A stretch of DNA of 64,000 nt from an uncultured bacterium (lineage in GTDB: Bacteria; Bacillota_I; Bacilli_A; RFN20; CAG-826). Below the pieces are notes generated by a model. It saw only the letters and a list, made by a program, of their open reading frames with translations, was not told the DNA's origin and did not search any database. This document shows positions 1-64,000 of this stretch, piece after piece (positions within the stretch are counted from its first letter, which is position 1; every line of letters begins with the position of its first letter). Where the stretch lies: NCBI GenBank assembly GCA_949283025.1, contig CASDRB010000004.1, positions 62,001 to 126,000 on the forward strand, in the 5' to 3' direction. A program made the translations under genes and the position numbers.

Positions 1-524
1 ATAAAATCAATTTAGGACAAAGTTTACAATTGCCTTCATATGCGCTTTTGGTCAGCCAACATCATGACTATCAAAATTATATAGTTGGTGGTTTATATAT
101 TAACCAAGTTATTCCTGATGATATAAACATTCGCATCGATGATATAAACAATTTAACATATTTAAAATTAAAAGGTCGGTCCTTGGAAAATCTTGACTAT
201 TGTTTAGCAATGGAACCAAATTATTTAAATAAAGACATCAAATTTATCGCTAATATTTTTCCAGCAGGAAAAAGCGCGTTTTCAAAAAAAGGATTTGTTG
301 ATGATTCGCAGATGAAATCATACATAGAGCAATGTCGAAAATTTTATTTGGAGGCAGATCAAAAAATTAGAGATAATCAGTTTAATGTCTCGCCAAAAAG
401 ATATTCATCTTCAACATCGTGCCAATATTGTCCTTACAATGATATTTGTTATGTAAAGTATTATCAATTTGTGACCATAGAAGATGAAGAACAAGATGAA
501 GAGGAAGCAAATGATGGCAATTAA
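1..524 (+). CDS. addB: AddB/RexB-type helicase-nuclease subunit, C-terminal part (5' end outside window)
   Basis: The reading frame is open from the window edge (codons from base 3), so this is the 3' end of a longer gene. A TTG at 30 lies inside the 'LQLPSYALL' stretch typical of the AddB C-terminal nuclease domain and is not a start. Near the end is C-x2-C-x5-C (CQYCPYNDIC, about 421-450), which with a Cys upstream of the window would make the iron-sulfur cluster of AddB nucleases. The product pairs with AddA to resect double-strand breaks for recombination. The tail is acidic. The gene overlaps addA by 11 nt, so the two are probably translationally coupled. The upstream catalytic PD-(D/E)XK residues cannot be judged here. 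Confidence 0.85.
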   Translation, partial: KINLGQSLQLPSYALLVSQHHDYQNYIVGGLYINQVIPDDINIRIDDINNLTYLKLKGRSLENLDYCLAMEPNYLNKDIKFIANIFPAGKSAFSKKGFVDDSQMKSYIEQCRKFYLEADQKIRDNQFNVSPKRYSSSTSCQYCPYNDICYVKYYQFVTIEDEEQDEEEANDGN

Positions 525-3500
525 TTGGAGCAAGCAGCAACAACAAGCAATCACCTCTATCAACACTAATGAATTAGTGAATGCAGGTGCAGGAAGTGGT
601 AAAACCGCTGTTTTAAGCGAGCATGTTATATATTTGTTGGAAAATGGGTATCAGTTAAATGAAATGTTGATTATGACTTTTACCAATTTGGCCGCTAATG
701 AAATGAAACAGCGCATCAAAAAAAAGATTGATGAAAAGCCTAATTTAAGAAAAAAGTTTTCTCATTTGGTTGATTCGTCACACATTGAAACATTTGATGC
801 TTTTGCCTTGTTTTTAGTTAGGAAATATCATTATTTATTTGACATTGAAAAAAATGTCAATATCATTGATTCGTCTATTTTAAACATTCAAAAAAATAAA
901 ATATTAAATTGTATTTTTGACAAAAAATACGAAGCCAATGATTTAAATTTTATTAATTTAATTAAAAAATATTGCGTTAAGTCAGATGATAATTTAAAAA
1001 ATCTTGTTTTAGCAATTCATGAATTAAGCGAAAAAAAAGTTGATAAAAAAGAATATTTAACAAACTATATCCAAAAACATTACAGCGAAAATTTTATCGA
1101 TGAATTAATTTTAATTCGCTTTAAAGAACTGCAAAAATCAATTATTTATTTAAAAAACGCCGCTAATACTTTGCAAGATGATAGAGATGTTGAATCATTA
1201 AATGTTTTTTTTGATAATTTATTGCAATGCCAAAATTACGACGATTTATATGGCCAATTATTTTTGGTTTCATTTCCAAATAAACCTCGCACTTTGAAAA
1301 ACTCAAATTTTGACGATAGTAAGAAACGTGAGTCAATTAAAAAAGAATATAAAAAATTATTGAAATCTATTGGCTTTAAAGAAGAAATAAAATCCAATTA
1401 TTTTAATCAAAAAGAAGATGTCCAAACGTTAATTGGCATTGCTATTGAATTAGATAATGAATTAGATGAATTTAAAAGAAAACGCAATGTTTATGATTTT
1501 AGCGATATAGCTTTGATGGCGTTAAAAATAGTTGAAAATCAAAACATATTAAAAGAATTAAAATGTATTTTTAAATACATTATGGTAGATGAATATCAAG
1601 ATACGTCTGATATTCAAGAATCTTTGATTTTAAAATTAGCTAATAATAATGTGTTTATGGTTGGAGATGTCAAACAATCTATATATCGTTTTAGAAATGC
1701 TAATTGCAATATTTTCCAAGAGAAGTATAATCGCTATTCTACAAACAACGGTGGTCATAAAATTGACATGACCGCTAACTATCGTTCAAGAGAGGAATTG
1801 ATTGACGATTTTAATTATGTTTTTTCAAACTTGATGAAGCCTGAATATAATTTAATTGACTATCTTGATGGTCATATCACCGAATTTGGGGAACAAAAAT
1901 ACAATCAGTTTAAAAACATAAAGCAAAAATACGGATTGAGTTTTTATCGTTATATTTTCGATAAAAATATTGGTTACGCCACTCAAGAAGCAAAAATAAT
2001 CGCATCCGATATCATTCATAAAATTAATGAAAAATTCGAGATTTTTGATCGCGATATTAATAAATTGCGACCAGCATGTTTTTCTGATTTTGCGATTATT
2101 ATCGATCGCGGTAGCGATTTTGATTATTATCGCCGCGTTTTTTCTGAATTTAATATTCCTCTTTTTGTGTTGGACGATGAAATTACAAATAAAAAAGATT
2201 TATTCATGATTGCTCGCAGTTTGATAATTGTCTATCATTCATTTATTAATCAAAATTTTGACAGCAAATTTAAACATGCATTTATTTCTTTGGCGCGTAG
2301 TTTTTTATGTGAATATGACGATCAAAAAATTTATCAAATTATATTAAAAAATAATTATTGCGATGACGATATAATTCTTAAAATTAACAAAGTTTGTAAA
2401 GACTACCAACATCATAGTCTAAAGACAATTTTAATAGCTTTATTTGATGCGTTTGATTTTGTTAAAAAAATACAAAAAGTGGGGGATTATAATTCATATA
2501 TTTATGATTACAATATCTCTATTAATTTAATGGATACTTTGGATAAATTACACTATACATTGGATGATTGTGTTGAATACTTAGATGATTTAAAAACTAA
2601 TAAAAGCGACATTAAAAATCCACCAGTAAATGAATCAGAAAATGCAGTAACGTTGTTAAACATCCATAAATCCAAAGGATTAGAATATTCGATTTGTTAT
2701 TACGCTGGAATTCATAAAGCATTTAATAAAGATGATTTAAAAGGAAAGTTTGGGGTATCGTCTAAATATGGTATTTATCTGCCTATCGTTGAATCAAATA
2801 ATTTAGAAAACATCGTTAAATGTTTACATATTTCATTAGAAGAAAAGGAAGATTTTCAAGAAAAGCTAAGATTGTTATATGTAGCAATCACTAGAGCTAA
2901 AGAATGCGCCATTATTTTAACTAGATCAAATTTAAGCAATCAACCCATTAATTTAACTAAAGCAAAAAGTTTTGAGCAAATGCTTTTTTCTATTAATTTC
3001 AACGATAAATATTATTGTGATGTTAGTATTGATGAAGTTATGTTAAAAGAAAAAGATGTTGAAGATAATATTGACTTTCAATTGAAACAATCGCCAAAGT
3101 TTGATTTTATAAAAATTGAAAAAAAGAAGGCCTCTAAAACACTTTCTTTTTCAGTTGATGAATCAATTATTGAACTCGGAAACCAATTGCACAGCATTCT
3201 TGAACATTGCGATTTTGAAAGCAAAGACTTATCCTTTATTACAAATTCATATTGGAAACAAAAAATTGCAAACATTATTAATTTGCCAATTTTTAATAAT
3301 GTTAAAAACGAACAAATTAGACACGAATTCCCATTTTTTGATAATGATAATCAAGTATATGGAATCATCGATTTTTTGCTCATTAAAGACGATGAAATTG
3401 ACATAATCGATTTTAAATTAAAAAATATTGATGATATTGCTTATTTAAAACAATTGCAAACATATTATAATTACATATCAACCATAGCAAATGGTCGAAA

Positions 3501-3564
3501 AATTAAAACATATTTAATTTCAATAATTGATGCGATTATTAAGGAGGTAAATTGCGATGAATAA
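514..3564 (+). CDS. addA: AddA/RexA-type ATP-dependent helicase-nuclease subunit A
   Basis: UvrD-like superfamily 1 helicase with a C-terminal nuclease, the AddB partner in double-strand-break processing. Seen motifs: Walker A GAGSGKT (about residues 25-31), Walker B VDEYQDTS (about 358), GDVKQSIYRFR, NYRSRE (about 421), motif VI LYVAITRAKE (about 790), then a PD-(D/E)XK-like end with GIIDF and IIDFKLK (about 950-968). At about 1016 aa it is shorter than the roughly 1200 aa usual in Bacillus. ATGs at 484, 496, 511 and 514 are in frame. GAGGAAG at 501-507 best serves 514 (or 511), so 514 is used. It overlaps addB upstream and the next gene by 8 nt, indicating one operon. Confidence 0.93.
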   Translation: MAINWSKQQQQAITSINTNELVNAGAGSGKTAVLSEHVIYLLENGYQLNEMLIMTFTNLAANEMKQRIKKKIDEKPNLRKKFSHLVDSSHIETFDAFALFLVRKYHYLFDIEKNVNIIDSSILNIQKNKILNCIFDKKYEANDLNFINLIKKYCVKSDDNLKNLVLAIHELSEKKVDKKEYLTNYIQKHYSENFIDELILIRFKELQKSIIYLKNAANTLQDDRDVESLNVFFDNLLQCQNYDDLYGQLFLVSFPNKPRTLKNSNFDDSKKRESIKKEYKKLLKSIGFKEEIKSNYFNQKEDVQTLIGIAIELDNELDEFKRKRNVYDFSDIALMALKIVENQNILKELKCIFKYIMVDEYQDTSDIQESLILKLANNNVFMVGDVKQSIYRFRNANCNIFQEKYNRYSTNNGGHKIDMTANYRSREELIDDFNYVFSNLMKPEYNLIDYLDGHITEFGEQKYNQFKNIKQKYGLSFYRYIFDKNIGYATQEAKIIASDIIHKINEKFEIFDRDINKLRPACFSDFAIIIDRGSDFDYYRRVFSEFNIPLFVLDDEITNKKDLFMIARSLIIVYHSFINQNFDSKFKHAFISLARSFLCEYDDQKIYQIILKNNYCDDDIILKINKVCKDYQHHSLKTILIALFDAFDFVKKIQKVGDYNSYIYDYNISINLMDTLDKLHYTLDDCVEYLDDLKTNKSDIKNPPVNESENAVTLLNIHKSKGLEYSICYYAGIHKAFNKDDLKGKFGVSSKYGIYLPIVESNNLENIVKCLHISLEEKEDFQEKLRLLYVAITRAKECAIILTRSNLSNQPINLTKAKSFEQMLFSINFNDKYYCDVSIDEVMLKEKDVEDNIDFQLKQSPKFDFIKIEKKKASKTLSFSVDESIIELGNQLHSILEHCDFESKDLSFITNSYWKQKIANIINLPIFNNVKNEQIRHEFPFFDNDNQVYGIIDFLLIKDDEIDIIDFKLKNIDDIAYLKQLQTYYNYISTIANGRKIKTYLISIIDAIIKEVNCDE

Positions 3565-4666
3565 AAAATTAAACAAAGAAGATGTTTATAAAATATTGTC
3601 TTTAATCAAAACTCAAAAACCGATTGATTTTGATTATGTTTTTGAAATTTATGATACCTCTTATGGAGCAATTTTGAGTTTAGAAGAAAATAACATTATA
3701 AGATTAGGTCAGCCTATCAATTCAATTAATTTGATTCAATATATAATTGGTGAATTGACATACAGCCTTTTAAAAAGAAATCAAGAAGAGACACAAAAAT
3801 TTTTAAAAGATGAAAAAATAAAAATGCAGATGGCTTCCATAGTCGCTGATAAATATATGTCAATGGAATTATTCAATTACCATGAAAAAAGTTTGGGAAA
3901 TAAATTTTTGCCACCAATTTCATCTTTAGATACATATTTAAACTTTATGGGCAATATGCTTAACAAAACTCCAAAAAATAATCCAAGCGAAACATTGGTA
4001 ATTGATTTGCTTGATAAATCTGTTAGCATCGCAAGGTGCGTTTTAGAATTGTTGTGTAAAGGTTTTGAAACCGAAGCTATGGCCTCTTGGAGAACGCTTC
4101 ATGAATGCGAATGCACTTTAATTTTGTTGGATAAGTATCGAAGGCCTTTGGTTGAGACATATTTAAAGCACATGCGATATGGCATAGCCTACCGTGGTGG
4201 AGTCGCTTCAAAAGAAGAAACTGACAAAATCTTTGAACAAATTAAATCCGAAATGAAAGAACACGAATTAAAAAGCAAGGATATGAAAAAATTCATTGAG
4301 TATGGGTGGCTATATTATACTAAAGAAGGCGAAGTGGAAAATTTTAAATTGAATTTTAGAGATGGCTTACAAACTGCTGCTGGATTGCATTCTTATTCAA
4401 AAATCTATGAAGCGTCTTCTGAAATTGTCCATTCGACGCCGATGCTTATTTATTCAAACAAAGTCTATTATTATTTGTTAACATTGTTAAATTTATATGA
4501 ATCGTTTTTTCGAATTGAAAAAATTTTTAGCGATTATTTCTTCGCTAAGTCATTTCAATCTCAAATGGGACAATACAATCAAATGAGAAATATTTATTAT
4601 TCACAGCTCATCTCAATTTATAAAAACGAAAGAGAAAGGTTTGATAGCCTTGTAAAAATAAAATAA
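3557..4666 (+). CDS. DUF5677-like protein of unknown function
   Basis: Protein of 369 aa resembling the DUF5677 family: a helical central region (SIARCVLELLCKGFETEAMA..RTLHE) followed by an 'ASSEIVHST' motif about 100 residues on. Family function is not established. No signal peptide or clear membrane segment is seen, so it is probably cytosolic. AAGGAGG stands about 9 nt before the ATG, and the start lies inside the last codons of addA (8-nt overlap), so it is read with addAB. Base composition matches its neighbours. The IS element begins 12 nt after its stop. The family call rests on remembered sequence pattern only. Confidence 0.6.
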   Translation: MNKKLNKEDVYKILSLIKTQKPIDFDYVFEIYDTSYGAILSLEENNIIRLGQPINSINLIQYIIGELTYSLLKRNQEETQKFLKDEKIKMQMASIVADKYMSMELFNYHEKSLGNKFLPPISSLDTYLNFMGNMLNKTPKNNPSETLVIDLLDKSVSIARCVLELLCKGFETEAMASWRTLHECECTLILLDKYRRPLVETYLKHMRYGIAYRGGVASKEETDKIFEQIKSEMKEHELKSKDMKKFIEYGWLYYTKEGEVENFKLNFRDGLQTAAGLHSYSKIYEASSEIVHSTPMLIYSNKVYYYLLTLLNLYESFFRIEKIFSDYFFAKSFQSQMGQYNQMRNIYYSQLISIYKNERERFDSLVKIK

Positions 4667-4678
4667 AAAACTCCACAA
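4663..4678. terminator. Left half of a bidirectional terminator split by the IS
   Basis: An A-run followed by AACTCCACAA. Its partner TGTGGAGTT plus T-run lies at 6046-6060 beyond the IS. Removing the element and one CAA copy gives an 8-bp stem AACTCCAC/GTGGAGTT with loop AAAT, flanked by A- and T-tracts. That is a normal shared terminator for the convergent genes on either side. Confidence 0.7.
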
Positions 4679-4717
4679 TTGAACTAGTCAACGAAAAGTA
4701 GACAGTTCAAAAAAGCA

Positions 4718-5524
4718 TCAATACCCCATGTCAGTTTTATACTGATGTGGGGTTTTATATTTTAGGCAATACATCGGACGCTCATAGTTGTAATAATTGA
4801 TGTAATATTTTATCAAAGATAAAACATCATCACATTTCTTCAAATTAAAATCGATGTATAGTTCGTCTTTAATCCATCCGTTTAGAGATTCATCTATTGG
4901 ATTATCTGTCGGAGTTCCTGCTCGAGACATTGAATGAATAATGTTATTATTAGTTAGAAGCTTGTTAAAGGCTTCAAAAGAATAAACCGAACCTTGATCT
5001 GTATGCAACGTAGATAAGTTGGTTTGTTCTTTTTCTTTTATTAAACCTATAACTTGTTCCAATCCTTCAAAATATGGTTTCACATCACCTTTTCAATCAG
5101 TTAATCCAAATCCCACAATTTCACGGTTGAATGTATCGAAATATAATGTGAGTTCATAATAGACTCCTCTGGAATAAAAGCACGTCATATCTGATACGAT
5201 GATTTGCAATGGTTTAGATGAATTCCAGTTATTCCATATAAGATTTGGATAGATATAACCGCTTTCTCCTGGCTTCTTGTATCGATAATGTTTTGATTCG
5301 CACATTATCCCTGCATGCTTTCTGCATCTATAGACATATTCAGGTGACATGATCACTCCATGATGTTTTTTGATATAGGCCGCTAACCAACGATAACCAT
5401 AAGCTTTATGTTTAGATGATTGTTCTTTAATATATTCCACATCCTTCATTCTTTGGATATGCCTTGTTGATGGATGAGCTTTACGATATTTCCATTTATA
5501 ATATCCACTTCGATTGATATCCAT
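4718..5524 (-). pseudogene. IS3 transposase OrfB, interrupted by an in-frame TGA
   Basis: DDE integrase-type transposase. Upstream codons (RLEYEVLEELSKQYPV) before the ATG at 5524 also look coding. The rve domain residues are all present: Asp in IIVSDMT, Asp in LHTDQGS, Glu in DNPIDESLNG. A TGA at 5093-5095 splits the frame between the first and second Asp. Reading continues in the same frame (GLTD-stop-KGDVKPYFEGL), so one substitution such as CGA or TGG to TGA explains it. Since UGA is a stop elsewhere in this window, the product should be truncated unless read through. A downstream GTG (5083) gives only the second half. Confidence 0.85.
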
Positions 5525-5627
5525 AACATTACATAGTAATGAAACGGGATATTGCTTTGATAATTCTTCTAAGACTTCGTATTCAAGTCTTTGATAGTAA
5601 CGTATTCCTTTTTTGAACCAACTCCTT

Positions 5628-5954
5628 TCACTTGGTACCCTTTTTTAATCGGGCTACCTCAATCTTTAGTTTCATGTTTTCAAATTCTAATTCCTCTTCT
5701 TTGGAAAGATGCTTTCTGTTTTGATACTTGGATAATGGATTACCTTTACTGCCTGCTGTACTTTTTCCAGTTTGGCTTTTTAATCCGTCAATACCATACA
5801 TACGGTATTTGTCTCGCCATCTTCCTAATAATCGCGCACTAACGCCATATTTTTGGGCCGTTTTTCTTCGACCTTTTTGATAGCTCTCAAGAACAATTGT
5901 TTCTTTTTCTTCGGGGCTTCTCATTATGTTTTTTGTTCCTTCTGGTCTTCCCAT
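5628..5954 (-). CDS. IS3 transposase OrfA (helix-turn-helix)
   Basis: A 108-aa helix-turn-helix protein: 'RRKTAQKYGVSARLLGRWRDKY' is the DNA-binding part, and the C-terminus (LEFENMKLKIEVARLKK) is a leucine-zipper-like helix typical of IS3 OrfA. GAGGT precedes the ATG. Near the end is A AAA AAG (within 5640-5648), the form of an IS3 -1 frameshift signal. However, the -1 frame stops after about 24 codons (5569-5571), while orfB lies in the third frame. A simple OrfAB fusion is therefore not produced as the sequence stands, and an indel may have occurred here. Confidence 0.8.
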   Translation of the reverse strand: MGRPEGTKNIMRSPEEKETIVLESYQKGRRKTAQKYGVSARLLGRWRDKYRMYGIDGLKSQTGKSTAGSKGNPLSKYQNRKHLSKEEELEFENMKLKIEVARLKKGTK

Positions 5955-6041
5955 TCAATAACCTCCTTTTCAATAGAATAGCAAAAGAAAAAGTGGATAG
6001 GATTCTTTTTTACCCTTGTCCACTTTTATACTAGCACTTCA

Positions 6042-6060
6042 CAAATGTGGAGTTATTTTT
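6042..6060. terminator. Right half of the terminator split by the IS
   Basis: CAA duplication copy followed by ATGTGGAGTT and a T-rich tract ending at the stop codon of the uridine kinase-like gene. It pairs with AACTCCACA at 4669-4677 once the IS is removed. Confidence 0.7.
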
Positions 6061-7699
6061 ATACATCAGCGTAACAACTTCCGCCGATAAATTCGCGGAA
6101 TACAGAATTGCACGGCACCCATTCATCGCTTAAATCATCAAAGAATTTTAACATTCTTATTAAACGTTCTGCCATGGGGAAGTGTTTAGAATCGCGATCT
6201 ATTTTTTCTAATAGCGGCATCGCATATTTTTTCATGACGCTCAATTCGTAAACCAAGAATGAATTAAATACATAATCAGCTCCTTCTTGATTGTCATAAA
6301 TCCATTTAAATTCGCCCTTTCTAACGCTTGGCCACATTTCTAATGTGTCGATTGCGGACGCATTTCTAAACTGATAGTCTCTCACAATACGTCGCAACAA
6401 TCTCAAGTCTGTCAACGATAATGGGTTGTGATTGTCATATTGTATTTGAGCTTGTGGAGCAATGTATATTTTAAATTTTTGATGTCGCGGAATAGATATA
6501 GTCAATTGATCGTTTAAGGCGTGAATTCCTTCAATAATGAGCGGTTGATTATCGTTTATTTTAATGACTCGACCAGGTACACGTTTTCCCAATTGGAAAT
6601 CAAATTTAGGAAGTTGAACTTCTAATCCTTCAATTAAGTCCGCAATATTTTTGTTAAATAATTCAACATCTAATGCGCGAATATCTTCCAAATCGGGTTC
6701 TCCATTTTCATCTTTTGGGACTAAATCTTTGCTCAAATAATAATCGTCAATCGAAATCCTAATTGGTTTAATACCACGGCTTAATAATTCGATTCTTAAA
6801 CGATTAGCAAATGTAGTTTTTCCACTTGAAGAAGGTCCGGCGATGCAAATCAATCTAACCGACTCGATTTCTTGTTCGATTAAATCTCCAAGTTCGGCAA
6901 ATTGACCATTATGAGTATGTTCGCACATATTGATAAAGTCAACCGCACCATAATTTCTTGTCATTTCATTAATTCCACTGATAGTGTCAATTCCAGTTAA
7001 AGCTGCCCAAGCGTGAGCTCTTTTTAAAGTTCTTCCATATGTTGGCGCATCTTTGAATTCAGGAATAGTTCCTCCGCATTCATATCGTGGATATTGAATA
7101 ATGATTCCAGGAGAATAAAATCTTATTTTCCATTTGTTGATATAACCAGTTGATGGAACCATACGTTCATACATATAGTTTCGATATGTTCCGCAAGTGT
7201 ACATATGAGCATCTTTTTCTGGACGATACTCTAGAAGGGCTAGTTTATCTAAAAAACCTTCGTCTTTAAAAATTTTAGCAGCATCTTCTTTGGCAATTTT
7301 TGATCTGACCATTGGAAGGTCAGCAGCCACTAAACGTTCCATTTCCTTGACTAATTCAAGAGTTAGTTTAGTGGTGGCAATCTTTCTGCCGTTTAAAATT
7401 TGTAAAAAAACAGATCGTGAGATATTGTAAGAAAATCGGAAGCTAACTTCGGGCGCAATATTATACATGGCCATCGCTACTAGATAACGAACAGAAGCTT
7501 CATAGATTTTTATTGAATCTCGATCTTTGCATGTTAAAGGTTCGACAACACAGTCACTATCTAACATGTAAGTCAATTCTCTAACGCGATTGTTGATACG
7601 GGCACACACATAGTCGCGATTATCACCGACGACATCAAGGATAGAAACAGCCTTGTTGTAGTGTTTTTCTTCACCGTTAAATTTTACAGTAAACCCCAT
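6059..7699 (-). CDS. Uridine kinase-like nucleoside kinase with N-terminal TGS-like region
   Basis: A 546-aa protein of the family in which a uridine/cytidine kinase domain follows a region related to the N-terminus of threonyl-tRNA synthetase. The N-terminus (VKFNGEEKHYNKAVSILDV) is ubiquitin/TGS-like. The P-loop GPSSSGKTTFANRL is near residue 290, followed by SIDDYY and the lid-side 'IIEGIHALN'. Expected activity is phosphorylation of a nucleoside with NTP; substrate is not readable. GGAGGT lies 8 nt before the ATG, and TTTACA-N17-TACAAT lies upstream. It is a single gene converging on the DUF5677-like gene. Length is normal for the family. Confidence 0.85.
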   Translation of the reverse strand: MGFTVKFNGEEKHYNKAVSILDVVGDNRDYVCARINNRVRELTYMLDSDCVVEPLTCKDRDSIKIYEASVRYLVAMAMYNIAPEVSFRFSYNISRSVFLQILNGRKIATTKLTLELVKEMERLVAADLPMVRSKIAKEDAAKIFKDEGFLDKLALLEYRPEKDAHMYTCGTYRNYMYERMVPSTGYINKWKIRFYSPGIIIQYPRYECGGTIPEFKDAPTYGRTLKRAHAWAALTGIDTISGINEMTRNYGAVDFINMCEHTHNGQFAELGDLIEQEIESVRLICIAGPSSSGKTTFANRLRIELLSRGIKPIRISIDDYYLSKDLVPKDENGEPDLEDIRALDVELFNKNIADLIEGLEVQLPKFDFQLGKRVPGRVIKINDNQPLIIEGIHALNDQLTISIPRHQKFKIYIAPQAQIQYDNHNPLSLTDLRLLRRIVRDYQFRNASAIDTLEMWPSVRKGEFKWIYDNQEGADYVFNSFLVYELSVMKKYAMPLLEKIDRDSKHFPMAERLIRMLKFFDDLSDEWVPCNSVFREFIGGSCYADV

Positions 7700-8075
7700 T
7701 AATCATACCTCCTTTTTTCTAACCTATATTATTGTATTTTATTCCTAATACATTGTAAACTAATTTGGTTTTAATTGATTTATCAAAAATAAGTTGTTTG
7801 CGACGTTAATGTGTTTGCTTTAAAAAAATATAATGCAATCGCCTGGTTTTTAAATATAAAGCTTTTGTATAAAATTTAGATGTTTTAAAGAAAATTTTTA
7901 AAAAATAAAATCAAAATATGTATATATTATTCGAATGAAAACATATTGATATTTTAACTACGCACATTTTCATCATAAATAACTAAAAAATAAAATTTCT
8001 ATACAATCTTTCTTATTTTTATTTAAAACAACATTTGTAAATGATATAATTCTTATGAATTATGAGAGGGTATTT
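7700..8075. promoter_or_regulatory. Divergent intergenic region with promoters for the uridine kinase-like and pfp genes
   Basis: About 375 bp, very AT-rich, without a supported gene. Minus-strand promoter: TTTACA (7754-7759), 17 nt, TACAAT (7731-7736). Plus-strand -10 TATAAT at 8045-8050 with only a weak -35 (TTTAAA near 8022). Nothing else convincing was seen; a weak inverted pair AATATGT/ACATATT near 7915-7950 has a long loop. Confidence 0.55.
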
Positions 8076-9278
8076 ATGAAAAAAAACATGGTTTATATTC
8101 AAAGCGGTGGTCCCACAACCGTTATTAATTCATCGTTATATGGTGCAATTAGAGAAGCGCAAAGACATCCAGATGTGATAGGCTTGATTTTTGGTTCTTT
8201 GCATGGAATTGAAGGTTTGATTAACGATGATTTGATAATTTTAAATGAAGAAGATGATAAAGAAATCGAATTATTAAAGCAAACTAGCGGTGCCATTTTA
8301 GGTTCTACGCGAATGAAACTCCCCAAGGATTATCATGATCCTGTTTATTATCAAATAACTGAAAATATTAAAAAGCACAACATTGGTTATATTTTTATAA
8401 ATGGTGGAAACGATTCTATGGATACTTGCCATCGTATTTCTGAATTGTGCGATGAATTAGGCTTAGATGTGCATGTTATTGGTGTGCCAAAAACAATCGA
8501 TAATGATTTAGCTGTTACTGATCATTCTCTTGGTTTTGGCAGTGCAGCAAAATATGTCATCAACTGTGTTGCCCAAATTTCTATTGATGCCCGTTGTTTT
8601 CGCAAAGGTAAAGTGCACATTGTTGAAATCATGGGTAGAAGTGCTGGTTGGCTTACCGCTTCCACCGATTTGTTAGACGATGATGTTCGTCCTGATTTAA
8701 TTTATATTCCTGAAATTAAATTCACTATTCCACAATTTTTAGAAGATGTTAGAAAAATTTATGCTAAAAAAGGAAGCGTAATTATTGCATTAAGCGAAGG
8801 TGTCGATTTTCCTCGTGCATGTTATTCTGGCCCAGTCGATGCTTTTGGGCATGCTCAATTAGAAGGTATCGCTGACGAATTAGCCGAACACGTTAAAGAA
8901 AAACTCAAATTACCAATCAGAGTTATTGAATTAAGCGTTCCGCAAAGAGCTTTTGCTCCAACTATGTCGAAAATTGACCAAGAAGAAGCGATTAAAACTG
9001 GCGAAGAAGCGGTTAAAGCAGCATTGAAAGGAGAAAAAGGCAAAATGGTTGTCCTTCATCGTTTGAGCAATTCTCCTTATAAAATAGAATACGAAATTGA
9101 AGATGTTGGTTTAATTGCCAATGCAGTAAGAATGATTCCTGATCGATTTATTGCTGATCAAACAAGAATGGATCCAGAATTTAAAGAGTACATTGAACCA
9201 TTAATTCAAGGCGAAGTCGATATCGCTTATGAAAAAGGAATTGTAAAATTCACTCATTTTAAAAAAATTAAGGCTTAA
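8076..9278 (+). CDS. pfp: 6-phosphofructokinase, pyrophosphate-type signature
   Basis: Phosphorylates fructose 6-phosphate in glycolysis. Residues fit the PPi-dependent class: GGND (Asp where ATP enzymes have the second Gly of GGDG) and PKTIDND (Lys where ATP enzymes have Gly). Other motifs are IQSGGPTTVINSS and EIMGRSAGW. About 400 aa, the usual size of this class. An ATG at 8055 lies only 4 nt after the -10 box, whereas GAGAGGG (8064-8070) correctly spaces the ATG at 8076, which is chosen. It is 2 nt from atpI, so it heads the ATP synthase operon. An ATP-type PfkA is encoded at 53622. Donor preference is inferred from residues. Confidence 0.87.
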   Translation: MKKNMVYIQSGGPTTVINSSLYGAIREAQRHPDVIGLIFGSLHGIEGLINDDLIILNEEDDKEIELLKQTSGAILGSTRMKLPKDYHDPVYYQITENIKKHNIGYIFINGGNDSMDTCHRISELCDELGLDVHVIGVPKTIDNDLAVTDHSLGFGSAAKYVINCVAQISIDARCFRKGKVHIVEIMGRSAGWLTASTDLLDDDVRPDLIYIPEIKFTIPQFLEDVRKIYAKKGSVIIALSEGVDFPRACYSGPVDAFGHAQLEGIADELAEHVKEKLKLPIRVIELSVPQRAFAPTMSKIDQEEAIKTGEEAVKAALKGEKGKMVVLHRLSNSPYKIEYEIEDVGLIANAVRMIPDRFIADQTRMDPEFKEYIEPLIQGEVDIAYEKGIVKFTHFKKIKA

Positions 9279-9280
9279 TT

Positions 9281-9679
9281 ATGAATTGGTTTATAAAGTT
9301 AAGTTTATTAAAAAAAGTCACAGCTACGACATTATTTGCTACTATCTTTATCTTTATTTTTTGCATACCATGTATGTTTTTTGGATATCAAGATATTGCT
9401 TTTGGTGTTTTGTTGGGTGGACTTGGCAGTTGTGCAAGCTTCGCTTTATTTACTATTAAAGAAGACAAATTATCTCCTAAGGCATCAATGCATCTATCTA
9501 TTGTTTTTGTTGTATGTATGGCTTTGATTCATGCTTCAACCATCATTTTAGCGGGATGTTTATCTTATTTATGTCATATTTATGTTTTTAATATATTTGC
9601 CACATTTATTTCATCTTTTATTGGACTAATGTGTTTTATTGTCTTAGTGATGATTGATAACAAAAAGGAAAATAAGTAA
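9281..9679 (+). CDS. atpI: Small four-helix membrane protein, AtpI-like
   Basis: A 132-aa protein with four predicted membrane helices (about 12-33, 38-58, 68-93, 100-124) and a short basic tail. Position immediately before atpB fits ATP synthase protein I, an assembly helper for the c-ring. Sequence is too divergent for a motif-based call, so the name rests on position and topology. No Shine-Dalgarno is seen; the 2-nt gaps on both sides suggest coupled translation. Confidence 0.6.
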   Translation: MNWFIKLSLLKKVTATTLFATIFIFIFCIPCMFFGYQDIAFGVLLGGLGSCASFALFTIKEDKLSPKASMHLSIVFVVCMALIHASTIILAGCLSYLCHIYVFNIFATFISSFIGLMCFIVLVMIDNKKENK

Positions 9680-9681
9680 TA

Positions 9682-10455
9682 ATGAATACATCAAAATTAT
9701 TAGAATTATTGTTAGCTAAACCTTGGGAGTGGAGCGACGAAACTGTCGGTTCTTTATTTTCCTCATTGGTTTGTATGCTGATTATTTTAATAGCGGTTAT
9801 TATTGTAAATATTAAAGCGCGTTTTGTTAATCCATTAAAAAAGCCAAAAGGTTTAATGTTCTTTTTTGAAACAGGCGTTAATTTTTTTGATGGAATGGCA
9901 TCAGATTTAATGGGACCATCATTTAAAAATTTTGGTGGTTATATTTTTGCTATATCTTGTTATTTATTTTTGGCATTCATTTTTGGTTTGACAGGATTGC
10001 CATCACCGATGACTAATTTATCAGTTCCTTTATCTTTGGGGTTAATGACATTTGTTTTGATTCACGCTACATCAATTCGATATACAAAATGGAAATATTT
10101 TAAACGATATGTCGATCCGCTTCCAATTTTCTTACCGATAAATTTATTGTCGATGTGGGCGCCTTTATTGTCATTGACGTTCCGTCTTTTTGGCAATGCT
10201 TTAGCTGGTTGGACCTTGATGAGCGTCGTCTATTATGCTTTAGAATCTTTATCGCAAATGATTTTTGGATTTATTTCTTCTCCAGAAGGATTAAATACCA
10301 TCTTTATTGCTCCTTTTATTACCCCAATTCTACATGCCTATTTTGATTTATTTTCGGCTTTTATTCAAACGGCAGTCTTTATTATGCTGACGATGCTTTT
10401 TGTCGCAAACGAAGTGCCGGATGAAGAAGATATAAAAGAAAAACTTGCAGTGTAA
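9682..10455 (+). CDS. atpB: F-type ATP synthase subunit a
   Basis: Membrane stator subunit that forms the ion path against the c-ring. About 257 aa with several hydrophobic helices. The conserved helix carries the essential Arg in 'LTFRLFGNALAG' (about residue 168), and a C-terminal helix 'FSAFIQTAVFIMLTMLF' is typical. It starts 2 nt after atpI without a clear ribosome binding site. Second gene of the operon atpI-B-E-F-H-A-G-D-C. Whether it conducts Na+ or H+ cannot be told from this subunit by eye. Confidence 0.93.
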   Translation: MNTSKLLELLLAKPWEWSDETVGSLFSSLVCMLIILIAVIIVNIKARFVNPLKKPKGLMFFFETGVNFFDGMASDLMGPSFKNFGGYIFAISCYLFLAFIFGLTGLPSPMTNLSVPLSLGLMTFVLIHATSIRYTKWKYFKRYVDPLPIFLPINLLSMWAPLLSLTFRLFGNALAGWTLMSVVYYALESLSQMIFGFISSPEGLNTIFIAPFITPILHAYFDLFSAFIQTAVFIMLTMLFVANEVPDEEDIKEKLAV

Positions 10456-10469
10456 GGAGGAAAACTACA

Positions 10470-10697
10470 ATGACAGACACTGGATTAAAACTTTTAGCTG
10501 CTGCTATTGCTATTTTTGCAGGTGCTGGAAATGCTATTGGTGAAGGTATTCTTTGCGCACATGCCTTGGATGGTATGGCAAGAAACCCTGAATCATACAA
10601 AAATTTAAGAACATCAATGATTCTTGGCTGCGCTTTAGTCGAAACGACAGGTATCTATGCCTTATTGATCGCTTTATTGATTTTATTTATCGGTTAA
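10470..10697 (+). CDS. atpE: F-type ATP synthase subunit c with two-carboxylate motif
   Basis: A 75-aa two-helix hairpin forming the rotor ring. Helix 2 has the ion-binding Glu58 in 'LVETTGIYALL'. Helix 1 has Glu25 in 'GNAIGEGI', exactly 33 residues before it. In the Na+-binding ring of Ilyobacter tartaricus the equivalents are Gln32 and Glu65. In Fusobacterium nucleatum they are Glu32 and Glu65, a two-carboxylate Na+ site. Thr59, Thr60 and Tyr63 match the Ser-Thr...Tyr positions of Na+ rings. Na+ coupling is therefore suggested but not shown. The polar loop ARNPE is normal. GGAGG precedes the ATG. Confidence 0.93.
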   Translation: MTDTGLKLLAAAIAIFAGAGNAIGEGILCAHALDGMARNPESYKNLRTSMILGCALVETTGIYALLIALLILFIG

Positions 10698-10701
10698 TTT
10701 C

Positions 10702-11307
10702 ATGAACAATATCAATTTATTTTTGACATCATTTATAAATATTTATAGTGAAACTACCAGCAATGGTTCTGATTATCCAGGTATGCCTTCTGGTGATTCT
10801 TTCATTGGTAAAATCATACCCAATGTATGGGCATTTTTAGTGCAGATTTTAGCTTTGATTGTTTTAATTATTGTCTTTATAATTTTTGCTTATAAACCAG
10901 TTAAAAAAATAATAAAAAAACGACAAGATTTCATACAGGAACAAATCGATTCGGCTCGCAATCAAAATCAAGAGGCTGAACAAAATTTGAAACAATCGCA
11001 AGCAAATATTATTGATTCATATAAAAAAGCTGATCAAATTATTGAAGTCGCGAAAAAGCAAACATTATTGGAACAGCAAGAAATTATTGATAAAACAAAA
11101 CAAGAAATTATAAAAATGAAGGATGATGCTCAAAAAGATATAGAATTAAAAAAGCAAGCCGCTCAAGAAGAGATCAAACAAGAAATTATCGATGTTGCCT
11201 TTATGGCGAGCAATGAATTGCTTCAAAGAGAAACCAAAACAAGTGATAACGAAAAGTTAGTTGAACAATTTATTAAGGATATCAAAAAGGAAGATGGAAA
11301 CAACTAA
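10702..11307 (+). CDS. atpF: F-type ATP synthase subunit b
   Basis: Peripheral stalk subunit, 201 aa. One membrane helix (about residues 42-65, 'FLVQILALIVLIIVFIIFAY') is followed by KPVKKIIKKR and a long charged coiled coil rich in Lys, Glu and Gln. The N-terminal 40 residues before the helix are longer than usual and polar. The start is 4 nt after atpE, and the gene overlaps atpH by 14 nt. Confidence 0.92.
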   Translation: MNNINLFLTSFINIYSETTSNGSDYPGMPSGDSFIGKIIPNVWAFLVQILALIVLIIVFIIFAYKPVKKIIKKRQDFIQEQIDSARNQNQEAEQNLKQSQANIIDSYKKADQIIEVAKKQTLLEQQEIIDKTKQEIIKMKDDAQKDIELKKQAAQEEIKQEIIDVAFMASNELLQRETKTSDNEKLVEQFIKDIKKEDGNN

Positions 11308-11833
11308 AACCAAATATGCGAATGCATTGTTTTCAATTGCTTTAGAGAAAAATAAAGTTATTGAATATCAAGATCAGGCAAAAAAACTATTGGATATTTT
11401 TAAAGTTAATCCAGAGTTTTTAAAATTTTTGGATTGTTCCTTTCTTCCTATTGACGTTCGTTTAAACGCACTGAATGACATTTTTAAAAATTGTTTCGAC
11501 GAAGATATTTTCATTTTTTTGAAAATAGTAGTTAAAAAAAACCACGCTTTGATTTTGGCTGATATGCTAATCGATTTTTCGTCTTTATGCAATCAAAATC
11601 AAAACATTGGTGAAGGAATTGTTTATTCGACAATCCCGTTAAATGAAAATCAAATAAAAAAGATTTGCGATGCTTTGCAGCAGGTTGAAAAAAAGAAAAT
11701 CGTTTTAAAAAACAAAATTGATTCTTCATTAATTGGCGGTATAAAAATCGCAATTAATGATCGAGTTTATGATGGTAGTCTTTCTTTTAAACTTGACGCC
11801 ATGAAGCAAAATTTACTAAAAGGGGGAGAATAA
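11294..11833 (+). CDS. atpH: F-type ATP synthase subunit delta
   Basis: About 179 aa. The N-terminus '[15 protein letters not shown]' is the family signature, and the C-terminal part contains '[22 protein letters not shown]'. It joins the stalk to the catalytic head. The ATG at 11294 follows AAAAAGGAAG; an upstream TTG at 11261 in frame has no such site and is not used. Overlaps the end of atpF by 14 nt. Confidence 0.92.
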
Positions 11834-11834
11834 T

Positions 11835-13358
11835 ATGAAAATTAACACAAATGAAATTTCCGCTCTAATCAAAGAACAAATTAAAAATTATTCGCATCAA
11901 ATTGAAAGTGATGATGTTGGAACCGTTGTTACAATTGGCGATGGAATTGCTATCATTTATGGATTGGACAAAGCGATGTTAGGTGAATTGGTCGTTTTCC
12001 CTCACGATATATATGGTATGGTAATGAATCTAGAAGAAGACCATGTTGGTGTCGTATTGTTAGGTTATTCTAACATCATTAAGGAAGGCGATTTAGTCAA
12101 ACGCACCAAAACAGTTATGCAGACTCCAGTCGGCGATCAATTATTAGGAAGAGTAGTTAATGCTTTAGCTCAACCAATTGATGGTTTAGGAAATATTAAA
12201 ACTAATAAAACGCGACCTATAGAGCGCATTGCTCCTGGCGTAATGACAAGAAAATCGGTCGATACGCCATTGCAGACTGGAATAAAGGCTATTGATGCTA
12301 TGATTCCAATTGGTCGTGGTCAACGCGAATTGATTATTGGTGATAGACAAACTGGAAAAACTGCTATTGCAGTCGACACTATTATTAATCAAAAAGGAAA
12401 AAACGTTATTTGCGTTTATGTTGCAATCGGCCAAAAAAATTCAACGGTAGCACAATTGGTTGATAAATTAAAAAAACACGGCGCTATGGAATATAGCGTC
12501 GTATTGGCTGCAACTGCTAGTGAGCCTGCTCCGTTATTATATATTGCGCCTTATGTTGGCGTTGCAATGGCGGAAGAATGGATGGAGCAGGGCAAGGATG
12601 TTTTAATTGTTTATGATGACTTATCAAAACACGCAGTTGCTTATCGTACTTTATCATTGCTATTAAAGCGATCTCCTGGCCGCGAAGCATATCCTGGTGA
12701 TATTTTCTATTTGCACTCTCGCCTATTAGAAAGAGCATGCAAATTAAATGAAAATTATGGTGGTGGTTCTATTACGGCGTTACCTATTGTTGAAACGCAA
12801 GCTGGAGATATTTCAGCATATATTCCTACCAATGTTATTTCTATTACCGACGGACAAATATTTTTGTTAACGGATTTGTTTAACGCTGGACAAAGACCTG
12901 CAATTGATAGTGGTTTTTCTGTGTCAAGAGTTGGTGGTGCCGCCCAAATTAAAGCGATGAAACAAGTTGCTGGTTCATTAAAAATCGATTTAGCAAACTA
13001 CAATGAATTGAAATCTTTTGCTCAGTTTGGCTCAGATTTAGATTCTTCGACAAAGGCAATCTTACGACATGGGGAAGTATTATTGGAGGTTTTAAAGCAA
13101 GATCAATATTCTCCATATCCTGTCGAGCGTCAAATTTTTGAATTATTTATAGCTAAGGAACGATATTTAGAAGATGTAGCAACAGCAAAGATTAGACCAA
13201 TGCTTAACAAAGCATATGATTATGTTTATTCAAAGGATAAAACGATATTTAATGATATTGTTGTTTCAGGTCAATTATTGGCACCTTTGCAAGACAAATT
13301 AAAAGCAATCGTCGATGAATTTATGAGCGCTTTTAAAAACGAATATTTAATTAAATAA
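11835..13358 (+). CDS. atpA: F-type ATP synthase subunit alpha
   Basis: Non-catalytic nucleotide-binding subunit of the hexameric head, 507 aa, normal length. P-loop [11 protein letters not shown], '[18 protein letters not shown]', and the alpha signature '[17 protein letters not shown]' are present. The Shine-Dalgarno GGGGGAG precedes the ATG. Centre of the ATP synthase operon. Confidence 0.97.
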
Positions 13359-13369
13359 TAAGGTATTTT

Positions 13370-15650
<2,281 letters not shown>

Positions 15651-15651
15651 T

Positions 15652-16044
15652 ATGAAATTAAATTTAAAAATTATTACACCTCGCGGCACATATTTTGAAG
15701 GACAAGTTGATTACTTAAGCGTCAAATCAGTAGACGGACAACTTGGTATTTTACCAAGACATACTCCATTGATAGCCCCCTTAGTTATTTCAAAACTCAG
15801 TTTTGTCAATAATCATGAAACTAACGATTTTGCAATCAGCGATGGCGTTTTAATCGTTGAAAAAGAATTGACGACTGTTCTAGTATCGACTATCGAGTCA
15901 AAAAATGATATCGATTTGCAACGTGCATTAGATGCTAAAAAAAGAGCCGAAGAGCGATTGGCTCACAGCGATGAAATTGATGTAAAAAGAGCGCAAGCAT
16001 CTTTATCTAGAGCCTTAAATCGCATCAATGTGAAACAAAGTTAG
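15652..16044 (+). CDS. atpC: F-type ATP synthase subunit epsilon
   Basis: A 130-aa rotor subunit: N-terminal beta-sandwich ('LKIITPRGTYFEGQVDYLSV...GQLGILPRHTPLIAPL') and a C-terminal helical hairpin (RALDAKKRAEERL). The full C-terminal helices are present, so its ATPase-inhibitory role could be kept. Last gene of the operon. Its end overlaps the convergent lipoprotein gene by 20 nt and no terminator hairpin is seen there. Confidence 0.94.
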   Translation: MKLNLKIITPRGTYFEGQVDYLSVKSVDGQLGILPRHTPLIAPLVISKLSFVNNHETNDFAISDGVLIVEKELTTVLVSTIESKNDIDLQRALDAKKRAEERLAHSDEIDVKRAQASLSRALNRINVKQS

Positions 16045-16882
16045 TAGCCAACATTTCATCAAATAATTGTTTATCGGAATCCACTTGATAATTATATCGA
16101 GTGGTTTTTTGTTGATCTTTGTCGACATATACTGCCCATGTTTTTATGTCGTAATCTAAATCGTATTTTGCATAAAGATAATCTTTTATATCACTTGAAA
16201 TCAAAGAGTGTGAAAAAACTAAACTAGGAACGTTGCTAGTAGAAATAATTGGAAAAACATCCTGTCGGAAATATTCATAATAAGGCCAATAATTTTCTTC
16301 AATAATTTTTTCTTGATCTTTAAAATAGATTAAAAATTGATTACATTTTTCTAAAAAATTAATTGTTGATTCTAATTTATAGGCACTATAAATTTTACTT
16401 TTTAAACAAAATTCTAATAAAGCACTTTCAAAACTGCGATAAGAAGAATAACGAGAAGATGATAATGTCAAAACGTTTTCACCGTTTTTAAAAAACATAA
16501 TTTTGGGCGTGACATCAAAAAAAGTTGGATATAGTTCTGAAATGTAAATAATATCACTACTTTGAGCAGAAAAAGAATATATTTGGAAAGGATGTTCCGC
16601 TAAAAAAGAATCAAAAAAACCATCAACTTTTTGACAATTTAAACAATCTTTTGAGTGAAAATAGACGACGAAATCTTGCTTAGACTCAATCATCATTTGG
16701 ATTTGGTCTCCGGTCAAAGAAGTTGGGAAAAAAGTCTCGGTTTTTTCATCATTACTTTTTATAAACCAATCTATGTTATTTGCTACATAAACTTTATTGG
16801 CATTATTGTTGCAACTAGTTAATGCTGTGGAGGCAAATAATAATGGAATCATATTTAAGCATAAAAACAATCTATTTTTCAT
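16025..16882 (-). CDS. Thioredoxin-like lipoprotein
   Basis: A 285-aa secreted lipoprotein: signal peptide with lipobox L-T-S-C (Cys24), then an Asn-rich linker. A thioredoxin-like segment 'FVVYFHSKDCLNCQKVDGFF' has a CxxC pair Cys80/Cys83 preceded by the hydrophobic strand expected of the fold, and 'TPKIMFFKNGE' resembles the cis-Pro strand. A second half of about 130 aa has no recognised motif. It may act in disulfide exchange outside the membrane; substrate unknown. TATACT (16890-16895, minus) stands 7 nt from the ATG and no ribosome binding site is seen. It converges with atpC. Confidence 0.7.
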   Translation of the reverse strand: MKNRLFLCLNMIPLLFASTALTSCNNNANKVYVANNIDWFIKSNDEKTETFFPTSLTGDQIQMMIESKQDFVVYFHSKDCLNCQKVDGFFDSFLAEHPFQIYSFSAQSSDIIYISELYPTFFDVTPKIMFFKNGENVLTLSSSRYSSYRSFESALLEFCLKSKIYSAYKLESTINFLEKCNQFLIYFKDQEKIIEENYWPYYEYFRQDVFPIISTSNVPSLVFSHSLISSDIKDYLYAKYDLDYDIKTWAVYVDKDQQKTTRYNYQVDSDKQLFDEMLATNFVSH

Positions 16883-16889
16883 AACTATT

Positions 16890-16895
16890 AGTATA
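16890..16895 (-). promoter_or_regulatory. -10 box of the thioredoxin-like lipoprotein gene
   Basis: TATACT on the minus strand, 7 nt before the ATG. No clear -35 and no Shine-Dalgarno, so transcription would start at or next to the start codon. Confidence 0.45.
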
Positions 16896-17020
16896 TCTAT
16901 GATTAAAAATTTTAAAAGTAAAATTTATTTTAATTAATATATTAATTAGATATAGACTATTTTTTGCGTGCAAAAACCATAATTTATAGTAAAATATTAA
17001 TATTGAAAGGAAATGAAATT

Positions 17021-17581
17021 ATGCATGCATGGCACGATGTGAGCCCACAACGAATTTCTAGTGAACATTTTTTAGCATTAATTGAAATATCAAAAGGCTC
17101 AAAAAATAAGTATGAATTAGATAAACCCACTGGACATTTAATTTTAGATCGCGTTTTATATACATCAACTATCTATCCTCAAAATTATGGTTTTATTCCT
17201 CGTACTTATGCTCAAGATTTTGATCCTTTAGATGTTTTGGTATTGTGCAGCGAGTCTATTTTGCCAATGTCGTTTGTTCGAGCTAAACCAATTGGTGTAT
17301 TAATCATGCAAGATAACGGATTGATGGATGAAAAAATCATTGCCGTTGCTGAAGATGACCCGTTTTATTCAAATTACGATGACATTAAAGAAATACCTAG
17401 TCATATTATGGATGAAATTAAACATTTTTTTACCGTATATAAGACATTAGAAGGAAAATCAACATATATCGATGAGGTATTCGGAAAAGAAAAAGCGAAG
17501 CAAGTAATAGAGGATTGTTTGGTTGAATATCACAAAAAAATTGAGCCAAAAGTAAAAGCAGAAAGAAATGCTAGACGATAA
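17021..17581 (+). CDS. ppa: Inorganic pyrophosphatase, family I
   Basis: Hydrolyses PPi to phosphate in the cytoplasm. The signature D-F-D-P-L-D (DFDPLDVLVL) supplies the metal-binding Asp residues, and 'YELDKPTGHLILDRVLYTSTIYPQNYGFIP' is typical of soluble family I enzymes. About 186 aa. The ATG at 17021 follows AAAGG; in-frame extension to 16964 runs through the promoter region and is rejected. It competes for PPi with the PPi-type phosphofructokinase at 8076. Confidence 0.93.
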   Translation: MHAWHDVSPQRISSEHFLALIEISKGSKNKYELDKPTGHLILDRVLYTSTIYPQNYGFIPRTYAQDFDPLDVLVLCSESILPMSFVRAKPIGVLIMQDNGLMDEKIIAVAEDDPFYSNYDDIKEIPSHIMDEIKHFFTVYKTLEGKSTYIDEVFGKEKAKQVIEDCLVEYHKKIEPKVKAERNARR

Positions 17582-17583
17582 TT

Positions 17584-18429
17584 CTAGCGTTTTTCATTAA
17601 TGCAATTAACAATTTTTTGATATTTTTCTTGTTTTATTTTGTCGTATATTTCTTGGAACGAATTTATGTACATCATCGATGCCCAATAATACCAAAGGAT
17701 GTTTTCAAAATCGATAAAAGCATTCACCTTTTTAATTTTGGTTTGATTTAAAGTTGAACCAAAGTAAGATTTTAAAAAAAACTTTGTTTGCAAATCATTT
17801 AAATTATTTTCAGATATAAAAGATGCTAAGTCGAAATAAATAGAATTCAATCCAGCAAATTCCCAATCAATAACAAATAATTTATCCACTTTAAATAATA
17901 AATTTCCTTGCACTAAATCGTTGTGACACAAAACCATTTTTTCTTTTTCTAAGATTTTTTTAACACGATTTAAAACCTTTCTTTCATATCGTCCATCAAT
18001 TTTTTTATCACAAAATTTTTTGTATGTTATTATTCGATTGATGCAATCAAAAGATAATATATCGTCTTTTATAACATATTTATGCAATTTTTTTAAAAAT
18101 TTTGCGACAGCTTTAATTTGGAAATCATTTGGCGTCAAATAATAAGGGCGAACACCATGAAAAAACTTTGAGATTTTATAACCTTTTTCATAATCGTATA
18201 AATAGCATGTTTCAACTTGTTTGTCTAATTTTAAATAATCAAGAATTTTATCTTCATTTTCATAATTAATAAATGGTTGGACATACGACTTGGGCATTTT
18301 TAAAACATAAGCATCGTTAAATAAATATGTATCATTAGAAAACCCGCCTGTTAAAACATCAAATGATTTGATTTTTTTTAAACTTAAATCCTTAAAAATT
18401 GTTTTGACTTGTTTTAGTTTTTCGTCCAT
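17584..18429 (-). CDS. Choline/ethanolamine kinase-like (APH-fold) phosphotransferase
   Basis: A 281-aa kinase-fold protein: 'GGFSNDTYLFNDAYVLKMP' is the N-lobe, the catalytic loop is 'LCHNDLVQGNLLF' (H-N-D-x4-N), and metal-binding 'VIDWEFAGLNSIYFDLASF' follows. This matches the choline kinase/LicA and aminoglycoside phosphotransferase superfamily. The substrate may be choline, ethanolamine or a related small alcohol. It is divergent from trmL. A GATAAT box lies 8 nt before the ATG without a ribosome binding site. Converges with ppa (2 nt apart). Confidence 0.75.
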   Translation of the reverse strand: MDEKLKQVKTIFKDLSLKKIKSFDVLTGGFSNDTYLFNDAYVLKMPKSYVQPFINYENEDKILDYLKLDKQVETCYLYDYEKGYKISKFFHGVRPYYLTPNDFQIKAVAKFLKKLHKYVIKDDILSFDCINRIITYKKFCDKKIDGRYERKVLNRVKKILEKEKMVLCHNDLVQGNLLFKVDKLFVIDWEFAGLNSIYFDLASFISENNLNDLQTKFFLKSYFGSTLNQTKIKKVNAFIDFENILWYYWASMMYINSFQEIYDKIKQEKYQKIVNCINEKR

Positions 18430-18435
18430 ATATGT

Positions 18436-18443
18436 ATATTATC
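18436..18443 (-). promoter_or_regulatory. -10 region of the APH-fold kinase gene
   Basis: GATAATAT on the minus strand 6-8 nt before the ATG at 18429, with no Shine-Dalgarno between. A TTTTTTATC/GATAAAAAA inverted repeat nearby is shared with the divergent trmL promoter. Confidence 0.4.
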
Positions 18444-18453
18444 ATTTTTTATC

Positions 18454-18482
18454 TTGATAAAAAACAAAAAAATAAATATCAT
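18454..18482 (+). promoter_or_regulatory. Promoter of trmL
   Basis: TTGATA (18454-18459), 17 nt, TATCAT (18477-18482). The ATG of trmL is 6 nt beyond, which would make the transcript leaderless. Confidence 0.55.
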
Positions 18483-18488
18483 TTATCT

Positions 18489-19019
18489 ATGATTCATATA
18501 GTTTTGTATCGTCCTGAAAAACCGATGAATACTGGCAATATTATGAGAACATGTGTCGCTATAAAAGCTATGTTGCATATTATTGGTCCAATCACATTTT
18601 GCATCGATGAAAAAGCAGTGCAAAGAGTTGGAATGGATTATATCGACAAATTAAAATTTGAGTATCATGAAAATTATGAAGATTTTATAAAAAAATATCC
18701 ATGTGCCAATATTTATTATTTAACTAGATATGGTTCAAAAATATATTCAAATTTTGATTTTAAAGATCCGTGCACGGATTATTTTTTGATGTTTGGAAGA
18801 GAATCAACTGGCATCCCTCACGATATTTTGCGAAAGAATCCTAATCGTTTATTGCGAATACCTATGGTCAGCGATGTGAGAAGTTTAAACTTGTCTAACT
18901 GTGTTGCTTTGGTAGCTTATGAAGTTTTAAGGCAACAAAATTTTGAAAATTTAGCTACCCAGGAAGAGATTAAAGGTCCAGATTTTTTATTAAAAGAGGT
19001 TGAAAATGAAAGCGAATAG
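18489..19019 (+). CDS. trmL: tRNA 2'-O-methyltransferase TrmL-like (SPOUT)
   Basis: About 176 aa. SpoU/SPOUT signatures: 'RPEKPMNTGNIMRTC' at the N-terminus, 'LMFGRESTGIP' and 'RIPMVSDVRSLNLSNCVALVAYEVLRQ', the SAM-binding knot. Expected role is 2'-O-methylation of the wobble base of certain tRNALeu. The ATG at 18489 gives the family N-terminus; an in-frame extension from 18432 covers the promoter. No Shine-Dalgarno. It overlaps the next lipoprotein gene by 14 nt. Confidence 0.9.
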   Translation: MIHIVLYRPEKPMNTGNIMRTCVAIKAMLHIIGPITFCIDEKAVQRVGMDYIDKLKFEYHENYEDFIKKYPCANIYYLTRYGSKIYSNFDFKDPCTDYFLMFGRESTGIPHDILRKNPNRLLRIPMVSDVRSLNLSNCVALVAYEVLRQQNFENLATQEEIKGPDFLLKEVENESE

Positions 19020-19476
19020 TTTTTTATTATCAATTTTTGGTATGTGTTTTTTATTGGTTGGATGCAAGCCTAATCAAAACGACATTAAAATAACTTTTGA
19101 TTATGTTGAAAATGGTAAAATAGTCACCATAAGTGGCCAACAATTATATAGTCAAACTATTTTAAAATCGCAATCTTTAGCGGTTTTATTTGGAGTTGAC
19201 AATTGTGCGTCTTGTTCAAGCGCTTATGATAAACTAGATGCTTATTCAAAAACGATGCATTGCAATACATATTACATCAACATGACAAAAATAAGTGAAA
19301 ATGATTATCAATACATTGTCGACGCGACTAGTTATGCAAATGAGGCGTATGCTTTTCCAAGTTATGGAGAGACATTGAATTTGCCGATTATGTACTTATT
19401 TTCGCATCAAGGTGTCATCTTGACTGCTAATGATTTATTTGTAGATTATTTAACTAAATACTGCCAAGTAGAATAA
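19006..19476 (+). CDS. Small thioredoxin-like lipoprotein
   Basis: About 156 aa. Signal peptide with lipobox L-V-G-C (Cys20). 'LAVLFGVDNCASCSSAYDKL' places a CxxC pair (Cys67/Cys70) after a hydrophobic strand, as in thioredoxin-like proteins, and 'NLPIMYLFSHQG' resembles the cis-Pro strand. Function is unknown; extracytoplasmic redox work is plausible. The ATG at 19006 is 7 nt after AAAGAGG. Translated from the end of trmL. Similar in plan, not in length, to the lipoprotein at 16025. Confidence 0.6.
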   Translation: MKANSFLLSIFGMCFLLVGCKPNQNDIKITFDYVENGKIVTISGQQLYSQTILKSQSLAVLFGVDNCASCSSAYDKLDAYSKTMHCNTYYINMTKISENDYQYIVDATSYANEAYAFPSYGETLNLPIMYLFSHQGVILTANDLFVDYLTKYCQVE

Positions 19477-19480
19477 AATT

Positions 19481-20866
19481 TTATAATCTATTTGCTTTTT
19501 TAATCATTTCTTTTGAATTTTTGTCAACCTGATTTAAACGAATAGTTTTATACTGTTTTAAATAAACTAATCCTAATTTATTGCCTTTTTTTACATCTTT
19601 TACATAACAATAGTCAATTTCTCCTGCATCTTTATTGGATAAAATTAAAGCTATTTCTCCTGCTAATTTTAATTGAGAATCATTTAATTGATTAGTTTTA
19701 ATAATTACGTGGGCACCAGGATAATTGTGAATGTGGACAAAAATGTCTTTATAATGTGCTACTTTAAAAGTTAGATGGTCATTTTGTAAATCGTTATGGC
19801 CAAAATAAATTGTAGCGCCATCAATTTTTATATAGTAAGGTTGGTAGTTTTTAATTATTTTGCGATCTTGCTTTTTTATTTTTTGATGCGGAAGAATAAT
19901 TGTTTCGATTTGTTTTAAATCTTGTTCATTTCCATTGTTAATTTGTTCAAGTAAATGCTGATAATAATTTAACTCATTATTAGCGATTTCAATTTGTTTT
20001 TGGGCTTCGATAATTTTGTTTTTCCCTTTTTTATACAATTTAAAACATTTTTCGGCATTTTTTATTGGCGATAATTCTTTTTGATATTCAAAATTGAATT
20101 CGGCAAAAGATTGTATCAACTCGTCAATTGATTGATAATAGCACAATTGACCTAATTGTTGATAAGATAATAACGACTCGCCTTCTTTAACTTCTTGTTC
20201 TAAAATTGGAATTTTTCTTTTCAACAATTTAATTTTTGATTTTATTTGCAAATACAATTTTTCAAAAATTTGCTTTTTTCTTTCATTCAATGCTGTTTGA
20301 TAAACTTTTTGTCCAAGTTTATTTAATCTTTCAAATGTGATATCATCTGATTTTTCATCTGCTGCCATTTTAATAGGTGGTGCGTATTGATGATTTAATA
20401 AAATACTTCTTTTTTCGTGTTCTTGATTGTAATGCATTGCAAATAAAATAGAGTTTTTATCATCGGTTACAATTAGATTAGGACAAAAAGGAATGATTTC
20501 AAAATAAATATGTTTAATTTCATATTCAAATGCATTGATATTTCTTTTAATGCTAATTTTTAATATATTATCATCATTGAATTGGCAAACGTCGTAAATA
20601 AAGCCATCCTTGATTTGATGTCTTAATTGCTGCGAAAAGCCATTATCGATTGTCGCAATTGAATCGATTTGATTTAATTCGCATAACATCGGATTATTTT
20701 TGTCGAAATATGCAAATAATTTTCCTTGCCGATAAAACGAAAAAGAAAATAATATTGCTTTAGAATTTACAATTGTCACATTAGACAAATGATTTCTAAT
20801 TATTTTTTGTTTTATATTGTTGACAATAGATGAAAAACTCGACGTGTTAATTCTTAATCTTGTCAT
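19481..20866 (-). CDS. rqcH: RqcH/Rqc2-like NFACT protein, short form
   Basis: A 461-aa NFACT-family protein (B. subtilis RqcH is about 570 aa). In that family the protein binds stalled 50S subunits and recruits tRNA-Ala for C-terminal tailing. Seen: NFACT-N ('LRHQIKDGFIYDV'), a long central coiled coil (about 195-310), and NFACT-R 'FKVAHYKDIFVHIHNYPGAHVII'. At the position of the Asp-Arg pair of the NFACT-N domain it reads NDDNILKI, that is Asp-Asn, so the conserved Arg is missing. TATAAT lies 6 nt before the ATG with no ribosome binding site. Ends 4 nt from the convergent lipoprotein gene. Confidence 0.85.
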   Translation of the reverse strand: MTRLRINTSSFSSIVNNIKQKIIRNHLSNVTIVNSKAILFSFSFYRQGKLFAYFDKNNPMLCELNQIDSIATIDNGFSQQLRHQIKDGFIYDVCQFNDDNILKISIKRNINAFEYEIKHIYFEIIPFCPNLIVTDDKNSILFAMHYNQEHEKRSILLNHQYAPPIKMAADEKSDDITFERLNKLGQKVYQTALNERKKQIFEKLYLQIKSKIKLLKRKIPILEQEVKEGESLLSYQQLGQLCYYQSIDELIQSFAEFNFEYQKELSPIKNAEKCFKLYKKGKNKIIEAQKQIEIANNELNYYQHLLEQINNGNEQDLKQIETIILPHQKIKKQDRKIIKNYQPYYIKIDGATIYFGHNDLQNDHLTFKVAHYKDIFVHIHNYPGAHVIIKTNQLNDSQLKLAGEIALILSNKDAGEIDYCYVKDVKKGNKLGLVYLKQYKTIRLNQVDKNSKEMIKKANRL

Positions 20867-20872
20867 GTTTTA

Positions 20873-20878
20873 ATTATA
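20873..20878 (-). promoter_or_regulatory. -10 box of rqcH
   Basis: TATAAT on the minus strand, 6 nt before the ATG; no Shine-Dalgarno, so a leaderless transcript is likely. Confidence 0.5.
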
Positions 20879-20954
20879 ACTTGATTTTATTTATATTTAA
20901 GATGAAATAATTTAAAAATGTTGAATAAATCTATGAATAATGTCAATAATCTCG

Positions 20955-20983
20955 TTGACTAAAAAAAACATAATTAGTATAAT
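20955..20983 (+). promoter_or_regulatory. Promoter of the gmk-priA operon
   Basis: TTGACT (20955-20960), 17 nt, TATAAT (20978-20983), near consensus. The ATG of gmk is 17 nt downstream and has no Shine-Dalgarno. Confidence 0.75.
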
Positions 20984-21000
20984 TATCGCATTATAAGATT

Positions 21001-21579
21001 ATGAAAAAAGGCTTATTAATCATTCTTAGCGGACCAAGTGGGGTTGGCAAGGGCACTATTCGAAAAAAAATTTTTCAAAATGAGTCGTTGAACCTTGTTT
21101 ATTCGATTTCTATGACCACTCGTCAACCACGAAAAAAGGAAATTCCAAATGTTGATTATTTTTTTGTGAGCAAAGAAGAATTTGAAAAATCAATAGCTAA
21201 CGATAACTTTTTGGAATATTGTCAATTTGTTGGCAATTATTATGGCACTCCAAAAGATAAAATCGAAAAATGGCGTGAGCAAGGAAAAAATGTTTTTTTA
21301 GAAATAGAAATTAATGGTGCTTCACAAGTTATGTCAAAAATGAAAGGCGAAGATATTATTTCTATTTTTTTAATTCCTCCTTCTTTTGAAGCATTAGAAG
21401 AAAGAATTAGAAGACGAAAAACTGAATCTGAAGAAGTTATTCAAGAAAGATTGGCGAAAGCCCGTCGTGAGATGAATAAATTTAATGGATATGATTATGT
21501 TGTGGTCAATGACGATGTTAATCGTGCCGCTAATGAAATAATGTCTATCATAATTAATAAAATTGAATCAAATAAATAG
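21001..21579 (+). CDS. gmk: Guanylate kinase
   Basis: Phosphorylates GMP to GDP. P-loop GPSGVGKGTIRKKI and the GMP-binding 'SMTTRQPRKKEIPNVDYFFVS' are clear; 192 aa is normal. It heads a long forward operon (gmk-priA and onward), as in many Bacillota. The leader is about ten nucleotides and lacks a ribosome binding site. Confidence 0.96.
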   Translation: MKKGLLIILSGPSGVGKGTIRKKIFQNESLNLVYSISMTTRQPRKKEIPNVDYFFVSKEEFEKSIANDNFLEYCQFVGNYYGTPKDKIEKWREQGKNVFLEIEINGASQVMSKMKGEDIISIFLIPPSFEALEERIRRRKTESEEVIQERLAKARREMNKFNGYDYVVVNDDVNRAANEIMSIIINKIESNK

Positions 21580-21581
21580 TT

Positions 21582-23783
21582 ATGGGTATTAGAATTGTTG
21601 AACTTTTAATTGAATATTCTACTCTTAGTTTAAATCGCCCATTTACCTACATATATTTAAAAGATAAATTAATTGATCGCGGTTTTCGTGTTTTAGTCGA
21701 ATTTAACAACCGAAAAATTGTCGGTTATGTTTTAAAAGTCGAAGCAACTAATAAAACCAAAGAACAATTACAAGAAGATTATGGTTTTAAAATAAATGAG
21801 ATTATCGATGTGATAGACAACGCTTCTCTTTTAGATGATAATCTATTAGAATTAGCTGACATAATAAGCAATTATTATCTTGCTCCAAAAATTGCTGTTT
21901 TGCAAGCTATGCTTCCTCCATCATTAAGGCCTGCTAAATCCTTTTTTAAAGCTCCTAAAATTGCTTATGATCAATATTTGATTGTTAAAGACATTAATGA
22001 AGAAGGACTCAGCCCTAAACAAATCGAAATATTGCGTTTCATTGCTGGCGAAGAAAAAGTATTAAAAAAAGAGATAAAATCGATATCTGTTGTTAAAAAG
22101 TTGTTGGATTTAGGCAAACTTGATATTGTTTATAAAGAAAAAAATAGACTTGAATTACCTAGTTTTGAATATAGTGAACCAAAAATTTTAAATAACGAAC
22201 AAAAGAAAGTTGTTCAACAATTTTTATCAAGCGATGAACAAGTATATTTATTACAAGGGGTGACTGGGTCAGGAAAAACCGAAGTATACTTGCATATATG
22301 TGATGAGTATTTAAAACAAAATAAAACAATTTTAATGCTAGTTCCAGAAATATCTTTAACCCCAATAATGAGCGAAAACTTTATAAGACGTTTCAAAGGA
22401 CAAGTGGCCATTTTGCATTCAGAATTAACTCCTGCTGAAAAATATGATGAGTATCGACGAATAGCACGAGGCGAAGCCAAAGTAGTAGTGGGTGTAAGAA
22501 GCGCTATTTTTGCTCCATTAAAAGATATAGGTGTTATCATATTAGATGAGGAGCATACAGAATCTTATAAACAAGACACGACCCCGTTTTATCATGCTCG
22601 TGAGGTCGCTATTTTTAGAGCAAAGCAATACGGGGCAAAAGTGTTGTTAGGTTCCGCTACTCCCTCGTTAGAATCAAGAGCTAGAGCGCAAAAAGGTATT
22701 TATCATTTTTTGCGTTTAGACAAAAGAATAAATGAACAAATTTTGCCTTTAACTACTGTCGTCAACATGCTTGATTATCATAATATTGATCGAGATTCAT
22801 ATATCTTTTCTAAAAAATTAAGAGAAGAAATACAACTATGTTTATCAAAAAAAGAGCAAATTATTTTATTGATTAATCGACGAGGTTTTTCCACGTCGAT
22901 TTCTTGTCGAAAATGCGGTCATGTTTTTAAATGTCCTAATTGCGGCATTGCTTTAACCTACCATCAAAAGGATAATATGTTAAAATGCCATCATTGCAAC
23001 TATATGGAACTGATGAGCGATGAATGCCCAGAATGTGGATCGACGCAATTTTTAAAAACTGGTTTTGGCACCGAAAGAATCGATGATGAAATTCATCGAT
23101 TATTTCCCGATGCTAAAACTTTAAGATTGGATTCTGATACAGCAAAAATTAGAACTAAAATTCAATCGACTGTAGAGGCGTTTAGACAACACAAAGCCGA
23201 CATATTAATTGGAACACAAATGATTGCTAAAGGCCATGATTTCCCTAATGTCACATTAGTAGGTATCGTTTTGGCAGATATTGGTTTAACTATGCCTAAT
23301 TATCGAAGTGCTGAACGAGTTTTTCAATTGATTACGCAAGCGATAGGGCGCTCTGGTAGAGGCGATAAAAAAGGGAGGGCTATAATTCAGACATACACAC
23401 CATCTCATTATGCTATTACTATGGCGGCAAGACAAAATTATGATTTATTTTATAAGCAGGAAATGCAAATTAGAAAATCACAATATTACCCACCATATTG
23501 CTTTATGGCTTCGATTAATATTTCTAGTGCAAATGAAGAAATATGTATTGAAACTGCCTATACTTGCGCAATGGATTTAAAACAACAATTTTCAAACGAA
23601 GGTGAAATTATAGGACCCAGCGCCCCATATATTAGTTTTTTAAATGGCAAATATACAAGAGTTATACTTATAAAGTATAAAAATAATGAATTAGCCATGA
23701 ATATTTTTAAGAAAGTTATTGAATCAACATCTCACAAATCACAGATCAAAGTGGAATTAAAAATTGACCCATATGATTTTTAA
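21582..23783 (+). CDS. priA: Primosomal replication-restart helicase PriA
   Basis: A 733-aa superfamily 2 helicase that reloads the replisome at stalled forks. Walker A GVTGSGKTEVYL, Walker B DEEH and 'QAIGRSGRGDKKG' (motif VI) are present. Paired zinc sites: CRKCGHVFKCPNCG and CHHCNY...CPECGS. The N-terminal DNA-binding domain is also present. Starts 2 nt after gmk. Operon order follows the usual gmk-priA cluster, but no methionyl-tRNA formyltransferase gene follows. Confidence 0.96.
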   Translation: MGIRIVELLIEYSTLSLNRPFTYIYLKDKLIDRGFRVLVEFNNRKIVGYVLKVEATNKTKEQLQEDYGFKINEIIDVIDNASLLDDNLLELADIISNYYLAPKIAVLQAMLPPSLRPAKSFFKAPKIAYDQYLIVKDINEEGLSPKQIEILRFIAGEEKVLKKEIKSISVVKKLLDLGKLDIVYKEKNRLELPSFEYSEPKILNNEQKKVVQQFLSSDEQVYLLQGVTGSGKTEVYLHICDEYLKQNKTILMLVPEISLTPIMSENFIRRFKGQVAILHSELTPAEKYDEYRRIARGEAKVVVGVRSAIFAPLKDIGVIILDEEHTESYKQDTTPFYHAREVAIFRAKQYGAKVLLGSATPSLESRARAQKGIYHFLRLDKRINEQILPLTTVVNMLDYHNIDRDSYIFSKKLREEIQLCLSKKEQIILLINRRGFSTSISCRKCGHVFKCPNCGIALTYHQKDNMLKCHHCNYMELMSDECPECGSTQFLKTGFGTERIDDEIHRLFPDAKTLRLDSDTAKIRTKIQSTVEAFRQHKADILIGTQMIAKGHDFPNVTLVGIVLADIGLTMPNYRSAERVFQLITQAIGRSGRGDKKGRAIIQTYTPSHYAITMAARQNYDLFYKQEMQIRKSQYYPPYCFMASINISSANEEICIETAYTCAMDLKQQFSNEGEIIGPSAPYISFLNGKYTRVILIKYKNNELAMNIFKKVIESTSHKSQIKVELKIDPYDF

Positions 23784-23843
23784 AATACTTTTTTAGTATT
23801 TTGTGTTAATATATATTTTGTTAAAGAAGGAAGAAGCAAAAAT

Positions 23844-24299
23844 ATGATCATTATTAAAGTGATTGGATTAGATCAATTTATTGTTGGAAGAATTTCTAAA
23901 GATGTGAGTAAAAGCGTCGCTAATTTGTATGAAGTCGATTTAGATGATGTGAATTTCGTCGCTCCAAATTGCATGATTTTTCATAATGGAGTGGAACAAA
24001 CATCTTGGCATGTCATCATTGATGTAAATGCTCCTAAAAAAGTAGAAGTGCTGCAATCTGAGATGGCAAAATTATTAATAAAAACTTTTAAAGACGTTGC
24101 TATCAATGTCGAAGTATTATTCCATTATTATAGTGTTGATAATCGTTATATTGATATTAATTTAGACTATCCTAGATATATTAGCGAGTCCAATATCGTC
24201 GGTATTCAAGAAAATGATGAAGAGGAAAGCGAAATTGATGAGCAAGAAATTTTTTCTGGGAATATATTTGAAAGAGTTTTTAAAGAAGATGATAAGTAG
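23844..24299 (+). CDS. DUF1904-like small protein
   Basis: A 151-aa protein of unknown function. The first 115 residues ('IKVIGLDQFIVGRISKDVSKSV...FHNGVEQTSWHVIIDV...VLFHYYSVDNRYIDIN') follow the plan of DUF1904, a small fold related to tautomerases, but identity is too low to be certain. The last 35 residues are acidic. AAGAAGGAAGAAG precedes the ATG, and a weak -10 (TTAATAT) may lie in the 60-bp gap. It occupies the slot where fmt usually lies between priA and rsmB. No catalytic residue could be assigned. Confidence 0.5.
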   Translation: MIIIKVIGLDQFIVGRISKDVSKSVANLYEVDLDDVNFVAPNCMIFHNGVEQTSWHVIIDVNAPKKVEVLQSEMAKLLIKTFKDVAINVEVLFHYYSVDNRYIDINLDYPRYISESNIVGIQENDEEESEIDEQEIFSGNIFERVFKEDDK

Positions 24300-24308
24300 G
24301 TGAGAATT

Positions 24309-25592
24309 ATGGATACTTTACACGCTGCATTATTGGTTTTAAATGATATAACAATCAATAAAATGACTTTTCATGAAGCATTGAAAAAAATGTTTTCAAA
24401 TGATGAAAAAGATGCTAATTTAACCCCTTCTCAAGTATCTGCTTTTGTTGGATGCGAATTAAGACATCATATTGTTTTTCAAACTATTGCTTCTCAACGT
24501 TATCCTAATGCAAGTGAAAACGGAAAATTAGCAGTTGGATTAGTTTTGTCTAACGCTTTGTTTTTAAAACGTCTGCCAGACCAAGAATGTTTTGATTTTG
24601 TTAAGAGTGTTTTTGAAAATGATAATGCGGAATTTGATATTGAAGAATTTATAACTTTTGTCAAAGATAAACAGTCAGGTCAACCTTTAATTGACCCAAA
24701 TTTAGATAAGATTTCATTCAAATTCATTTCTCAACGTTACAATGTTGCTGAATGGATGGCCAAAATGTGGTCGCATCATTTTAATAAGAATACTGCTTTT
24801 AAAATTGCAAAAGCAAATTCAAAAAACCCAACCCAATACTTACGTGTTAACACATTATTAACTAATAAAGAGAAGTTATTGCAGGAATTTAAAGACGAGC
24901 TTCAAGATTATCCTACTTTTGAAGATTTAGTAGTTTATTGTGGAAAAGACGCGGTTCGAAAGAAAAAATATATTTTACAAAATCGTTGCTTTCAAGAAAG
25001 CGTTGGGCTAAAAGAATTAATTGAAAAATTACCTATTGATCCTTATAAACCCGCCATTATTTATTCTGGGTATTTTAATATCGTTCCTTTAGAACTTGGC
25101 GTCAAATTTAAAAATCAATTAAAGATTGATAATTTAATTACGCCAAATAAAGATTTGTTTTTATTTAAAAACAATTTAAATCGTTATCAAATTAAAAACG
25201 TTAATAATATCGAATGCAGTGTTGAACAAATTGTTACTGCTGTTTCTAATTTAACATCCTTATTTATTGTCATTCCTGAAAACTCTAATTTTGATCGTTT
25301 AAGAATTGATCCAGATTATTTTTTAAATTTTGATCGCGCTTCTTTAGATGGTTTGATTGAAAAACAAAAATCAATTCTTGATGAAGCAAGCAAATATATT
25401 GAAGACGAAGGATATTTGGTATATTTGGTTCCAACTATCAACAAAAAAGAATGTCAAAATGTCATTTTGGATTTTATTAAAAACCATGATTCTTTTGCTT
25501 TGGTTGAAGAAAAACAACATTTTCCATATGACGCCAGCAATTCTACTTTATATTATGCCATTTTAAAAAAGCAGGTGAACAAGATTGATTAA
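24309..25592 (+). CDS. RsmB-family protein lacking methyltransferase motifs (probable pseudoenzyme)
   Basis: About 427 aa with RsmB layout: an N-terminal NusB-like helical part, then 'NPTQYLRVNTLLTNKEKLL', a methyltransferase-shaped half, and a C-terminal 'EDEGYLVYLVP...FPYDASNSTLYYAILKK'. Active RsmB (16S rRNA C967 m5C) has D-x-CAAPGGK for SAM, DAPCSG with the catalytic Cys, and TCT with the second Cys. The matching stretches read IIYSGYFNIVPLE, FIVIPENSNFDR and VPTINKKE, so none of the three survives. Position just before rlmN is that of rsmB. The start ATG at 24309 follows TAGGTGA; a GTG at 24300 is less well placed. Confidence 0.7.
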   Translation: MDTLHAALLVLNDITINKMTFHEALKKMFSNDEKDANLTPSQVSAFVGCELRHHIVFQTIASQRYPNASENGKLAVGLVLSNALFLKRLPDQECFDFVKSVFENDNAEFDIEEFITFVKDKQSGQPLIDPNLDKISFKFISQRYNVAEWMAKMWSHHFNKNTAFKIAKANSKNPTQYLRVNTLLTNKEKLLQEFKDELQDYPTFEDLVVYCGKDAVRKKKYILQNRCFQESVGLKELIEKLPIDPYKPAIIYSGYFNIVPLELGVKFKNQLKIDNLITPNKDLFLFKNNLNRYQIKNVNNIECSVEQIVTAVSNLTSLFIVIPENSNFDRLRIDPDYFLNFDRASLDGLIEKQKSILDEASKYIEDEGYLVYLVPTINKKECQNVILDFIKNHDSFALVEEKQHFPYDASNSTLYYAILKKQVNKID

Positions 25593-26619
25593 TCTTTATG
25601 GATTAGAAATAAAAAAGCTTGAAGAATTAATGATTCAAGAACAACAAAAAAGATATCGCGCTACTCAGTTGTACATTTGGATGTATGAAAAAAAAGCAAA
25701 AACTTTTGATGAGATGAGCGATATTTCGTTGCGATTTAGAGAAGTTTTAAAACAAAAATATTGTCTTGATTTACCAAAAATTCACACTAAGCAGGTATCT
25801 AGTGATGGTACAGTAAAATTATTATTAGAGATGAATGATGGTTCAAAAGTTGAGACTGTTTTAATGCGCTATTCATATGGAAACGTTGCTTGTGTGTCTA
25901 GTCAAGTTGGTTGCAATATGGGATGCGTTTTTTGTGCTTCTGGTTTGTTTAAAAAGACTCGCAATTTAACAACAGCTGAGATGGTGGGGGAAATATTGGT
26001 TTTAAACCAGTTATTGGATGATGAAGAAAAAGGTAAACACATTACCCATGTTGTTGTTATGGGAACCGGCGAACCTTTTGATAATTATGAAAATGTGATG
26101 GATTTTATTAGAATTATTAACCATCCCAAAGCTCTAGCTATCGGCGCAAGACATATTACTGTTTCCACTTGCGGTTTACCCGATCAAATTCGTCGCTATG
26201 CTAAAGAAGGTCTACAAATCAATTTAGCAATTTCTTTGCATGCTCCAAATGATGAAATAAGATCTAAATTAATGAAAATTAATCGTCCTTATCCTTTGGA
26301 TAAACTTATTCCTGCTGTCAAGGAGTATGAAAATATTGCTAAAAGAAGAGTTACTTTTGAATATATACTATTAAAAGGAGTTAATGATTCTGTTCAAGAT
26401 GCTGATCAATTGACAAAATTGATTAAAGGCACACTTGCTTATGTCAATTTAATTCCTTATAATCCTGTCATTGAAAATGAATTTCAACGCAGTCCTCATG
26501 CAAACGTGCAAGCTTTTTTAGATCGCTTAATTAAAAATGGTGTTACGGCCACAGTTAGAAAAGAATTTGGAAGCGACATAGATGCTGCATGTGGACAATT
26601 AAGAGCAAAGAATAATTAA
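25585..26619 (+). CDS. rlmN: Dual-specificity 23S rRNA/tRNA adenine-C2 methyltransferase RlmN
   Basis: Radical SAM enzyme, 344 aa, methylating A2503 of 23S rRNA and A37 of some tRNAs. Cluster motif C-x3-C-x2-C in 'GCNMGCVFCASG', 'GTGEPFDNY' SAM segment, and the C-terminal reactive Cys in 'DIDAACGQLR'. The start is a TTG at 25585, 8 nt after AGGTGA and inside the end of the RsmB-like gene (8-nt overlap). Length is normal. Confidence 0.95.
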   Translation: MINLYGLEIKKLEELMIQEQQKRYRATQLYIWMYEKKAKTFDEMSDISLRFREVLKQKYCLDLPKIHTKQVSSDGTVKLLLEMNDGSKVETVLMRYSYGNVACVSSQVGCNMGCVFCASGLFKKTRNLTTAEMVGEILVLNQLLDDEEKGKHITHVVVMGTGEPFDNYENVMDFIRIINHPKALAIGARHITVSTCGLPDQIRRYAKEGLQINLAISLHAPNDEIRSKLMKINRPYPLDKLIPAVKEYENIAKRRVTFEYILLKGVNDSVQDADQLTKLIKGTLAYVNLIPYNPVIENEFQRSPHANVQAFLDRLIKNGVTATVRKEFGSDIDAACGQLRAKNN

Positions 26620-26623
26620 AAAT

Positions 26624-27379
26624 ATGAAACGTGCAGTAGGCAGATATAGTTATAAAACTGATGTTGGTCGAATTCGCATTGCTAATGAAGACCAAGCTCT
26701 AGCTCTCACCAATCCTAATGGTGAAGTTTTGCTTTTGGTTTGCGATGGTATGGGTGGGCAAAATTATGGAGAGTTAGCATCGCGTTTAACTAGAGATATC
26801 ATTGCCGAAGAATTTGAAAAAAAACCAAGATTGCCAGGTGTATTTTTAGAAAGAGTTTGGTTAAGAAGCGTCGTAAAAAAAGCCAATACTTTAGTTTATA
26901 ATGAATCACAAAGAAATCCGATGTATAAAGGAATGGGAACTACTTTAACTATTTGTCTTGTCTCTAAAACGTCTATTACTATTGGACAAGTTGGTGACTC
27001 AAGAGCTTATATGTTAATTGATAATAAACTATGCCAAATAACTGAAGACCAAACATATGTGGCTTATTTATATCGTAGTGGTCAAATAAGCGAGAGCGAA
27101 TTAAAAACACATCCTAAAAGGCACGTTTTATTAAATGCTTTGGGTGTATATCCAAGTTTAAGCATCGATATTTTTACAAAAAAATATGAAGGTCAACCAT
27201 TATTGCTTTGTTCTGATGGTTTATATAATAGCGTTAATCCTAATGATATAGAATCAATTATTCGCCTCGACGATTTGCCTCAGCAAAAATGTGATGAATT
27301 GGTTTCATTAGCTAATGCTAATGGTGGTTCTGATAACATTGCAATTGTATATTGGGAGGTGTTGCGATATGGCGATTAA
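26624..27379 (+). CDS. stp: PP2C-type serine/threonine phosphatase (Stp/PrpC)
   Basis: A 251-aa PPM-family phosphatase reversing Hanks-kinase phosphorylation. Metal-binding Asp residues lie in 'LLVCDGMGGQNYGE', 'GQVGDSRAYM', 'LLCSDGLYN' and 'GGSDNIAIV'. It overlaps the kinase gene by 11 nt, the usual phosphatase-kinase pair. No Shine-Dalgarno is seen; the start is 4 nt after rlmN. Confidence 0.93.
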   Translation: MKRAVGRYSYKTDVGRIRIANEDQALALTNPNGEVLLLVCDGMGGQNYGELASRLTRDIIAEEFEKKPRLPGVFLERVWLRSVVKKANTLVYNESQRNPMYKGMGTTLTICLVSKTSITIGQVGDSRAYMLIDNKLCQITEDQTYVAYLYRSGQISESELKTHPKRHVLLNALGVYPSLSIDIFTKKYEGQPLLLCSDGLYNSVNPNDIESIIRLDDLPQQKCDELVSLANANGGSDNIAIVYWEVLRYGD

Positions 27380-28253
27380 ATATGGTTCAATAGTCGATGA
27401 ACGTTATCGTATTACATCTCGCGTTGGTCATGGTGGTATGGCTGAAGTTTTTGAAGCTACCGACATAATAAGTAAAAAAATTGTTGCCATTAAATTTATT
27501 CGCGAAGATGTAATGTCAAATCCCGTCAATTTAAAACGATTCGAAAATGAAGCTTCAATTGTTGCTCAATTAAATGATCCAAATATTGTCAAAATATATA
27601 ATCATGGTATTGTAGAAGGAAGGCCTTATATCGCTTATGAATATATATCTGGACAATCATTAAAAGAAGCATTAGACTTCAGGACACGTTTTTCTTTATT
27701 TGAAGCTGTCGATATAATGCTGCAATTGACATCGGCATTGAATGCTGCGCATAACAAATTCATCGTTCACCGCGATGTTAAACCTGATAATATTTTTATT
27801 ATGGCTGATGGAACAATTAAATTGGGCGATTTTGGTATTGCTCAAGCCGATTTTATTCAATCTAATTTGACATCAACTAACGAGGTTGTTGGGTCGGTTC
27901 ATTATATGGCTCCTGAAATTGCCAAAGGAGAACCAGCGACGAGTAAATCTGATATTTATGCTGCAGGGGTCACATTTTATGAATTATTAAGTGGACATTT
28001 ACCTTTTGAAAGATCAAATCCTGTCGATGTGGCTGTTTCACAAGTTAAAGATAAATTCCCTCCTATTAAAAAATATGTTCCTAATTGTCCAAAAGAAGTG
28101 GAAAGAATTATTGATAAAGCAGTTAAAAAAAATCCTAAGGAACGTTATGCTAGCATCATGGAAATGCACAACGATATTAAGGCATTAAAAGATAATCCAA
28201 ACACTTTAAAAGAAAAAAAATCATTTTTATCAAAAATTTTTGGATTTAAATAA
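27369..28253 (+). CDS. prkC: PrkC-like Ser/Thr kinase without membrane or PASTA domains
   Basis: A Hanks-type kinase of about 294 aa. Gly-loop 'VGHGGMAEVFEA', VAIKFI Lys, catalytic HRDVKPDN, DFG, and the 'SVHYMAPEIAKGE' activation segment are all present. After the kinase domain it ends with a basic tail (KKSFLSKIFGFK): no transmembrane helix and no PASTA repeats, unlike the roughly 600-aa PrkC/PknB of most Bacillota. It should be cytosolic or peripherally membrane-bound through the amphipathic tail. The ATG at 27369 follows GGGAGGTG. Confidence 0.9.
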   Translation: MAIKYGSIVDERYRITSRVGHGGMAEVFEATDIISKKIVAIKFIREDVMSNPVNLKRFENEASIVAQLNDPNIVKIYNHGIVEGRPYIAYEYISGQSLKEALDFRTRFSLFEAVDIMLQLTSALNAAHNKFIVHRDVKPDNIFIMADGTIKLGDFGIAQADFIQSNLTSTNEVVGSVHYMAPEIAKGEPATSKSDIYAAGVTFYELLSGHLPFERSNPVDVAVSQVKDKFPPIKKYVPNCPKEVERIIDKAVKKNPKERYASIMEMHNDIKALKDNPNTLKEKKSFLSKIFGFK

Positions 28254-28256
28254 AAT

Positions 28257-29117
28257 ATGGTTGGTCGCATCGTTTCATCATTATATGGCAAATATAAAAT
28301 ATTTGTTAACAATCAAATATTAACCGACGTATTCACTTTAAGGGGTAATTTAAATTTTAAAAATGATAAAGTTATTGCTGGAGATGAAGTCGAATTTGAT
28401 TTTGATAAAAGAATAATTTTAAAACGTTTAAATCGCAAATCCTATTTGAAAAGGCCAGAAGTTGCTAATATAGATTATTTATTAATCGTTTCATCATTAA
28501 AAGAACCACAGTTTTCTTTTGATTTGATTTTTAAGTATTTGACTTATGCCAATTTTAATAATATTAAAACGATGTTAATCTTTACAAAAGTCGATATGAT
28601 TGATGATGAATATATTAAACAAATTAAAAAAATTTTTGCTAATCTATCTATCCCAACATTTTTTGTGTCAAATAAAAATCGTCAAGGCATAGATGAATTG
28701 AAAGACGCTTTGAATGGACACATATTTTGTTTGATGGGGCAAAGCGGAGTGGGCAAATCATCTTTGATTAATTCAATCGATAAGTCTTTCAATCGAACTA
28801 TTGGACAATATTCTTATGCGCTAGGTCGCGGCAAGCATCAAACTAAAGAAACTATCCTGTTGCCATATGGCCAAGGGTTTTTAGTTGATACTCCAGGATT
28901 TTCTAGTCTTGATTTAAAACTGAATAAAATTTATTTAGCACATTATTTTCCAGGATTTGGTAAACATTACATAAATTGCGAATTTTCAAATTGTTTGCAC
29001 CTCAGTGAACGAAACTGCCAAATTAAGCAATTAGTCAATCAAGGAATTATTCCAAAAATATGCTATGATTATTATATGAAATTAATTCAAGAATTAGAAA
29101 ACGAAAAAAAGAGGTAA
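28257..29117 (+). CDS. rsgA: Ribosome small-subunit GTPase RsgA
   Basis: Circularly permuted GTPase, 286 aa, acting in 30S maturation. Order of motifs: OB-fold start, G4 'FTKVD', G1 'GQSGVGKSSLINSI', G3 'DTPGFS', then a Cys-rich zinc knuckle with 'NCEFSNCLHLSERNC'. Lies in the classic stp-prkC-rsgA-rpe order. Confidence 0.95.
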   Translation: MVGRIVSSLYGKYKIFVNNQILTDVFTLRGNLNFKNDKVIAGDEVEFDFDKRIILKRLNRKSYLKRPEVANIDYLLIVSSLKEPQFSFDLIFKYLTYANFNNIKTMLIFTKVDMIDDEYIKQIKKIFANLSIPTFFVSNKNRQGIDELKDALNGHIFCLMGQSGVGKSSLINSIDKSFNRTIGQYSYALGRGKHQTKETILLPYGQGFLVDTPGFSSLDLKLNKIYLAHYFPGFGKHYINCEFSNCLHLSERNCQIKQLVNQGIIPKICYDYYMKLIQELENEKKR

Positions 29118-29120
29118 GTT

Positions 29121-29780
29121 ATGAAAGATGTTATTATTTCTCCGTCAATTTTAAGCGCTGATTTTAAAAATTTGCATGAAGAATTAAATAAAATAAGTCA
29201 AAGTGGCGCTAAATGGATTCATTTTGATGTAATGGATGGTCATTTTGTTGATAATATTTCTTTTGGCATACCTGTTTTAGAATCTATTTCTAAAGCCCAT
29301 GGCTTAATCAATGATGTTCATTTAATGATATCAGATCCATTGCATTACGCTTTAAGATTTTTAAATGCTGGTGCAGATTATTTAACATTTCATCTTGAAG
29401 CTTTAAAAAGCAAAGATGATATTTTTAGATTAATTGATTTAATTCATTCTCAACATAAAAAAGTTGGTATTTCTATTAAACCAGGAACTGACGTTTTAAT
29501 ATTAAAACCGTATTTACATATGATTGATTTAGTTTTAATCATGAGCGTTGAACCAGGGTTTGGCGGTCAACAATTTATGGATAATGCTTTAGGCAAAATA
29601 ACTTTTTTAAAAGATTATAAACAAACCAACCATTTGGATTATTTAATTGAAGTTGATGGTGGAATAAATGAAAAAACCGGCCCATTATGTACTTTTTTTG
29701 GTGCTGATGTTTTAGTAAGCGGTTCATATATATTTAAAGCCGACGATTATAAAAAACAAATTGATAAATTAAAATCTTAA
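29121..29780 (+). CDS. rpe: Ribulose-phosphate 3-epimerase
   Basis: A 219-aa TIM-barrel enzyme interconverting ribulose 5-phosphate and xylulose 5-phosphate. 'SPSILSADFKNL', 'HFDVMDGHFVDNISFG', 'VHLMISDP', 'MSVEPGFGGQQF' and 'EVDGGINEKT' are the family signatures with metal-binding His/Asp. GAGGTAAG precedes the ATG. Confidence 0.96.
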   Translation: MKDVIISPSILSADFKNLHEELNKISQSGAKWIHFDVMDGHFVDNISFGIPVLESISKAHGLINDVHLMISDPLHYALRFLNAGADYLTFHLEALKSKDDIFRLIDLIHSQHKKVGISIKPGTDVLILKPYLHMIDLVLIMSVEPGFGGQQFMDNALGKITFLKDYKQTNHLDYLIEVDGGINEKTGPLCTFFGADVLVSGSYIFKADDYKKQIDKLKS

Positions 29781-29781
29781 T

Positions 29782-30462
29782 ATGATAATTAATGTTATTT
29801 CATTATTCGGCTCAATTATTTTTCTAATAATAAGTTTAATTTCTTTACTGATTTATTATAAAAAAGAATCAAATCAAAAATATAGTTTTAAAAATTGTTT
29901 TCCATATGAACTAAATCATAAAAGCAATAATAATTTTATTATAATTGGCAAAATTATTATGATTGTTTCTTGGCTTTTTTTAACAATATTTTATATTGTA
30001 TTTCCAATTCATAGAGATAAACTTGGCAATTTGCAAATTTTAGTTAGTTTTACTAATGTAGTTGGGATAATAGGAATTATTTTAGTAGCTATTATTTTTA
30101 TCATCGATACTAAAAATGTAAAAAAGCATCTAATTATTGATGTTTTATTTTTTACAATCACTTTTGTTTTAACTGGTAGCGTATCATTTATGGGTTTTTG
30201 GACATTGCTAGAAAGTCCATCTTCTGATATAGATATTAAAAAAATTGTTTGTTCAAGCTTTGCCTGCTTATTATTGATATTACAAATTCTTCTTATTTTT
30301 AATCCGAAGTTGAAAAATTGGCACAAATTAGATAAACAATATCAAGATGATCAAAGCGTTGTTTATATTAGACCTAAATGGTTTGTTTTAGCATATTCTG
30401 AATGGTCTTTTATTTTTTCAATATATATAGACGCTATTTTATTATTCGTAATGTTTGCATAA
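29782..30462 (+). CDS. Multi-pass membrane protein of unknown function
   Basis: A 226-aa hydrophobic protein with about six predicted membrane helices (near residues 4-25, 52-72, 88-108, 118-140, 150-172 and 206-225). No recognised family motif. It is the last gene before a terminator and starts 2 nt after rpe without a ribosome binding site, so it is translated with rpe. The slot is often held by a thiamine pyrophosphokinase gene in Bacillota, but this protein is unrelated to that. Confidence 0.6.
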   Translation: MIINVISLFGSIIFLIISLISLLIYYKKESNQKYSFKNCFPYELNHKSNNNFIIIGKIIMIVSWLFLTIFYIVFPIHRDKLGNLQILVSFTNVVGIIGIILVAIIFIIDTKNVKKHLIIDVLFFTITFVLTGSVSFMGFWTLLESPSSDIDIKKIVCSSFACLLLILQILLIFNPKLKNWHKLDKQYQDDQSVVYIRPKWFVLAYSEWSFIFSIYIDAILLFVMFA

Positions 30463-30464
30463 AA

Positions 30465-30492
30465 AAACGGCCATGATGAGGTCGTTTGTTTT
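30465..30492. terminator. Bidirectional terminator between the rpe operon and rpmB
   Basis: Hairpin AAACGGCC/GGTCGTTT with a short loop, A-run on the left and T-run on the right. It can serve both the forward operon and the convergent rpmB. Confidence 0.75.
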
Positions 30493-30503
30493 TTATTTGC
30501 TAA

Positions 30504-30689
30504 TTAACGGCTCTTGTTGAGGGTTTTATAAGCATGGGCGGACATTCTAACAGTCATGATTTTGCCATCGACTTCGACGCGAAATTTTTGCAAGTTAACA
30601 TTCCAACGGCGACGAGTAGCACGCAATGAATGCGAACGATTATTGCCACTGATTGGGCCTTTACCTAAGACTGGACATACTCTTGACAT
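30504..30689 (-). CDS. rpmB: 50S ribosomal protein L28
   Basis: A 61-aa basic protein: 'GKGPISGNNRSHSLRATRRRWNVNLQK' is the L28 signature. AGGAGG lies 8 nt before the ATG. Promoter TTGAAT-N17-TATTAT upstream. The N-terminal zinc cysteines of some L28 forms are reduced to one Cys. Single-gene unit. Confidence 0.95.
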   Translation of the reverse strand: MSRVCPVLGKGPISGNNRSHSLRATRRRWNVNLQKFRVEVDGKIMTVRMSAHAYKTLNKSR

Positions 30690-30718
30690 ACTTCAACCTC
30701 CTAACATTACGCTTGACA

Positions 30719-30747
30719 ATAATACCACGATTTATTTATTCATTCAA
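30719..30747 (-). promoter_or_regulatory. Promoter of rpmB
   Basis: TTGAAT (30742-30747), 17 nt, TATTAT (30719-30724) on the minus strand. The rest of the gap up to glgC is AT-rich with a plus-strand TATAAT at 30852-30857, a possible glgC -10. Confidence 0.6.
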
Positions 30748-30892
30748 TAAAAAAATTGATTGTTTTTACTAGCATCACGTTTTTTTGAAATAAATACAAT
30801 ATTTTTTATTAAAAAAATAGATTTTCTCTATAAAAAAATTCAGAATTTATTTATAATAAATTTGATAATAATAAATATCATAAGGAGTTCCT

Positions 30893-32005
30893 ATGTCACA
30901 AAAAACTGTCGCTCTTGTTCTAGCCGGCGGAAAAGGAACAAGACTAGAATTTCTTACTAAAAAAATTGCTAAACCAGCAGTTTCTTTTGGCGCCAAGTAC
31001 CGCATTATTGATTTTCCATTGTCAAATTGTGCTAATAGCGGCATTTATCGTGTAGGTGTGTGCACTCAATATGAATCGACGTTATTGGATTCATATATTG
31101 GCAATGGTGAAAAATGGGGGTTTAATGGCATAAGATGCCTAATGTCAGTTTTAGCTCCTCGTCAAACCGAAGAAGGAGCGAATTGGTATAAAGGTACAGC
31201 CGATGCAATTTATCAAAACATTGATTGGATTGATTCTCAAAATTGCGAATATGTTTTAATTTTGTCTGGAGACCATGTTTACAAAACTACTTATGATGAA
31301 ATGATTGAACTTCACCAAAAATCTGGTGCGGATGCAACAATTTCAGTTATGGAAGTGCCGATTAAAGATGCATCGAGATTTGGTGTTTTACAAGTTGATA
31401 AAGACGATCAAATAATCGGCTTTCAAGAAAAGCCTAAAGAACCCAAATCCAACTTGGTATCTATGGGTGTTTATGTGTTTACTTGGAAGGTGTTAAAAAA
31501 GTTTTTAAAAGATGATGAAAAAGAAGACACGGCCCATGATTTTGGAAAAAACATAATTCCCAATATGCTAGCAAGAAAACGAAAGATGATAGTGTACCGC
31601 TATACAAAATATTGGAAAGATGTCGGAACGATTTCTTCTCTTCATGAAGCTAATATGGATCTTTTAAATGGCAATGTTGATTTAGGATTATTTTCAAATG
31701 ATGATGGTTCTATTTATACCGAAGATACGCACAGTGTTCCACATTATGTTGGAAAAAAAGCAAAAGTCAGTCGCTGCTTAATAAATCAGGGAGCTATTAT
31801 TTTAGGAGAAGTCAGCGATTCGGTCATTTCAAATGAAGTAATAGTGGAGCAAGGAGCTGTTGTCGAGCGATGCGTAGTGATGTCTGGATCTACTATTCAA
31901 TCTGGCGTTCATATTAAAAACGCTATCATTGCACCCAATACAAATATTGGCGATAAACGTCAAATTAATCTCGATAGTGATGAAATAATATTAGTTAATC
32001 ATTAG
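30893..32005 (+). CDS. glgC: Glucose-1-phosphate adenylyltransferase
   Basis: A 370-aa enzyme making ADP-glucose from glucose 1-phosphate and ATP for glycogen. 'LAGGKGTRLEFLTK', 'KPAVSFGAKYRIIDFPLSNC', 'ILSGDHVYK' and the C-terminal left-handed beta-helix are present. AAGGAG precedes the ATG. First gene of glgC-glgD-glgA. The N-terminal nucleotide loop is intact, unlike that of GlgD next to it. Confidence 0.95.
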   Translation: MSQKTVALVLAGGKGTRLEFLTKKIAKPAVSFGAKYRIIDFPLSNCANSGIYRVGVCTQYESTLLDSYIGNGEKWGFNGIRCLMSVLAPRQTEEGANWYKGTADAIYQNIDWIDSQNCEYVLILSGDHVYKTTYDEMIELHQKSGADATISVMEVPIKDASRFGVLQVDKDDQIIGFQEKPKEPKSNLVSMGVYVFTWKVLKKFLKDDEKEDTAHDFGKNIIPNMLARKRKMIVYRYTKYWKDVGTISSLHEANMDLLNGNVDLGLFSNDDGSIYTEDTHSVPHYVGKKAKVSRCLINQGAIILGEVSDSVISNEVIVEQGAVVERCVVMSGSTIQSGVHIKNAIIAPNTNIGDKRQINLDSDEIILVNH

Positions 32006-32016
32006 GAGGAGTATAT

Positions 32017-33141
32017 ATGAATAGTCGTAAGGTTGTTGGCTTTTGCAATTTGCACACAAGTCCTAAAATTGGCGGTTTGAATGAAAAAAGAGCATTAGGT
32101 GCTGTTACTTTTTTGGGACGTTTTGCAATCATGGATTTTACTTTGTCCAACTTTTCTAATTCTGGTATCGATGGAGTTTGCATTTTAGTTCATCATTTCC
32201 CGCATTCTGTCTTAGGGCATGTTGAAAGCGGCGATGTATGGACGGCTAATACAAAAACTGGTTTTGAGTATACATTTTTTAATGAATTTGGTGTTAATGA
32301 TCCGGAATCTAATACCGACATAAACAATATTTTGGCAAATTTAGGCTCGTTAAAAAAAGTCAAAGACAGAGCGGAATATGTCGTCATTGCTCCCGTTCAT
32401 TATTTGACTAGTATGGATTTTCGACCAATTATTGATCAACATATTGAAAAAAATAGCAAAGTCACATGTGTCTATGTTCCAATTCACGATGGGAAAACAA
32501 ATTTTACTAAATCGACTTTGGTCAACTTAAACGATGACGGAAGCGTTAAATCGTTTAAATTGAATAACAAGGCAAAAGATGAAATTAATGTTTCTTTAGA
32601 AACATTTGTTATTACAGGTGATGTGTTTGCTGATTTGGTTTTACGAGCCCAAACAATTGATAAAACTTTTTCAATTGCGGATATGATTAGTTATATGATC
32701 AAAAATGAAAATTTGAAAGTAGATACATATCGATTTGAACATTATGTCATCCCAATAATGTCTTTGGATGAGTATGTTAATAATTCTTTTAGTTTACTTA
32801 AGTTTGAAAATCGTCGTAAACTATTTAGGCACGACTGGCCGATTTACACTAGAACCCACGATACCCCGCCAGCATATTACGGCCCACATTCTAGTGTAAA
32901 AGATTCCATTATTTCAAATGGCTGTAAGATATATGGAAAAGTCGAGCATTCTATCTTATCGCGAAATGTTGTAGTCAACAAAGGCGCGAATTTATCAAAC
33001 TGCATTGTTTTTACTGATTCGATAATCGGACCTGGAGTAAAAATTAAACATGTTGTTACCGATAAAAATGTATTAATTGAAAAAGATATGGAAGGAAAGG
33101 AAGAAAAACCACTCTTTTTAAAGACTGGTTCAAAGGTATAA
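32017..33141 (+). CDS. glgD: GlgD, ADP-glucose pyrophosphorylase-like regulatory subunit
   Basis: A 374-aa GlgC paralogue. The nucleotide loop GGKGTRL is replaced by 'TSPKIGGLNEKRALGAV', and the catalytic region is degraded, as in known GlgD proteins that assemble with GlgC. C-terminal hexapeptide beta-helix repeats ('NGCKIYGKVEHSIL...') remain. TAGGAGG precedes the ATG, 11 nt after glgC. Confidence 0.92.
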   Translation: MNSRKVVGFCNLHTSPKIGGLNEKRALGAVTFLGRFAIMDFTLSNFSNSGIDGVCILVHHFPHSVLGHVESGDVWTANTKTGFEYTFFNEFGVNDPESNTDINNILANLGSLKKVKDRAEYVVIAPVHYLTSMDFRPIIDQHIEKNSKVTCVYVPIHDGKTNFTKSTLVNLNDDGSVKSFKLNNKAKDEINVSLETFVITGDVFADLVLRAQTIDKTFSIADMISYMIKNENLKVDTYRFEHYVIPIMSLDEYVNNSFSLLKFENRRKLFRHDWPIYTRTHDTPPAYYGPHSSVKDSIISNGCKIYGKVEHSILSRNVVVNKGANLSNCIVFTDSIIGPGVKIKHVVTDKNVLIEKDMEGKEEKPLFLKTGSKV

Positions 33142-33144
33142 ATT

Positions 33145-34587
33145 ATGAAAATTGCAATGATTGCATCTGAATCTAACCCACTGGCAAAAACTGGTGGTTT
33201 AGCTGATGTTGTTTACTCTTTGAGCAAAGAATTAACGATTTTAGGTGAAGAAGTAATTATTATCATCCCTTTTTATGGAAATATTAAAGGAACAATAAAA
33301 ACTGGATTAGATCATGTGTGTCGCTATCAAGTACATTTAAGTTGGAGATGTGCTGATGTAGATGTTTATCGCACTTATATTGATGGTATAGCATATTATT
33401 TGATTTCCAATGACCAATATTTTAATAGAGGCCATTTATATGGTGATTTTGATGATGGAGAAAGATTTGCCTTTTTTACTTTGGCATGCAAAGAATTATT
33501 CTCAAACGTTAATTTTAAACCAGATATAATTCATATTCATGATTGGCAGCCGGGAATGTTGCCTTGTTTAATCAAAGAAGAAAATCCTCGTTTAGATATT
33601 TTCAAAAATACAAAATTTGTATTAACGATACACAATCCAGCTTTTCAAGGTATGCTTCCACGAGAAATGTTAGGCGATTTATATAATTTAAGCGACGAAT
33701 TGTTTAGCAGTGGTAAAGTTGAGTTTCACAACATGGTGTCAACTTTAAAAACTGGCATTATATATTCTGACAAAGTAACAACCGTTTCACCAACTCATCG
33801 ACAGGAATTGATGAGCAAAGAAGGATCTAAAGGCTTAGATGATATCATGTGGTATAAAGAACATGATTTTTGTGGTTTTTTAAATGGGATTGATGTTGGC
33901 GAATTTGACCCGAGACACGATGAAAAAATTGTTCAAGTTTATGATGGAAGGACATGCGTATCAGGGAAAGCCGCTAATAAAAAAGCACTTGTCGAACATT
34001 TTAATTTATTAGATCCAACCGCTCCTTTGTTTGTTTTGGTGTCACGTTTGACTTGGCAAAAAGGTTTAGATTTATTAATTCCTACATGCTATGAATTAGT
34101 TAATCGCGGAGCTAATATTATCATTTTAGGTTCCGGTGAATATGAGGCTGAGCAATCTTTTGAACGCTTAAGAGGGTCATATCCACATCATGTCGGTATT
34201 TATATTGGATATAATGACGATTTAGCTCATTTAATTTACGCAGGTGGCGATTTGTTTATGATGCCATCTTTATTTGAGCCATGCGGTATTGGGCAAATGA
34301 TTGCTCAACGATATGGAACTTTGCCGATTGTTAGAAGAACCGGCGGATTAAAAGATAGTGTAATTGGTTATGATAACAACAATCAAGATATCGCTAATGG
34401 CTTTGGTTTTGATGATTATACTATCGAAGCATTTATTAATACGTGCCTTTACGCGCTGGATGTGTATAATAATAAATCGAGTGTTTTTAAAAAACTAATT
34501 AAAAACGCTATGAAAGTGGATAATTCGTGGAAAAAATCCGCTAAATTGTATCTAGGATTATACAAAAGCGTCGTGGAGGAAAAATAA
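33145..34587 (+). CDS. glgA: Glycogen synthase (ADP-glucose)
   Basis: GT5 glycosyltransferase, 480 aa. N-terminal '[17 protein letters not shown]' carries the KTGGL substrate loop; '[11 protein letters not shown]', '[12 protein letters not shown]' and '[30 protein letters not shown]' form the active site. It follows glgD by 3 nt. No branching enzyme or phosphorylase is seen in the window. Confidence 0.95.
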
Positions 34588-34589
34588 AC

Positions 34590-36992
34590 ATGGACTTTGA
34601 TCACAAAATAATTGATAAAAAATGGCAAAAGCGTTGGGAAAAAGAAAATACTTTTGCATGCGATGTTTGTGACTTTAGCAAACCAAAATATTATGTTTTA
34701 GATATGTTTCCTTATCCTTCTGGTCAAGGGCTTCATGTTGGCCATCCTGAAGGTTACACGGCCAGTGATATAATTGCCAGAATGAAAAGAATGCAAGGCT
34801 TTAATGTTTTGCATCCGATGGGATGGGATGCTTTTGGCTTACCTGCCGAACAATATTCGATTAAAATGAATGAGCATCCTTCAAAATTTACTTATCAAAA
34901 CATTGATAGGTTCCGCCAGCAAATTAAATCTTTTGGCTTTTCATATGACTGGAGCAAAGAAATTGCTACAACTGATCCTGATTATTATCATTGGACTCAA
35001 TGGATCTTTTTAAAAATGTTTGAAAATGGTTTGGCGTATGTTGATTTTAAGCCTGTTAATTTTTGTCCTGAATTAGGAACGGTTTTAGCTAATGAAGAAG
35101 TCATTGATGGAAAATCGGAAGTTGGCGGTTTTCCAGTTATTCGAAAACCGATGCGTCAGTGGATGTTAAAAATTACCGCTTATGCTGAGAAATTATTAGA
35201 TGGTTTAAATGATTTAGATTGGCCAGCCTCAACGATTGAAATGCAAAAAAATTGGATTGGAAAATCTATAGGTGCAACGATTGTTTTTAAAATAAAGGAT
35301 ACCGATTTAAGCTTTGAAGTTTTTACGACGCGCTGCGATACTTTATTTGGGTGTACATATTGTTGCCTAGCTCCAGAGCATCCTTTGATTGATAAAATAG
35401 TCACGCCTCAACAAAAAGATGCTGTTGCATCTTATCAAGAAGAAGTATCACATAAATCAGATTTAGAAAGGACGCAGTTAAATAAAGAAAAAACAGGTGT
35501 TTTTAGTGGTGCATACGCTATCAATCCTGTCAATAATCGATTAGTTCCCATCTATATTGCTGATTATGTTTTGGCAAGCTATGGTAGCGGTGCTGTTATG
35601 GCTGTTCCGGCCCACGATCAAAGAGATTATGAATTTGCTAAAAAACATGATTTAGAGATGATACAAGTTTTAAAAGGCGACATCTCTTCTTGTGCAATGG
35701 AGGGCGATGCCATTCATATTAATTCAGAATTTATTAATGGTTTAAATATAAAAGAGGCTCAAACTAAAATGATTGAATATTTAACTAAAAATCATTTTGG
35801 TAATGCTCAAATTAATTACAAATTAAGAGATTGGCTATTTTCTAGACAAAGATATTGGGGGGAACCAATACCGATTATTATTATGGATGATGGGGAATTA
35901 AAGCCGATTTCTTATTGCGATTTACCATTAGTTTTACCATCTTTAAAAGAATACAAACCATCAGGAACTGGGGAATCACCATTGGTGCACGCTAGCGAAT
36001 GGCTAAATGTGCAAATTGATGGAAAGCATGGTTTAAGAGAAACTAATACTATGCCTCAATGGGCTGGTTCTTGCTGGTATTATATGCGCTATATTGACCC
36101 ACATAATAATCGATGTATTGGCGATCAAAAATTATTGAATCATTGGTTGCCAGTCGATTTGTATATTGGTGGGGCAGAACACGCTGTATTGCATTTATTA
36201 TATGCACGTTTTTGGCATAAATTTTTATATGATCAGGGTATTGTTAATTGCAAAGAACCATTTAAAAAATTATTTCATCAAGGAATGATTTTAGGATCAA
36301 ATGGTGAAAAGATGTCTAAGTCACGCGGCAATGTTGTTAATCCTGATGAATTAATTGAAACTTACGGGGCAGATGCTTTGCGTTTATATGAAATGTTTAT
36401 GGGACCACTTGAAGCATCATTGCCTTGGTCTAGCCAAGGTCTTGAAGGGGCCAGACGATTTTTAGATCGAGTTTATCGACTTTATGTCGATGATGAAAAT
36501 GCTTGCAAGTTTAGTTTAATTAATTCTCATGAATTAGATTATGCATATCATTTTTTGGTTAAAAAAGTCAGTGATGATTTTGAACATTTGCAATTTAACA
36601 CCGCTATATCGCAAATGATGATATTTATTAATGAAGCATATAAGGCTAAAACATTATATATTCCATATATGGAAGGATTTATAAAAATGCTATCATGTAT
36701 TGCTCCTCACATCGGTGAAGAAATATGGGAAAAATTGGGACATAATCAAGTTATTGCTTATGAAAATTGGCCAGACTACGATGAAAAGATGTTAATAAAA
36801 AATGAAGTGGAAATCGCTATCCAAGTTAATGGAAAATTAAGAGCGAGCATTAAAGCATCTATTGATGCAAGCGAAAAAGACATTCAAGATATTGCTTTGG
36901 CAAACGAGAATGTCAAACGACATATCGATGGTAAAACAATTAAAAAGATAATTGTTATTAAAAATAAGATTGTCAATATTGTTGCCATATAA
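34590..36992 (+). CDS. leuS: Leucyl-tRNA synthetase
   Basis: Class I synthetase, 800 aa. HIGH-type motif in '[15 protein letters not shown]', KMSKS in '[10 protein letters not shown]', CP1 editing domain with 'TTRCDTLFG' and '[13 protein letters not shown]', plus a C-terminal domain. GGAGGAAAAATAAAC precedes the ATG, 2 nt after glgA. No T-box is seen upstream, in line with its place inside the glg operon. Confidence 0.96.
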
Positions 36993-37039
36993 AAAAATAC
37001 GCACGACACTAAGTTATTAGGTTGTAGCAGGAGGTATTT

Positions 37040-37828
37040 ATGAATTTATTAGTGGATATAGGCAATACCACGATTGGGATTGCACTATATGAACAGCATG
37101 TATTCATAAAAAAGTTTATTGTATCTAGCGAGGTCGATAAAGCTGAAGATGAATACTATTTGATGTTTCAAACATTGACAAAAGATGTTGAAAAAACTGA
37201 CATTGAACACATTTTTATTTCTAGCGTTGTACCTATTTTAAATCGTAGGATAAAAAACGCATTGTTTAAGATTTTTAATTGCCAACCAATTATTTTAGGA
37301 ATGGGATTAAAAACCGGTCTATCAATTAAAATTGATAATCCTAGCGAACTAGGTTCTGATTTGGTTTGCGATGCTGTTGGTGCAATCAATAAATACGATT
37401 CTCCAATTATTATTGTCGATTTAGGGACTGCCACAAAAATTTTGGTTATTGATAAAAACAAAGCTTTCATAGGCTGTAGCATTGCTCCAGGTATTTTAAT
37501 GAGCGCTTTAGCATTGACAAACAAAGCATCACAATTACCCGATTTTGAATTGTCGTATCCCAAAAATGTAATTGGCAAAAATACATTTGAATCTTTAAAA
37601 AGTGGAGTTGTTATCGGCCATGGTGAAATGATTAAAGGAATTTGTTATCAAATCGAAAAACAATTTGATTATAAATTTATCAAAGTATTTACTGGTGGCA
37701 ATTCATATGCTGTTAAAGAATATCTTTTAAAATCTGGTTTTGTCTATGATGAAAATTTATTATTTGAAGGTCTTAATGTGATTTTAAATAAAAATATTGG
37801 TAAAGAAGGAAATAAATATGAGAAATAA
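37040..37828 (+). CDS. coaX: Type III pantothenate kinase
   Basis: A 262-aa ASKHA-fold kinase performing the first step of CoA synthesis. 'LLVDIGNTTIGIALYE' (phosphate loop), 'DLVCDAVGAINKYDSPIIIVDLGTATK' and 'GCSIAPGILMSA' match CoaX. CAGGAGG precedes the ATG. Its last codons overlap the start of the ECF-S/PepV fusion by 11 nt, so the two are translationally coupled. Confidence 0.95.
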   Translation: MNLLVDIGNTTIGIALYEQHVFIKKFIVSSEVDKAEDEYYLMFQTLTKDVEKTDIEHIFISSVVPILNRRIKNALFKIFNCQPIILGMGLKTGLSIKIDNPSELGSDLVCDAVGAINKYDSPIIIVDLGTATKILVIDKNKAFIGCSIAPGILMSALALTNKASQLPDFELSYPKNVIGKNTFESLKSGVVIGHGEMIKGICYQIEKQFDYKFIKVFTGGNSYAVKEYLLKSGFVYDENLLFEGLNVILNKNIGKEGNKYEK

Positions 37829-39794
37829 AATGATATTAAAAATGTGCATTAACGCTATGTTTATTGCATTAATTGTTATAATGACATTCGTCCCTTACGT
37901 TGGGTTTATTCCAATCCCTATTTTAGGAATTTCTATAACTATTATTCATGTTGTTGTTTTGATTGGCGCAATGATTTTTGGTTGGAAAAGCGGATTGCTT
38001 TTAGGTACCGTTTTTGGAATTTGTTCATTATTGAAAGCATTATCTTATCCAGGAACGATTGATTATTTATTTGTTAATCCTTTGGTTTCTGTTTTACCAA
38101 GATTGTTATTTGGATTATTATCTGGAATTGTTTTTGATTTAATAAGAAAAATTAAAAATCAATATAGTTTGTTTGCTTTATTTTGCATCGCAAGTGGTGC
38201 AATGACTTTCATCCATTCATTTTTAACTTTATCTTGCTTATATTTGTTTAGTTTTGATAAAGAATTGTTAATCAATAACGGAGTTACCTCATACGGGCAA
38301 TTAATCGCCGGTATATTTGCCGTCAATGCCATTTTAGAAATAGTTTTGGCCATTGTAGTTACACCAAGTTTATCTTTAGCTTTGTTTAAAGCATTCCCTG
38401 ATATAACAAGAAACCCTTTTGATTTTATAAAACAAACTTATTATGACAAAATAACCAAACCATATCGACGTGAATGCATTAATTCTTTAATTGAATTCGT
38501 CAAACATAAGTCGGTTTATGATCAAGAGACATCAGATCAAAAAAACCCTTTTGGGGTTGGGGTTTCTAACGCTTTGAATTTTATTGAAAATTTAGCAAAA
38601 AAAGATGGATTTGATGTAGTAAATTATGATAATAAAATCGTGGAAATAACATGTGGTGAAGGCGAAAAAAACATCACAATTTTAGCACATGCCGATGTCG
38701 TTCCTGCTACTGGTGAATGGACTAGCGATCCATTTGTGGTTAGAAAAGATAAAAAATATCTATATGGTCGAGGTGTTAGCGATGATAAAGGCCCGTGTTT
38801 AGCCGCTTATTATGCCATTAAGTCATTAGTTGATAATAATTTGGTTTCTGGCTATCAAATTCGCTTATTAGTTGGAGGCAACGAAGAAAGCGGTTCTTTA
38901 GGTATGAAACATTACTTTGATGTTTTACAAAAACCACAACCAACATATGGTTTTACACCAGATAGTGATTTTCCTATTATCAGAGCAGAAAAAGGAATTG
39001 TAAATTTTGTAGTTGAAGGTAAATTGCCATTAAAAGGTATCATATCTTTTCAAGGTGGTGTAGTTCCAAATGCGGTTATTGATCAATTGGAAGCCATTGT
39101 CGAAGACGAAGATTTAAAAAGTGCAATTAGAGCGGAAACATTTGATAAAACAATTGAAAATAATCACATTACAATTAAAGGAAAATCGGCTCATGGTGCT
39201 CAACCGTATTTAGGAGTTAACGCCGCCATCTTATTCTTAAATGTTTTATCAAAATATTATAATGATGGAAAACTTAGTGACTTAATATCAAAAATGGTGA
39301 CATTAACTGGTGACACCATTGGCATCGGATTTGAAAATGATGATATGGGTTCATGCAGCTTAAATTTAGGGATGATTGAATACAAAGATGAAACAATTAA
39401 ATTAATATTTAATTATCGATTTATTAATGGTGTCGATTTTGAAAAGTGCCAACATTTAATTATCGATGCTTTTAATCCGTTAAGTGTTCGTTTTGGAAAC
39501 GTATCAAGATTGTTATATTTTGCAAAAGATTCACGATTGATTCAAACATTGCTTAATGCCTATCAATTAGAAACTAGCGATTTGGTTTCTCAACCATTAG
39601 CTATTGGTGGTGGAACTTATGCAAAAGAATGCGAAAACGTCGTGGCTTTTGGCATGCAATTTCCTAATGAGGATACACATATGCATGAACCAAATGAAAT
39701 GATAAAAATTAATCATTTATACAAAGCAATGGCTATCTACGCTCATGCTATTATTGATTTAGGAAACTTGATTAAAGATGAGAACAAAATTTAA
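37818..39794 (+). CDS. Fusion of an ECF transporter S component with a PepV-type M20 dipeptidase
   Basis: One open frame of about 658 aa. Residues 1-205 form a multi-helix membrane domain ('FVPYVGFIPIPILGISITII', 'VNPLVSVLPRLLFGLLSGIV') like S components of the PanT/folate-type group, which bind vitamins for an ECF energising module. From about 215 it is a complete PepV/Sapep dipeptidase: AHADVVP (about 289), SDDKGP (319), GNEESGS (354), PDSDFP (381), KSAHGAQ (455) and HMHEPNE (620) supply the metal and catalytic residues. The peptidase would face the cytoplasm if the short linker keeps the usual S-component topology. The ATG at 37818 follows GAAGGA; overlap with coaX suggests pantothenate-related import, but the substrate is inferred. 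Confidence 0.85.
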   Translation: MRNKMILKMCINAMFIALIVIMTFVPYVGFIPIPILGISITIIHVVVLIGAMIFGWKSGLLLGTVFGICSLLKALSYPGTIDYLFVNPLVSVLPRLLFGLLSGIVFDLIRKIKNQYSLFALFCIASGAMTFIHSFLTLSCLYLFSFDKELLINNGVTSYGQLIAGIFAVNAILEIVLAIVVTPSLSLALFKAFPDITRNPFDFIKQTYYDKITKPYRRECINSLIEFVKHKSVYDQETSDQKNPFGVGVSNALNFIENLAKKDGFDVVNYDNKIVEITCGEGEKNITILAHADVVPATGEWTSDPFVVRKDKKYLYGRGVSDDKGPCLAAYYAIKSLVDNNLVSGYQIRLLVGGNEESGSLGMKHYFDVLQKPQPTYGFTPDSDFPIIRAEKGIVNFVVEGKLPLKGIISFQGGVVPNAVIDQLEAIVEDEDLKSAIRAETFDKTIENNHITIKGKSAHGAQPYLGVNAAILFLNVLSKYYNDGKLSDLISKMVTLTGDTIGIGFENDDMGSCSLNLGMIEYKDETIKLIFNYRFINGVDFEKCQHLIIDAFNPLSVRFGNVSRLLYFAKDSRLIQTLLNAYQLETSDLVSQPLAIGGGTYAKECENVVAFGMQFPNEDTHMHEPNEMIKINHLYKAMAIYAHAIIDLGNLIKDENKI

Positions 39795-39811
39795 AGATGA
39801 GAACAAAATTT
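39774..39811 (+). repeat. 19-bp tandem duplication across a stop/start junction
   Basis: AAAGATGAGAACAAAATTT occurs twice head to tail (39774-39792 and 39793-39811). The first copy encodes the last residues of the fusion protein (KDENKI, then stop); the second contains the trmB start ATG and, in another frame, its residues MRTKF. Confidence 0.9.
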
Positions 39812-40414
39812 AAACCATGGACCATTCCTTATTTACAGCAGCATAACGATATAGCGATATCTATCGATAATTTTGATGACTTTGTTTTTAAGGACTGTAT
39901 TTATTTAGAAATTGGCTGTGGAAAAGGCGATTTTATATGTCAAATGGCTCTCAAGTTTCCTGATATTCAATTTATCGGAGTTGAAAAAAATATCACGTGT
40001 GCCGGCATTAGCGCAAAAAAAATTGTTGACCAGAAAATTAAAAATGCTTTCATTATCGCTGAAGATGTTGAAAAATTATTTCCGCTTTTAAAAAAAGAAA
40101 GCATAGATGGCATTTTATTAAACTTTTCTGATCCATGGCCTAAAAAAAGGCATACAAAACGTCGTCTTACTGATACAAGATTTATTGATAATTACTATAG
40201 TATTATCAAAAAAGGTGGTATACTAAATTTTAAGACCGATAATCGCGATTTATTTGATTTTTCGGTCAAAACGTTTTCTAAATCAAAATTTTCTGTTCTT
40301 AAAATTGATGAAAATTACTCAGGTGACGATTATTTTGATGCTAAAAGCGAATATGAAACTAATTTTAGGAACCAAGGTTTGATTATTTATAAGTTATACC
40401 TTAAAAAGGAGTGA
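39797..40414 (+). CDS. trmB: tRNA (guanine-N7-)-methyltransferase
   Basis: Rossmann methyltransferase modifying G46 of tRNAs, 205 aa. 'LEIGCGKGDFICQMA' is the SAM loop, 'FIGVEKNITCAG' the acidic strand, and 'LLNFSDPWPKKRHTKRRLT' the TrmB signature. It starts 2 nt after the fusion gene, within the second copy of a 19-bp duplication. Ends in TGA. Confidence 0.95.
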   Translation: MRTKFKPWTIPYLQQHNDIAISIDNFDDFVFKDCIYLEIGCGKGDFICQMALKFPDIQFIGVEKNITCAGISAKKIVDQKIKNAFIIAEDVEKLFPLLKKESIDGILLNFSDPWPKKRHTKRRLTDTRFIDNYYSIIKKGGILNFKTDNRDLFDFSVKTFSKSKFSVLKIDENYSGDDYFDAKSEYETNFRNQGLIIYKLYLKKE

Positions 40415-40419
40415 TTTAC

Positions 40420-41466
40420 ATGTTTTTAAAAAGCGAAATTAAATTATTAGAGAATGTTTGTAATTTATGTGGTGTTTCTGGACAAGAGCATTATGTGGCT
40501 GCCTTTTTAAAAAAAGAATATGAAAAATTGGGTTTTGAACTTCTATATGATAATTTAGGTTCAATATACGCATATAAAAAATCAAAAGTCTCAAATCCAA
40601 AAAAGGTATTGATTGATGCTCACATGGATGAAATTGGACTAATGTGCATTAGCATTGATTCCAATGGATTAATTAAGGCGGCTCGCGTCGGTGGAGTTAA
40701 CGATGAGACTTTTTATGGAAATCGAGTAGTTTTAGTAACTAGGGATGGCAAAAAATTAGTTGGTGTTGGAAACATCTCAAGTTCAAATTCTTCTATAGAC
40801 GTAACTAAAATGAAGTTTGATTTTGGTTTTAAAAACGAAAAAGAAGCGTATGATGCAGGCGTTTATATTGGCGCAATGATGGTCGGTATTGGAGAGTTTG
40901 TCGTTTTAAACAACGGGCAAAGATTACTGTCCAAAGCTTTTGACGATCGCTATGGAATCACATTGGGATTAGAAATTTTAAAATTCTTCAAAAATAAAGA
41001 TTTACCTTACGATTTATATGTTGGCGGTTCTGTTCAAGAAGAAGTTGGGCTAAGAGGAGCCAAAACCATAAGCAATGTCATTAAACCTGACTTAGCCATT
41101 TGTCTTGATTGTTCGCCAGCACGTGAACTAGACGGAGACCAAGGAGCGCTTGGACAAGGAGTGCTAATTCGTTATTTTGATCGTTCGATGATTGCTTTTC
41201 CTAAGTTGTTGCAATTGCAAGAAAAGGCTTGTCAAAAGGCCAAAGTCAAGTATCAATATTTTCAATCTCCCGGCGGCACTAACGCTGGTCAAGTTCATTT
41301 ATATGGAGATGGTGTTTTAACTTTGACTCATTGTATTTGTGCTCGCAATTTACACACGCCATCAACAATCATTGATGCCGATGATTATCATGCTGCTAAG
41401 AAATCATTAATATGTTTATTGAAAATGTTGAATGATAAAACGTTTGCAAAATTAAGCAAAAATTAA
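40420..41466 (+). CDS. M42-family aminopeptidase
   Basis: Metallo-aminopeptidase of the TET/glutamyl aminopeptidase group, about 348 aa. Metal-binding motifs: 'IDAHMDEIGLM', 'SKAFDDRYGITLGLE', 'VQEEVGLRGAK', 'CLDCSPA' and a C-terminal 'HCICARNLHTPS' His. AAAAGGAG lies 8 nt before the ATG at 40420; a GTG at 40411 is less well spaced. Cytosolic peptide processing is expected, in line with the dipeptidase two genes upstream. Confidence 0.9.
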   Translation: MFLKSEIKLLENVCNLCGVSGQEHYVAAFLKKEYEKLGFELLYDNLGSIYAYKKSKVSNPKKVLIDAHMDEIGLMCISIDSNGLIKAARVGGVNDETFYGNRVVLVTRDGKKLVGVGNISSSNSSIDVTKMKFDFGFKNEKEAYDAGVYIGAMMVGIGEFVVLNNGQRLLSKAFDDRYGITLGLEILKFFKNKDLPYDLYVGGSVQEEVGLRGAKTISNVIKPDLAICLDCSPARELDGDQGALGQGVLIRYFDRSMIAFPKLLQLQEKACQKAKVKYQYFQSPGGTNAGQVHLYGDGVLTLTHCICARNLHTPSTIIDADDYHAAKKSLICLLKMLNDKTFAKLSKN

Positions 41467-41467
41467 T

Positions 41468-42043
41468 ATGGGATATTCGTTATTTTATAATTATAAGGGC
41501 ATTGGCGATGTTTTGCTCATCGTATTTGAAAACGATTTGGATGCAACAAAATATCAAAAAATAGACGACGTTGTTGCTATTTATCATTATGATAAAATTA
41601 TTGGTTATAATATATTCAATATTTCTAAAATAATTAAAATTCATCATCGTGGTCTTTTATTATCACCAATACAACCATTAATAGATATTATCAATTCAAT
41701 CCTTATCAATCATTCGCTGTCGCCATTAAATATCAAGCAAGACCCATCATTTATAATTGGAAAAATAATTGAGATAAATCAAAAATATTGCTGCGTCGAT
41801 TTAAAATCAAAAATAATTAAAGTTGCGACGATTAACGGCATAAAAACAAATGATATTGTGGTCATTTTTAAAAATCATTCTTTTACACTTGATGGAATTT
41901 ATCACAATTTTGGTAAAATGGATGGTATGATTGCAAGTTATAGACAGTTAGGCATGAAAGAATGTGATGATGTCTATAAAATAAATGATGATGAGTTAGT
42001 CGGGAAAGATTTATTTTTAGGAGAGGAAAAATGGAACAATTAG
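41468..42043 (+). CDS. YtpR-like tRNA-binding-domain protein, degenerate
   Basis: A 191-aa protein. The first 75 residues ('LFYNYKGIGDVLLIVFEN...IIGYNIFNISK') match the N-terminal DUF4479 part of YtpR; the rest is EMAP/Phe-tRNA-synthetase-beta-like ('FIIGKIIEINQKYCCVDL', 'GMIASYRQLGM'). The usual HP and CGAPN motifs of that fold are not present, so tRNA binding is doubtful. It overlaps the next gene by 13 nt. Function of the family is not established. Confidence 0.65.
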   Translation: MGYSLFYNYKGIGDVLLIVFENDLDATKYQKIDDVVAIYHYDKIIGYNIFNISKIIKIHHRGLLLSPIQPLIDIINSILINHSLSPLNIKQDPSFIIGKIIEINQKYCCVDLKSKIIKVATINGIKTNDIVVIFKNHSFTLDGIYHNFGKMDGMIASYRQLGMKECDDVYKINDDELVGKDLFLGEEKWNN

Positions 42044-43134
42044 AAATTGAATTAAAAAAACAAGGAAAAATTTCACGTCTTACCAATAAAACTTTCCAAT
42101 TCCCTAAAAAATTAGGCGAAGGTTTTTATAGCGCGAATTATTTTTTAAAAAGTCAAAAAATTGTGCAAAAATATCGAAGTGGCCATCATGTCACTATGCA
42201 GTGGTTTCAAAGAAAAGATGATGTGATGTTATGCGGAATCGATGAAGCCATTGCTGTTTTGCACACTTTTGCTCATAATCCGCAAGATTTAGAAATTTTT
42301 GCATTAAACGATGGAGATATCGTTAGTAAAAATGAACCAGTGTTAAAAGTTAGTGGCAAATATGAAGATTTTGGATTTTTAGAAAGTGTTATCGATGGTA
42401 TTTTGGCAAGAAGAAGCAGCGTTGCTACCAACGTTTATCGCGTGAAACAAGTTGTGGGTAATACGAGTGTATTTTCAATGGCGGATCGCCAAGATGATTA
42501 TTTAACTCAAGTTGGTGATGGTTATGCAACTTATGTAGCTGGCATCGATAAGGTTTCAACTGATGCACAAGGATTATGGTGGGGCGGAAAAGGTATGGGA
42601 ACTATGCCGCATGCTTTAATTCAAATTTGCGATGGCGATGTCATCAAGGCTGCTGATATTTATCATGCAACTTATCCAAACGAAAAAGTGACAGCTTTAA
42701 TTGACTATAATAATGATGTAGTAAATGATTCTTTAAAGTTGGCTAAACATTTAAAAACCAATTTAAATGCAGTCAGAGTCGATACTTCTATGTCGATGAT
42801 CGATCATTATTTTGATGATAAAGATACATCCGGATTTGATCCACATGGTGTTTGTAAAGAATTAATTTTTGCTTTGCGAAAAGCATTGGATGATAATGGC
42901 TTTAACTATGTTAAAATTATTGTTTCTTCTTCTTTTAGCGCTGAAAAAATTAAGTCATGGAAACAACTTAATGTTCCAGTTGACATGTATGGTGTTGGCA
43001 CTTATTTTGTCAACAATACAACATGTGGTTTTACAGGTGATTTAGTAATTTTGGATGGTAAAAATCAAGCTAAAGAAGGTCGATATGATATACCAAGTTC
43101 AAGATTAAAAAAAGTATTGTATCCAATATATTAG
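42031..43134 (+). CDS. pncB: Nicotinate phosphoribosyltransferase
   Basis: A 367-aa enzyme forming nicotinate mononucleotide for NAD salvage. 'FYSANYFLKSQKIV', 'LESVIDGILARRSSVATN', 'GGKGMGTMPHALIQ', 'ALIDYNNDVVNDSL', 'VSSSFSAEKI' and 'YGVGTYFVN' follow the short bacterial PncB subfamily. GGAGAGG precedes the ATG, inside the end of the YtpR-like gene. Confidence 0.9.
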   Translation: MEQLEIELKKQGKISRLTNKTFQFPKKLGEGFYSANYFLKSQKIVQKYRSGHHVTMQWFQRKDDVMLCGIDEAIAVLHTFAHNPQDLEIFALNDGDIVSKNEPVLKVSGKYEDFGFLESVIDGILARRSSVATNVYRVKQVVGNTSVFSMADRQDDYLTQVGDGYATYVAGIDKVSTDAQGLWWGGKGMGTMPHALIQICDGDVIKAADIYHATYPNEKVTALIDYNNDVVNDSLKLAKHLKTNLNAVRVDTSMSMIDHYFDDKDTSGFDPHGVCKELIFALRKALDDNGFNYVKIIVSSSFSAEKIKSWKQLNVPVDMYGVGTYFVNNTTCGFTGDLVILDGKNQAKEGRYDIPSSRLKKVLYPIY

Positions 43135-43150
43135 ATAAGGAGTTTGCTAA

Positions 43151-44404
43151 ATGAAAAATGTTTTAGACGATTTACGTTATAGGGGATTAATCAAAGATTA
43201 TTCTAATGAAGATGAGATGTATGAACTTTTAAATACTCCTCAAACAATTTATTGTGGATTCGATCCTAGCGCATCTTCAATGCACGTGGGAAACTATGTC
43301 ATGATTTCTTTATTGATGCGTTTGCAAAAAGCGGGACACCGCATTATTGCAGTTGTTGGCGGCGCCACTGGAATGATTGGTGATCCATCAGGAAAAAGCA
43401 AAGAAAGAAATTTGCAGGACGAATCAACTTTAAAAGCTAATACCGAGGCAATTCGCCATCAACTTGAACGCTTTATAAATTTAGATGATCCTAAAAAAGG
43501 TATTTTGTTAAATAATTATGATTGGCTAGGATCATTAAAATTATTAGATATGCTTCGTGACTATGGAAAATATTTTAATATTAATTATTTGTTAAACAAA
43601 GATATTATTGCTTCACGCTTGGATAATGGTATCTCCTTTACCGAATTTACTTATAACATATTGCAAGCCATTGATTTTTTGCATTTATTAAGAACACAAA
43701 ATTGTCATATTCAAGTCGGCGGTTCTGATCAATGGGGCAATTTAACATCGGGTTTGGAATTAATTAGAAAACTAGAGCCTAATCAAACTTGTTCAGTTAT
43801 GACGTGTCATTTAATTACTCGCGCTGATGGTAAAAAGTTTGGCAAATCAGAAAAAGGAGCGTTGTTTTTAAATCCTAAATTAACAAGCCCTTATCAACTT
43901 TATCAATATTTTATGAATGTAACTGATGAAGATGCATGCAAATATTTAAAAGTATTTACTTTTTTAGAAAAAGAAGAAATCGAAAAAATTATTGTTGAAC
44001 ATTTAGCTAATCCAGGTGTTAGAATTGCACAGCGTCGACTCGCTTATGAAATTGTCAAAGATATTCATAGTCAAGACGATGCCAATGAGGCAATTGAGAT
44101 GTCGGCAGCGTTATTTAAAGGTGATATCAAAAGTCTAACTAAAAATCAATTAGAAGATGTGTTGGGTGATTTAACTATTGAAATGCACCAAGATGAAATC
44201 ATGCTTGAAGATGCTTTGATTTTAGCTAAAGCTGCAAGCAGTAAAAGAGAAGCACGACAGTTTTGTGAAAGCAACGCCATCAGTGTTAATGGCGAAAAAA
44301 TAAGTGACCCCAAATATGTATTAAATAAAAATAACGCTTTGTTTAATCAATATAGTGTGATTAAACGTGGCAAAAAACTATATTATTTGTTAAAGCACGA
44401 ATAA
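43151..44404 (+). CDS. tyrS: Tyrosyl-tRNA synthetase
   Basis: Class I synthetase, 417 aa. 'CGFDPSASSMHVGNYV' carries the HIGH-type motif (HVGN), 'KFGKSEKGA' the KMSKS-type loop, 'VGGSDQWGN' the Tyr pocket, and the C-terminal S4 domain ('EARQFCESNAISVNG') is present. AAGGAG precedes the ATG; a terminator follows directly. No T-box is seen; it is internal to the operon. Confidence 0.96.
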   Translation: MKNVLDDLRYRGLIKDYSNEDEMYELLNTPQTIYCGFDPSASSMHVGNYVMISLLMRLQKAGHRIIAVVGGATGMIGDPSGKSKERNLQDESTLKANTEAIRHQLERFINLDDPKKGILLNNYDWLGSLKLLDMLRDYGKYFNINYLLNKDIIASRLDNGISFTEFTYNILQAIDFLHLLRTQNCHIQVGGSDQWGNLTSGLELIRKLEPNQTCSVMTCHLITRADGKKFGKSEKGALFLNPKLTSPYQLYQYFMNVTDEDACKYLKVFTFLEKEEIEKIIVEHLANPGVRIAQRRLAYEIVKDIHSQDDANEAIEMSAALFKGDIKSLTKNQLEDVLGDLTIEMHQDEIMLEDALILAKAASSKREARQFCESNAISVNGEKISDPKYVLNKNNALFNQYSVIKRGKKLYYLLKHE

Positions 44405-44414
44405 GTAAAAGAAA

Positions 44415-44447
44415 AAGGAGTTCATTGAACTCCTTATTTTTTTGTAA
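44415..44447. terminator. Bidirectional terminator between tyrS and rpsD
   Basis: Perfect hairpin AAGGAGTTC-ATT-GAACTCCTT (44415-44435) followed by a T-run, with an A-rich stretch before it for the convergent rpsD. Confidence 0.85.
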
Positions 44448-44453
44448 ACTTGA

Positions 44454-45059
44454 TTATAACTTACGGTTATAATACTCAACGATTTGTGATTCGGCGATAT
44501 CCATCGGCAATTCGTTACGATTTGGTTCGCGAATAAATTTGCCTGAAAATTTCTCTTTGTCGACATCGACATAAGCACAAGCGCTAGCGACTGATTCTAA
44601 AGATTCTTTGATAATTTTTAAATCACGATCTTTTTCAGCTATAGCGATAACGTCGTTAACTTGACATAAGTATGATGGAATGTCAACTTTTTTGCCATTG
44701 ACACAAACGTGTCCATGATTGACTAATTGACGAGCTGCTTTTCTGGTGCGAGCAAATCCCATTCTAAATACCAAGTTGTCAAGGCGAGATTCTAATAATT
44801 TCATGAATGCAAAACCGGTGACTTCTTTACTTTTTAAAGCAAGCATAAACAAGCGGCGGAATTGGCGTTCATTTACACCATACATTGATCTCAATTTTTG
44901 TTTTTCGAGCAATTGTTTGCCGTATTCTGAAGCTTTTTTCTTACGGTCATTTCCGTGTTGGCCAGGACCATAAGGACGCTTTGACAATTCTTTGCCAGTT
45001 TCTAAAATAGAAAAACCAAGATGGCGTGATCTTTTCCAATCTGAACCTGTATTTCTCAT
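44454..45059 (-). CDS. rpsD: 30S ribosomal protein S4
   Basis: A 201-aa primary 16S rRNA binder. 'LSKRPYGPGQHG', 'EKQKLRSMYGVNERQFRRLF' and the S4 fold 'LESRLDNLVFRMGFARTRKAARQLVNHGHV' are clear. The N-terminus lacks the Cys zinc site of some S4 proteins. AGAAAGGAG precedes the ATG. A strong promoter and a structured leader of about 160 nt lie upstream, consistent with the S4 autoregulation known in Bacilli. Confidence 0.97.
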   Translation of the reverse strand: MRNTGSDWKRSRHLGFSILETGKELSKRPYGPGQHGNDRKKKASEYGKQLLEKQKLRSMYGVNERQFRRLFMLALKSKEVTGFAFMKLLESRLDNLVFRMGFARTRKAARQLVNHGHVCVNGKKVDIPSYLCQVNDVIAIAEKDRDLKIIKESLESVASACAYVDVDKEKFSGKFIREPNRNELPMDIAESQIVEYYNRKL

Positions 45060-45225
45060 CGATATTCTCCTTTCTTTATTTGTCTTGCAAATAATGATAG
45101 GGGTTAACTCTAATCTTCTGGATGTCTATTATTCGCCTATGTAGCTTAGGTTACTATTTATTTTATTCAATTCAATAGACATCAGACAAGCTATATTAAC
45201 CTGCTGCACATTACATGCGTATTTA
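45060..45225 (-). promoter_or_regulatory. Structured rpsD leader (possible S4 autoregulatory RNA)
   Basis: Transcribed leader of roughly 160 nt. GATGTCTATT/AATAGACATC (45121-45130 and 45174-45183) forms a perfect 10-bp stem enclosing a second stem CCTA/TAGG (45136-45150). S4-binding leaders of rpsD are known in Bacillus; the match here is by position and foldability only. Confidence 0.5.
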
Positions 45226-45254
45226 AGTATACTTTTAAGTATACAAGTTGTCAA
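45226..45254 (-). promoter_or_regulatory. Promoter of rpsD with an overlapping palindrome
   Basis: TTGACA (45249-45254), 17 nt, TATACT (45226-45231) on the minus strand. An 18-bp palindrome with 8-bp arms GTATACTT/AAGTATAC (45227-45244) covers the -10 and spacer. Confidence 0.8.
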
Positions 45255-45406
45255 TAATTACTTGCTAATTAAATTCACTTGAAATTTCGCTTTTATTTTT
45301 GTTTTTGATTAATGTTAAATATTTATTTAAAATTCAGTGTAAGTCTAGTAATATATTAGTGAATAGTAAGTATCACTTTATGTGTTTTATATGTGGAGGA
45401 AAAACG

Positions 45407-47146
45407 ATGGAATATAATGTCTTTGCGCTCACAAATAATCAAATGCTAGGGTTAATTTTAGGATTAATCGGCGGTGCATTACTAATAGCGGCATTATTAT
45501 TTGTTTTAATTAAATTCGTTTTTATTCGCCATTCTTATGATAAACAAATTAAAGATTTGGAAAGAAGATATTCATATTTAGATGCATTGATGATTGGACA
45601 AGATTCTCAATATATAAAACGTTTAGAAATGATTTCAAGAACAAATTTGTTATATGTTGATGTTTATAACGATTATTCAAAACGTTTTAAACATATATAT
45701 GAAGTGGACGATAAATATGCTCAAGGCGTCATTCGCCAATTAAATAATTTGATTCGCTCTAAACAATATCGTCAATTAAAAAAAGCTATTGAAGAAGGAA
45801 AAAAAGCTATTAATGCTTTTGAAGAAAGCGCTAATCGTTTAGATAGTGATTTAAGAAATTTAATTAAACCCGAAGAGGATTCAAGACATGTTGCTTTAGC
45901 CTTAAAAGAAAAATTAAGAAATGTTAAACAAACATATTATGGTCATCAAAATGATTTAGAAGTTGTATCTGACACTTTCAATAGAGTATTTGAGAAATTA
46001 GATAAAAAATTTAATGATTTTGAAGTATATGTTGAAGGTGCAGAATACGATGATGCTAATGCAATTTTGCCTACTATTGATAAAGTGTTAACTCAACTGG
46101 AAAGCGTTCTTAAAGAATTGCCAGAATTATGTATTTTTGTAACTCGCATTTTGCCTGATAAAATTCAAGCATTAAAAAATGAGGCTGAAAGTTTGCATGC
46201 TAGATCTTATCCGCTTCATCACCTTATGCTTTCTCGCGCTTTTTCAAATTACGAAGAAAGAATTGATAAATTAAAAGGCGATTTAATTAATTTGCAAATT
46301 AAAAATATTAAGAATGAGGCAGAATCTATTCAACAAGATATTGAAGAAATGCATGATAATTTTCAAAAAGAAATTGAGGCCAAAACTTTTTTTGAACACA
46401 ATTGCGATGATATTTATCAAAAAGTTCTTGATTTAGAAAAATCCTTTTTAAGATTATGTTCAATTTTGCCAGAAATGAATAGGGTATATCACATTACTCC
46501 TCGAGCACAAAATGATATAGAAAAATTAAAAAATGGCATCAATTCTTTAGGGGCATCAAAACGATCGTTAGATACTTTTATTCATTCATCGACGCAACAA
46601 CCATTTTCAATTTTGCAAATGAAATTGGACAATTTAATTAAAGATTATACAGAAGTTAATGAAGGTATGACAAATTTTAAAATTTATATCGAATCATTAA
46701 AATCTGGTTCAGAAGAGGCTTATTCTTTAATTTTTTCTTATTATTACCGTTTAAAACAGTGCGAGCAGCAATTAAGAAGTTTTGGTATAACTAATTATCA
46801 AGATAATTACAAAGATAGAATTAACCAATGCTATGATTTATTAAATGATATTGAATCACATATTAAAGTCACTCCCATTGATGTTGAATATATTAACGGC
46901 AAGGTAGCTGAATTAAAAGAAACAGCCGATACTTTGTTTGATGATGTAAATAAAGATGCCAATGTTATTCAAATGGCCGAGTCTGCCATCGTTTATGCTA
47001 ATAGAGATCGAAACCATCAAGGAAATGTCCATCAGCAATTATTGATTTGTGAACAACAATTTTACGCAGGAGAATTTGATAAAACTTATCATGATGTTGT
47101 TCAATTATTGAAAAGCTCGCATGTTGAAGATCACAACGGGAATTAA
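45407..47146 (+). CDS. ezrA: EzrA-like septation ring regulator
   Basis: About 579 aa. One N-terminal transmembrane helix (about residues 14-38, 'LGLILGLIGGALLIAALLFV'), then a long all-helical, coiled-coil body, as in EzrA, which binds FtsZ with its C-terminal cytoplasmic spectrin-like repeats. No strict motif, but the order ezrA-iscS-thiI next to rpsD/tyrS is that of Bacillota. The ATG at 45407 follows GTGGAGG; upstream in-frame codons from 45299 lie in leader sequence. Suggests a dividing, FtsZ-using cell. Confidence 0.82.
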   Translation: MEYNVFALTNNQMLGLILGLIGGALLIAALLFVLIKFVFIRHSYDKQIKDLERRYSYLDALMIGQDSQYIKRLEMISRTNLLYVDVYNDYSKRFKHIYEVDDKYAQGVIRQLNNLIRSKQYRQLKKAIEEGKKAINAFEESANRLDSDLRNLIKPEEDSRHVALALKEKLRNVKQTYYGHQNDLEVVSDTFNRVFEKLDKKFNDFEVYVEGAEYDDANAILPTIDKVLTQLESVLKELPELCIFVTRILPDKIQALKNEAESLHARSYPLHHLMLSRAFSNYEERIDKLKGDLINLQIKNIKNEAESIQQDIEEMHDNFQKEIEAKTFFEHNCDDIYQKVLDLEKSFLRLCSILPEMNRVYHITPRAQNDIEKLKNGINSLGASKRSLDTFIHSSTQQPFSILQMKLDNLIKDYTEVNEGMTNFKIYIESLKSGSEEAYSLIFSYYYRLKQCEQQLRSFGITNYQDNYKDRINQCYDLLNDIESHIKVTPIDVEYINGKVAELKETADTLFDDVNKDANVIQMAESAIVYANRDRNHQGNVHQQLLICEQQFYAGEFDKTYHDVVQLLKSSHVEDHNGN

Positions 47147-47149
47147 GCA

Positions 47150-48283
47150 ATGATATATTTTGATAATGCCGCTACAACAAAAGTTGATGCTGATGTTTTA
47201 AAAGCGTACATTGACGTTTGCCAAAATTATTACGCCAATCCATCTTCGCCACATATTTTTGCCAAAAAAACTGAAAATTTATTTTTGCGAGCTAAACGGC
47301 AAATTATTAAAAGTTTAGGATTGTCTGATAATTATAAATTGATTATGACTAGCGGTGCGACTGAAGCAAATAACCTAGCAATTGTCGGTTATGTTTTGGC
47401 CCACCTTAACAAAGGCAATCGCATCATTTGCACACGATATGAACATTCTTCAGTATTATCTACTTTTGAATATTTAAAAACCGAATATGGAATAATGGTT
47501 GATTATTTGGATGTAGATCAAAATGGTCATATCAATTTTGATCAACTAAACGAATTGATGAATGAAAAAACTATACTAGTCTCAATTATGGCGGTTAACA
47601 ATGAAATTGGATCAATTAACGATATCAATATCATCGGAAAAATAATTCATGATAATTCAAAAGCTGCGTTTCATTGCGATGCGTCACAAAGCATTGGAAA
47701 AGTTGATCTAAACTATCAAAATTGCGATCTTATAACAATATCTTCGCATAAAATTTATGGACTAAAAGGATGTGGTGGATTAATCATAAAAAACAATATT
47801 ATAATTCGCCCATTAGCAATTGGTGGCGGTCAAGAAGATGGTCTTCGCAGTGGAACAAATGACGTTGCTTCAACTGTTGCATTTGCCGTAGCTATAAAAA
47901 AAGTTTGCCAAAATTATAAGTCAAATTTTCAACACGTTTTGCAACTTTTTAATTATTTGTTTATATATTTATCAAAAAATACGGATTTATATGAAATCAA
48001 CTCTTGTATTAATCAAACGCCATATATTTTAAATTTTTCTTTGAAAAATAAGAAGGCTTCAGTAGTGACTGAAGCACTATCAATGAATGGTGTTATGGTG
48101 TCAACATCTTCGGCTTGCTCTAGTAAAAAAGAGGCATATTCACAAAGCGTGAAAGCCTTAGGAAAATCAACGCAAATTTATCAAAACACGATACGTGTTT
48201 CTTTTAGCAAAGATAACACTTTAGAAGAAGTAAAACAGTTTATTGATATTTTGTCAAAAGTGATGAAGGAGATAAAATCATGA
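47150..48283 (+). CDS. iscS: Cysteine desulfurase
   Basis: PLP aminotransferase-fold enzyme, 377 aa, supplying persulfide. 'YFDNAATTKVD' start, PLP Lys in 'SSHKIYGLKGCGG', and the catalytic Cys in 'SSACSSKKEAYS'. Placed just before thiI, as in the NifZ/ThiI pair for tRNA 4-thiouridine in Bacillus. Ends ATGA, overlapping thiI by 4 nt. Could equally serve Fe-S assembly. Confidence 0.93.
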   Translation: MIYFDNAATTKVDADVLKAYIDVCQNYYANPSSPHIFAKKTENLFLRAKRQIIKSLGLSDNYKLIMTSGATEANNLAIVGYVLAHLNKGNRIICTRYEHSSVLSTFEYLKTEYGIMVDYLDVDQNGHINFDQLNELMNEKTILVSIMAVNNEIGSINDINIIGKIIHDNSKAAFHCDASQSIGKVDLNYQNCDLITISSHKIYGLKGCGGLIIKNNIIIRPLAIGGGQEDGLRSGTNDVASTVAFAVAIKKVCQNYKSNFQHVLQLFNYLFIYLSKNTDLYEINSCINQTPYILNFSLKNKKASVVTEALSMNGVMVSTSSACSSKKEAYSQSVKALGKSTQIYQNTIRVSFSKDNTLEEVKQFIDILSKVMKEIKS

Positions 48284-49452
48284 AACAAATGTTAATGATT
48301 CGCTTTGGCGAACTTTCGACAAAAGGCAAAAATAAGAAAAATTTTATTGCCATTTTAGCTAGAAATATTAAAAACGCTTTAAAAGAATTTAACAATTTAC
48401 AATTCAATGTTTTATACGACCATATCTATATTATTTTAAATGAAAATGAGTGTGAACCAATCATCAGCATATTGCAGGATATATCAGGAATAAAAGGTAT
48501 TTCATTAGTTTATAAAATTGATAGTGATATTGATTTAATTAAGCAAGCTGCTTTAAAAATTGTTCAAAACGAGTTAGGTAAAACTTTTAAATTAAATTGC
48601 AAAAGATCAAATAAATCCTTTCCAATTATTTCTGATCAAGTGGTTCGTCTAGTTGCTCCTTATATTTTAAAAAATACTAATTTAAAAGTTGATGTTCACA
48701 ACCCTGATATTGTTTTGTCAATTGAAATAAGGCAAGAAGGAACATACTTATTTACCAAAACATTTGCTGGCGCTGGTGGATATCCTTTAGGAGTTGGTGG
48801 AAAATCATTATTGATGCTAAGCGGTGGAATCGACTCTCCTGTGGCTGCGTATTTAATGATGAAACGTGGAGTAAGCATTGAATGCATCCATTTTGCTTCT
48901 CCACCATATACTCAAGTTGGAGTCATATACAAATTAGAAGATTTGCTAGATAAATTAAATAAATATCAATCTAAAATTGTTTTGCATATTGTGCCATTTA
49001 CAAAATTACAAGAAGCAATTTACGCTAATTCCAATGAGAGTTATGCGATTACTATAATGAGAAGAATGATGTATCGACTAAGCGAGGCGCTAGCTAAAAA
49101 AAGAAATTGTTTGGCAATTGTTAATGGAGAATCAATTGGTCAAGTAGCATCGCAAACTTTAGTGTCAATGAATACAATTAATGCGGTTACAAATATGCCA
49201 ATTATTCGCCCATTGGCTATTTTTGATAAAACTGACATCATAGATTTAGCAAGGAAAATCGATACATATGAAATATCGATTAGACCTTATGAAGATTGTT
49301 GCACTATCTTTACACCTAAAAATCCAAAAACAGCGCCTAAAATTGAAGACGTTGAAAAATATGAAAAAAAGTTTGATTATCAAAGTTTAATCGTTGAAGC
49401 TTTAAATAATATTGAAACAAAAATTATTGAGAAAAAAGATGAATATCTATAA
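48280..49452 (+). CDS. thiI: tRNA 4-thiouridine synthase ThiI
   Basis: A 390-aa protein with NFLD/THUMP N-terminal RNA-binding parts and the PP-loop 'LMLSGGIDSPVAAYLMMKRG' that adenylates U8. The C-terminal rhodanese domain of the E. coli enzyme is absent, as in Bacillus, so persulfide should come straight from the upstream desulfurase. AAGGAG precedes the ATG. Confidence 0.95.
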   Translation: MKQMLMIRFGELSTKGKNKKNFIAILARNIKNALKEFNNLQFNVLYDHIYIILNENECEPIISILQDISGIKGISLVYKIDSDIDLIKQAALKIVQNELGKTFKLNCKRSNKSFPIISDQVVRLVAPYILKNTNLKVDVHNPDIVLSIEIRQEGTYLFTKTFAGAGGYPLGVGGKSLLMLSGGIDSPVAAYLMMKRGVSIECIHFASPPYTQVGVIYKLEDLLDKLNKYQSKIVLHIVPFTKLQEAIYANSNESYAITIMRRMMYRLSEALAKKRNCLAIVNGESIGQVASQTLVSMNTINAVTNMPIIRPLAIFDKTDIIDLARKIDTYEISIRPYEDCCTIFTPKNPKTAPKIEDVEKYEKKFDYQSLIVEALNNIETKIIEKKDEYL

Positions 49453-49453
49453 A

Positions 49454-49478
49454 AAAACTGGATTATTAATCCAGTTTT
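49454..49478. terminator. Bidirectional terminator between thiI and rplT
   Basis: Perfect inverted repeat AAAACTGGATT-ATT-AATCCAGTTTT with A- and T-rich ends; serves both convergent units. Confidence 0.85.
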
Positions 49479-49496
49479 ATATTATTTTGCAAAACC

Positions 49497-49853
49497 TTAT
49501 TTGCTTGCTTTTTTTGCTGATTCCACTAAATCTTGGAAAGCTTTGAAATCATGAATAGCTAACTCGGATAACATCTTACGATTGATGTTGACATTAGCTA
49601 ATTTTAAACCATGCATAAATTGTGAATATGAAATATCGCACATTCTGCAAGCAGCATTGATACGTTTAATCCACAACTTGCGGAAATCGCGTTTGATGTT
49701 GCGACGATCAATATAAGCATAACGATGCGAACGCAAAACTTGCTCTTTAGCAGTTTTGAATAAGACGTGTTTTGAACCCCAGTAACCCTTGGCTTGTTTT
49801 AATATTTTTTTACGACGCGCGTGGGTGACGGTTCCACCTTTTACTCTAGCCAT
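49497..49853 (-). CDS. rplT: 50S ribosomal protein L20
   Basis: A 118-aa basic protein: '[26 protein letters not shown]' and '[16 protein letters not shown]' are typical. Last gene of infC-rpmI-rplT. L20 is the known repressor of this operon in Bacillus through the leader RNA. AAGGAGG precedes the ATG. Confidence 0.97.
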
Positions 49854-49867
49854 TAAAAGTTACCTCC

Positions 49868-50062
49868 TTATTGTTGAATGAGAAATTTAATTCTCTTGTA
49901 GTCTGTCTTATGGACTACACTTGCCTTTCTTAAATGTCTTTTTTGTTTGTGAGTTTTGTGTGGTGCTAAATGTGATGTATAAGCAGAATGTCTCACTAAT
50001 TTTCCACTTCCGGTGACTTTAACACGTTTGGTCAAAGCCTTTTTGGATTTCATTTTTCCCAT
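49868..50062 (-). CDS. rpmI: 50S ribosomal protein L35
   Basis: A 64-aa basic protein 'KMKSKKALTKRVKVTGSGKLVR', with 'HLAPHKTHKQKRHLRKA' following. GAGAGGAG precedes the ATG. Middle gene of the IF3 operon, 14 nt before rplT. Confidence 0.97.
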   Translation of the reverse strand: MGKMKSKKALTKRVKVTGSGKLVRHSAYTSHLAPHKTHKQKRHLRKASVVHKTDYKRIKFLIQQ

Positions 50063-50077
50063 CTTTTTTCTCCTCTC

Positions 50078-50629
50078 TTACTGTTTTTTTGGAGCAACCA
50101 TAGCGATTAATAAACGGCCTTCTAAAATCGGTTGTTTTTCTAATGTTCCAAATTCCATTAGCATATCTAAGAATTTGTTGATTGTTTCATGGCCGACTTC
50201 TTGGTGGGCCATTTGACGTCCTCGAAAACGTAGACACACTTTAACTTTGTTGCCATCTTGCAAAAAGCGGATAGCATTTCGAGCTTTTGTCTCCATGTCG
50301 TGCAAACCAATCTGAGGCGTTAACTGAACTTCTTTATTCTCAACTACCTTTTGATTTTTTTTGGCAATTTTAGCTTTCTTTTGCAATTCATAACGGTATT
50401 TTCCATAGTTAACTAGTTTACAAACAGGTGGATTGCCGTTTGGGGCAACGCATAATAAGTCTAGTTCAGCTTCATTAGCTTTAAATTGAGCTTCTCGTGA
50501 AGACATAACACCTAATTGTTCACCATTTGCACCAATCAGTAATACTTGTGGAAAGCGTACAGCTCCATTGATGAGTGGTTCGTTTTTCTTGTCTGGCTTT
50601 TGATTTGGGCCATATGGACTCTTGGCTAT
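50078..50629 (-). CDS. infC: Translation initiation factor IF-3 with probable AUA start
   Basis: IF-3, about 183 aa: 'PDKKNEPLINGAVRFPQVLLIGANGEQLGV', 'KLVNYGKYRYELQKKAK' and 'VKVCLRFRGRQM' are family signatures. An upstream in-frame ATG (50671) lies inside the leader terminator hairpin and cannot be the start. The extended Shine-Dalgarno AAAAAGGAGTTGATCTAT nearly copies the 16S 3'-end complement, and an ATA codon follows it at 50629 with correct spacing. Rare starts (AUU, AUA) are known for infC because IF-3 discriminates against them, giving autoregulation. Heads infC-rpmI-rplT. Confidence 0.9.
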   Translation of the reverse strand: MAKSPYGPNQKPDKKNEPLINGAVRFPQVLLIGANGEQLGVMSSREAQFKANEAELDLLCVAPNGNPPVCKLVNYGKYRYELQKKAKIAKKNQKVVENKEVQLTPQIGLHDMETKARNAIRFLQDGNKVKVCLRFRGRQMAHQEVGHETINKFLDMLMEFGTLEKQPILEGRLLIAMVAPKKQ

Positions 50630-50776
50630 ATAGATCAACTCCTTTTTAAACAAAAACGGGCGCGAATGCACCCGTTATCCATACTATTAGCACGTAGTAT
50701 GCAGCGTTTGCCAACCGATATATTTCGATCTGGCGAGAAGCGGGTGCCTCTTCTTTCTGCCTGCTTTGCGTTTATT
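50630..50776 (-). promoter_or_regulatory. L20-type leader with attenuator upstream of infC
   Basis: On the minus strand a terminator hairpin ACGGGTGC-ATTC-GCGCCCGT followed by TTTTTG lies at 50652-50675, just before the infC ribosome site. Its 5' arm CGGGTGC is also complementary to GCACCCG about 90 nt upstream (in GGCACCCGCTTC), giving an alternative antiterminator. This matches the L20-controlled leader of Bacillus infC operons. Confidence 0.8.
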
Positions 50777-50805
50777 AAATTACCATTTATTTATAAACCT
50801 GTCAA
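50777..50805 (-). promoter_or_regulatory. Promoter of infC-rpmI-rplT
   Basis: TTGACA (50800-50805), 17 nt, TAATTT (50777-50782) on the minus strand. Confidence 0.65.
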
Positions 50806-50820
50806 GAATTTTTAACAAAG

Positions 50821-51606
50821 TTAATAATGAATGGAAAAATCATTAAAATAATATATCCCATGTTTAATAAAATTAGGATCTTCTTTTTGTATTTTTTTAA
50901 AGGCATCGTCGACGTTTTTAATTATATTTACATCAATGTCTAAATCATAATGACCAGGCAAAATCTTATTGATAGGAAGATTTAATAATCTTTCTAAAGA
51001 TTGAGCATATTTTTTAGGATCGGTTCCTTCATAAAAAATTTCAAGTTCGCCACTATAAATTTGATCGCCACTAAAAAGATAATGTTTCTTTGTGTCGTAA
51101 TAGCAAAGATGTCCAGGCGTGTGACCTTGAGTTAAAATGGCCATGATTTTTCTTTCTCCTAAATCGATGATTTCATTATCATTAATGGTTAAAATACAAT
51201 CAAACTTTGGGATTTTATAGTTATTGATATCAAACCACTTTGGGAACACTTGCCGATTTGATGATAATTCGTTTTTAACAAAATCTAAAGTTAAGGGGAA
51301 ATTGATTAACCATCCATAATCATTAGGATGGATATGAATATATTTAAATTTTGCAGCACCCACAAAATGATCGTAATGAGCATGAGTTAAATAAACATCT
51401 TCGACTGGACCATCATAGACTTTTTTAATTTCTTTTTTAATATCGTCAATACCTATTCCGGCATCAATTAAAATGGCTCGTTTTTTTCCAATTAACAAAT
51501 ATGAGTGAACTTTTTCCCAATGTTTTTGCTCACAAAAGTCGTAAGTTTCATCATCAATTTTAGTAATTGTAAACCATCGGCTTTTAATTATTTTTTTGGT
51601 TGACAT
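50821..51606 (-). CDS. MBL-fold metallo-hydrolase
   Basis: A 261-aa metallo-beta-lactamase fold protein. Zinc ligands: 'THAHYDHFVGA' (HxHxDH), 'TQGHTPGHLCYY', 'FSGDQIYSG' and 'ILPGHYD'. This resembles glyoxalase II-like hydrolases, but the substrate is not readable. It overlaps the end of thrS by 23 nt and is co-transcribed with it under the T-box; a role linked to threonine or aminoacyl-tRNA is only a guess. Confidence 0.8.
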   Translation of the reverse strand: MSTKKIIKSRWFTITKIDDETYDFCEQKHWEKVHSYLLIGKKRAILIDAGIGIDDIKKEIKKVYDGPVEDVYLTHAHYDHFVGAAKFKYIHIHPNDYGWLINFPLTLDFVKNELSSNRQVFPKWFDINNYKIPKFDCILTINDNEIIDLGERKIMAILTQGHTPGHLCYYDTKKHYLFSGDQIYSGELEIFYEGTDPKKYAQSLERLLNLPINKILPGHYDLDIDVNIIKNVDDAFKKIQKEDPNFIKHGIYYFNDFSIHY

Positions 51607-53365
51607 AATGTTTCTTATTTTTTAAATCGCTTTCGATCATGTCAATGAATTGTTCGATGCTTATAGTAATTTGATCTTGAAAAGAGTAGCGTCGATAAGT
51701 TATCAAATTGTTATCTTTTTCTTTGTCGCCAATTACTAATGTCAATGGAATCTTATTAATTTGTGAATTTCTCATTTTATATCCAAGTTTTTCATTAGAA
51801 TCGTCAACTTTTGCTCTAAAACCAAGATCTTTTAAACGTTGACATATTTTTTTTGCATATTCTAAATGAAAATTATTATTCACTGGCAAAATATTAATTT
51901 GTTGAGGCGCTAACCAAAGTGGAAATGCTCCGGCATAATGCTCGATTAAAATGCCAATAAAACGTTCAATGGAACCTAAGCAAGCGCGGTGGAGCATAAT
52001 CGGTTCAACTTTCTCGCCGTTTTCATCAATATATGACATTTCAAAACGATGAGGCAAGTTCATATCCAATTGAATGGTACCACATTGCCAGATTCTCCCC
52101 ATCGAATCTTTTAATTTAAAGTCTAGTTTTGGACCATAGAAAGCGCCATCGCCAGGATTAATTTTAAAGTTATGTCCAGATTTTAGGCAGGCTTCTTCTA
52201 ATATTTTTTCACTTTGATTCCATACTTCAATATCGCCAATATAATCTTTTTCTGGTCTAGTAGAGAGTTCAATATTATAATCTAGTCCAAAAACTGAATA
52301 CATTTCTTCATAAAATTGCAGTAATGTAACAATTTCTTCGGTCAATTGTTGTTTTGTACAAAAAATATGGGCGTCATCCTGCGTGAAAGTTCTAACTCTA
52401 AATAAACCATTTAATGCGCCTGAAGCCTCGTGTCGATGAACATGTCCCAATTCAGCCATTCTAATTGGCAAATCACGATAAGAATGTATACCATTTTTAT
52501 AAACCAAAATGCTCCCCGGACAATTCATCGGTTTAACCGCGTAATCTTTTTCGTCTATTTTTAAAGTATACATATTATTTCGATAGTGATCCCAATGGCC
52601 AGAAATTTCCCATAATTCTCTAGATAAAATAATAGGTGTATCAATAAATTGATAATCAAATTTTATATGTTGTTTTGTCCAAAAATCAATCAGGGCATTT
52701 CTTAAAATCATTCCATTGGGAAGCCAGAATGGAAATCCAGGACCATACTCAGAAATCATAAAAAGACCAAGTTGTTTACCTAAAATTCGATGGTCTCTTC
52801 TTTTTCGTTCTTCGACGATGTTTAAATAATCTTTTAATTCTTGTTCACTATACCAACAAGTGCCATAAATACGCGTCAACATTTTATTATTAGAATTTCC
52901 GCGCCAATACGCGCCAGCTAATGATAATAATTTAAAATGTTTGATTTGATCAGTATTAAGCAAATGAGGTCCGGCACACAAATCGATAAAATTTCCTTGG
53001 CTAAATACAGTGATTGTATCGTTTATGCCATTTATAAGTTCTATTTTATAGGGGTTATCTTTAAAAATCTCCAGCGCCTCTTGCTTTGTGACTTGTCGAT
53101 AGATGATTCTTTCTTTTTTCGAGGCTAATTCATGCATTTTTTTCTCAATGGTAGGCAAATCATCCAAAGTGATAGGGCAAGAAAAATCAATATCGTAATA
53201 AAACCCTTCTTCAATGGCGGGTCCAAACCCAAATTTAGCATCCGGATATAGTTCTTGAATTGCTTGTGCTAATAAATGCGAGGTCGAATGATTTAAAACC
53301 TCAAATGCTTCTTTAGTTTGTTTTTCAATTTCAAGAATTTGTCCTTGATGATTTTGAATTTTCAT
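51584..53365 (-). CDS. thrS: Threonyl-tRNA synthetase lacking the N-terminal TGS domain
   Basis: Class II synthetase, about 593 aa. It begins about 28 residues before the editing domain ('NHSTSHLLAQAIQELYPDAKFG', with HxxxH) and keeps 'DLCAGPHLL', the catalytic core ('MNCPGSILVYK', 'RVRTFTQDDAHIFC') and the anticodon domain. The roughly 60-residue ubiquitin-like TGS domain usual at the N-terminus is absent. The ATG at 53365 follows AAAAGGAG; in-frame codons further upstream (from 53428) run into the T-box and are rejected. Expression is under a Thr T-box. Confidence 0.95.
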   Translation of the reverse strand: MKIQNHQGQILEIEKQTKEAFEVLNHSTSHLLAQAIQELYPDAKFGFGPAIEEGFYYDIDFSCPITLDDLPTIEKKMHELASKKERIIYRQVTKQEALEIFKDNPYKIELINGINDTITVFSQGNFIDLCAGPHLLNTDQIKHFKLLSLAGAYWRGNSNNKMLTRIYGTCWYSEQELKDYLNIVEERKRRDHRILGKQLGLFMISEYGPGFPFWLPNGMILRNALIDFWTKQHIKFDYQFIDTPIILSRELWEISGHWDHYRNNMYTLKIDEKDYAVKPMNCPGSILVYKNGIHSYRDLPIRMAELGHVHRHEASGALNGLFRVRTFTQDDAHIFCTKQQLTEEIVTLLQFYEEMYSVFGLDYNIELSTRPEKDYIGDIEVWNQSEKILEEACLKSGHNFKINPGDGAFYGPKLDFKLKDSMGRIWQCGTIQLDMNLPHRFEMSYIDENGEKVEPIMLHRACLGSIERFIGILIEHYAGAFPLWLAPQQINILPVNNNFHLEYAKKICQRLKDLGFRAKVDDSNEKLGYKMRNSQINKIPLTLVIGDKEKDNNLITYRRYSFQDQITISIEQFIDMIESDLKNKKHYVNQKNN

Positions 53366-53387
53366 ATTTTTTACTCCTTTTATAAAA

Positions 53388-53604
53388 TAAAAAAGGTTTC
53401 CCAAGGACGCCTTTAAGCGCGGTACCACCTTTCTTTGTAATTATTATTACACTCTTTAATTCCTTTAACGACGGGGACGACTTAGTTACCTAAGATGCTC
53501 AAAAGTGGTATTAAATGTTATTGTCATCAGAATTTTTCCAGCCACGAAATTCTTTCTCTATATGCTTTAAACATTTAACGTGTCTTTATCAACGCATATA
53601 TTTA
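53388..53604 (-). promoter_or_regulatory. T-box riboswitch (threonine) upstream of thrS
   Basis: The minus strand carries the T-box core AGGTGGTACCGCG (53418-53430), followed by a terminator hairpin AAAGG...CCTTT and a T-run (53388-53414). Stem I is closed by TTAAATGTT/AACATTTAA (53570-53578 and 53511-53519). Just after the 3' arm lies ACC-A (ACC at 53507-53509), a Thr codon in specifier position. TGGT in the core would pair with the ACCA end of uncharged tRNA-Thr. Confidence 0.9.
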
Positions 53605-53610
53605 CAATAT

Positions 53611-53638
53611 ATTATAGTTAATTACGCCAACAAGTCAA
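53611..53638 (-). promoter_or_regulatory. Promoter of the thrS T-box unit, embedded in the end of pfkA
   Basis: TTGACT (53633-53638), 16 nt, TATAAT (53611-53616) on the minus strand. The -35 is made of the last sense codons of pfkA (Asp-Leu...) before its TAA at 53622-53624. Confidence 0.75.
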
Positions 53639-54581
53639 TTAGGTGAATTAAAGGTTTATGAATATCTCTTTCCATCTCTAATGCTTGATTGATTGGAATA
53701 TCTACAATAGCGTTTTTCTTAATTCCAACCACACGTCCAGAGATATCGTTAGCTAACAATTCAACAGCTGCTGCACCAAATCTTGAAGCTAAAATACGAT
53801 CTTCAGCAGTAGGGGTGCCTCCACGTTGTAAACGTCCTAAAACTTCAGCTCTTGTTTCAAAACCAGTATTTTCTTCAATCTCTTTTGCAAATTCGTTTAC
53901 ATCTAACAAGTTTTCAGAAACAATGACGATAGCGTGACTTTTTTCTTTATCGTGCATGGTTTTTAATTTTTCAAAAATAACTGAATCAGGCACGCGATGA
54001 TCAAACGTAATGGTTAATTCTGCTGCCTCAGCAATACCTGAAAAAATCGCTAAATCACCACAGTGACGTCCCATAACTTCAACAACGCTGCAACGTTGAT
54101 GAGATGATGATGTATCTTTAAGTTTATCAATGCATTCACAAATAGTGTTTAATGCTGTATCAAAACCTATAGTTTTGTCAGTAGATGCAATATCATTGTC
54201 AATCGTACCTGGAATGCCAATGACAGGGAAACCCAATTTAGAAAGACCTAGCAAGCCGCGATAAGTTCCATCGCCACCTATGCCAATCAAACCATCGATG
54301 CCCATCTCTTTAAGTATTTCAATCGCTCTTTTTTGAAGTTCTACATTTTTAAATTCTGGTAGGCGAGCAGTCAATATGACAGTGCCCCCGCGATTGATGA
54401 TATCTTGCGTGAATTTTTTATCAACTTTCACTATACGTTTTTCTAATAATCCTTTATAACCATCATATATGACATATGGTTCAATTTTGTGAGCTAGACA
54501 AGCTCTAATGACAGCTCTTACACAGGCATTCATACCTGGCGCATCGCCGCCGCTTGTCAATACAGCAATCTTTTTAACCAT
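53622..54581 (-). CDS. pfkA: ATP-dependent 6-phosphofructokinase
   Basis: A 319-aa enzyme of Bacillus PfkA length. ATP-type residues: GGDGT and PGTIDND (Gly in both discriminating positions); also 'LTSGGDAPGMNA', 'VVEVMGRHCGD' and 'LGRLQRGGTPTA'. The ATG at 54581 follows GAGGTAA; an ATG ten codons upstream (54611) has no such site. A second phosphofructokinase of the PPi type is encoded at 8076. Confidence 0.95.
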   Translation of the reverse strand: MVKKIAVLTSGGDAPGMNACVRAVIRACLAHKIEPYVIYDGYKGLLEKRIVKVDKKFTQDIINRGGTVILTARLPEFKNVELQKRAIEILKEMGIDGLIGIGGDGTYRGLLGLSKLGFPVIGIPGTIDNDIASTDKTIGFDTALNTICECIDKLKDTSSSHQRCSVVEVMGRHCGDLAIFSGIAEAAELTITFDHRVPDSVIFEKLKTMHDKEKSHAIVIVSENLLDVNEFAKEIEENTGFETRAEVLGRLQRGGTPTAEDRILASRFGAAAVELLANDISGRVVGIKKNAIVDIPINQALEMERDIHKPLIHLIDLLA

Positions 54582-54852
54582 GTTAATTACCTCATTCCCA
54601 GCATTTATCATATCACAATTTATAAAATTGTAGATATTTTTTTATAAAATATGATTTTTACTGTTATGTTTTAATGTTGCTGTCCACAAAATTTATTGTG
54701 GAAAACATAAGCATAGGGCTAAGAAAATGTTAAAAAAAATTCAATCAGACTACATTAATTTTTAAACATATGTTATCCACAAAAAATTTTAATATTTTTT
54801 TATATTAAAAGTTTATATTTAAGCATGATATAATAAGCCACGGTCAAAAAAT
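54582..54852. promoter_or_regulatory. Divergent pfkA/dnaB region with DnaA-box-like sites
   Basis: About 270 AT-rich bases without a gene. TTATCCACA (54773-54781) is a perfect DnaA box; TGTGGAAAA (54697-54705) is the reverse of TTTTCCACA, a variant box. The latter is part of the inverted repeat TCCACAA-6 nt-TTGTGGA (54683-54702). For dnaB an extended -10 TGATATAAT lies at 54826-54834, with no Shine-Dalgarno before the ATG. Confidence 0.6.
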
Positions 54853-56133
54853 ATGGTTATTTTAAGTCAAAATGATATTTATAGTGTCGAATTGTCGTCT
54901 TTGATTGCTGATTATGATCGTCGGACTTTAATCGATTTATATATGCCGATTGTTGGGTATCAAGCAATATGCATTTATTTTTGTCTTTGGTCGGAAGCGG
55001 AAAATCAAAAAGTAAGTGGTGTAAACAATCATGAATATTTATTGGTAAAAATGCATATCTCTACAGGTGCATTTATTGATGAAAGAAAAAAACTCGAGGC
55101 CATCGGTTTGCTAAAAACCTATTTAAAAAAAGAAAATGATTGCAATTTTTATACTTATCGTTTGCTCGCACCTAAAACGCCTCATAAGTTTTTTGATGAT
55201 ACATTATTGTACGGGTTGTTGATTAAATATTTAGGTGAAAAAGCATCACTTAAATTGAAACTGTCATATCAATTGAATTTAAAAGAAATTAATGGTGACG
55301 AGATATCAGCTAGTTTTGGTGAAGTTTTTAAACCAAATTATGACGACGATGTTTTTAAAAAAGCAATGGTGGTTAAAGAAAATTTGATTGATCGAATTCA
55401 AAGTAAAGTCGATTTTGAATTTAATTTTGAACGTTTTATTAACATGATTAAAACTTCAAGTCAAATTAGCGAAACCGTCTTTACAAAAAAAGTGTTAAAA
55501 GAAATTGAACGTCTTGTCGCTTTATATGGAATTGATGAGGAAAGTGCTGCTTTAGCTTTTATTGAATCGTATGATTTTAAGCGTGAAAAGGGTGACAGAA
55601 TCGATTTCAAACGATTGACCACTATTTTCCAAGAAGACATGAAATACCCATTTTTACATCGCAAAAAAGAATATAAAGATAATACTGTTTCATCCAATAC
55701 TCCAATTGCCAAGAAAATTAATTTGATGGAAACAATGTCTTGCAAAGATTTTTTAAGAGTTCTACAAAATAATACAATGCCAGTTGCTTCTGATTTGAAA
55801 ATTATTGATGATTTATCATCAAATCTACAATTAAAGCCTGCTGTCATCAATGCTATTTTAGATTATACATTACAAAAAAATCATAATGTTTTATCTAGAC
55901 CTTATATTGAAAAAATAGCAGCGTCAATTGCCCGTGAAAAAATTGATACTGCATATGATACTATGAATTTTTTGAATTCAAAATCTAAAAAAAGGACAAA
56001 AAAAGTCGATGTTAAACTTGATGATAACACAACCTCCAGCAACCACAACATTGAAGACGATAGGTTGAGCGATGAAGAAAGAAGCCAATTATTAAAAGAA
56101 TTATTGGAGGATGAAGATGATGGAAAAAATTAA
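54853..56133 (+). CDS. dnaB: Replication initiation and membrane attachment protein DnaB (DnaD family)
   Basis: A 426-aa Bacillus-type DnaB with DnaD-like domains. The N-terminal winged-helix part is 'LIDLYMPIVGYQAICIYFCLWSE'; the C-terminal DnaB_2 part contains 'QLKPAVINAILDYTLQKNHNVLSRPYIEKIAASIA' with the YxxxI-like motif. The tail is acidic. It works with DnaI to load the replicative helicase, and dnaI follows directly (17-nt overlap). Confidence 0.9.
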   Translation: MVILSQNDIYSVELSSLIADYDRRTLIDLYMPIVGYQAICIYFCLWSEAENQKVSGVNNHEYLLVKMHISTGAFIDERKKLEAIGLLKTYLKKENDCNFYTYRLLAPKTPHKFFDDTLLYGLLIKYLGEKASLKLKLSYQLNLKEINGDEISASFGEVFKPNYDDDVFKKAMVVKENLIDRIQSKVDFEFNFERFINMIKTSSQISETVFTKKVLKEIERLVALYGIDEESAALAFIESYDFKREKGDRIDFKRLTTIFQEDMKYPFLHRKKEYKDNTVSSNTPIAKKINLMETMSCKDFLRVLQNNTMPVASDLKIIDDLSSNLQLKPAVINAILDYTLQKNHNVLSRPYIEKIAASIAREKIDTAYDTMNFLNSKSKKRTKKVDVKLDDNTTSSNHNIEDDRLSDEERSQLLKELLEDEDDGKN

Positions 56134-57019
56134 TGTCAATTTAAATATCGAATCATCTCAACAAGAATTAGAAAAAATGTATGACGAAGTTGTTAATTCT
56201 CCTATAGGTATGCAAGAATTAAAAAAAATGGGCATTATGGAAGAAAAAATAAAAGACAATATTGTCAAAATTTATGATTTTGTCAAAGATATTGAATATT
56301 GCAGTAGTTGTCCTGGAGTCAAAAAATGTAAGAAAAACAATCCATTATTATGTACAAAATTGACTTATTTTAACGGATTTGTCGAACGTCAATTAGAGCC
56401 GTGCAAACATTTGCTTGAACAAGTAAAATACGAAGGTAGATTCTGTTTTAAAGACTTTGATGAAAAATTTGATACCATAAGCATTAAAGACAAAAATTTT
56501 GATTTTGGCAAAAAAAGAGCGACTATTTTTAAAGAATTTCAGTCCATTTTAAAATCAAATCAAAAAAAATGGTTGTTTTTAAGTGGCAAACCACAAACTG
56601 GCAAAACTTATCTTTCCATCGCTTTATTAAATTATGCTTTAACTTTTAAAAAAGTGGATGGGAAAATCGGTTTTATTAACACTTCGTTTCGTTTTAAAGA
56701 ATTAAACGATTATTCCTACTCAAATAAAGAAGAATTTAATTCAATGATGCAATCGTTATCTAATTGTGAAATTTTGATAATGGATGATTTTGGCAATGAA
56801 TTTAAAAACGATTTTATTAGAGACGGCATTTTATTTTCAATTTTGTCAAATCGTTCAAATAAAAAACTATTAACCATTTTTACTTCTAATTTTGATATCG
56901 ATGAAGTTGTGGAGATGTATTCTACATCAAAAGCTGGCGGAATAAGGGCAAGACAAATAGGACGAATATTAAAAGAAAATTGCTTATTATTTAATTTAGG
57001 CGAGTTATCAATTTATTAA
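56117..57019 (+). CDS. dnaI: Helicase loader DnaI
   Basis: AAA+ ATPase of about 300 aa. The N-terminal zinc region 'CSSCPGVKKCKKNNPLLC' binds the replicative helicase in the family; Walker A is 'SGKPQTGKTYLSIALL' and Walker B 'EILIMDDFGNE'. ATGs at 56111, 56117 and 56120 are possible; GGAGG at 56105-56109 best fits 56117. It ends inside the convergent mutM-coaE gene (29-nt overlap). Confidence 0.93.
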   Translation: MMEKINVNLNIESSQQELEKMYDEVVNSPIGMQELKKMGIMEEKIKDNIVKIYDFVKDIEYCSSCPGVKKCKKNNPLLCTKLTYFNGFVERQLEPCKHLLEQVKYEGRFCFKDFDEKFDTISIKDKNFDFGKKRATIFKEFQSILKSNQKKWLFLSGKPQTGKTYLSIALLNYALTFKKVDGKIGFINTSFRFKELNDYSYSNKEEFNSMMQSLSNCEILIMDDFGNEFKNDFIRDGILFSILSNRSNKKLLTIFTSNFDIDEVVEMYSTSKAGGIRARQIGRILKENCLLFNLGELSIY

Positions 57020-58394
57020 TTATTTCTTCTACATTGTTTTTTAATGATTCTAATGTGCTATCATTAAAAATGATAAAATCAGCATCTTTTTTGTTTTTCT
57101 CATAATGAGAAGTTGCGTTAATCACCTTTAAATCTTTATAAGCTATTTTGTTTCTATTGCAAAGTTGAGCATCTTTGTTTTTTGATTCAACAGCAATGAT
57201 TATATCAAAGTCATTTTCCATTTTAGCTTCATATAAAAGCGGTATTTCGACAATTCGTAAATCGCTAGTACAACTACTTAAAAAGGCATTTATTTTATTT
57301 TTAACCAAAGGATGAATATATTTTTCTAATTGAGGCTTTTTATTTAAATTATTAGCCAAATAACTTCTTAATATATTATGATCAACCACACCATTAGGGA
57401 ATGTTATATTAAACATTTGGCTGATAGCATCAACTATTTCTTTTTCTTTATACAAATTATTAACGATATCATCACATTTTATATTTTGATAGCCATGTTG
57501 ATTAAAAATATTAATTACTTCTGATTTTCCACTTCCGCTTGGACCATAAATAGCAATATTAAAAAAGGATTTTTTCAATGGTTGACAAATCGGACAATAG
57601 GTTGTACCTCTTCCATTGACTTTTATTTTTCTAAATGGATGGTGGCATATTGGACAGTCTTGCCCTTTCTTACCATAAACTTGTAGTTGAATTTGAAAAT
57701 TGCCATCAATTCCTTTACCTGGATGATAACTTTTAATAGTGGAACCTCCGGACTGAATCGCTCTTGTTAAAATTTGTTTTGAATGTTTGATTATTTGTTC
57801 GAATTCTTTTAAAGTAATGGAACTTGACTTTGTCAAAGGGTTGATTTTGCTTGCAAATAAAGTCTCGTCAACATAAATATTGCCAAGCCCACTCATCACG
57901 CTTTGATCTAATAGAAATGTTTTAATTGGAATAGATTTATTTTTTGCTTTCTTTAACAAATAATTTGGATTATCAATGTTGAACGGTTCAGGACCTAACT
58001 TAGCAATTTCTTTTTCTTTTAATAGATTATTCTCATTGCTTAATTTCATTATTCCAAAACAACGCGAATCATCATAACATAGTTTAGTTTTGTCGTTTAA
58101 ATAAAACACAACTCTAGCGTATTTTGAATCGGGTTCATCTTTTAATAATTGATAATATTTCCCCTCCATGCGAAGATGGGATAAAAAGCAGACATTATTT
58201 GATAAATGGAAAATTAAAAATTTTCCAATTCTAGTAATATCAAGTATTTGTTTATTTTTTATAGCGTTTGAAAATTCATCGTTATCTCCTAAAATAGTTG
58301 AAGGTCTTTTTATGATGACATCATCAATAACTTTGTTTTTCAAAATATGGAGAAGATTATTTTTAATCGTCTCAACTTCTGGTAATTCAGGCAT
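56991..58394 (-). CDS. mutM-coaE: Fusion of formamidopyrimidine-DNA glycosylase (MutM) and dephospho-CoA kinase (CoaE)
   Basis: One 467-aa frame. Residues 1-270 are complete MutM: PELPEVETI start (catalytic Pro2, Glu3), 'DQSVMSGLGNIYVDETLF' and the zinc finger CPICHHPF...YCPIC (about 245-268); it removes oxidised purines. From about 275 a CoaE follows: P-loop GPSGSGKSEV (about 283), 'KCDDIVNNLY', 'KYIHPLVKNKI' and 'VEIPLLYEAKMENDFDIIIAV'. It would phosphorylate dephospho-CoA. The linker is only a few residues (PLKKSFFNIAIYG) and contains no stop or second ribosome site. In many Bacillota mutM and coaE are adjacent separate genes after polA, as expected for a simple gene fusion. Confidence 0.9.
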   Translation of the reverse strand: MPELPEVETIKNNLLHILKNKVIDDVIIKRPSTILGDNDEFSNAIKNKQILDITRIGKFLIFHLSNNVCFLSHLRMEGKYYQLLKDEPDSKYARVVFYLNDKTKLCYDDSRCFGIMKLSNENNLLKEKEIAKLGPEPFNIDNPNYLLKKAKNKSIPIKTFLLDQSVMSGLGNIYVDETLFASKINPLTKSSSITLKEFEQIIKHSKQILTRAIQSGGSTIKSYHPGKGIDGNFQIQLQVYGKKGQDCPICHHPFRKIKVNGRGTTYCPICQPLKKSFFNIAIYGPSGSGKSEVINIFNQHGYQNIKCDDIVNNLYKEKEIVDAISQMFNITFPNGVVDHNILRSYLANNLNKKPQLEKYIHPLVKNKINAFLSSCTSDLRIVEIPLLYEAKMENDFDIIIAVESKNKDAQLCNRNKIAYKDLKVINATSHYEKNKKDADFIIFNDSTLESLKNNVEEIINKLITRLN

Positions 58395-58405
58395 AATATT
58401 GACTC

Positions 58406-61009
58406 CTATTTAGCATCGTACCATGTTTTTCCAAATCCGCCATTAACTTCTAATGGCACATTTAAATTAACAGCGTTTTGCATCATATTTATGATATTTT
58501 GATACACTAGTTCTTTTTCATTTTTAGCTACTTTAAAAATCAATTCATCATGGATTTGAGATACTAGTTTTGTCTTTAAATTATTTTGAGACAGCCATCT
58601 TGATATTTTGACCATCACTATTTTAATTAAATCAGCGGCAGTCCCTTGAATTGGAGCATTCATGGCCGCTCGTTTAGCAAATTCGCGCTTTTGATAATTG
58701 GTATCATATATCTCTCTTAAATAACGTCTACGTCCAAATAAGGTTGAAACATATCCGTTTTTTTGAGCACTTAAAACAATTTCTTTTAAAAACTGAGCTA
58801 TTTCTGGAAAAGTATTATAAAAGTTATCAATTATTTCCTTGGCTTGTTTTATGGGCACAGAAATTTGTTCGGCTAATCCCCAATCGGATATACCATAAAC
58901 GATTCCAAAGTTTACAGCCTTTGCTTTTCTTCTTTGGGATTCGCTTGGCTCGCCCGAACAATTAAAAATTAATTTAGCAGTAGCGGAATGAATATCTTGG
59001 TGATGTTTAAATATATCAATCATTTTCTGACAGTTGGATAAACTTGCTAAAATTCTTAATTCGATTTGTGAATAATCTAATGATAGGATTTCAAAACCTC
59101 CATCTTCATAAAAGAAAGCCTTGCGAATCATTTTTCCCTCTTCATCACGGATAGATATGTTTTGCAAATTTGGATGAGAAGATGAGAGCCGCCCAGTTGC
59201 AGTTTGAGCTTGATTAAAAATGGCATGAATTTTACCATCATTACGAATGTGTACTTTTAGTCCGTCAGTATATGTTGAGACTAATTTTGAATATTTTCTA
59301 TATTCAATAATCTTATTAATGATAGGATGAACATTCGTCAATTCTTTTAAAACTTCAATGCTCGTCGATCCGCCTTTTAAATTTGGAATGCCCAGCTTGT
59401 TAAATAAAATTTCGCCCATTTGTTTTGGAGAAGATATATTAAATTCTGCACCTGCTAATTGATAAATATCTTTTTCTAAAATTGTAACTTTTGTTTTAAA
59501 TTCATCTCCAAATTCATCTAAAACTTTTTTGTTCAAGGGAAAACCCTCGTATTCCATTTGCGCCAAAACGCTAGACAAAGGTAATTCAATTTCTTGATAT
59601 AATTTTAAAGAGTCGATATTATCTAGCTCTTTTATGGCTTTGGGTTTTATCAATAAACAAGCCATTGCGATTAAAGATGTCTTTTTTAAAGACCGCATAT
59701 CTAATAAAGAAACATCATCTTGATTGGTGGTAATATCAACTCCAAACATCGCCATAACTGCGTCTGGAGATGTGGTGGATAAATTACTATCTAAAACATA
59801 GGCCGCAATTAATAAGTCAAAATTAACACCATTTAATGTAATTTTATGTTTGGCCAATGCTACTTCGATGGCTTTTGCAAAAAAACAACATTTGTCAATT
59901 CTTTCATCTTGAATGATACTTTTAAAATATTGGTCTTTAATCATGTCTTCAAAGTTGATGTAATAGTGGTGAGAGTTAGCAAAAATACTCGCGCCATATA
60001 TTTGACAATCATAATAATCATCATTATCAAAATCTAACGCTATGCCAATTTGGTTTCCTACATCAATGTTTTTAAAAGATGATATTTCCTCAATAATAAT
60101 TTCTTTTTCAAACGGATTAGTTTTTTTCCAACGACTAGGCAATTTATTCATAAATTGCTTTAACTCGTATTTTTGAGCAAATTTAGAAATTTGTAAAAAA
60201 TCATACCCCTGATATATTGTATCTGAGACTTTTATATCCAAAGGTACATTTGTATCAATAATGGCTAGTTGTCGGCATAATCTTCCTGTTTGCTGATTTT
60301 CAACAATTGATTGTCCGACTTTTGATTTCATTTGTTTGGCCGCTTCAACGATATGATCAAAATCGCCATAATCTTGAATGAGTTTAATGGCAGTTTTTTC
60401 TCCAACGCCGGGAATACCAGGCAAGTTATCGCTAGGATCGCCTCTTAGTCCTTTATAATCAATAACTTGCAATGGCTTAAATCCATAAATTTCTTCCACG
60501 TTTTCAGGAGTCATTATCATGATATCTGACAACCCCTTTTTAATTATTGAAACTTTGATATTATTGCTAACTAATTGCAAATAATCACGATCAGATGTAT
60601 ATATGTTGACATCATAATTTTCTTTTTCGGCCAATTTAGCAATGGTGCCAGCGATGTCGTCAGCTTCATATCCGTGCAATTCAAAAAAACAAATACCTAA
60701 AGCGTTTAAAAATTCCCTAGCTAAAGGAAATTGAACAATTAATTCTTGAGGAGTTGGCTTTCTATTGGCTTTATATGTTTCTAATTGTTGTTTTCGAAAA
60801 GTTTGTTTATCAGTATCAAAGGCAACAAACAATCCTTCGCCTTCTTTCATGGAATTTAAAATTTTTAAAATCATGTTGGCAAAAGCAAAAATAGCATTGG
60901 TAGGCGTGCCGTCTTTACTCATCATTAAACTAGCGCCAGGATATGCAGTTGCAAAATATGCTCTAAATAAAAGTGAATTACCATCTATGATGGTTATTTT
61001 ATTTGCCAT
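58406..61009 (-). CDS. polA: DNA polymerase I
   Basis: An 867-aa family A polymerase. 5'-nuclease domain ('DGNSLLFRAYFA', 'GYEADDIAGTIA', 'GDPSDNLPGIPGVGEKTA'); a central 3'-5' exonuclease-like domain whose acidic motifs look degraded; polymerase motifs 'DYSQIELRILA' (A), 'RRKAKAVNFGIVYGIS' (B) and 'QIHDELIF' (C). Lacking proofreading is common in Bacilli PolA. Follows dnaE by 3 nt and precedes mutM-coaE by 11 nt. Confidence 0.95.
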   Translation of the reverse strand: MANKITIIDGNSLLFRAYFATAYPGASLMMSKDGTPTNAIFAFANMILKILNSMKEGEGLFVAFDTDKQTFRKQQLETYKANRKPTPQELIVQFPLAREFLNALGICFFELHGYEADDIAGTIAKLAEKENYDVNIYTSDRDYLQLVSNNIKVSIIKKGLSDIMIMTPENVEEIYGFKPLQVIDYKGLRGDPSDNLPGIPGVGEKTAIKLIQDYGDFDHIVEAAKQMKSKVGQSIVENQQTGRLCRQLAIIDTNVPLDIKVSDTIYQGYDFLQISKFAQKYELKQFMNKLPSRWKKTNPFEKEIIIEEISSFKNIDVGNQIGIALDFDNDDYYDCQIYGASIFANSHHYYINFEDMIKDQYFKSIIQDERIDKCCFFAKAIEVALAKHKITLNGVNFDLLIAAYVLDSNLSTTSPDAVMAMFGVDITTNQDDVSLLDMRSLKKTSLIAMACLLIKPKAIKELDNIDSLKLYQEIELPLSSVLAQMEYEGFPLNKKVLDEFGDEFKTKVTILEKDIYQLAGAEFNISSPKQMGEILFNKLGIPNLKGGSTSIEVLKELTNVHPIINKIIEYRKYSKLVSTYTDGLKVHIRNDGKIHAIFNQAQTATGRLSSSHPNLQNISIRDEEGKMIRKAFFYEDGGFEILSLDYSQIELRILASLSNCQKMIDIFKHHQDIHSATAKLIFNCSGEPSESQRRKAKAVNFGIVYGISDWGLAEQISVPIKQAKEIIDNFYNTFPEIAQFLKEIVLSAQKNGYVSTLFGRRRYLREIYDTNYQKREFAKRAAMNAPIQGTAADLIKIVMVKISRWLSQNNLKTKLVSQIHDELIFKVAKNEKELVYQNIINMMQNAVNLNVPLEVNGGFGKTWYDAK

Positions 61010-61012
61010 TAT

Positions 61013-64000
61013 TTATTCCTCCAAAGGTTTGATTTGTTCTACTATAAACGAAATATTATTCTGATGAACATTTTTTCTTACTTTGCACACAATAGTATTA
61101 TTTTTACTAATTAAGGAGATATTTTGTTGATATAAATCAGAAAAAATAGTTAATTCCATTTCTTGATATTCGTCAAATATTTTAATAAACGCCATCGGTT
61201 CTTGCTTTTTGGTTTGAATAACTTTAATAGATTTGATAATTCCTGCTACAATGGCGCTTTGCATAGTCAAGGCTATATTAATTGGTATAACATGATGTTT
61301 TGCTAATAAATCTTTTTTAAAAGTTAAAGGGTTGTTTGAAAGCATTATGCCGATAGAATCATATTCGTTTTGTAAATTTTCAATTGGGTCATCGTTGATT
61401 TTTGCCATTTTAGGTGGTGGAGTTAATTCAATATTTAAAGATAATTGACCATCATTATCAAAAACTACCTCAGCATATTGCATAATACTAATTAACGATG
61501 CTTTTAGCGACGCTCTTGAAGTATTTAAACAATCAAAAGCACCTGAATTAATTATTTTATTGATTTGATTTTCACTTATTTTATACGGATGTATTCTACA
61601 TACAAAATCAACAAATGTTTTATATGTTCCATTTTTGTGACGCTCTTTTAATATTGAATTGATAGCGCTTATCGGCACACCTTTAATTGTGGTCAATGGA
61701 AGCAACAAAGAATTATTTTTAATAATAAAAACATCTTCGGATTCGTTTATATTAGGCAAGAGCAATTGAATCCCTCTTATTTTCATCTCGTAGACATAAT
61801 CAAGAAATTTAGTATCATTTATAGCGCCAGAAGAAGTTAAAATTGTAGCATAAAATTGCAATGGATAATGCGCTTTTAAATAAGCCATTTGACAGGCGAT
61901 GATGGCATAGCCAACAGAATGAGATTTATTAAAACCATAATTTGCAAATTTTAAAATATGTTGGTATACATCATTAGCAGTTTTTAAAGAGTAACCATTT
62001 TTAATAGAGCCATCAATGAAATCTTTTTCAACTTTTTGAATTTCTTCCTTATTTTTTTTAGAAATTGCCTGTCTAAAAGTATCAGCTTTAGCCAAATCAA
62101 ACCCTGCCATTTTTTGCGCAATTTGGATGATTTGTTCCTGATAAACAATAATTCCATAAGTGGGTGACAGGATGTCTTTTAAATCATCTGAAATGTAAGT
62201 AGGCTTTTCTAAATCTTGTTTTCGTCTTGCATATATGGGAATAGAATCCATCGGTCCAGGTCTAAATAATGCTAACAACGCTACAATATCATCAAAGCAA
62301 TTTGGCTTTAATAATGAAATAGCATTTTTCATTCCTGAACTTTCTAATTGAAAAACTCCCATCGTCATATTAGATGAAATCAATTCATATGCTTCTTTTT
62401 CATCAAATGGTACATTGAATTTATCAATATTAGCATTCGGATAAGTTGCGTTAATTAAATCAACGCATTCGGAAATAACAGTTAAATTTCTTAATCCGAG
62501 TAAATCCATTTTTAAAAACCCTTGTTTTTCTAAATGATTCATTTCGTATTGAGTAATGTAATTATTTTGAAAATCATGCAAAATTGGCAATGAATATTCA
62601 ATTGGTGTATTATTTAAAACAATACCAGCGGCATGTAGACCGCTTTGTCGAGGAAGGCTTTCAATTTTGCTCGCTAACGAAACAATATTTAAATAATACT
62701 GGTCAGAATCAACAAGTTGCTTGAAAGCATTAATTTTTTTATACGATTGACGAAGATTGAAATTATGGTTTAATAAACGAGATGATAATAAATCTATATC
62801 GCGATTGTTATAGTTATAAATGCGACCAATATCTCGTAATGATTGCTTAGCTAAAATGGTAGAAAAAGTGATGATGTTTGCAACTTTATTATTACCATAT
62901 TTATTTTTTAAGTATGCTACAACTTCGTCTCTTCTTGTATCCATAAAATCAATGTCAATATCGGGCATTTTTCTTCGGGATGGGTTTAAAAAACGTTCAA
63001 ACAATAACCCATATTTAAGCGGATCAATTTTAGTAATTCCCGTTAAAAATGATACTAGTGATCCAGCTGCCGAACCTCGACCTGGTCCTGTTAAAATTCC
63101 AACTGAATTAGCATATCTTACATAATCAGCAACGATTAAAAAATAATCAGAATATCCCATATCGTGAATGATGTTTAGCTCATAGTTTAATCGTTGCTGG
63201 TATTGTGATGACTCTAAATTTAAGAAATGTAATTTTTCAAAGCATTGTCTTTTTAACTCATCAAATGAATTGGCGCATGGGTAAGACAACATATCGCCTC
63301 GTTTTTCTAAAAAGTTGAAATGAACCAAATCAAAGATTTGATATGTTAAATCTATTTCTTGCTTTAAAAATGTTTTTTGATACTCTTGTTCGGTTTTAAA
63401 ATATCTTTCGCCTTCTTTTTCCTTTTGATTAATCTTAACATCTTGATCTATGGCGGAAACAATTTCTAATACGATGGCGTCTTGTTTTTTGGCATATAAA
63501 ATTAACGGGAAAGCAATAGTAAAATAAGTATGCGAAAAAGCAAATTGACGTATTTTATCGTTGATTGTTTCATCGTCATCACTTTCAAAATCAATACCAA
63601 TGTAAAATATTTGCACTAAATTTGATATATCTTTAATTTTTCGTATGCTAGCATCTTCAATATTTTTAAATTTCGCTTTTGTGTTTTTTTCTGATGTTGA
63701 TAAAATCCCTAATAGCCCATTGTGCTTTAATTTTAAATATTCTTGCACTTTATCTTGGTCATCTATTATTGATGATAAATAGCATAAATGACGATATCCA
63801 TCTTCATCTAATGCATAGATGCATAAATAAAATGACCCAATAAGCAATTTTATCCCAATCAAGGAAGGCTTTTTTATTGCTTGCATAGCGTTGACAAAAT
63901 CTGGGACGCCATGCAAAACGTTTAAATCGCATAATCCAGCCCCAAAATAATTATTCTCTTTGATTGATTTTTGAATATTTTCAATAGTCAATCCGCTTTT
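61013..64000 (-). CDS. dnaE: DNA polymerase III alpha subunit DnaE (5' end outside window)
   Basis: At least 995 residues of a family C polymerase. Coding continues to the window edge; a TTG at 63991 is internal, and the start and first PHP motif lie outside. Active-site 'KMPDIDIDFMDTRRDEV', 'GPGRGSAAGSLVSF', 'FLKMDLLGLRNLTV' and 'ANYGFNKSHSVGYA' are clear, with an OB-fold near the end. In the PHP part the usual TDH...G motif reads 'LCDLNVLHG', so a metal ligand His is lost. PolC is not in the window. It shares an operon with polA. Confidence 0.93.
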   Translation of the reverse strand, partial: KSGLTIENIQKSIKENNYFGAGLCDLNVLHGVPDFVNAMQAIKKPSLIGIKLLIGSFYLCIYALDEDGYRHLCYLSSIIDDQDKVQEYLKLKHNGLLGILSTSEKNTKAKFKNIEDASIRKIKDISNLVQIFYIGIDFESDDDETINDKIRQFAFSHTYFTIAFPLILYAKKQDAIVLEIVSAIDQDVKINQKEKEGERYFKTEQEYQKTFLKQEIDLTYQIFDLVHFNFLEKRGDMLSYPCANSFDELKRQCFEKLHFLNLESSQYQQRLNYELNIIHDMGYSDYFLIVADYVRYANSVGILTGPGRGSAAGSLVSFLTGITKIDPLKYGLLFERFLNPSRRKMPDIDIDFMDTRRDEVVAYLKNKYGNNKVANIITFSTILAKQSLRDIGRIYNYNNRDIDLLSSRLLNHNFNLRQSYKKINAFKQLVDSDQYYLNIVSLASKIESLPRQSGLHAAGIVLNNTPIEYSLPILHDFQNNYITQYEMNHLEKQGFLKMDLLGLRNLTVISECVDLINATYPNANIDKFNVPFDEKEAYELISSNMTMGVFQLESSGMKNAISLLKPNCFDDIVALLALFRPGPMDSIPIYARRKQDLEKPTYISDDLKDILSPTYGIIVYQEQIIQIAQKMAGFDLAKADTFRQAISKKNKEEIQKVEKDFIDGSIKNGYSLKTANDVYQHILKFANYGFNKSHSVGYAIIACQMAYLKAHYPLQFYATILTSSGAINDTKFLDYVYEMKIRGIQLLLPNINESEDVFIIKNNSLLLPLTTIKGVPISAINSILKERHKNGTYKTFVDFVCRIHPYKISENQINKIINSGAFDCLNTSRASLKASLISIMQYAEVVFDNDGQLSLNIELTPPPKMAKINDDPIENLQNEYDSIGIMLSNNPLTFKKDLLAKHHVIPINIALTMQSAIVAGIIKSIKVIQTKKQEPMAFIKIFDEYQEMELTIFSDLYQQNISLISKNNTIVCKVRKNVHQNNISFIVEQIKPLEE

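Follow-up and report, generated by a model that had tools for sequence, protein, structure and literature searches.

The window, the 64,000-nucleotide stretch of DNA analysed here, contains on its forward strand genes in the order coaX, panT-pepV fusion, trmB and M42 aminopeptidase. The coaX gene (37040..37828) encodes a type III pantothenate kinase, as indicated by its match to PF03309 (6.2e-55), a TIGR00671 score above cut-off and alignment to 2h3g, 3djc and 3bex. The fusion gene (37818-39794) overlaps coaX by 11 nt; it starts with ATG, and its GGA-type ribosome site sits within the 3' end of coaX. The next two ORFs (39797..40414 and 40411..41466, + strand), presumably trmB, coding for a tRNA methyltransferase, and the gene of an M42-type aminopeptidase, follow in an order that is conserved in relatives.

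The fusion gene is a single open frame of 658 codons (+ strand), with no stop between the S-component and the dipeptidase halves. Residues ~1-196 (37818..38405) make up the PanT-like S-component half, delimited by PF12822, 4rfs_S, 6zg3_C, conserved columns and model helices. They are followed by a linker of about 11 residues (~197-207, 38406..38438; pLDDT <50 at residues 198-204) and by a PepV/Sapep-type M20 dipeptidase (residues ~208-658 plus the stop codon, 38439..39794), recognized by TIGR01887, by sequence and fold similarity to 3ki9/1lfw and by its catalytic residues. The open frame and the profiles confirm the claim of the first-pass annotation that an S domain and an M20 dipeptidase form one chain coupled to coaX by the overlap. 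The membrane domain had been placed at residues 1-205; the domain as such stands, but it ends near residue 196. The structure model of the whole protein (mean pLDDT 84.6, its S half based on just three full-length sequences) shows membrane helices and a peptidase modelled with confidence, whereas the linker at 198-204 is of low confidence.

The S half matched PF12822 at residues 8-185 (1.7e-18, 67.6 bits against a cut-off of 30.7), and the only relatives found in the PDB were 4rfs_S (1.2e-20) and 6zg3_C (6.7e-19), both ECF-PanT. In the model it has six helices, with the six-helix S fold spanning residues 6-191. It carries the AXXXA motif in helix 1 (A13/A17), and it has the invariant residues R95, P88, P94, G67 and E174. 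In all these features, as well as in the shared ECF module and the pantothenate-family gene context, it resembles the S components of ECF-PanT from Levilactobacillus brevis (4RFS) and L. delbrueckii (6ZG3); unlike these, it is followed after helix 6 by a 450-residue enzyme. A second difference lies in the binding site. The pantothenate-binding residues of PanT include W64 and N131 (PMC7755397). At the positions of W64, R95 and N131 the window protein retains the arginine, whereas the other two are replaced by F66 and H133. Neither replacement alone demonstrates a new cargo, because F and H are also seen at these positions in relatives that have coaBC. Histidine at the N131 position had been promising as a marker of altered cargo on 60 loci, but failed when more CoaB+ loci were included, since N was then seen in 15 and H in 10 of 25 CoaB+ genomes.

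A complete EcfA1/A2/T module, whose presence elsewhere in the genome was to be checked, was found on contig C12 (ecfA1-ecfA2-ecfT-truA), away from the fusion gene. A single EcfT with adjoining EcfA genes stands against five S-component matches in the genome, as would suit a module of group II that several S components share. Among these matches the S half of the fusion is the strongest and the sole PanT-like one.

These data also bear on the possibility that the S domain has lost transport and now controls the peptidase as a sensor. In the 5TMR sensor kinases an S-component fold with soluble domains at its C-terminus serves as a receptor (PMC11109136), and the window protein shares with them an S fold followed by a C-terminal, presumably cytosolic domain. 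However, the extra N-terminal helix H0 is not present in the S-half model, the partner is a metabolic enzyme, and the AXXXA docking motif, R95, E174 and the binding-site residues of the family are retained. The best and only PanT-like S component of a genome that has neither panB nor panC is very unlikely to have given up transport.

The dipeptidase half matched Peptidase_M20 at residues 289-645 (2.8e-21) and the Sapep/PepV-like model TIGR01887 at residues 219-645 (375 bits against a cut-off of 208); the PepV equivalogs NF005591 and TIGR01886 matched below their own cut-offs. Sequence matches were obtained to Sapep (3khx/3ki9) and PepV (1lfw), with ~30% identity to 1LFW and 3KI9, and the predicted fold superimposes on 3ki9/1lfw with TM values of 0.86-0.87. 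All metal, catalytic and substrate residues are shared with these enzymes. Ten positions with such roles were compared (H291, D293, D322, E356, E357, D382, N418, H459, R534 and H623), and none varies among the 137/137 PepVs of the order, whether free or fused, in agreement with the earlier description of the dipeptidase as intact. In contrast to the known members, which are free and soluble, the window enzyme would be tethered to the membrane by an N-terminal transporter subunit.

Uninterrupted fused frames were present in 20 genomes belonging to 6 genera (g1, g27, g29, g30, g31 and g33) of the family, whose members are uncultured Bacilli of gut type, and the fused proteins of these genera are 39-54% identical to the window protein. 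Since the architecture is identical in 20 genomes from separate assemblies, an assembly or frameshift artefact, in favour of which nothing was seen, is practically excluded. Homologues encoded as two genes in close relatives, which had been held to speak against the fusion, do occur, in genus g13 within the fused clade and in many other genera, so that this objection applies in part. In most relatives within the family, panT and pepV are neighbouring but separate, or the site lacks an S gene; separate but adjacent genes were seen at 55 sampled loci, and other genera have coaX-pepV with no S gene in between.

It was surprising to find, in six genera, an enzyme of 450 residues attached to a PanT-like S component whose docking motif is intact. 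S components normally end after helix 6, which a fold survey took as their C-terminus, and C-terminal soluble domains were argued to limit toppling in the receptor relatives (PMC11109136). In a literature search of incomplete coverage, neither an ECF S component ending in a soluble enzyme nor an S-component/peptidase fusion was found to have been described. The fusion is a natural experiment on the toppling model, in that it asks if toppling is still possible with a 450-residue enzyme at the C-terminus of the S component.

A tree was built from the S, PepV and CoaX columns. On it, 3 changes between fused and split are required, all forced by well-supported branches; the simplest reading is two fusions and one re-split. 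On the PepV plus CoaX tree, which covers all arrangements, at least 4 fused/split changes are forced, and the main fused clade also contains pepV genes that stand alone or next to another kind of S component. At the junction, 9/20 fused genes keep an in-frame start preceded by a ribosome site, compared with 21/487 start-like codons (4%) elsewhere in the same frames. This suggested that the junction codons are relic pepV starts, and 9 of the 20 fused relatives can, as far as sequence tells, still initiate free PepV.

Inspection of the junction of the window gene revealed no in-frame start codon, and the fused copy was the only PepV-type dipeptidase found in the window genome. Because there is no internal start, this sole copy is tied to the transporter. 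One could suppose that the tether just keeps the dipeptidase close to peptide importers in the membrane, the S component being both anchor and transporter, and a sole membrane-bound copy is what this would lead one to find. The free PepV start that is still possible in 9/20 fused relatives and the repeated fission on the trees count against it, and we consider it improbable as the reason for the fusion.

Survey of 395 genomes of the class showed that S-component homologues are common. At most of the 60 class loci fetched panT directly adjoins coaX, or the order is panT-coaBC-coaX where coaBC exists, and pepV is not adjacent; in two families (f19 and f28) the order is pepV-trmB-M42-panT-coaX. 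These arrangements indicate that the S component is stably linked to coaX, robustly so throughout the class, and that pepV travels with trmB and M42. The pepV-trmB-M42 neighbourhood to which pepV belongs is conserved in relatives of the window genome and is the older one. The assignment of the S component to CoA metabolism made by the first-pass annotation is borne out by its position beside coaX in most families of the class.

Searches for PanC, PanB and CoaB gave zero matches in the window genome, which is 97% complete; the same searches had matches in 9, 11 and 14 of 14 control genomes, respectively. CoaB (PF04127) was detected in 0/96 genomes of the family and in 87/395 genomes of the class. 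In the absence of PanC and PanB no route is known by which beta-alanine could become pantothenate, and the proposal that beta-alanyl peptides feed the CoA pathway is ruled out for this genome.

In a wider form, import would be coupled to hydrolysis, with a peptide-like or peptidyl-disulfide CoA precursor taken up and processed at the membrane by the tethered dipeptidase. Conservation of the fusion over six genera and the presence of pepV within the coaX neighbourhood in several families are in line with this; the missing coaB implies a need for a non-standard precursor, and one relative within the Sapep family, a dipeptidase acting on Cys-Gly conjugates, was matched by its model NF052477 at 225 bits, far below cut-off. 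However, PanT-coaX without adjoining pepV is found class-wide, and pepV without PanT is likewise common and lies beside coaX even inside the fused clade. Beta-alanine would be useless without panC, and the active sites of fused and free PepVs are the same at the ten positions compared. PepV-type enzymes require a free amine and a carboxylate, and pantetheine has neither. Coupling of import to hydrolysis is unlikely, and an action of the peptidase on what is imported finds no support in the arrangements just described; that it processes an unusual precursor keeps a small probability. The suggestion of a peptide-like CoA precursor divides: a cargo other than pantothenate gains weight from the missing coaB, but its hydrolysis is unsupported. 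The earlier interpretation as a whole is partly supported.

Joining of neighbouring genes is a habit of this lineage. In the window a 467-aa frame on the - strand beside polA (56991..58394; PF01149, PF06831, PF06827 and PF01121) encodes a MutM-CoaE fusion, a second neighbour fusion in the genome; CoaE is the dephospho-CoA kinase of the same CoA route. Genus g26 (L119, L120, L122 and L124) has a single frame of 567-568 aa for trmB plus the M42 aminopeptidase.

The product is probably a two-headed protein, an S component and an independent dipeptidase joined by loss of a stop between coupled neighbours. Two independent functions are favoured because the halves split and rejoin, each occurs alone, fusion leaves the active site unchanged and other neighbours have been fused in this lineage. 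The N-terminal half would be an S component that is coupled to CoaX and serves an ECF transporter of the shared type (group II); it would capture a pantothenate-family precursor of CoA and dock on the single EcfA1/A2/T module encoded elsewhere. The C-terminal half would be an ordinary cytosolic PepV/Sapep dipeptidase, held at the inner face of the membrane by the short flexible linker and cleaving dipeptides independently of the cargo. The stop would have been lost between translationally coupled neighbours (coaX-panT-pepV-trmB), and fusion would have arisen at least twice in the family and been reversed at least once. Three points count against this reading. Retention of the fusion through wide divergence (39-54% identity, six genera) suggests that it may be useful, the only PepV-type dipeptidase found in the window genome is tied to the transporter, and a soluble C-terminal domain is argued to restrict toppling in receptor relatives of S components (PMC11109136).

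With CoaB absent and CoaX, CoaD and CoaE present, the window genome fits the 'Apn' variant (PanK, CoaD and CoaE without CoaBC), to which the pantetheine shunt proposed for genomes without CoaBC belongs (PMC6593275); it is also like this variant in having no PanB or PanC. The CoaD homologue, found outside the window, matched its query at 47% over 150 residues. Bacteria with pantothenate kinase and without CoaBC are thought to need pantetheine, the importer being an open question (PMC6593275, PMC12570885). A known B5 transporter was present in only 12% of the Apn genomes described (PMC6593275), in contrast to the PanT-like S component linked to coaX here. The window has gmk (21001-21579) followed directly by priA (21582-23783). 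B. subtilis carries rpoZ and coaBC at this place; coaBC (and rpoZ), expected in Bacilli after gmk, are missing at 21579-21582.

The PAN motif of the window CoaX is GSDL, compared with the canonical hGhDR, and thus has no arginine; in the alignment 2h3g, 3djc and 3bex all have GADR. Among 106 CoaX sequences, for a few family rows of which the CoaB state was extrapolated from the family-wide absence, the arginine was present in 32/34 with CoaB but in 1/72 without (non-Arg, 2/34 and 71/72). On the tree, loss of the arginine and loss of coaB amount to 3-4 changes, with only 2-4 independent pairs, and with so few independent changes the association has no formal significance. In Mycoplasma PanK-III the same arginine, which contacts pantothenate, is replaced by Leu or Ile, also in genomes without CoaBC, and use of pantetheine has been raised as a possibility, but no tested PanK-III accepts pantetheine (PMC8721197). 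In Mycoplasma the change is described as genus-wide, with no exception made for species that have CoaBC; here it is found in other Bacilli and with a link to an S component.

Because of two unexpected findings, the absence of coaB and a CoaX without the pantothenate-binding PAN arginine, the S component may import pantetheine, not pantothenate; given the missing coaB, pantetheine is about as likely a cargo as pantothenate in the window lineage. There is an appreciable, though less than even, chance that the coaX-linked S component imports pantetheine (or its disulfide) and that CoaX acts as pantetheine kinase, with CoaD and CoaE completing the route to CoA and the dipeptidase acting on a conjugate or being carried along. 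So small an evolutionary sample (3-4 changes) keeps this idea hypothetical. The S component is a concrete candidate for a pantetheine importer, and CoaX without its arginine is one for a pantetheine kinase.

At many loci of genera g17 and g24 (L101-L110, L112 and L114) just one stop codon interrupts a frame shared by panT and pepV, which are thus one mutation short of fusion. Stop-codon readthrough was considered for these loci and dropped, since all three stop codons occur, a start follows within 3-21 nt and the locus sample favoured in-frame pairs. In several genera (L013, L053, L056, L069, L080, L081, L085 and L126) the slot between coaX and pepV is filled by a different, weakly related S component: PanT has repeatedly been displaced in place.
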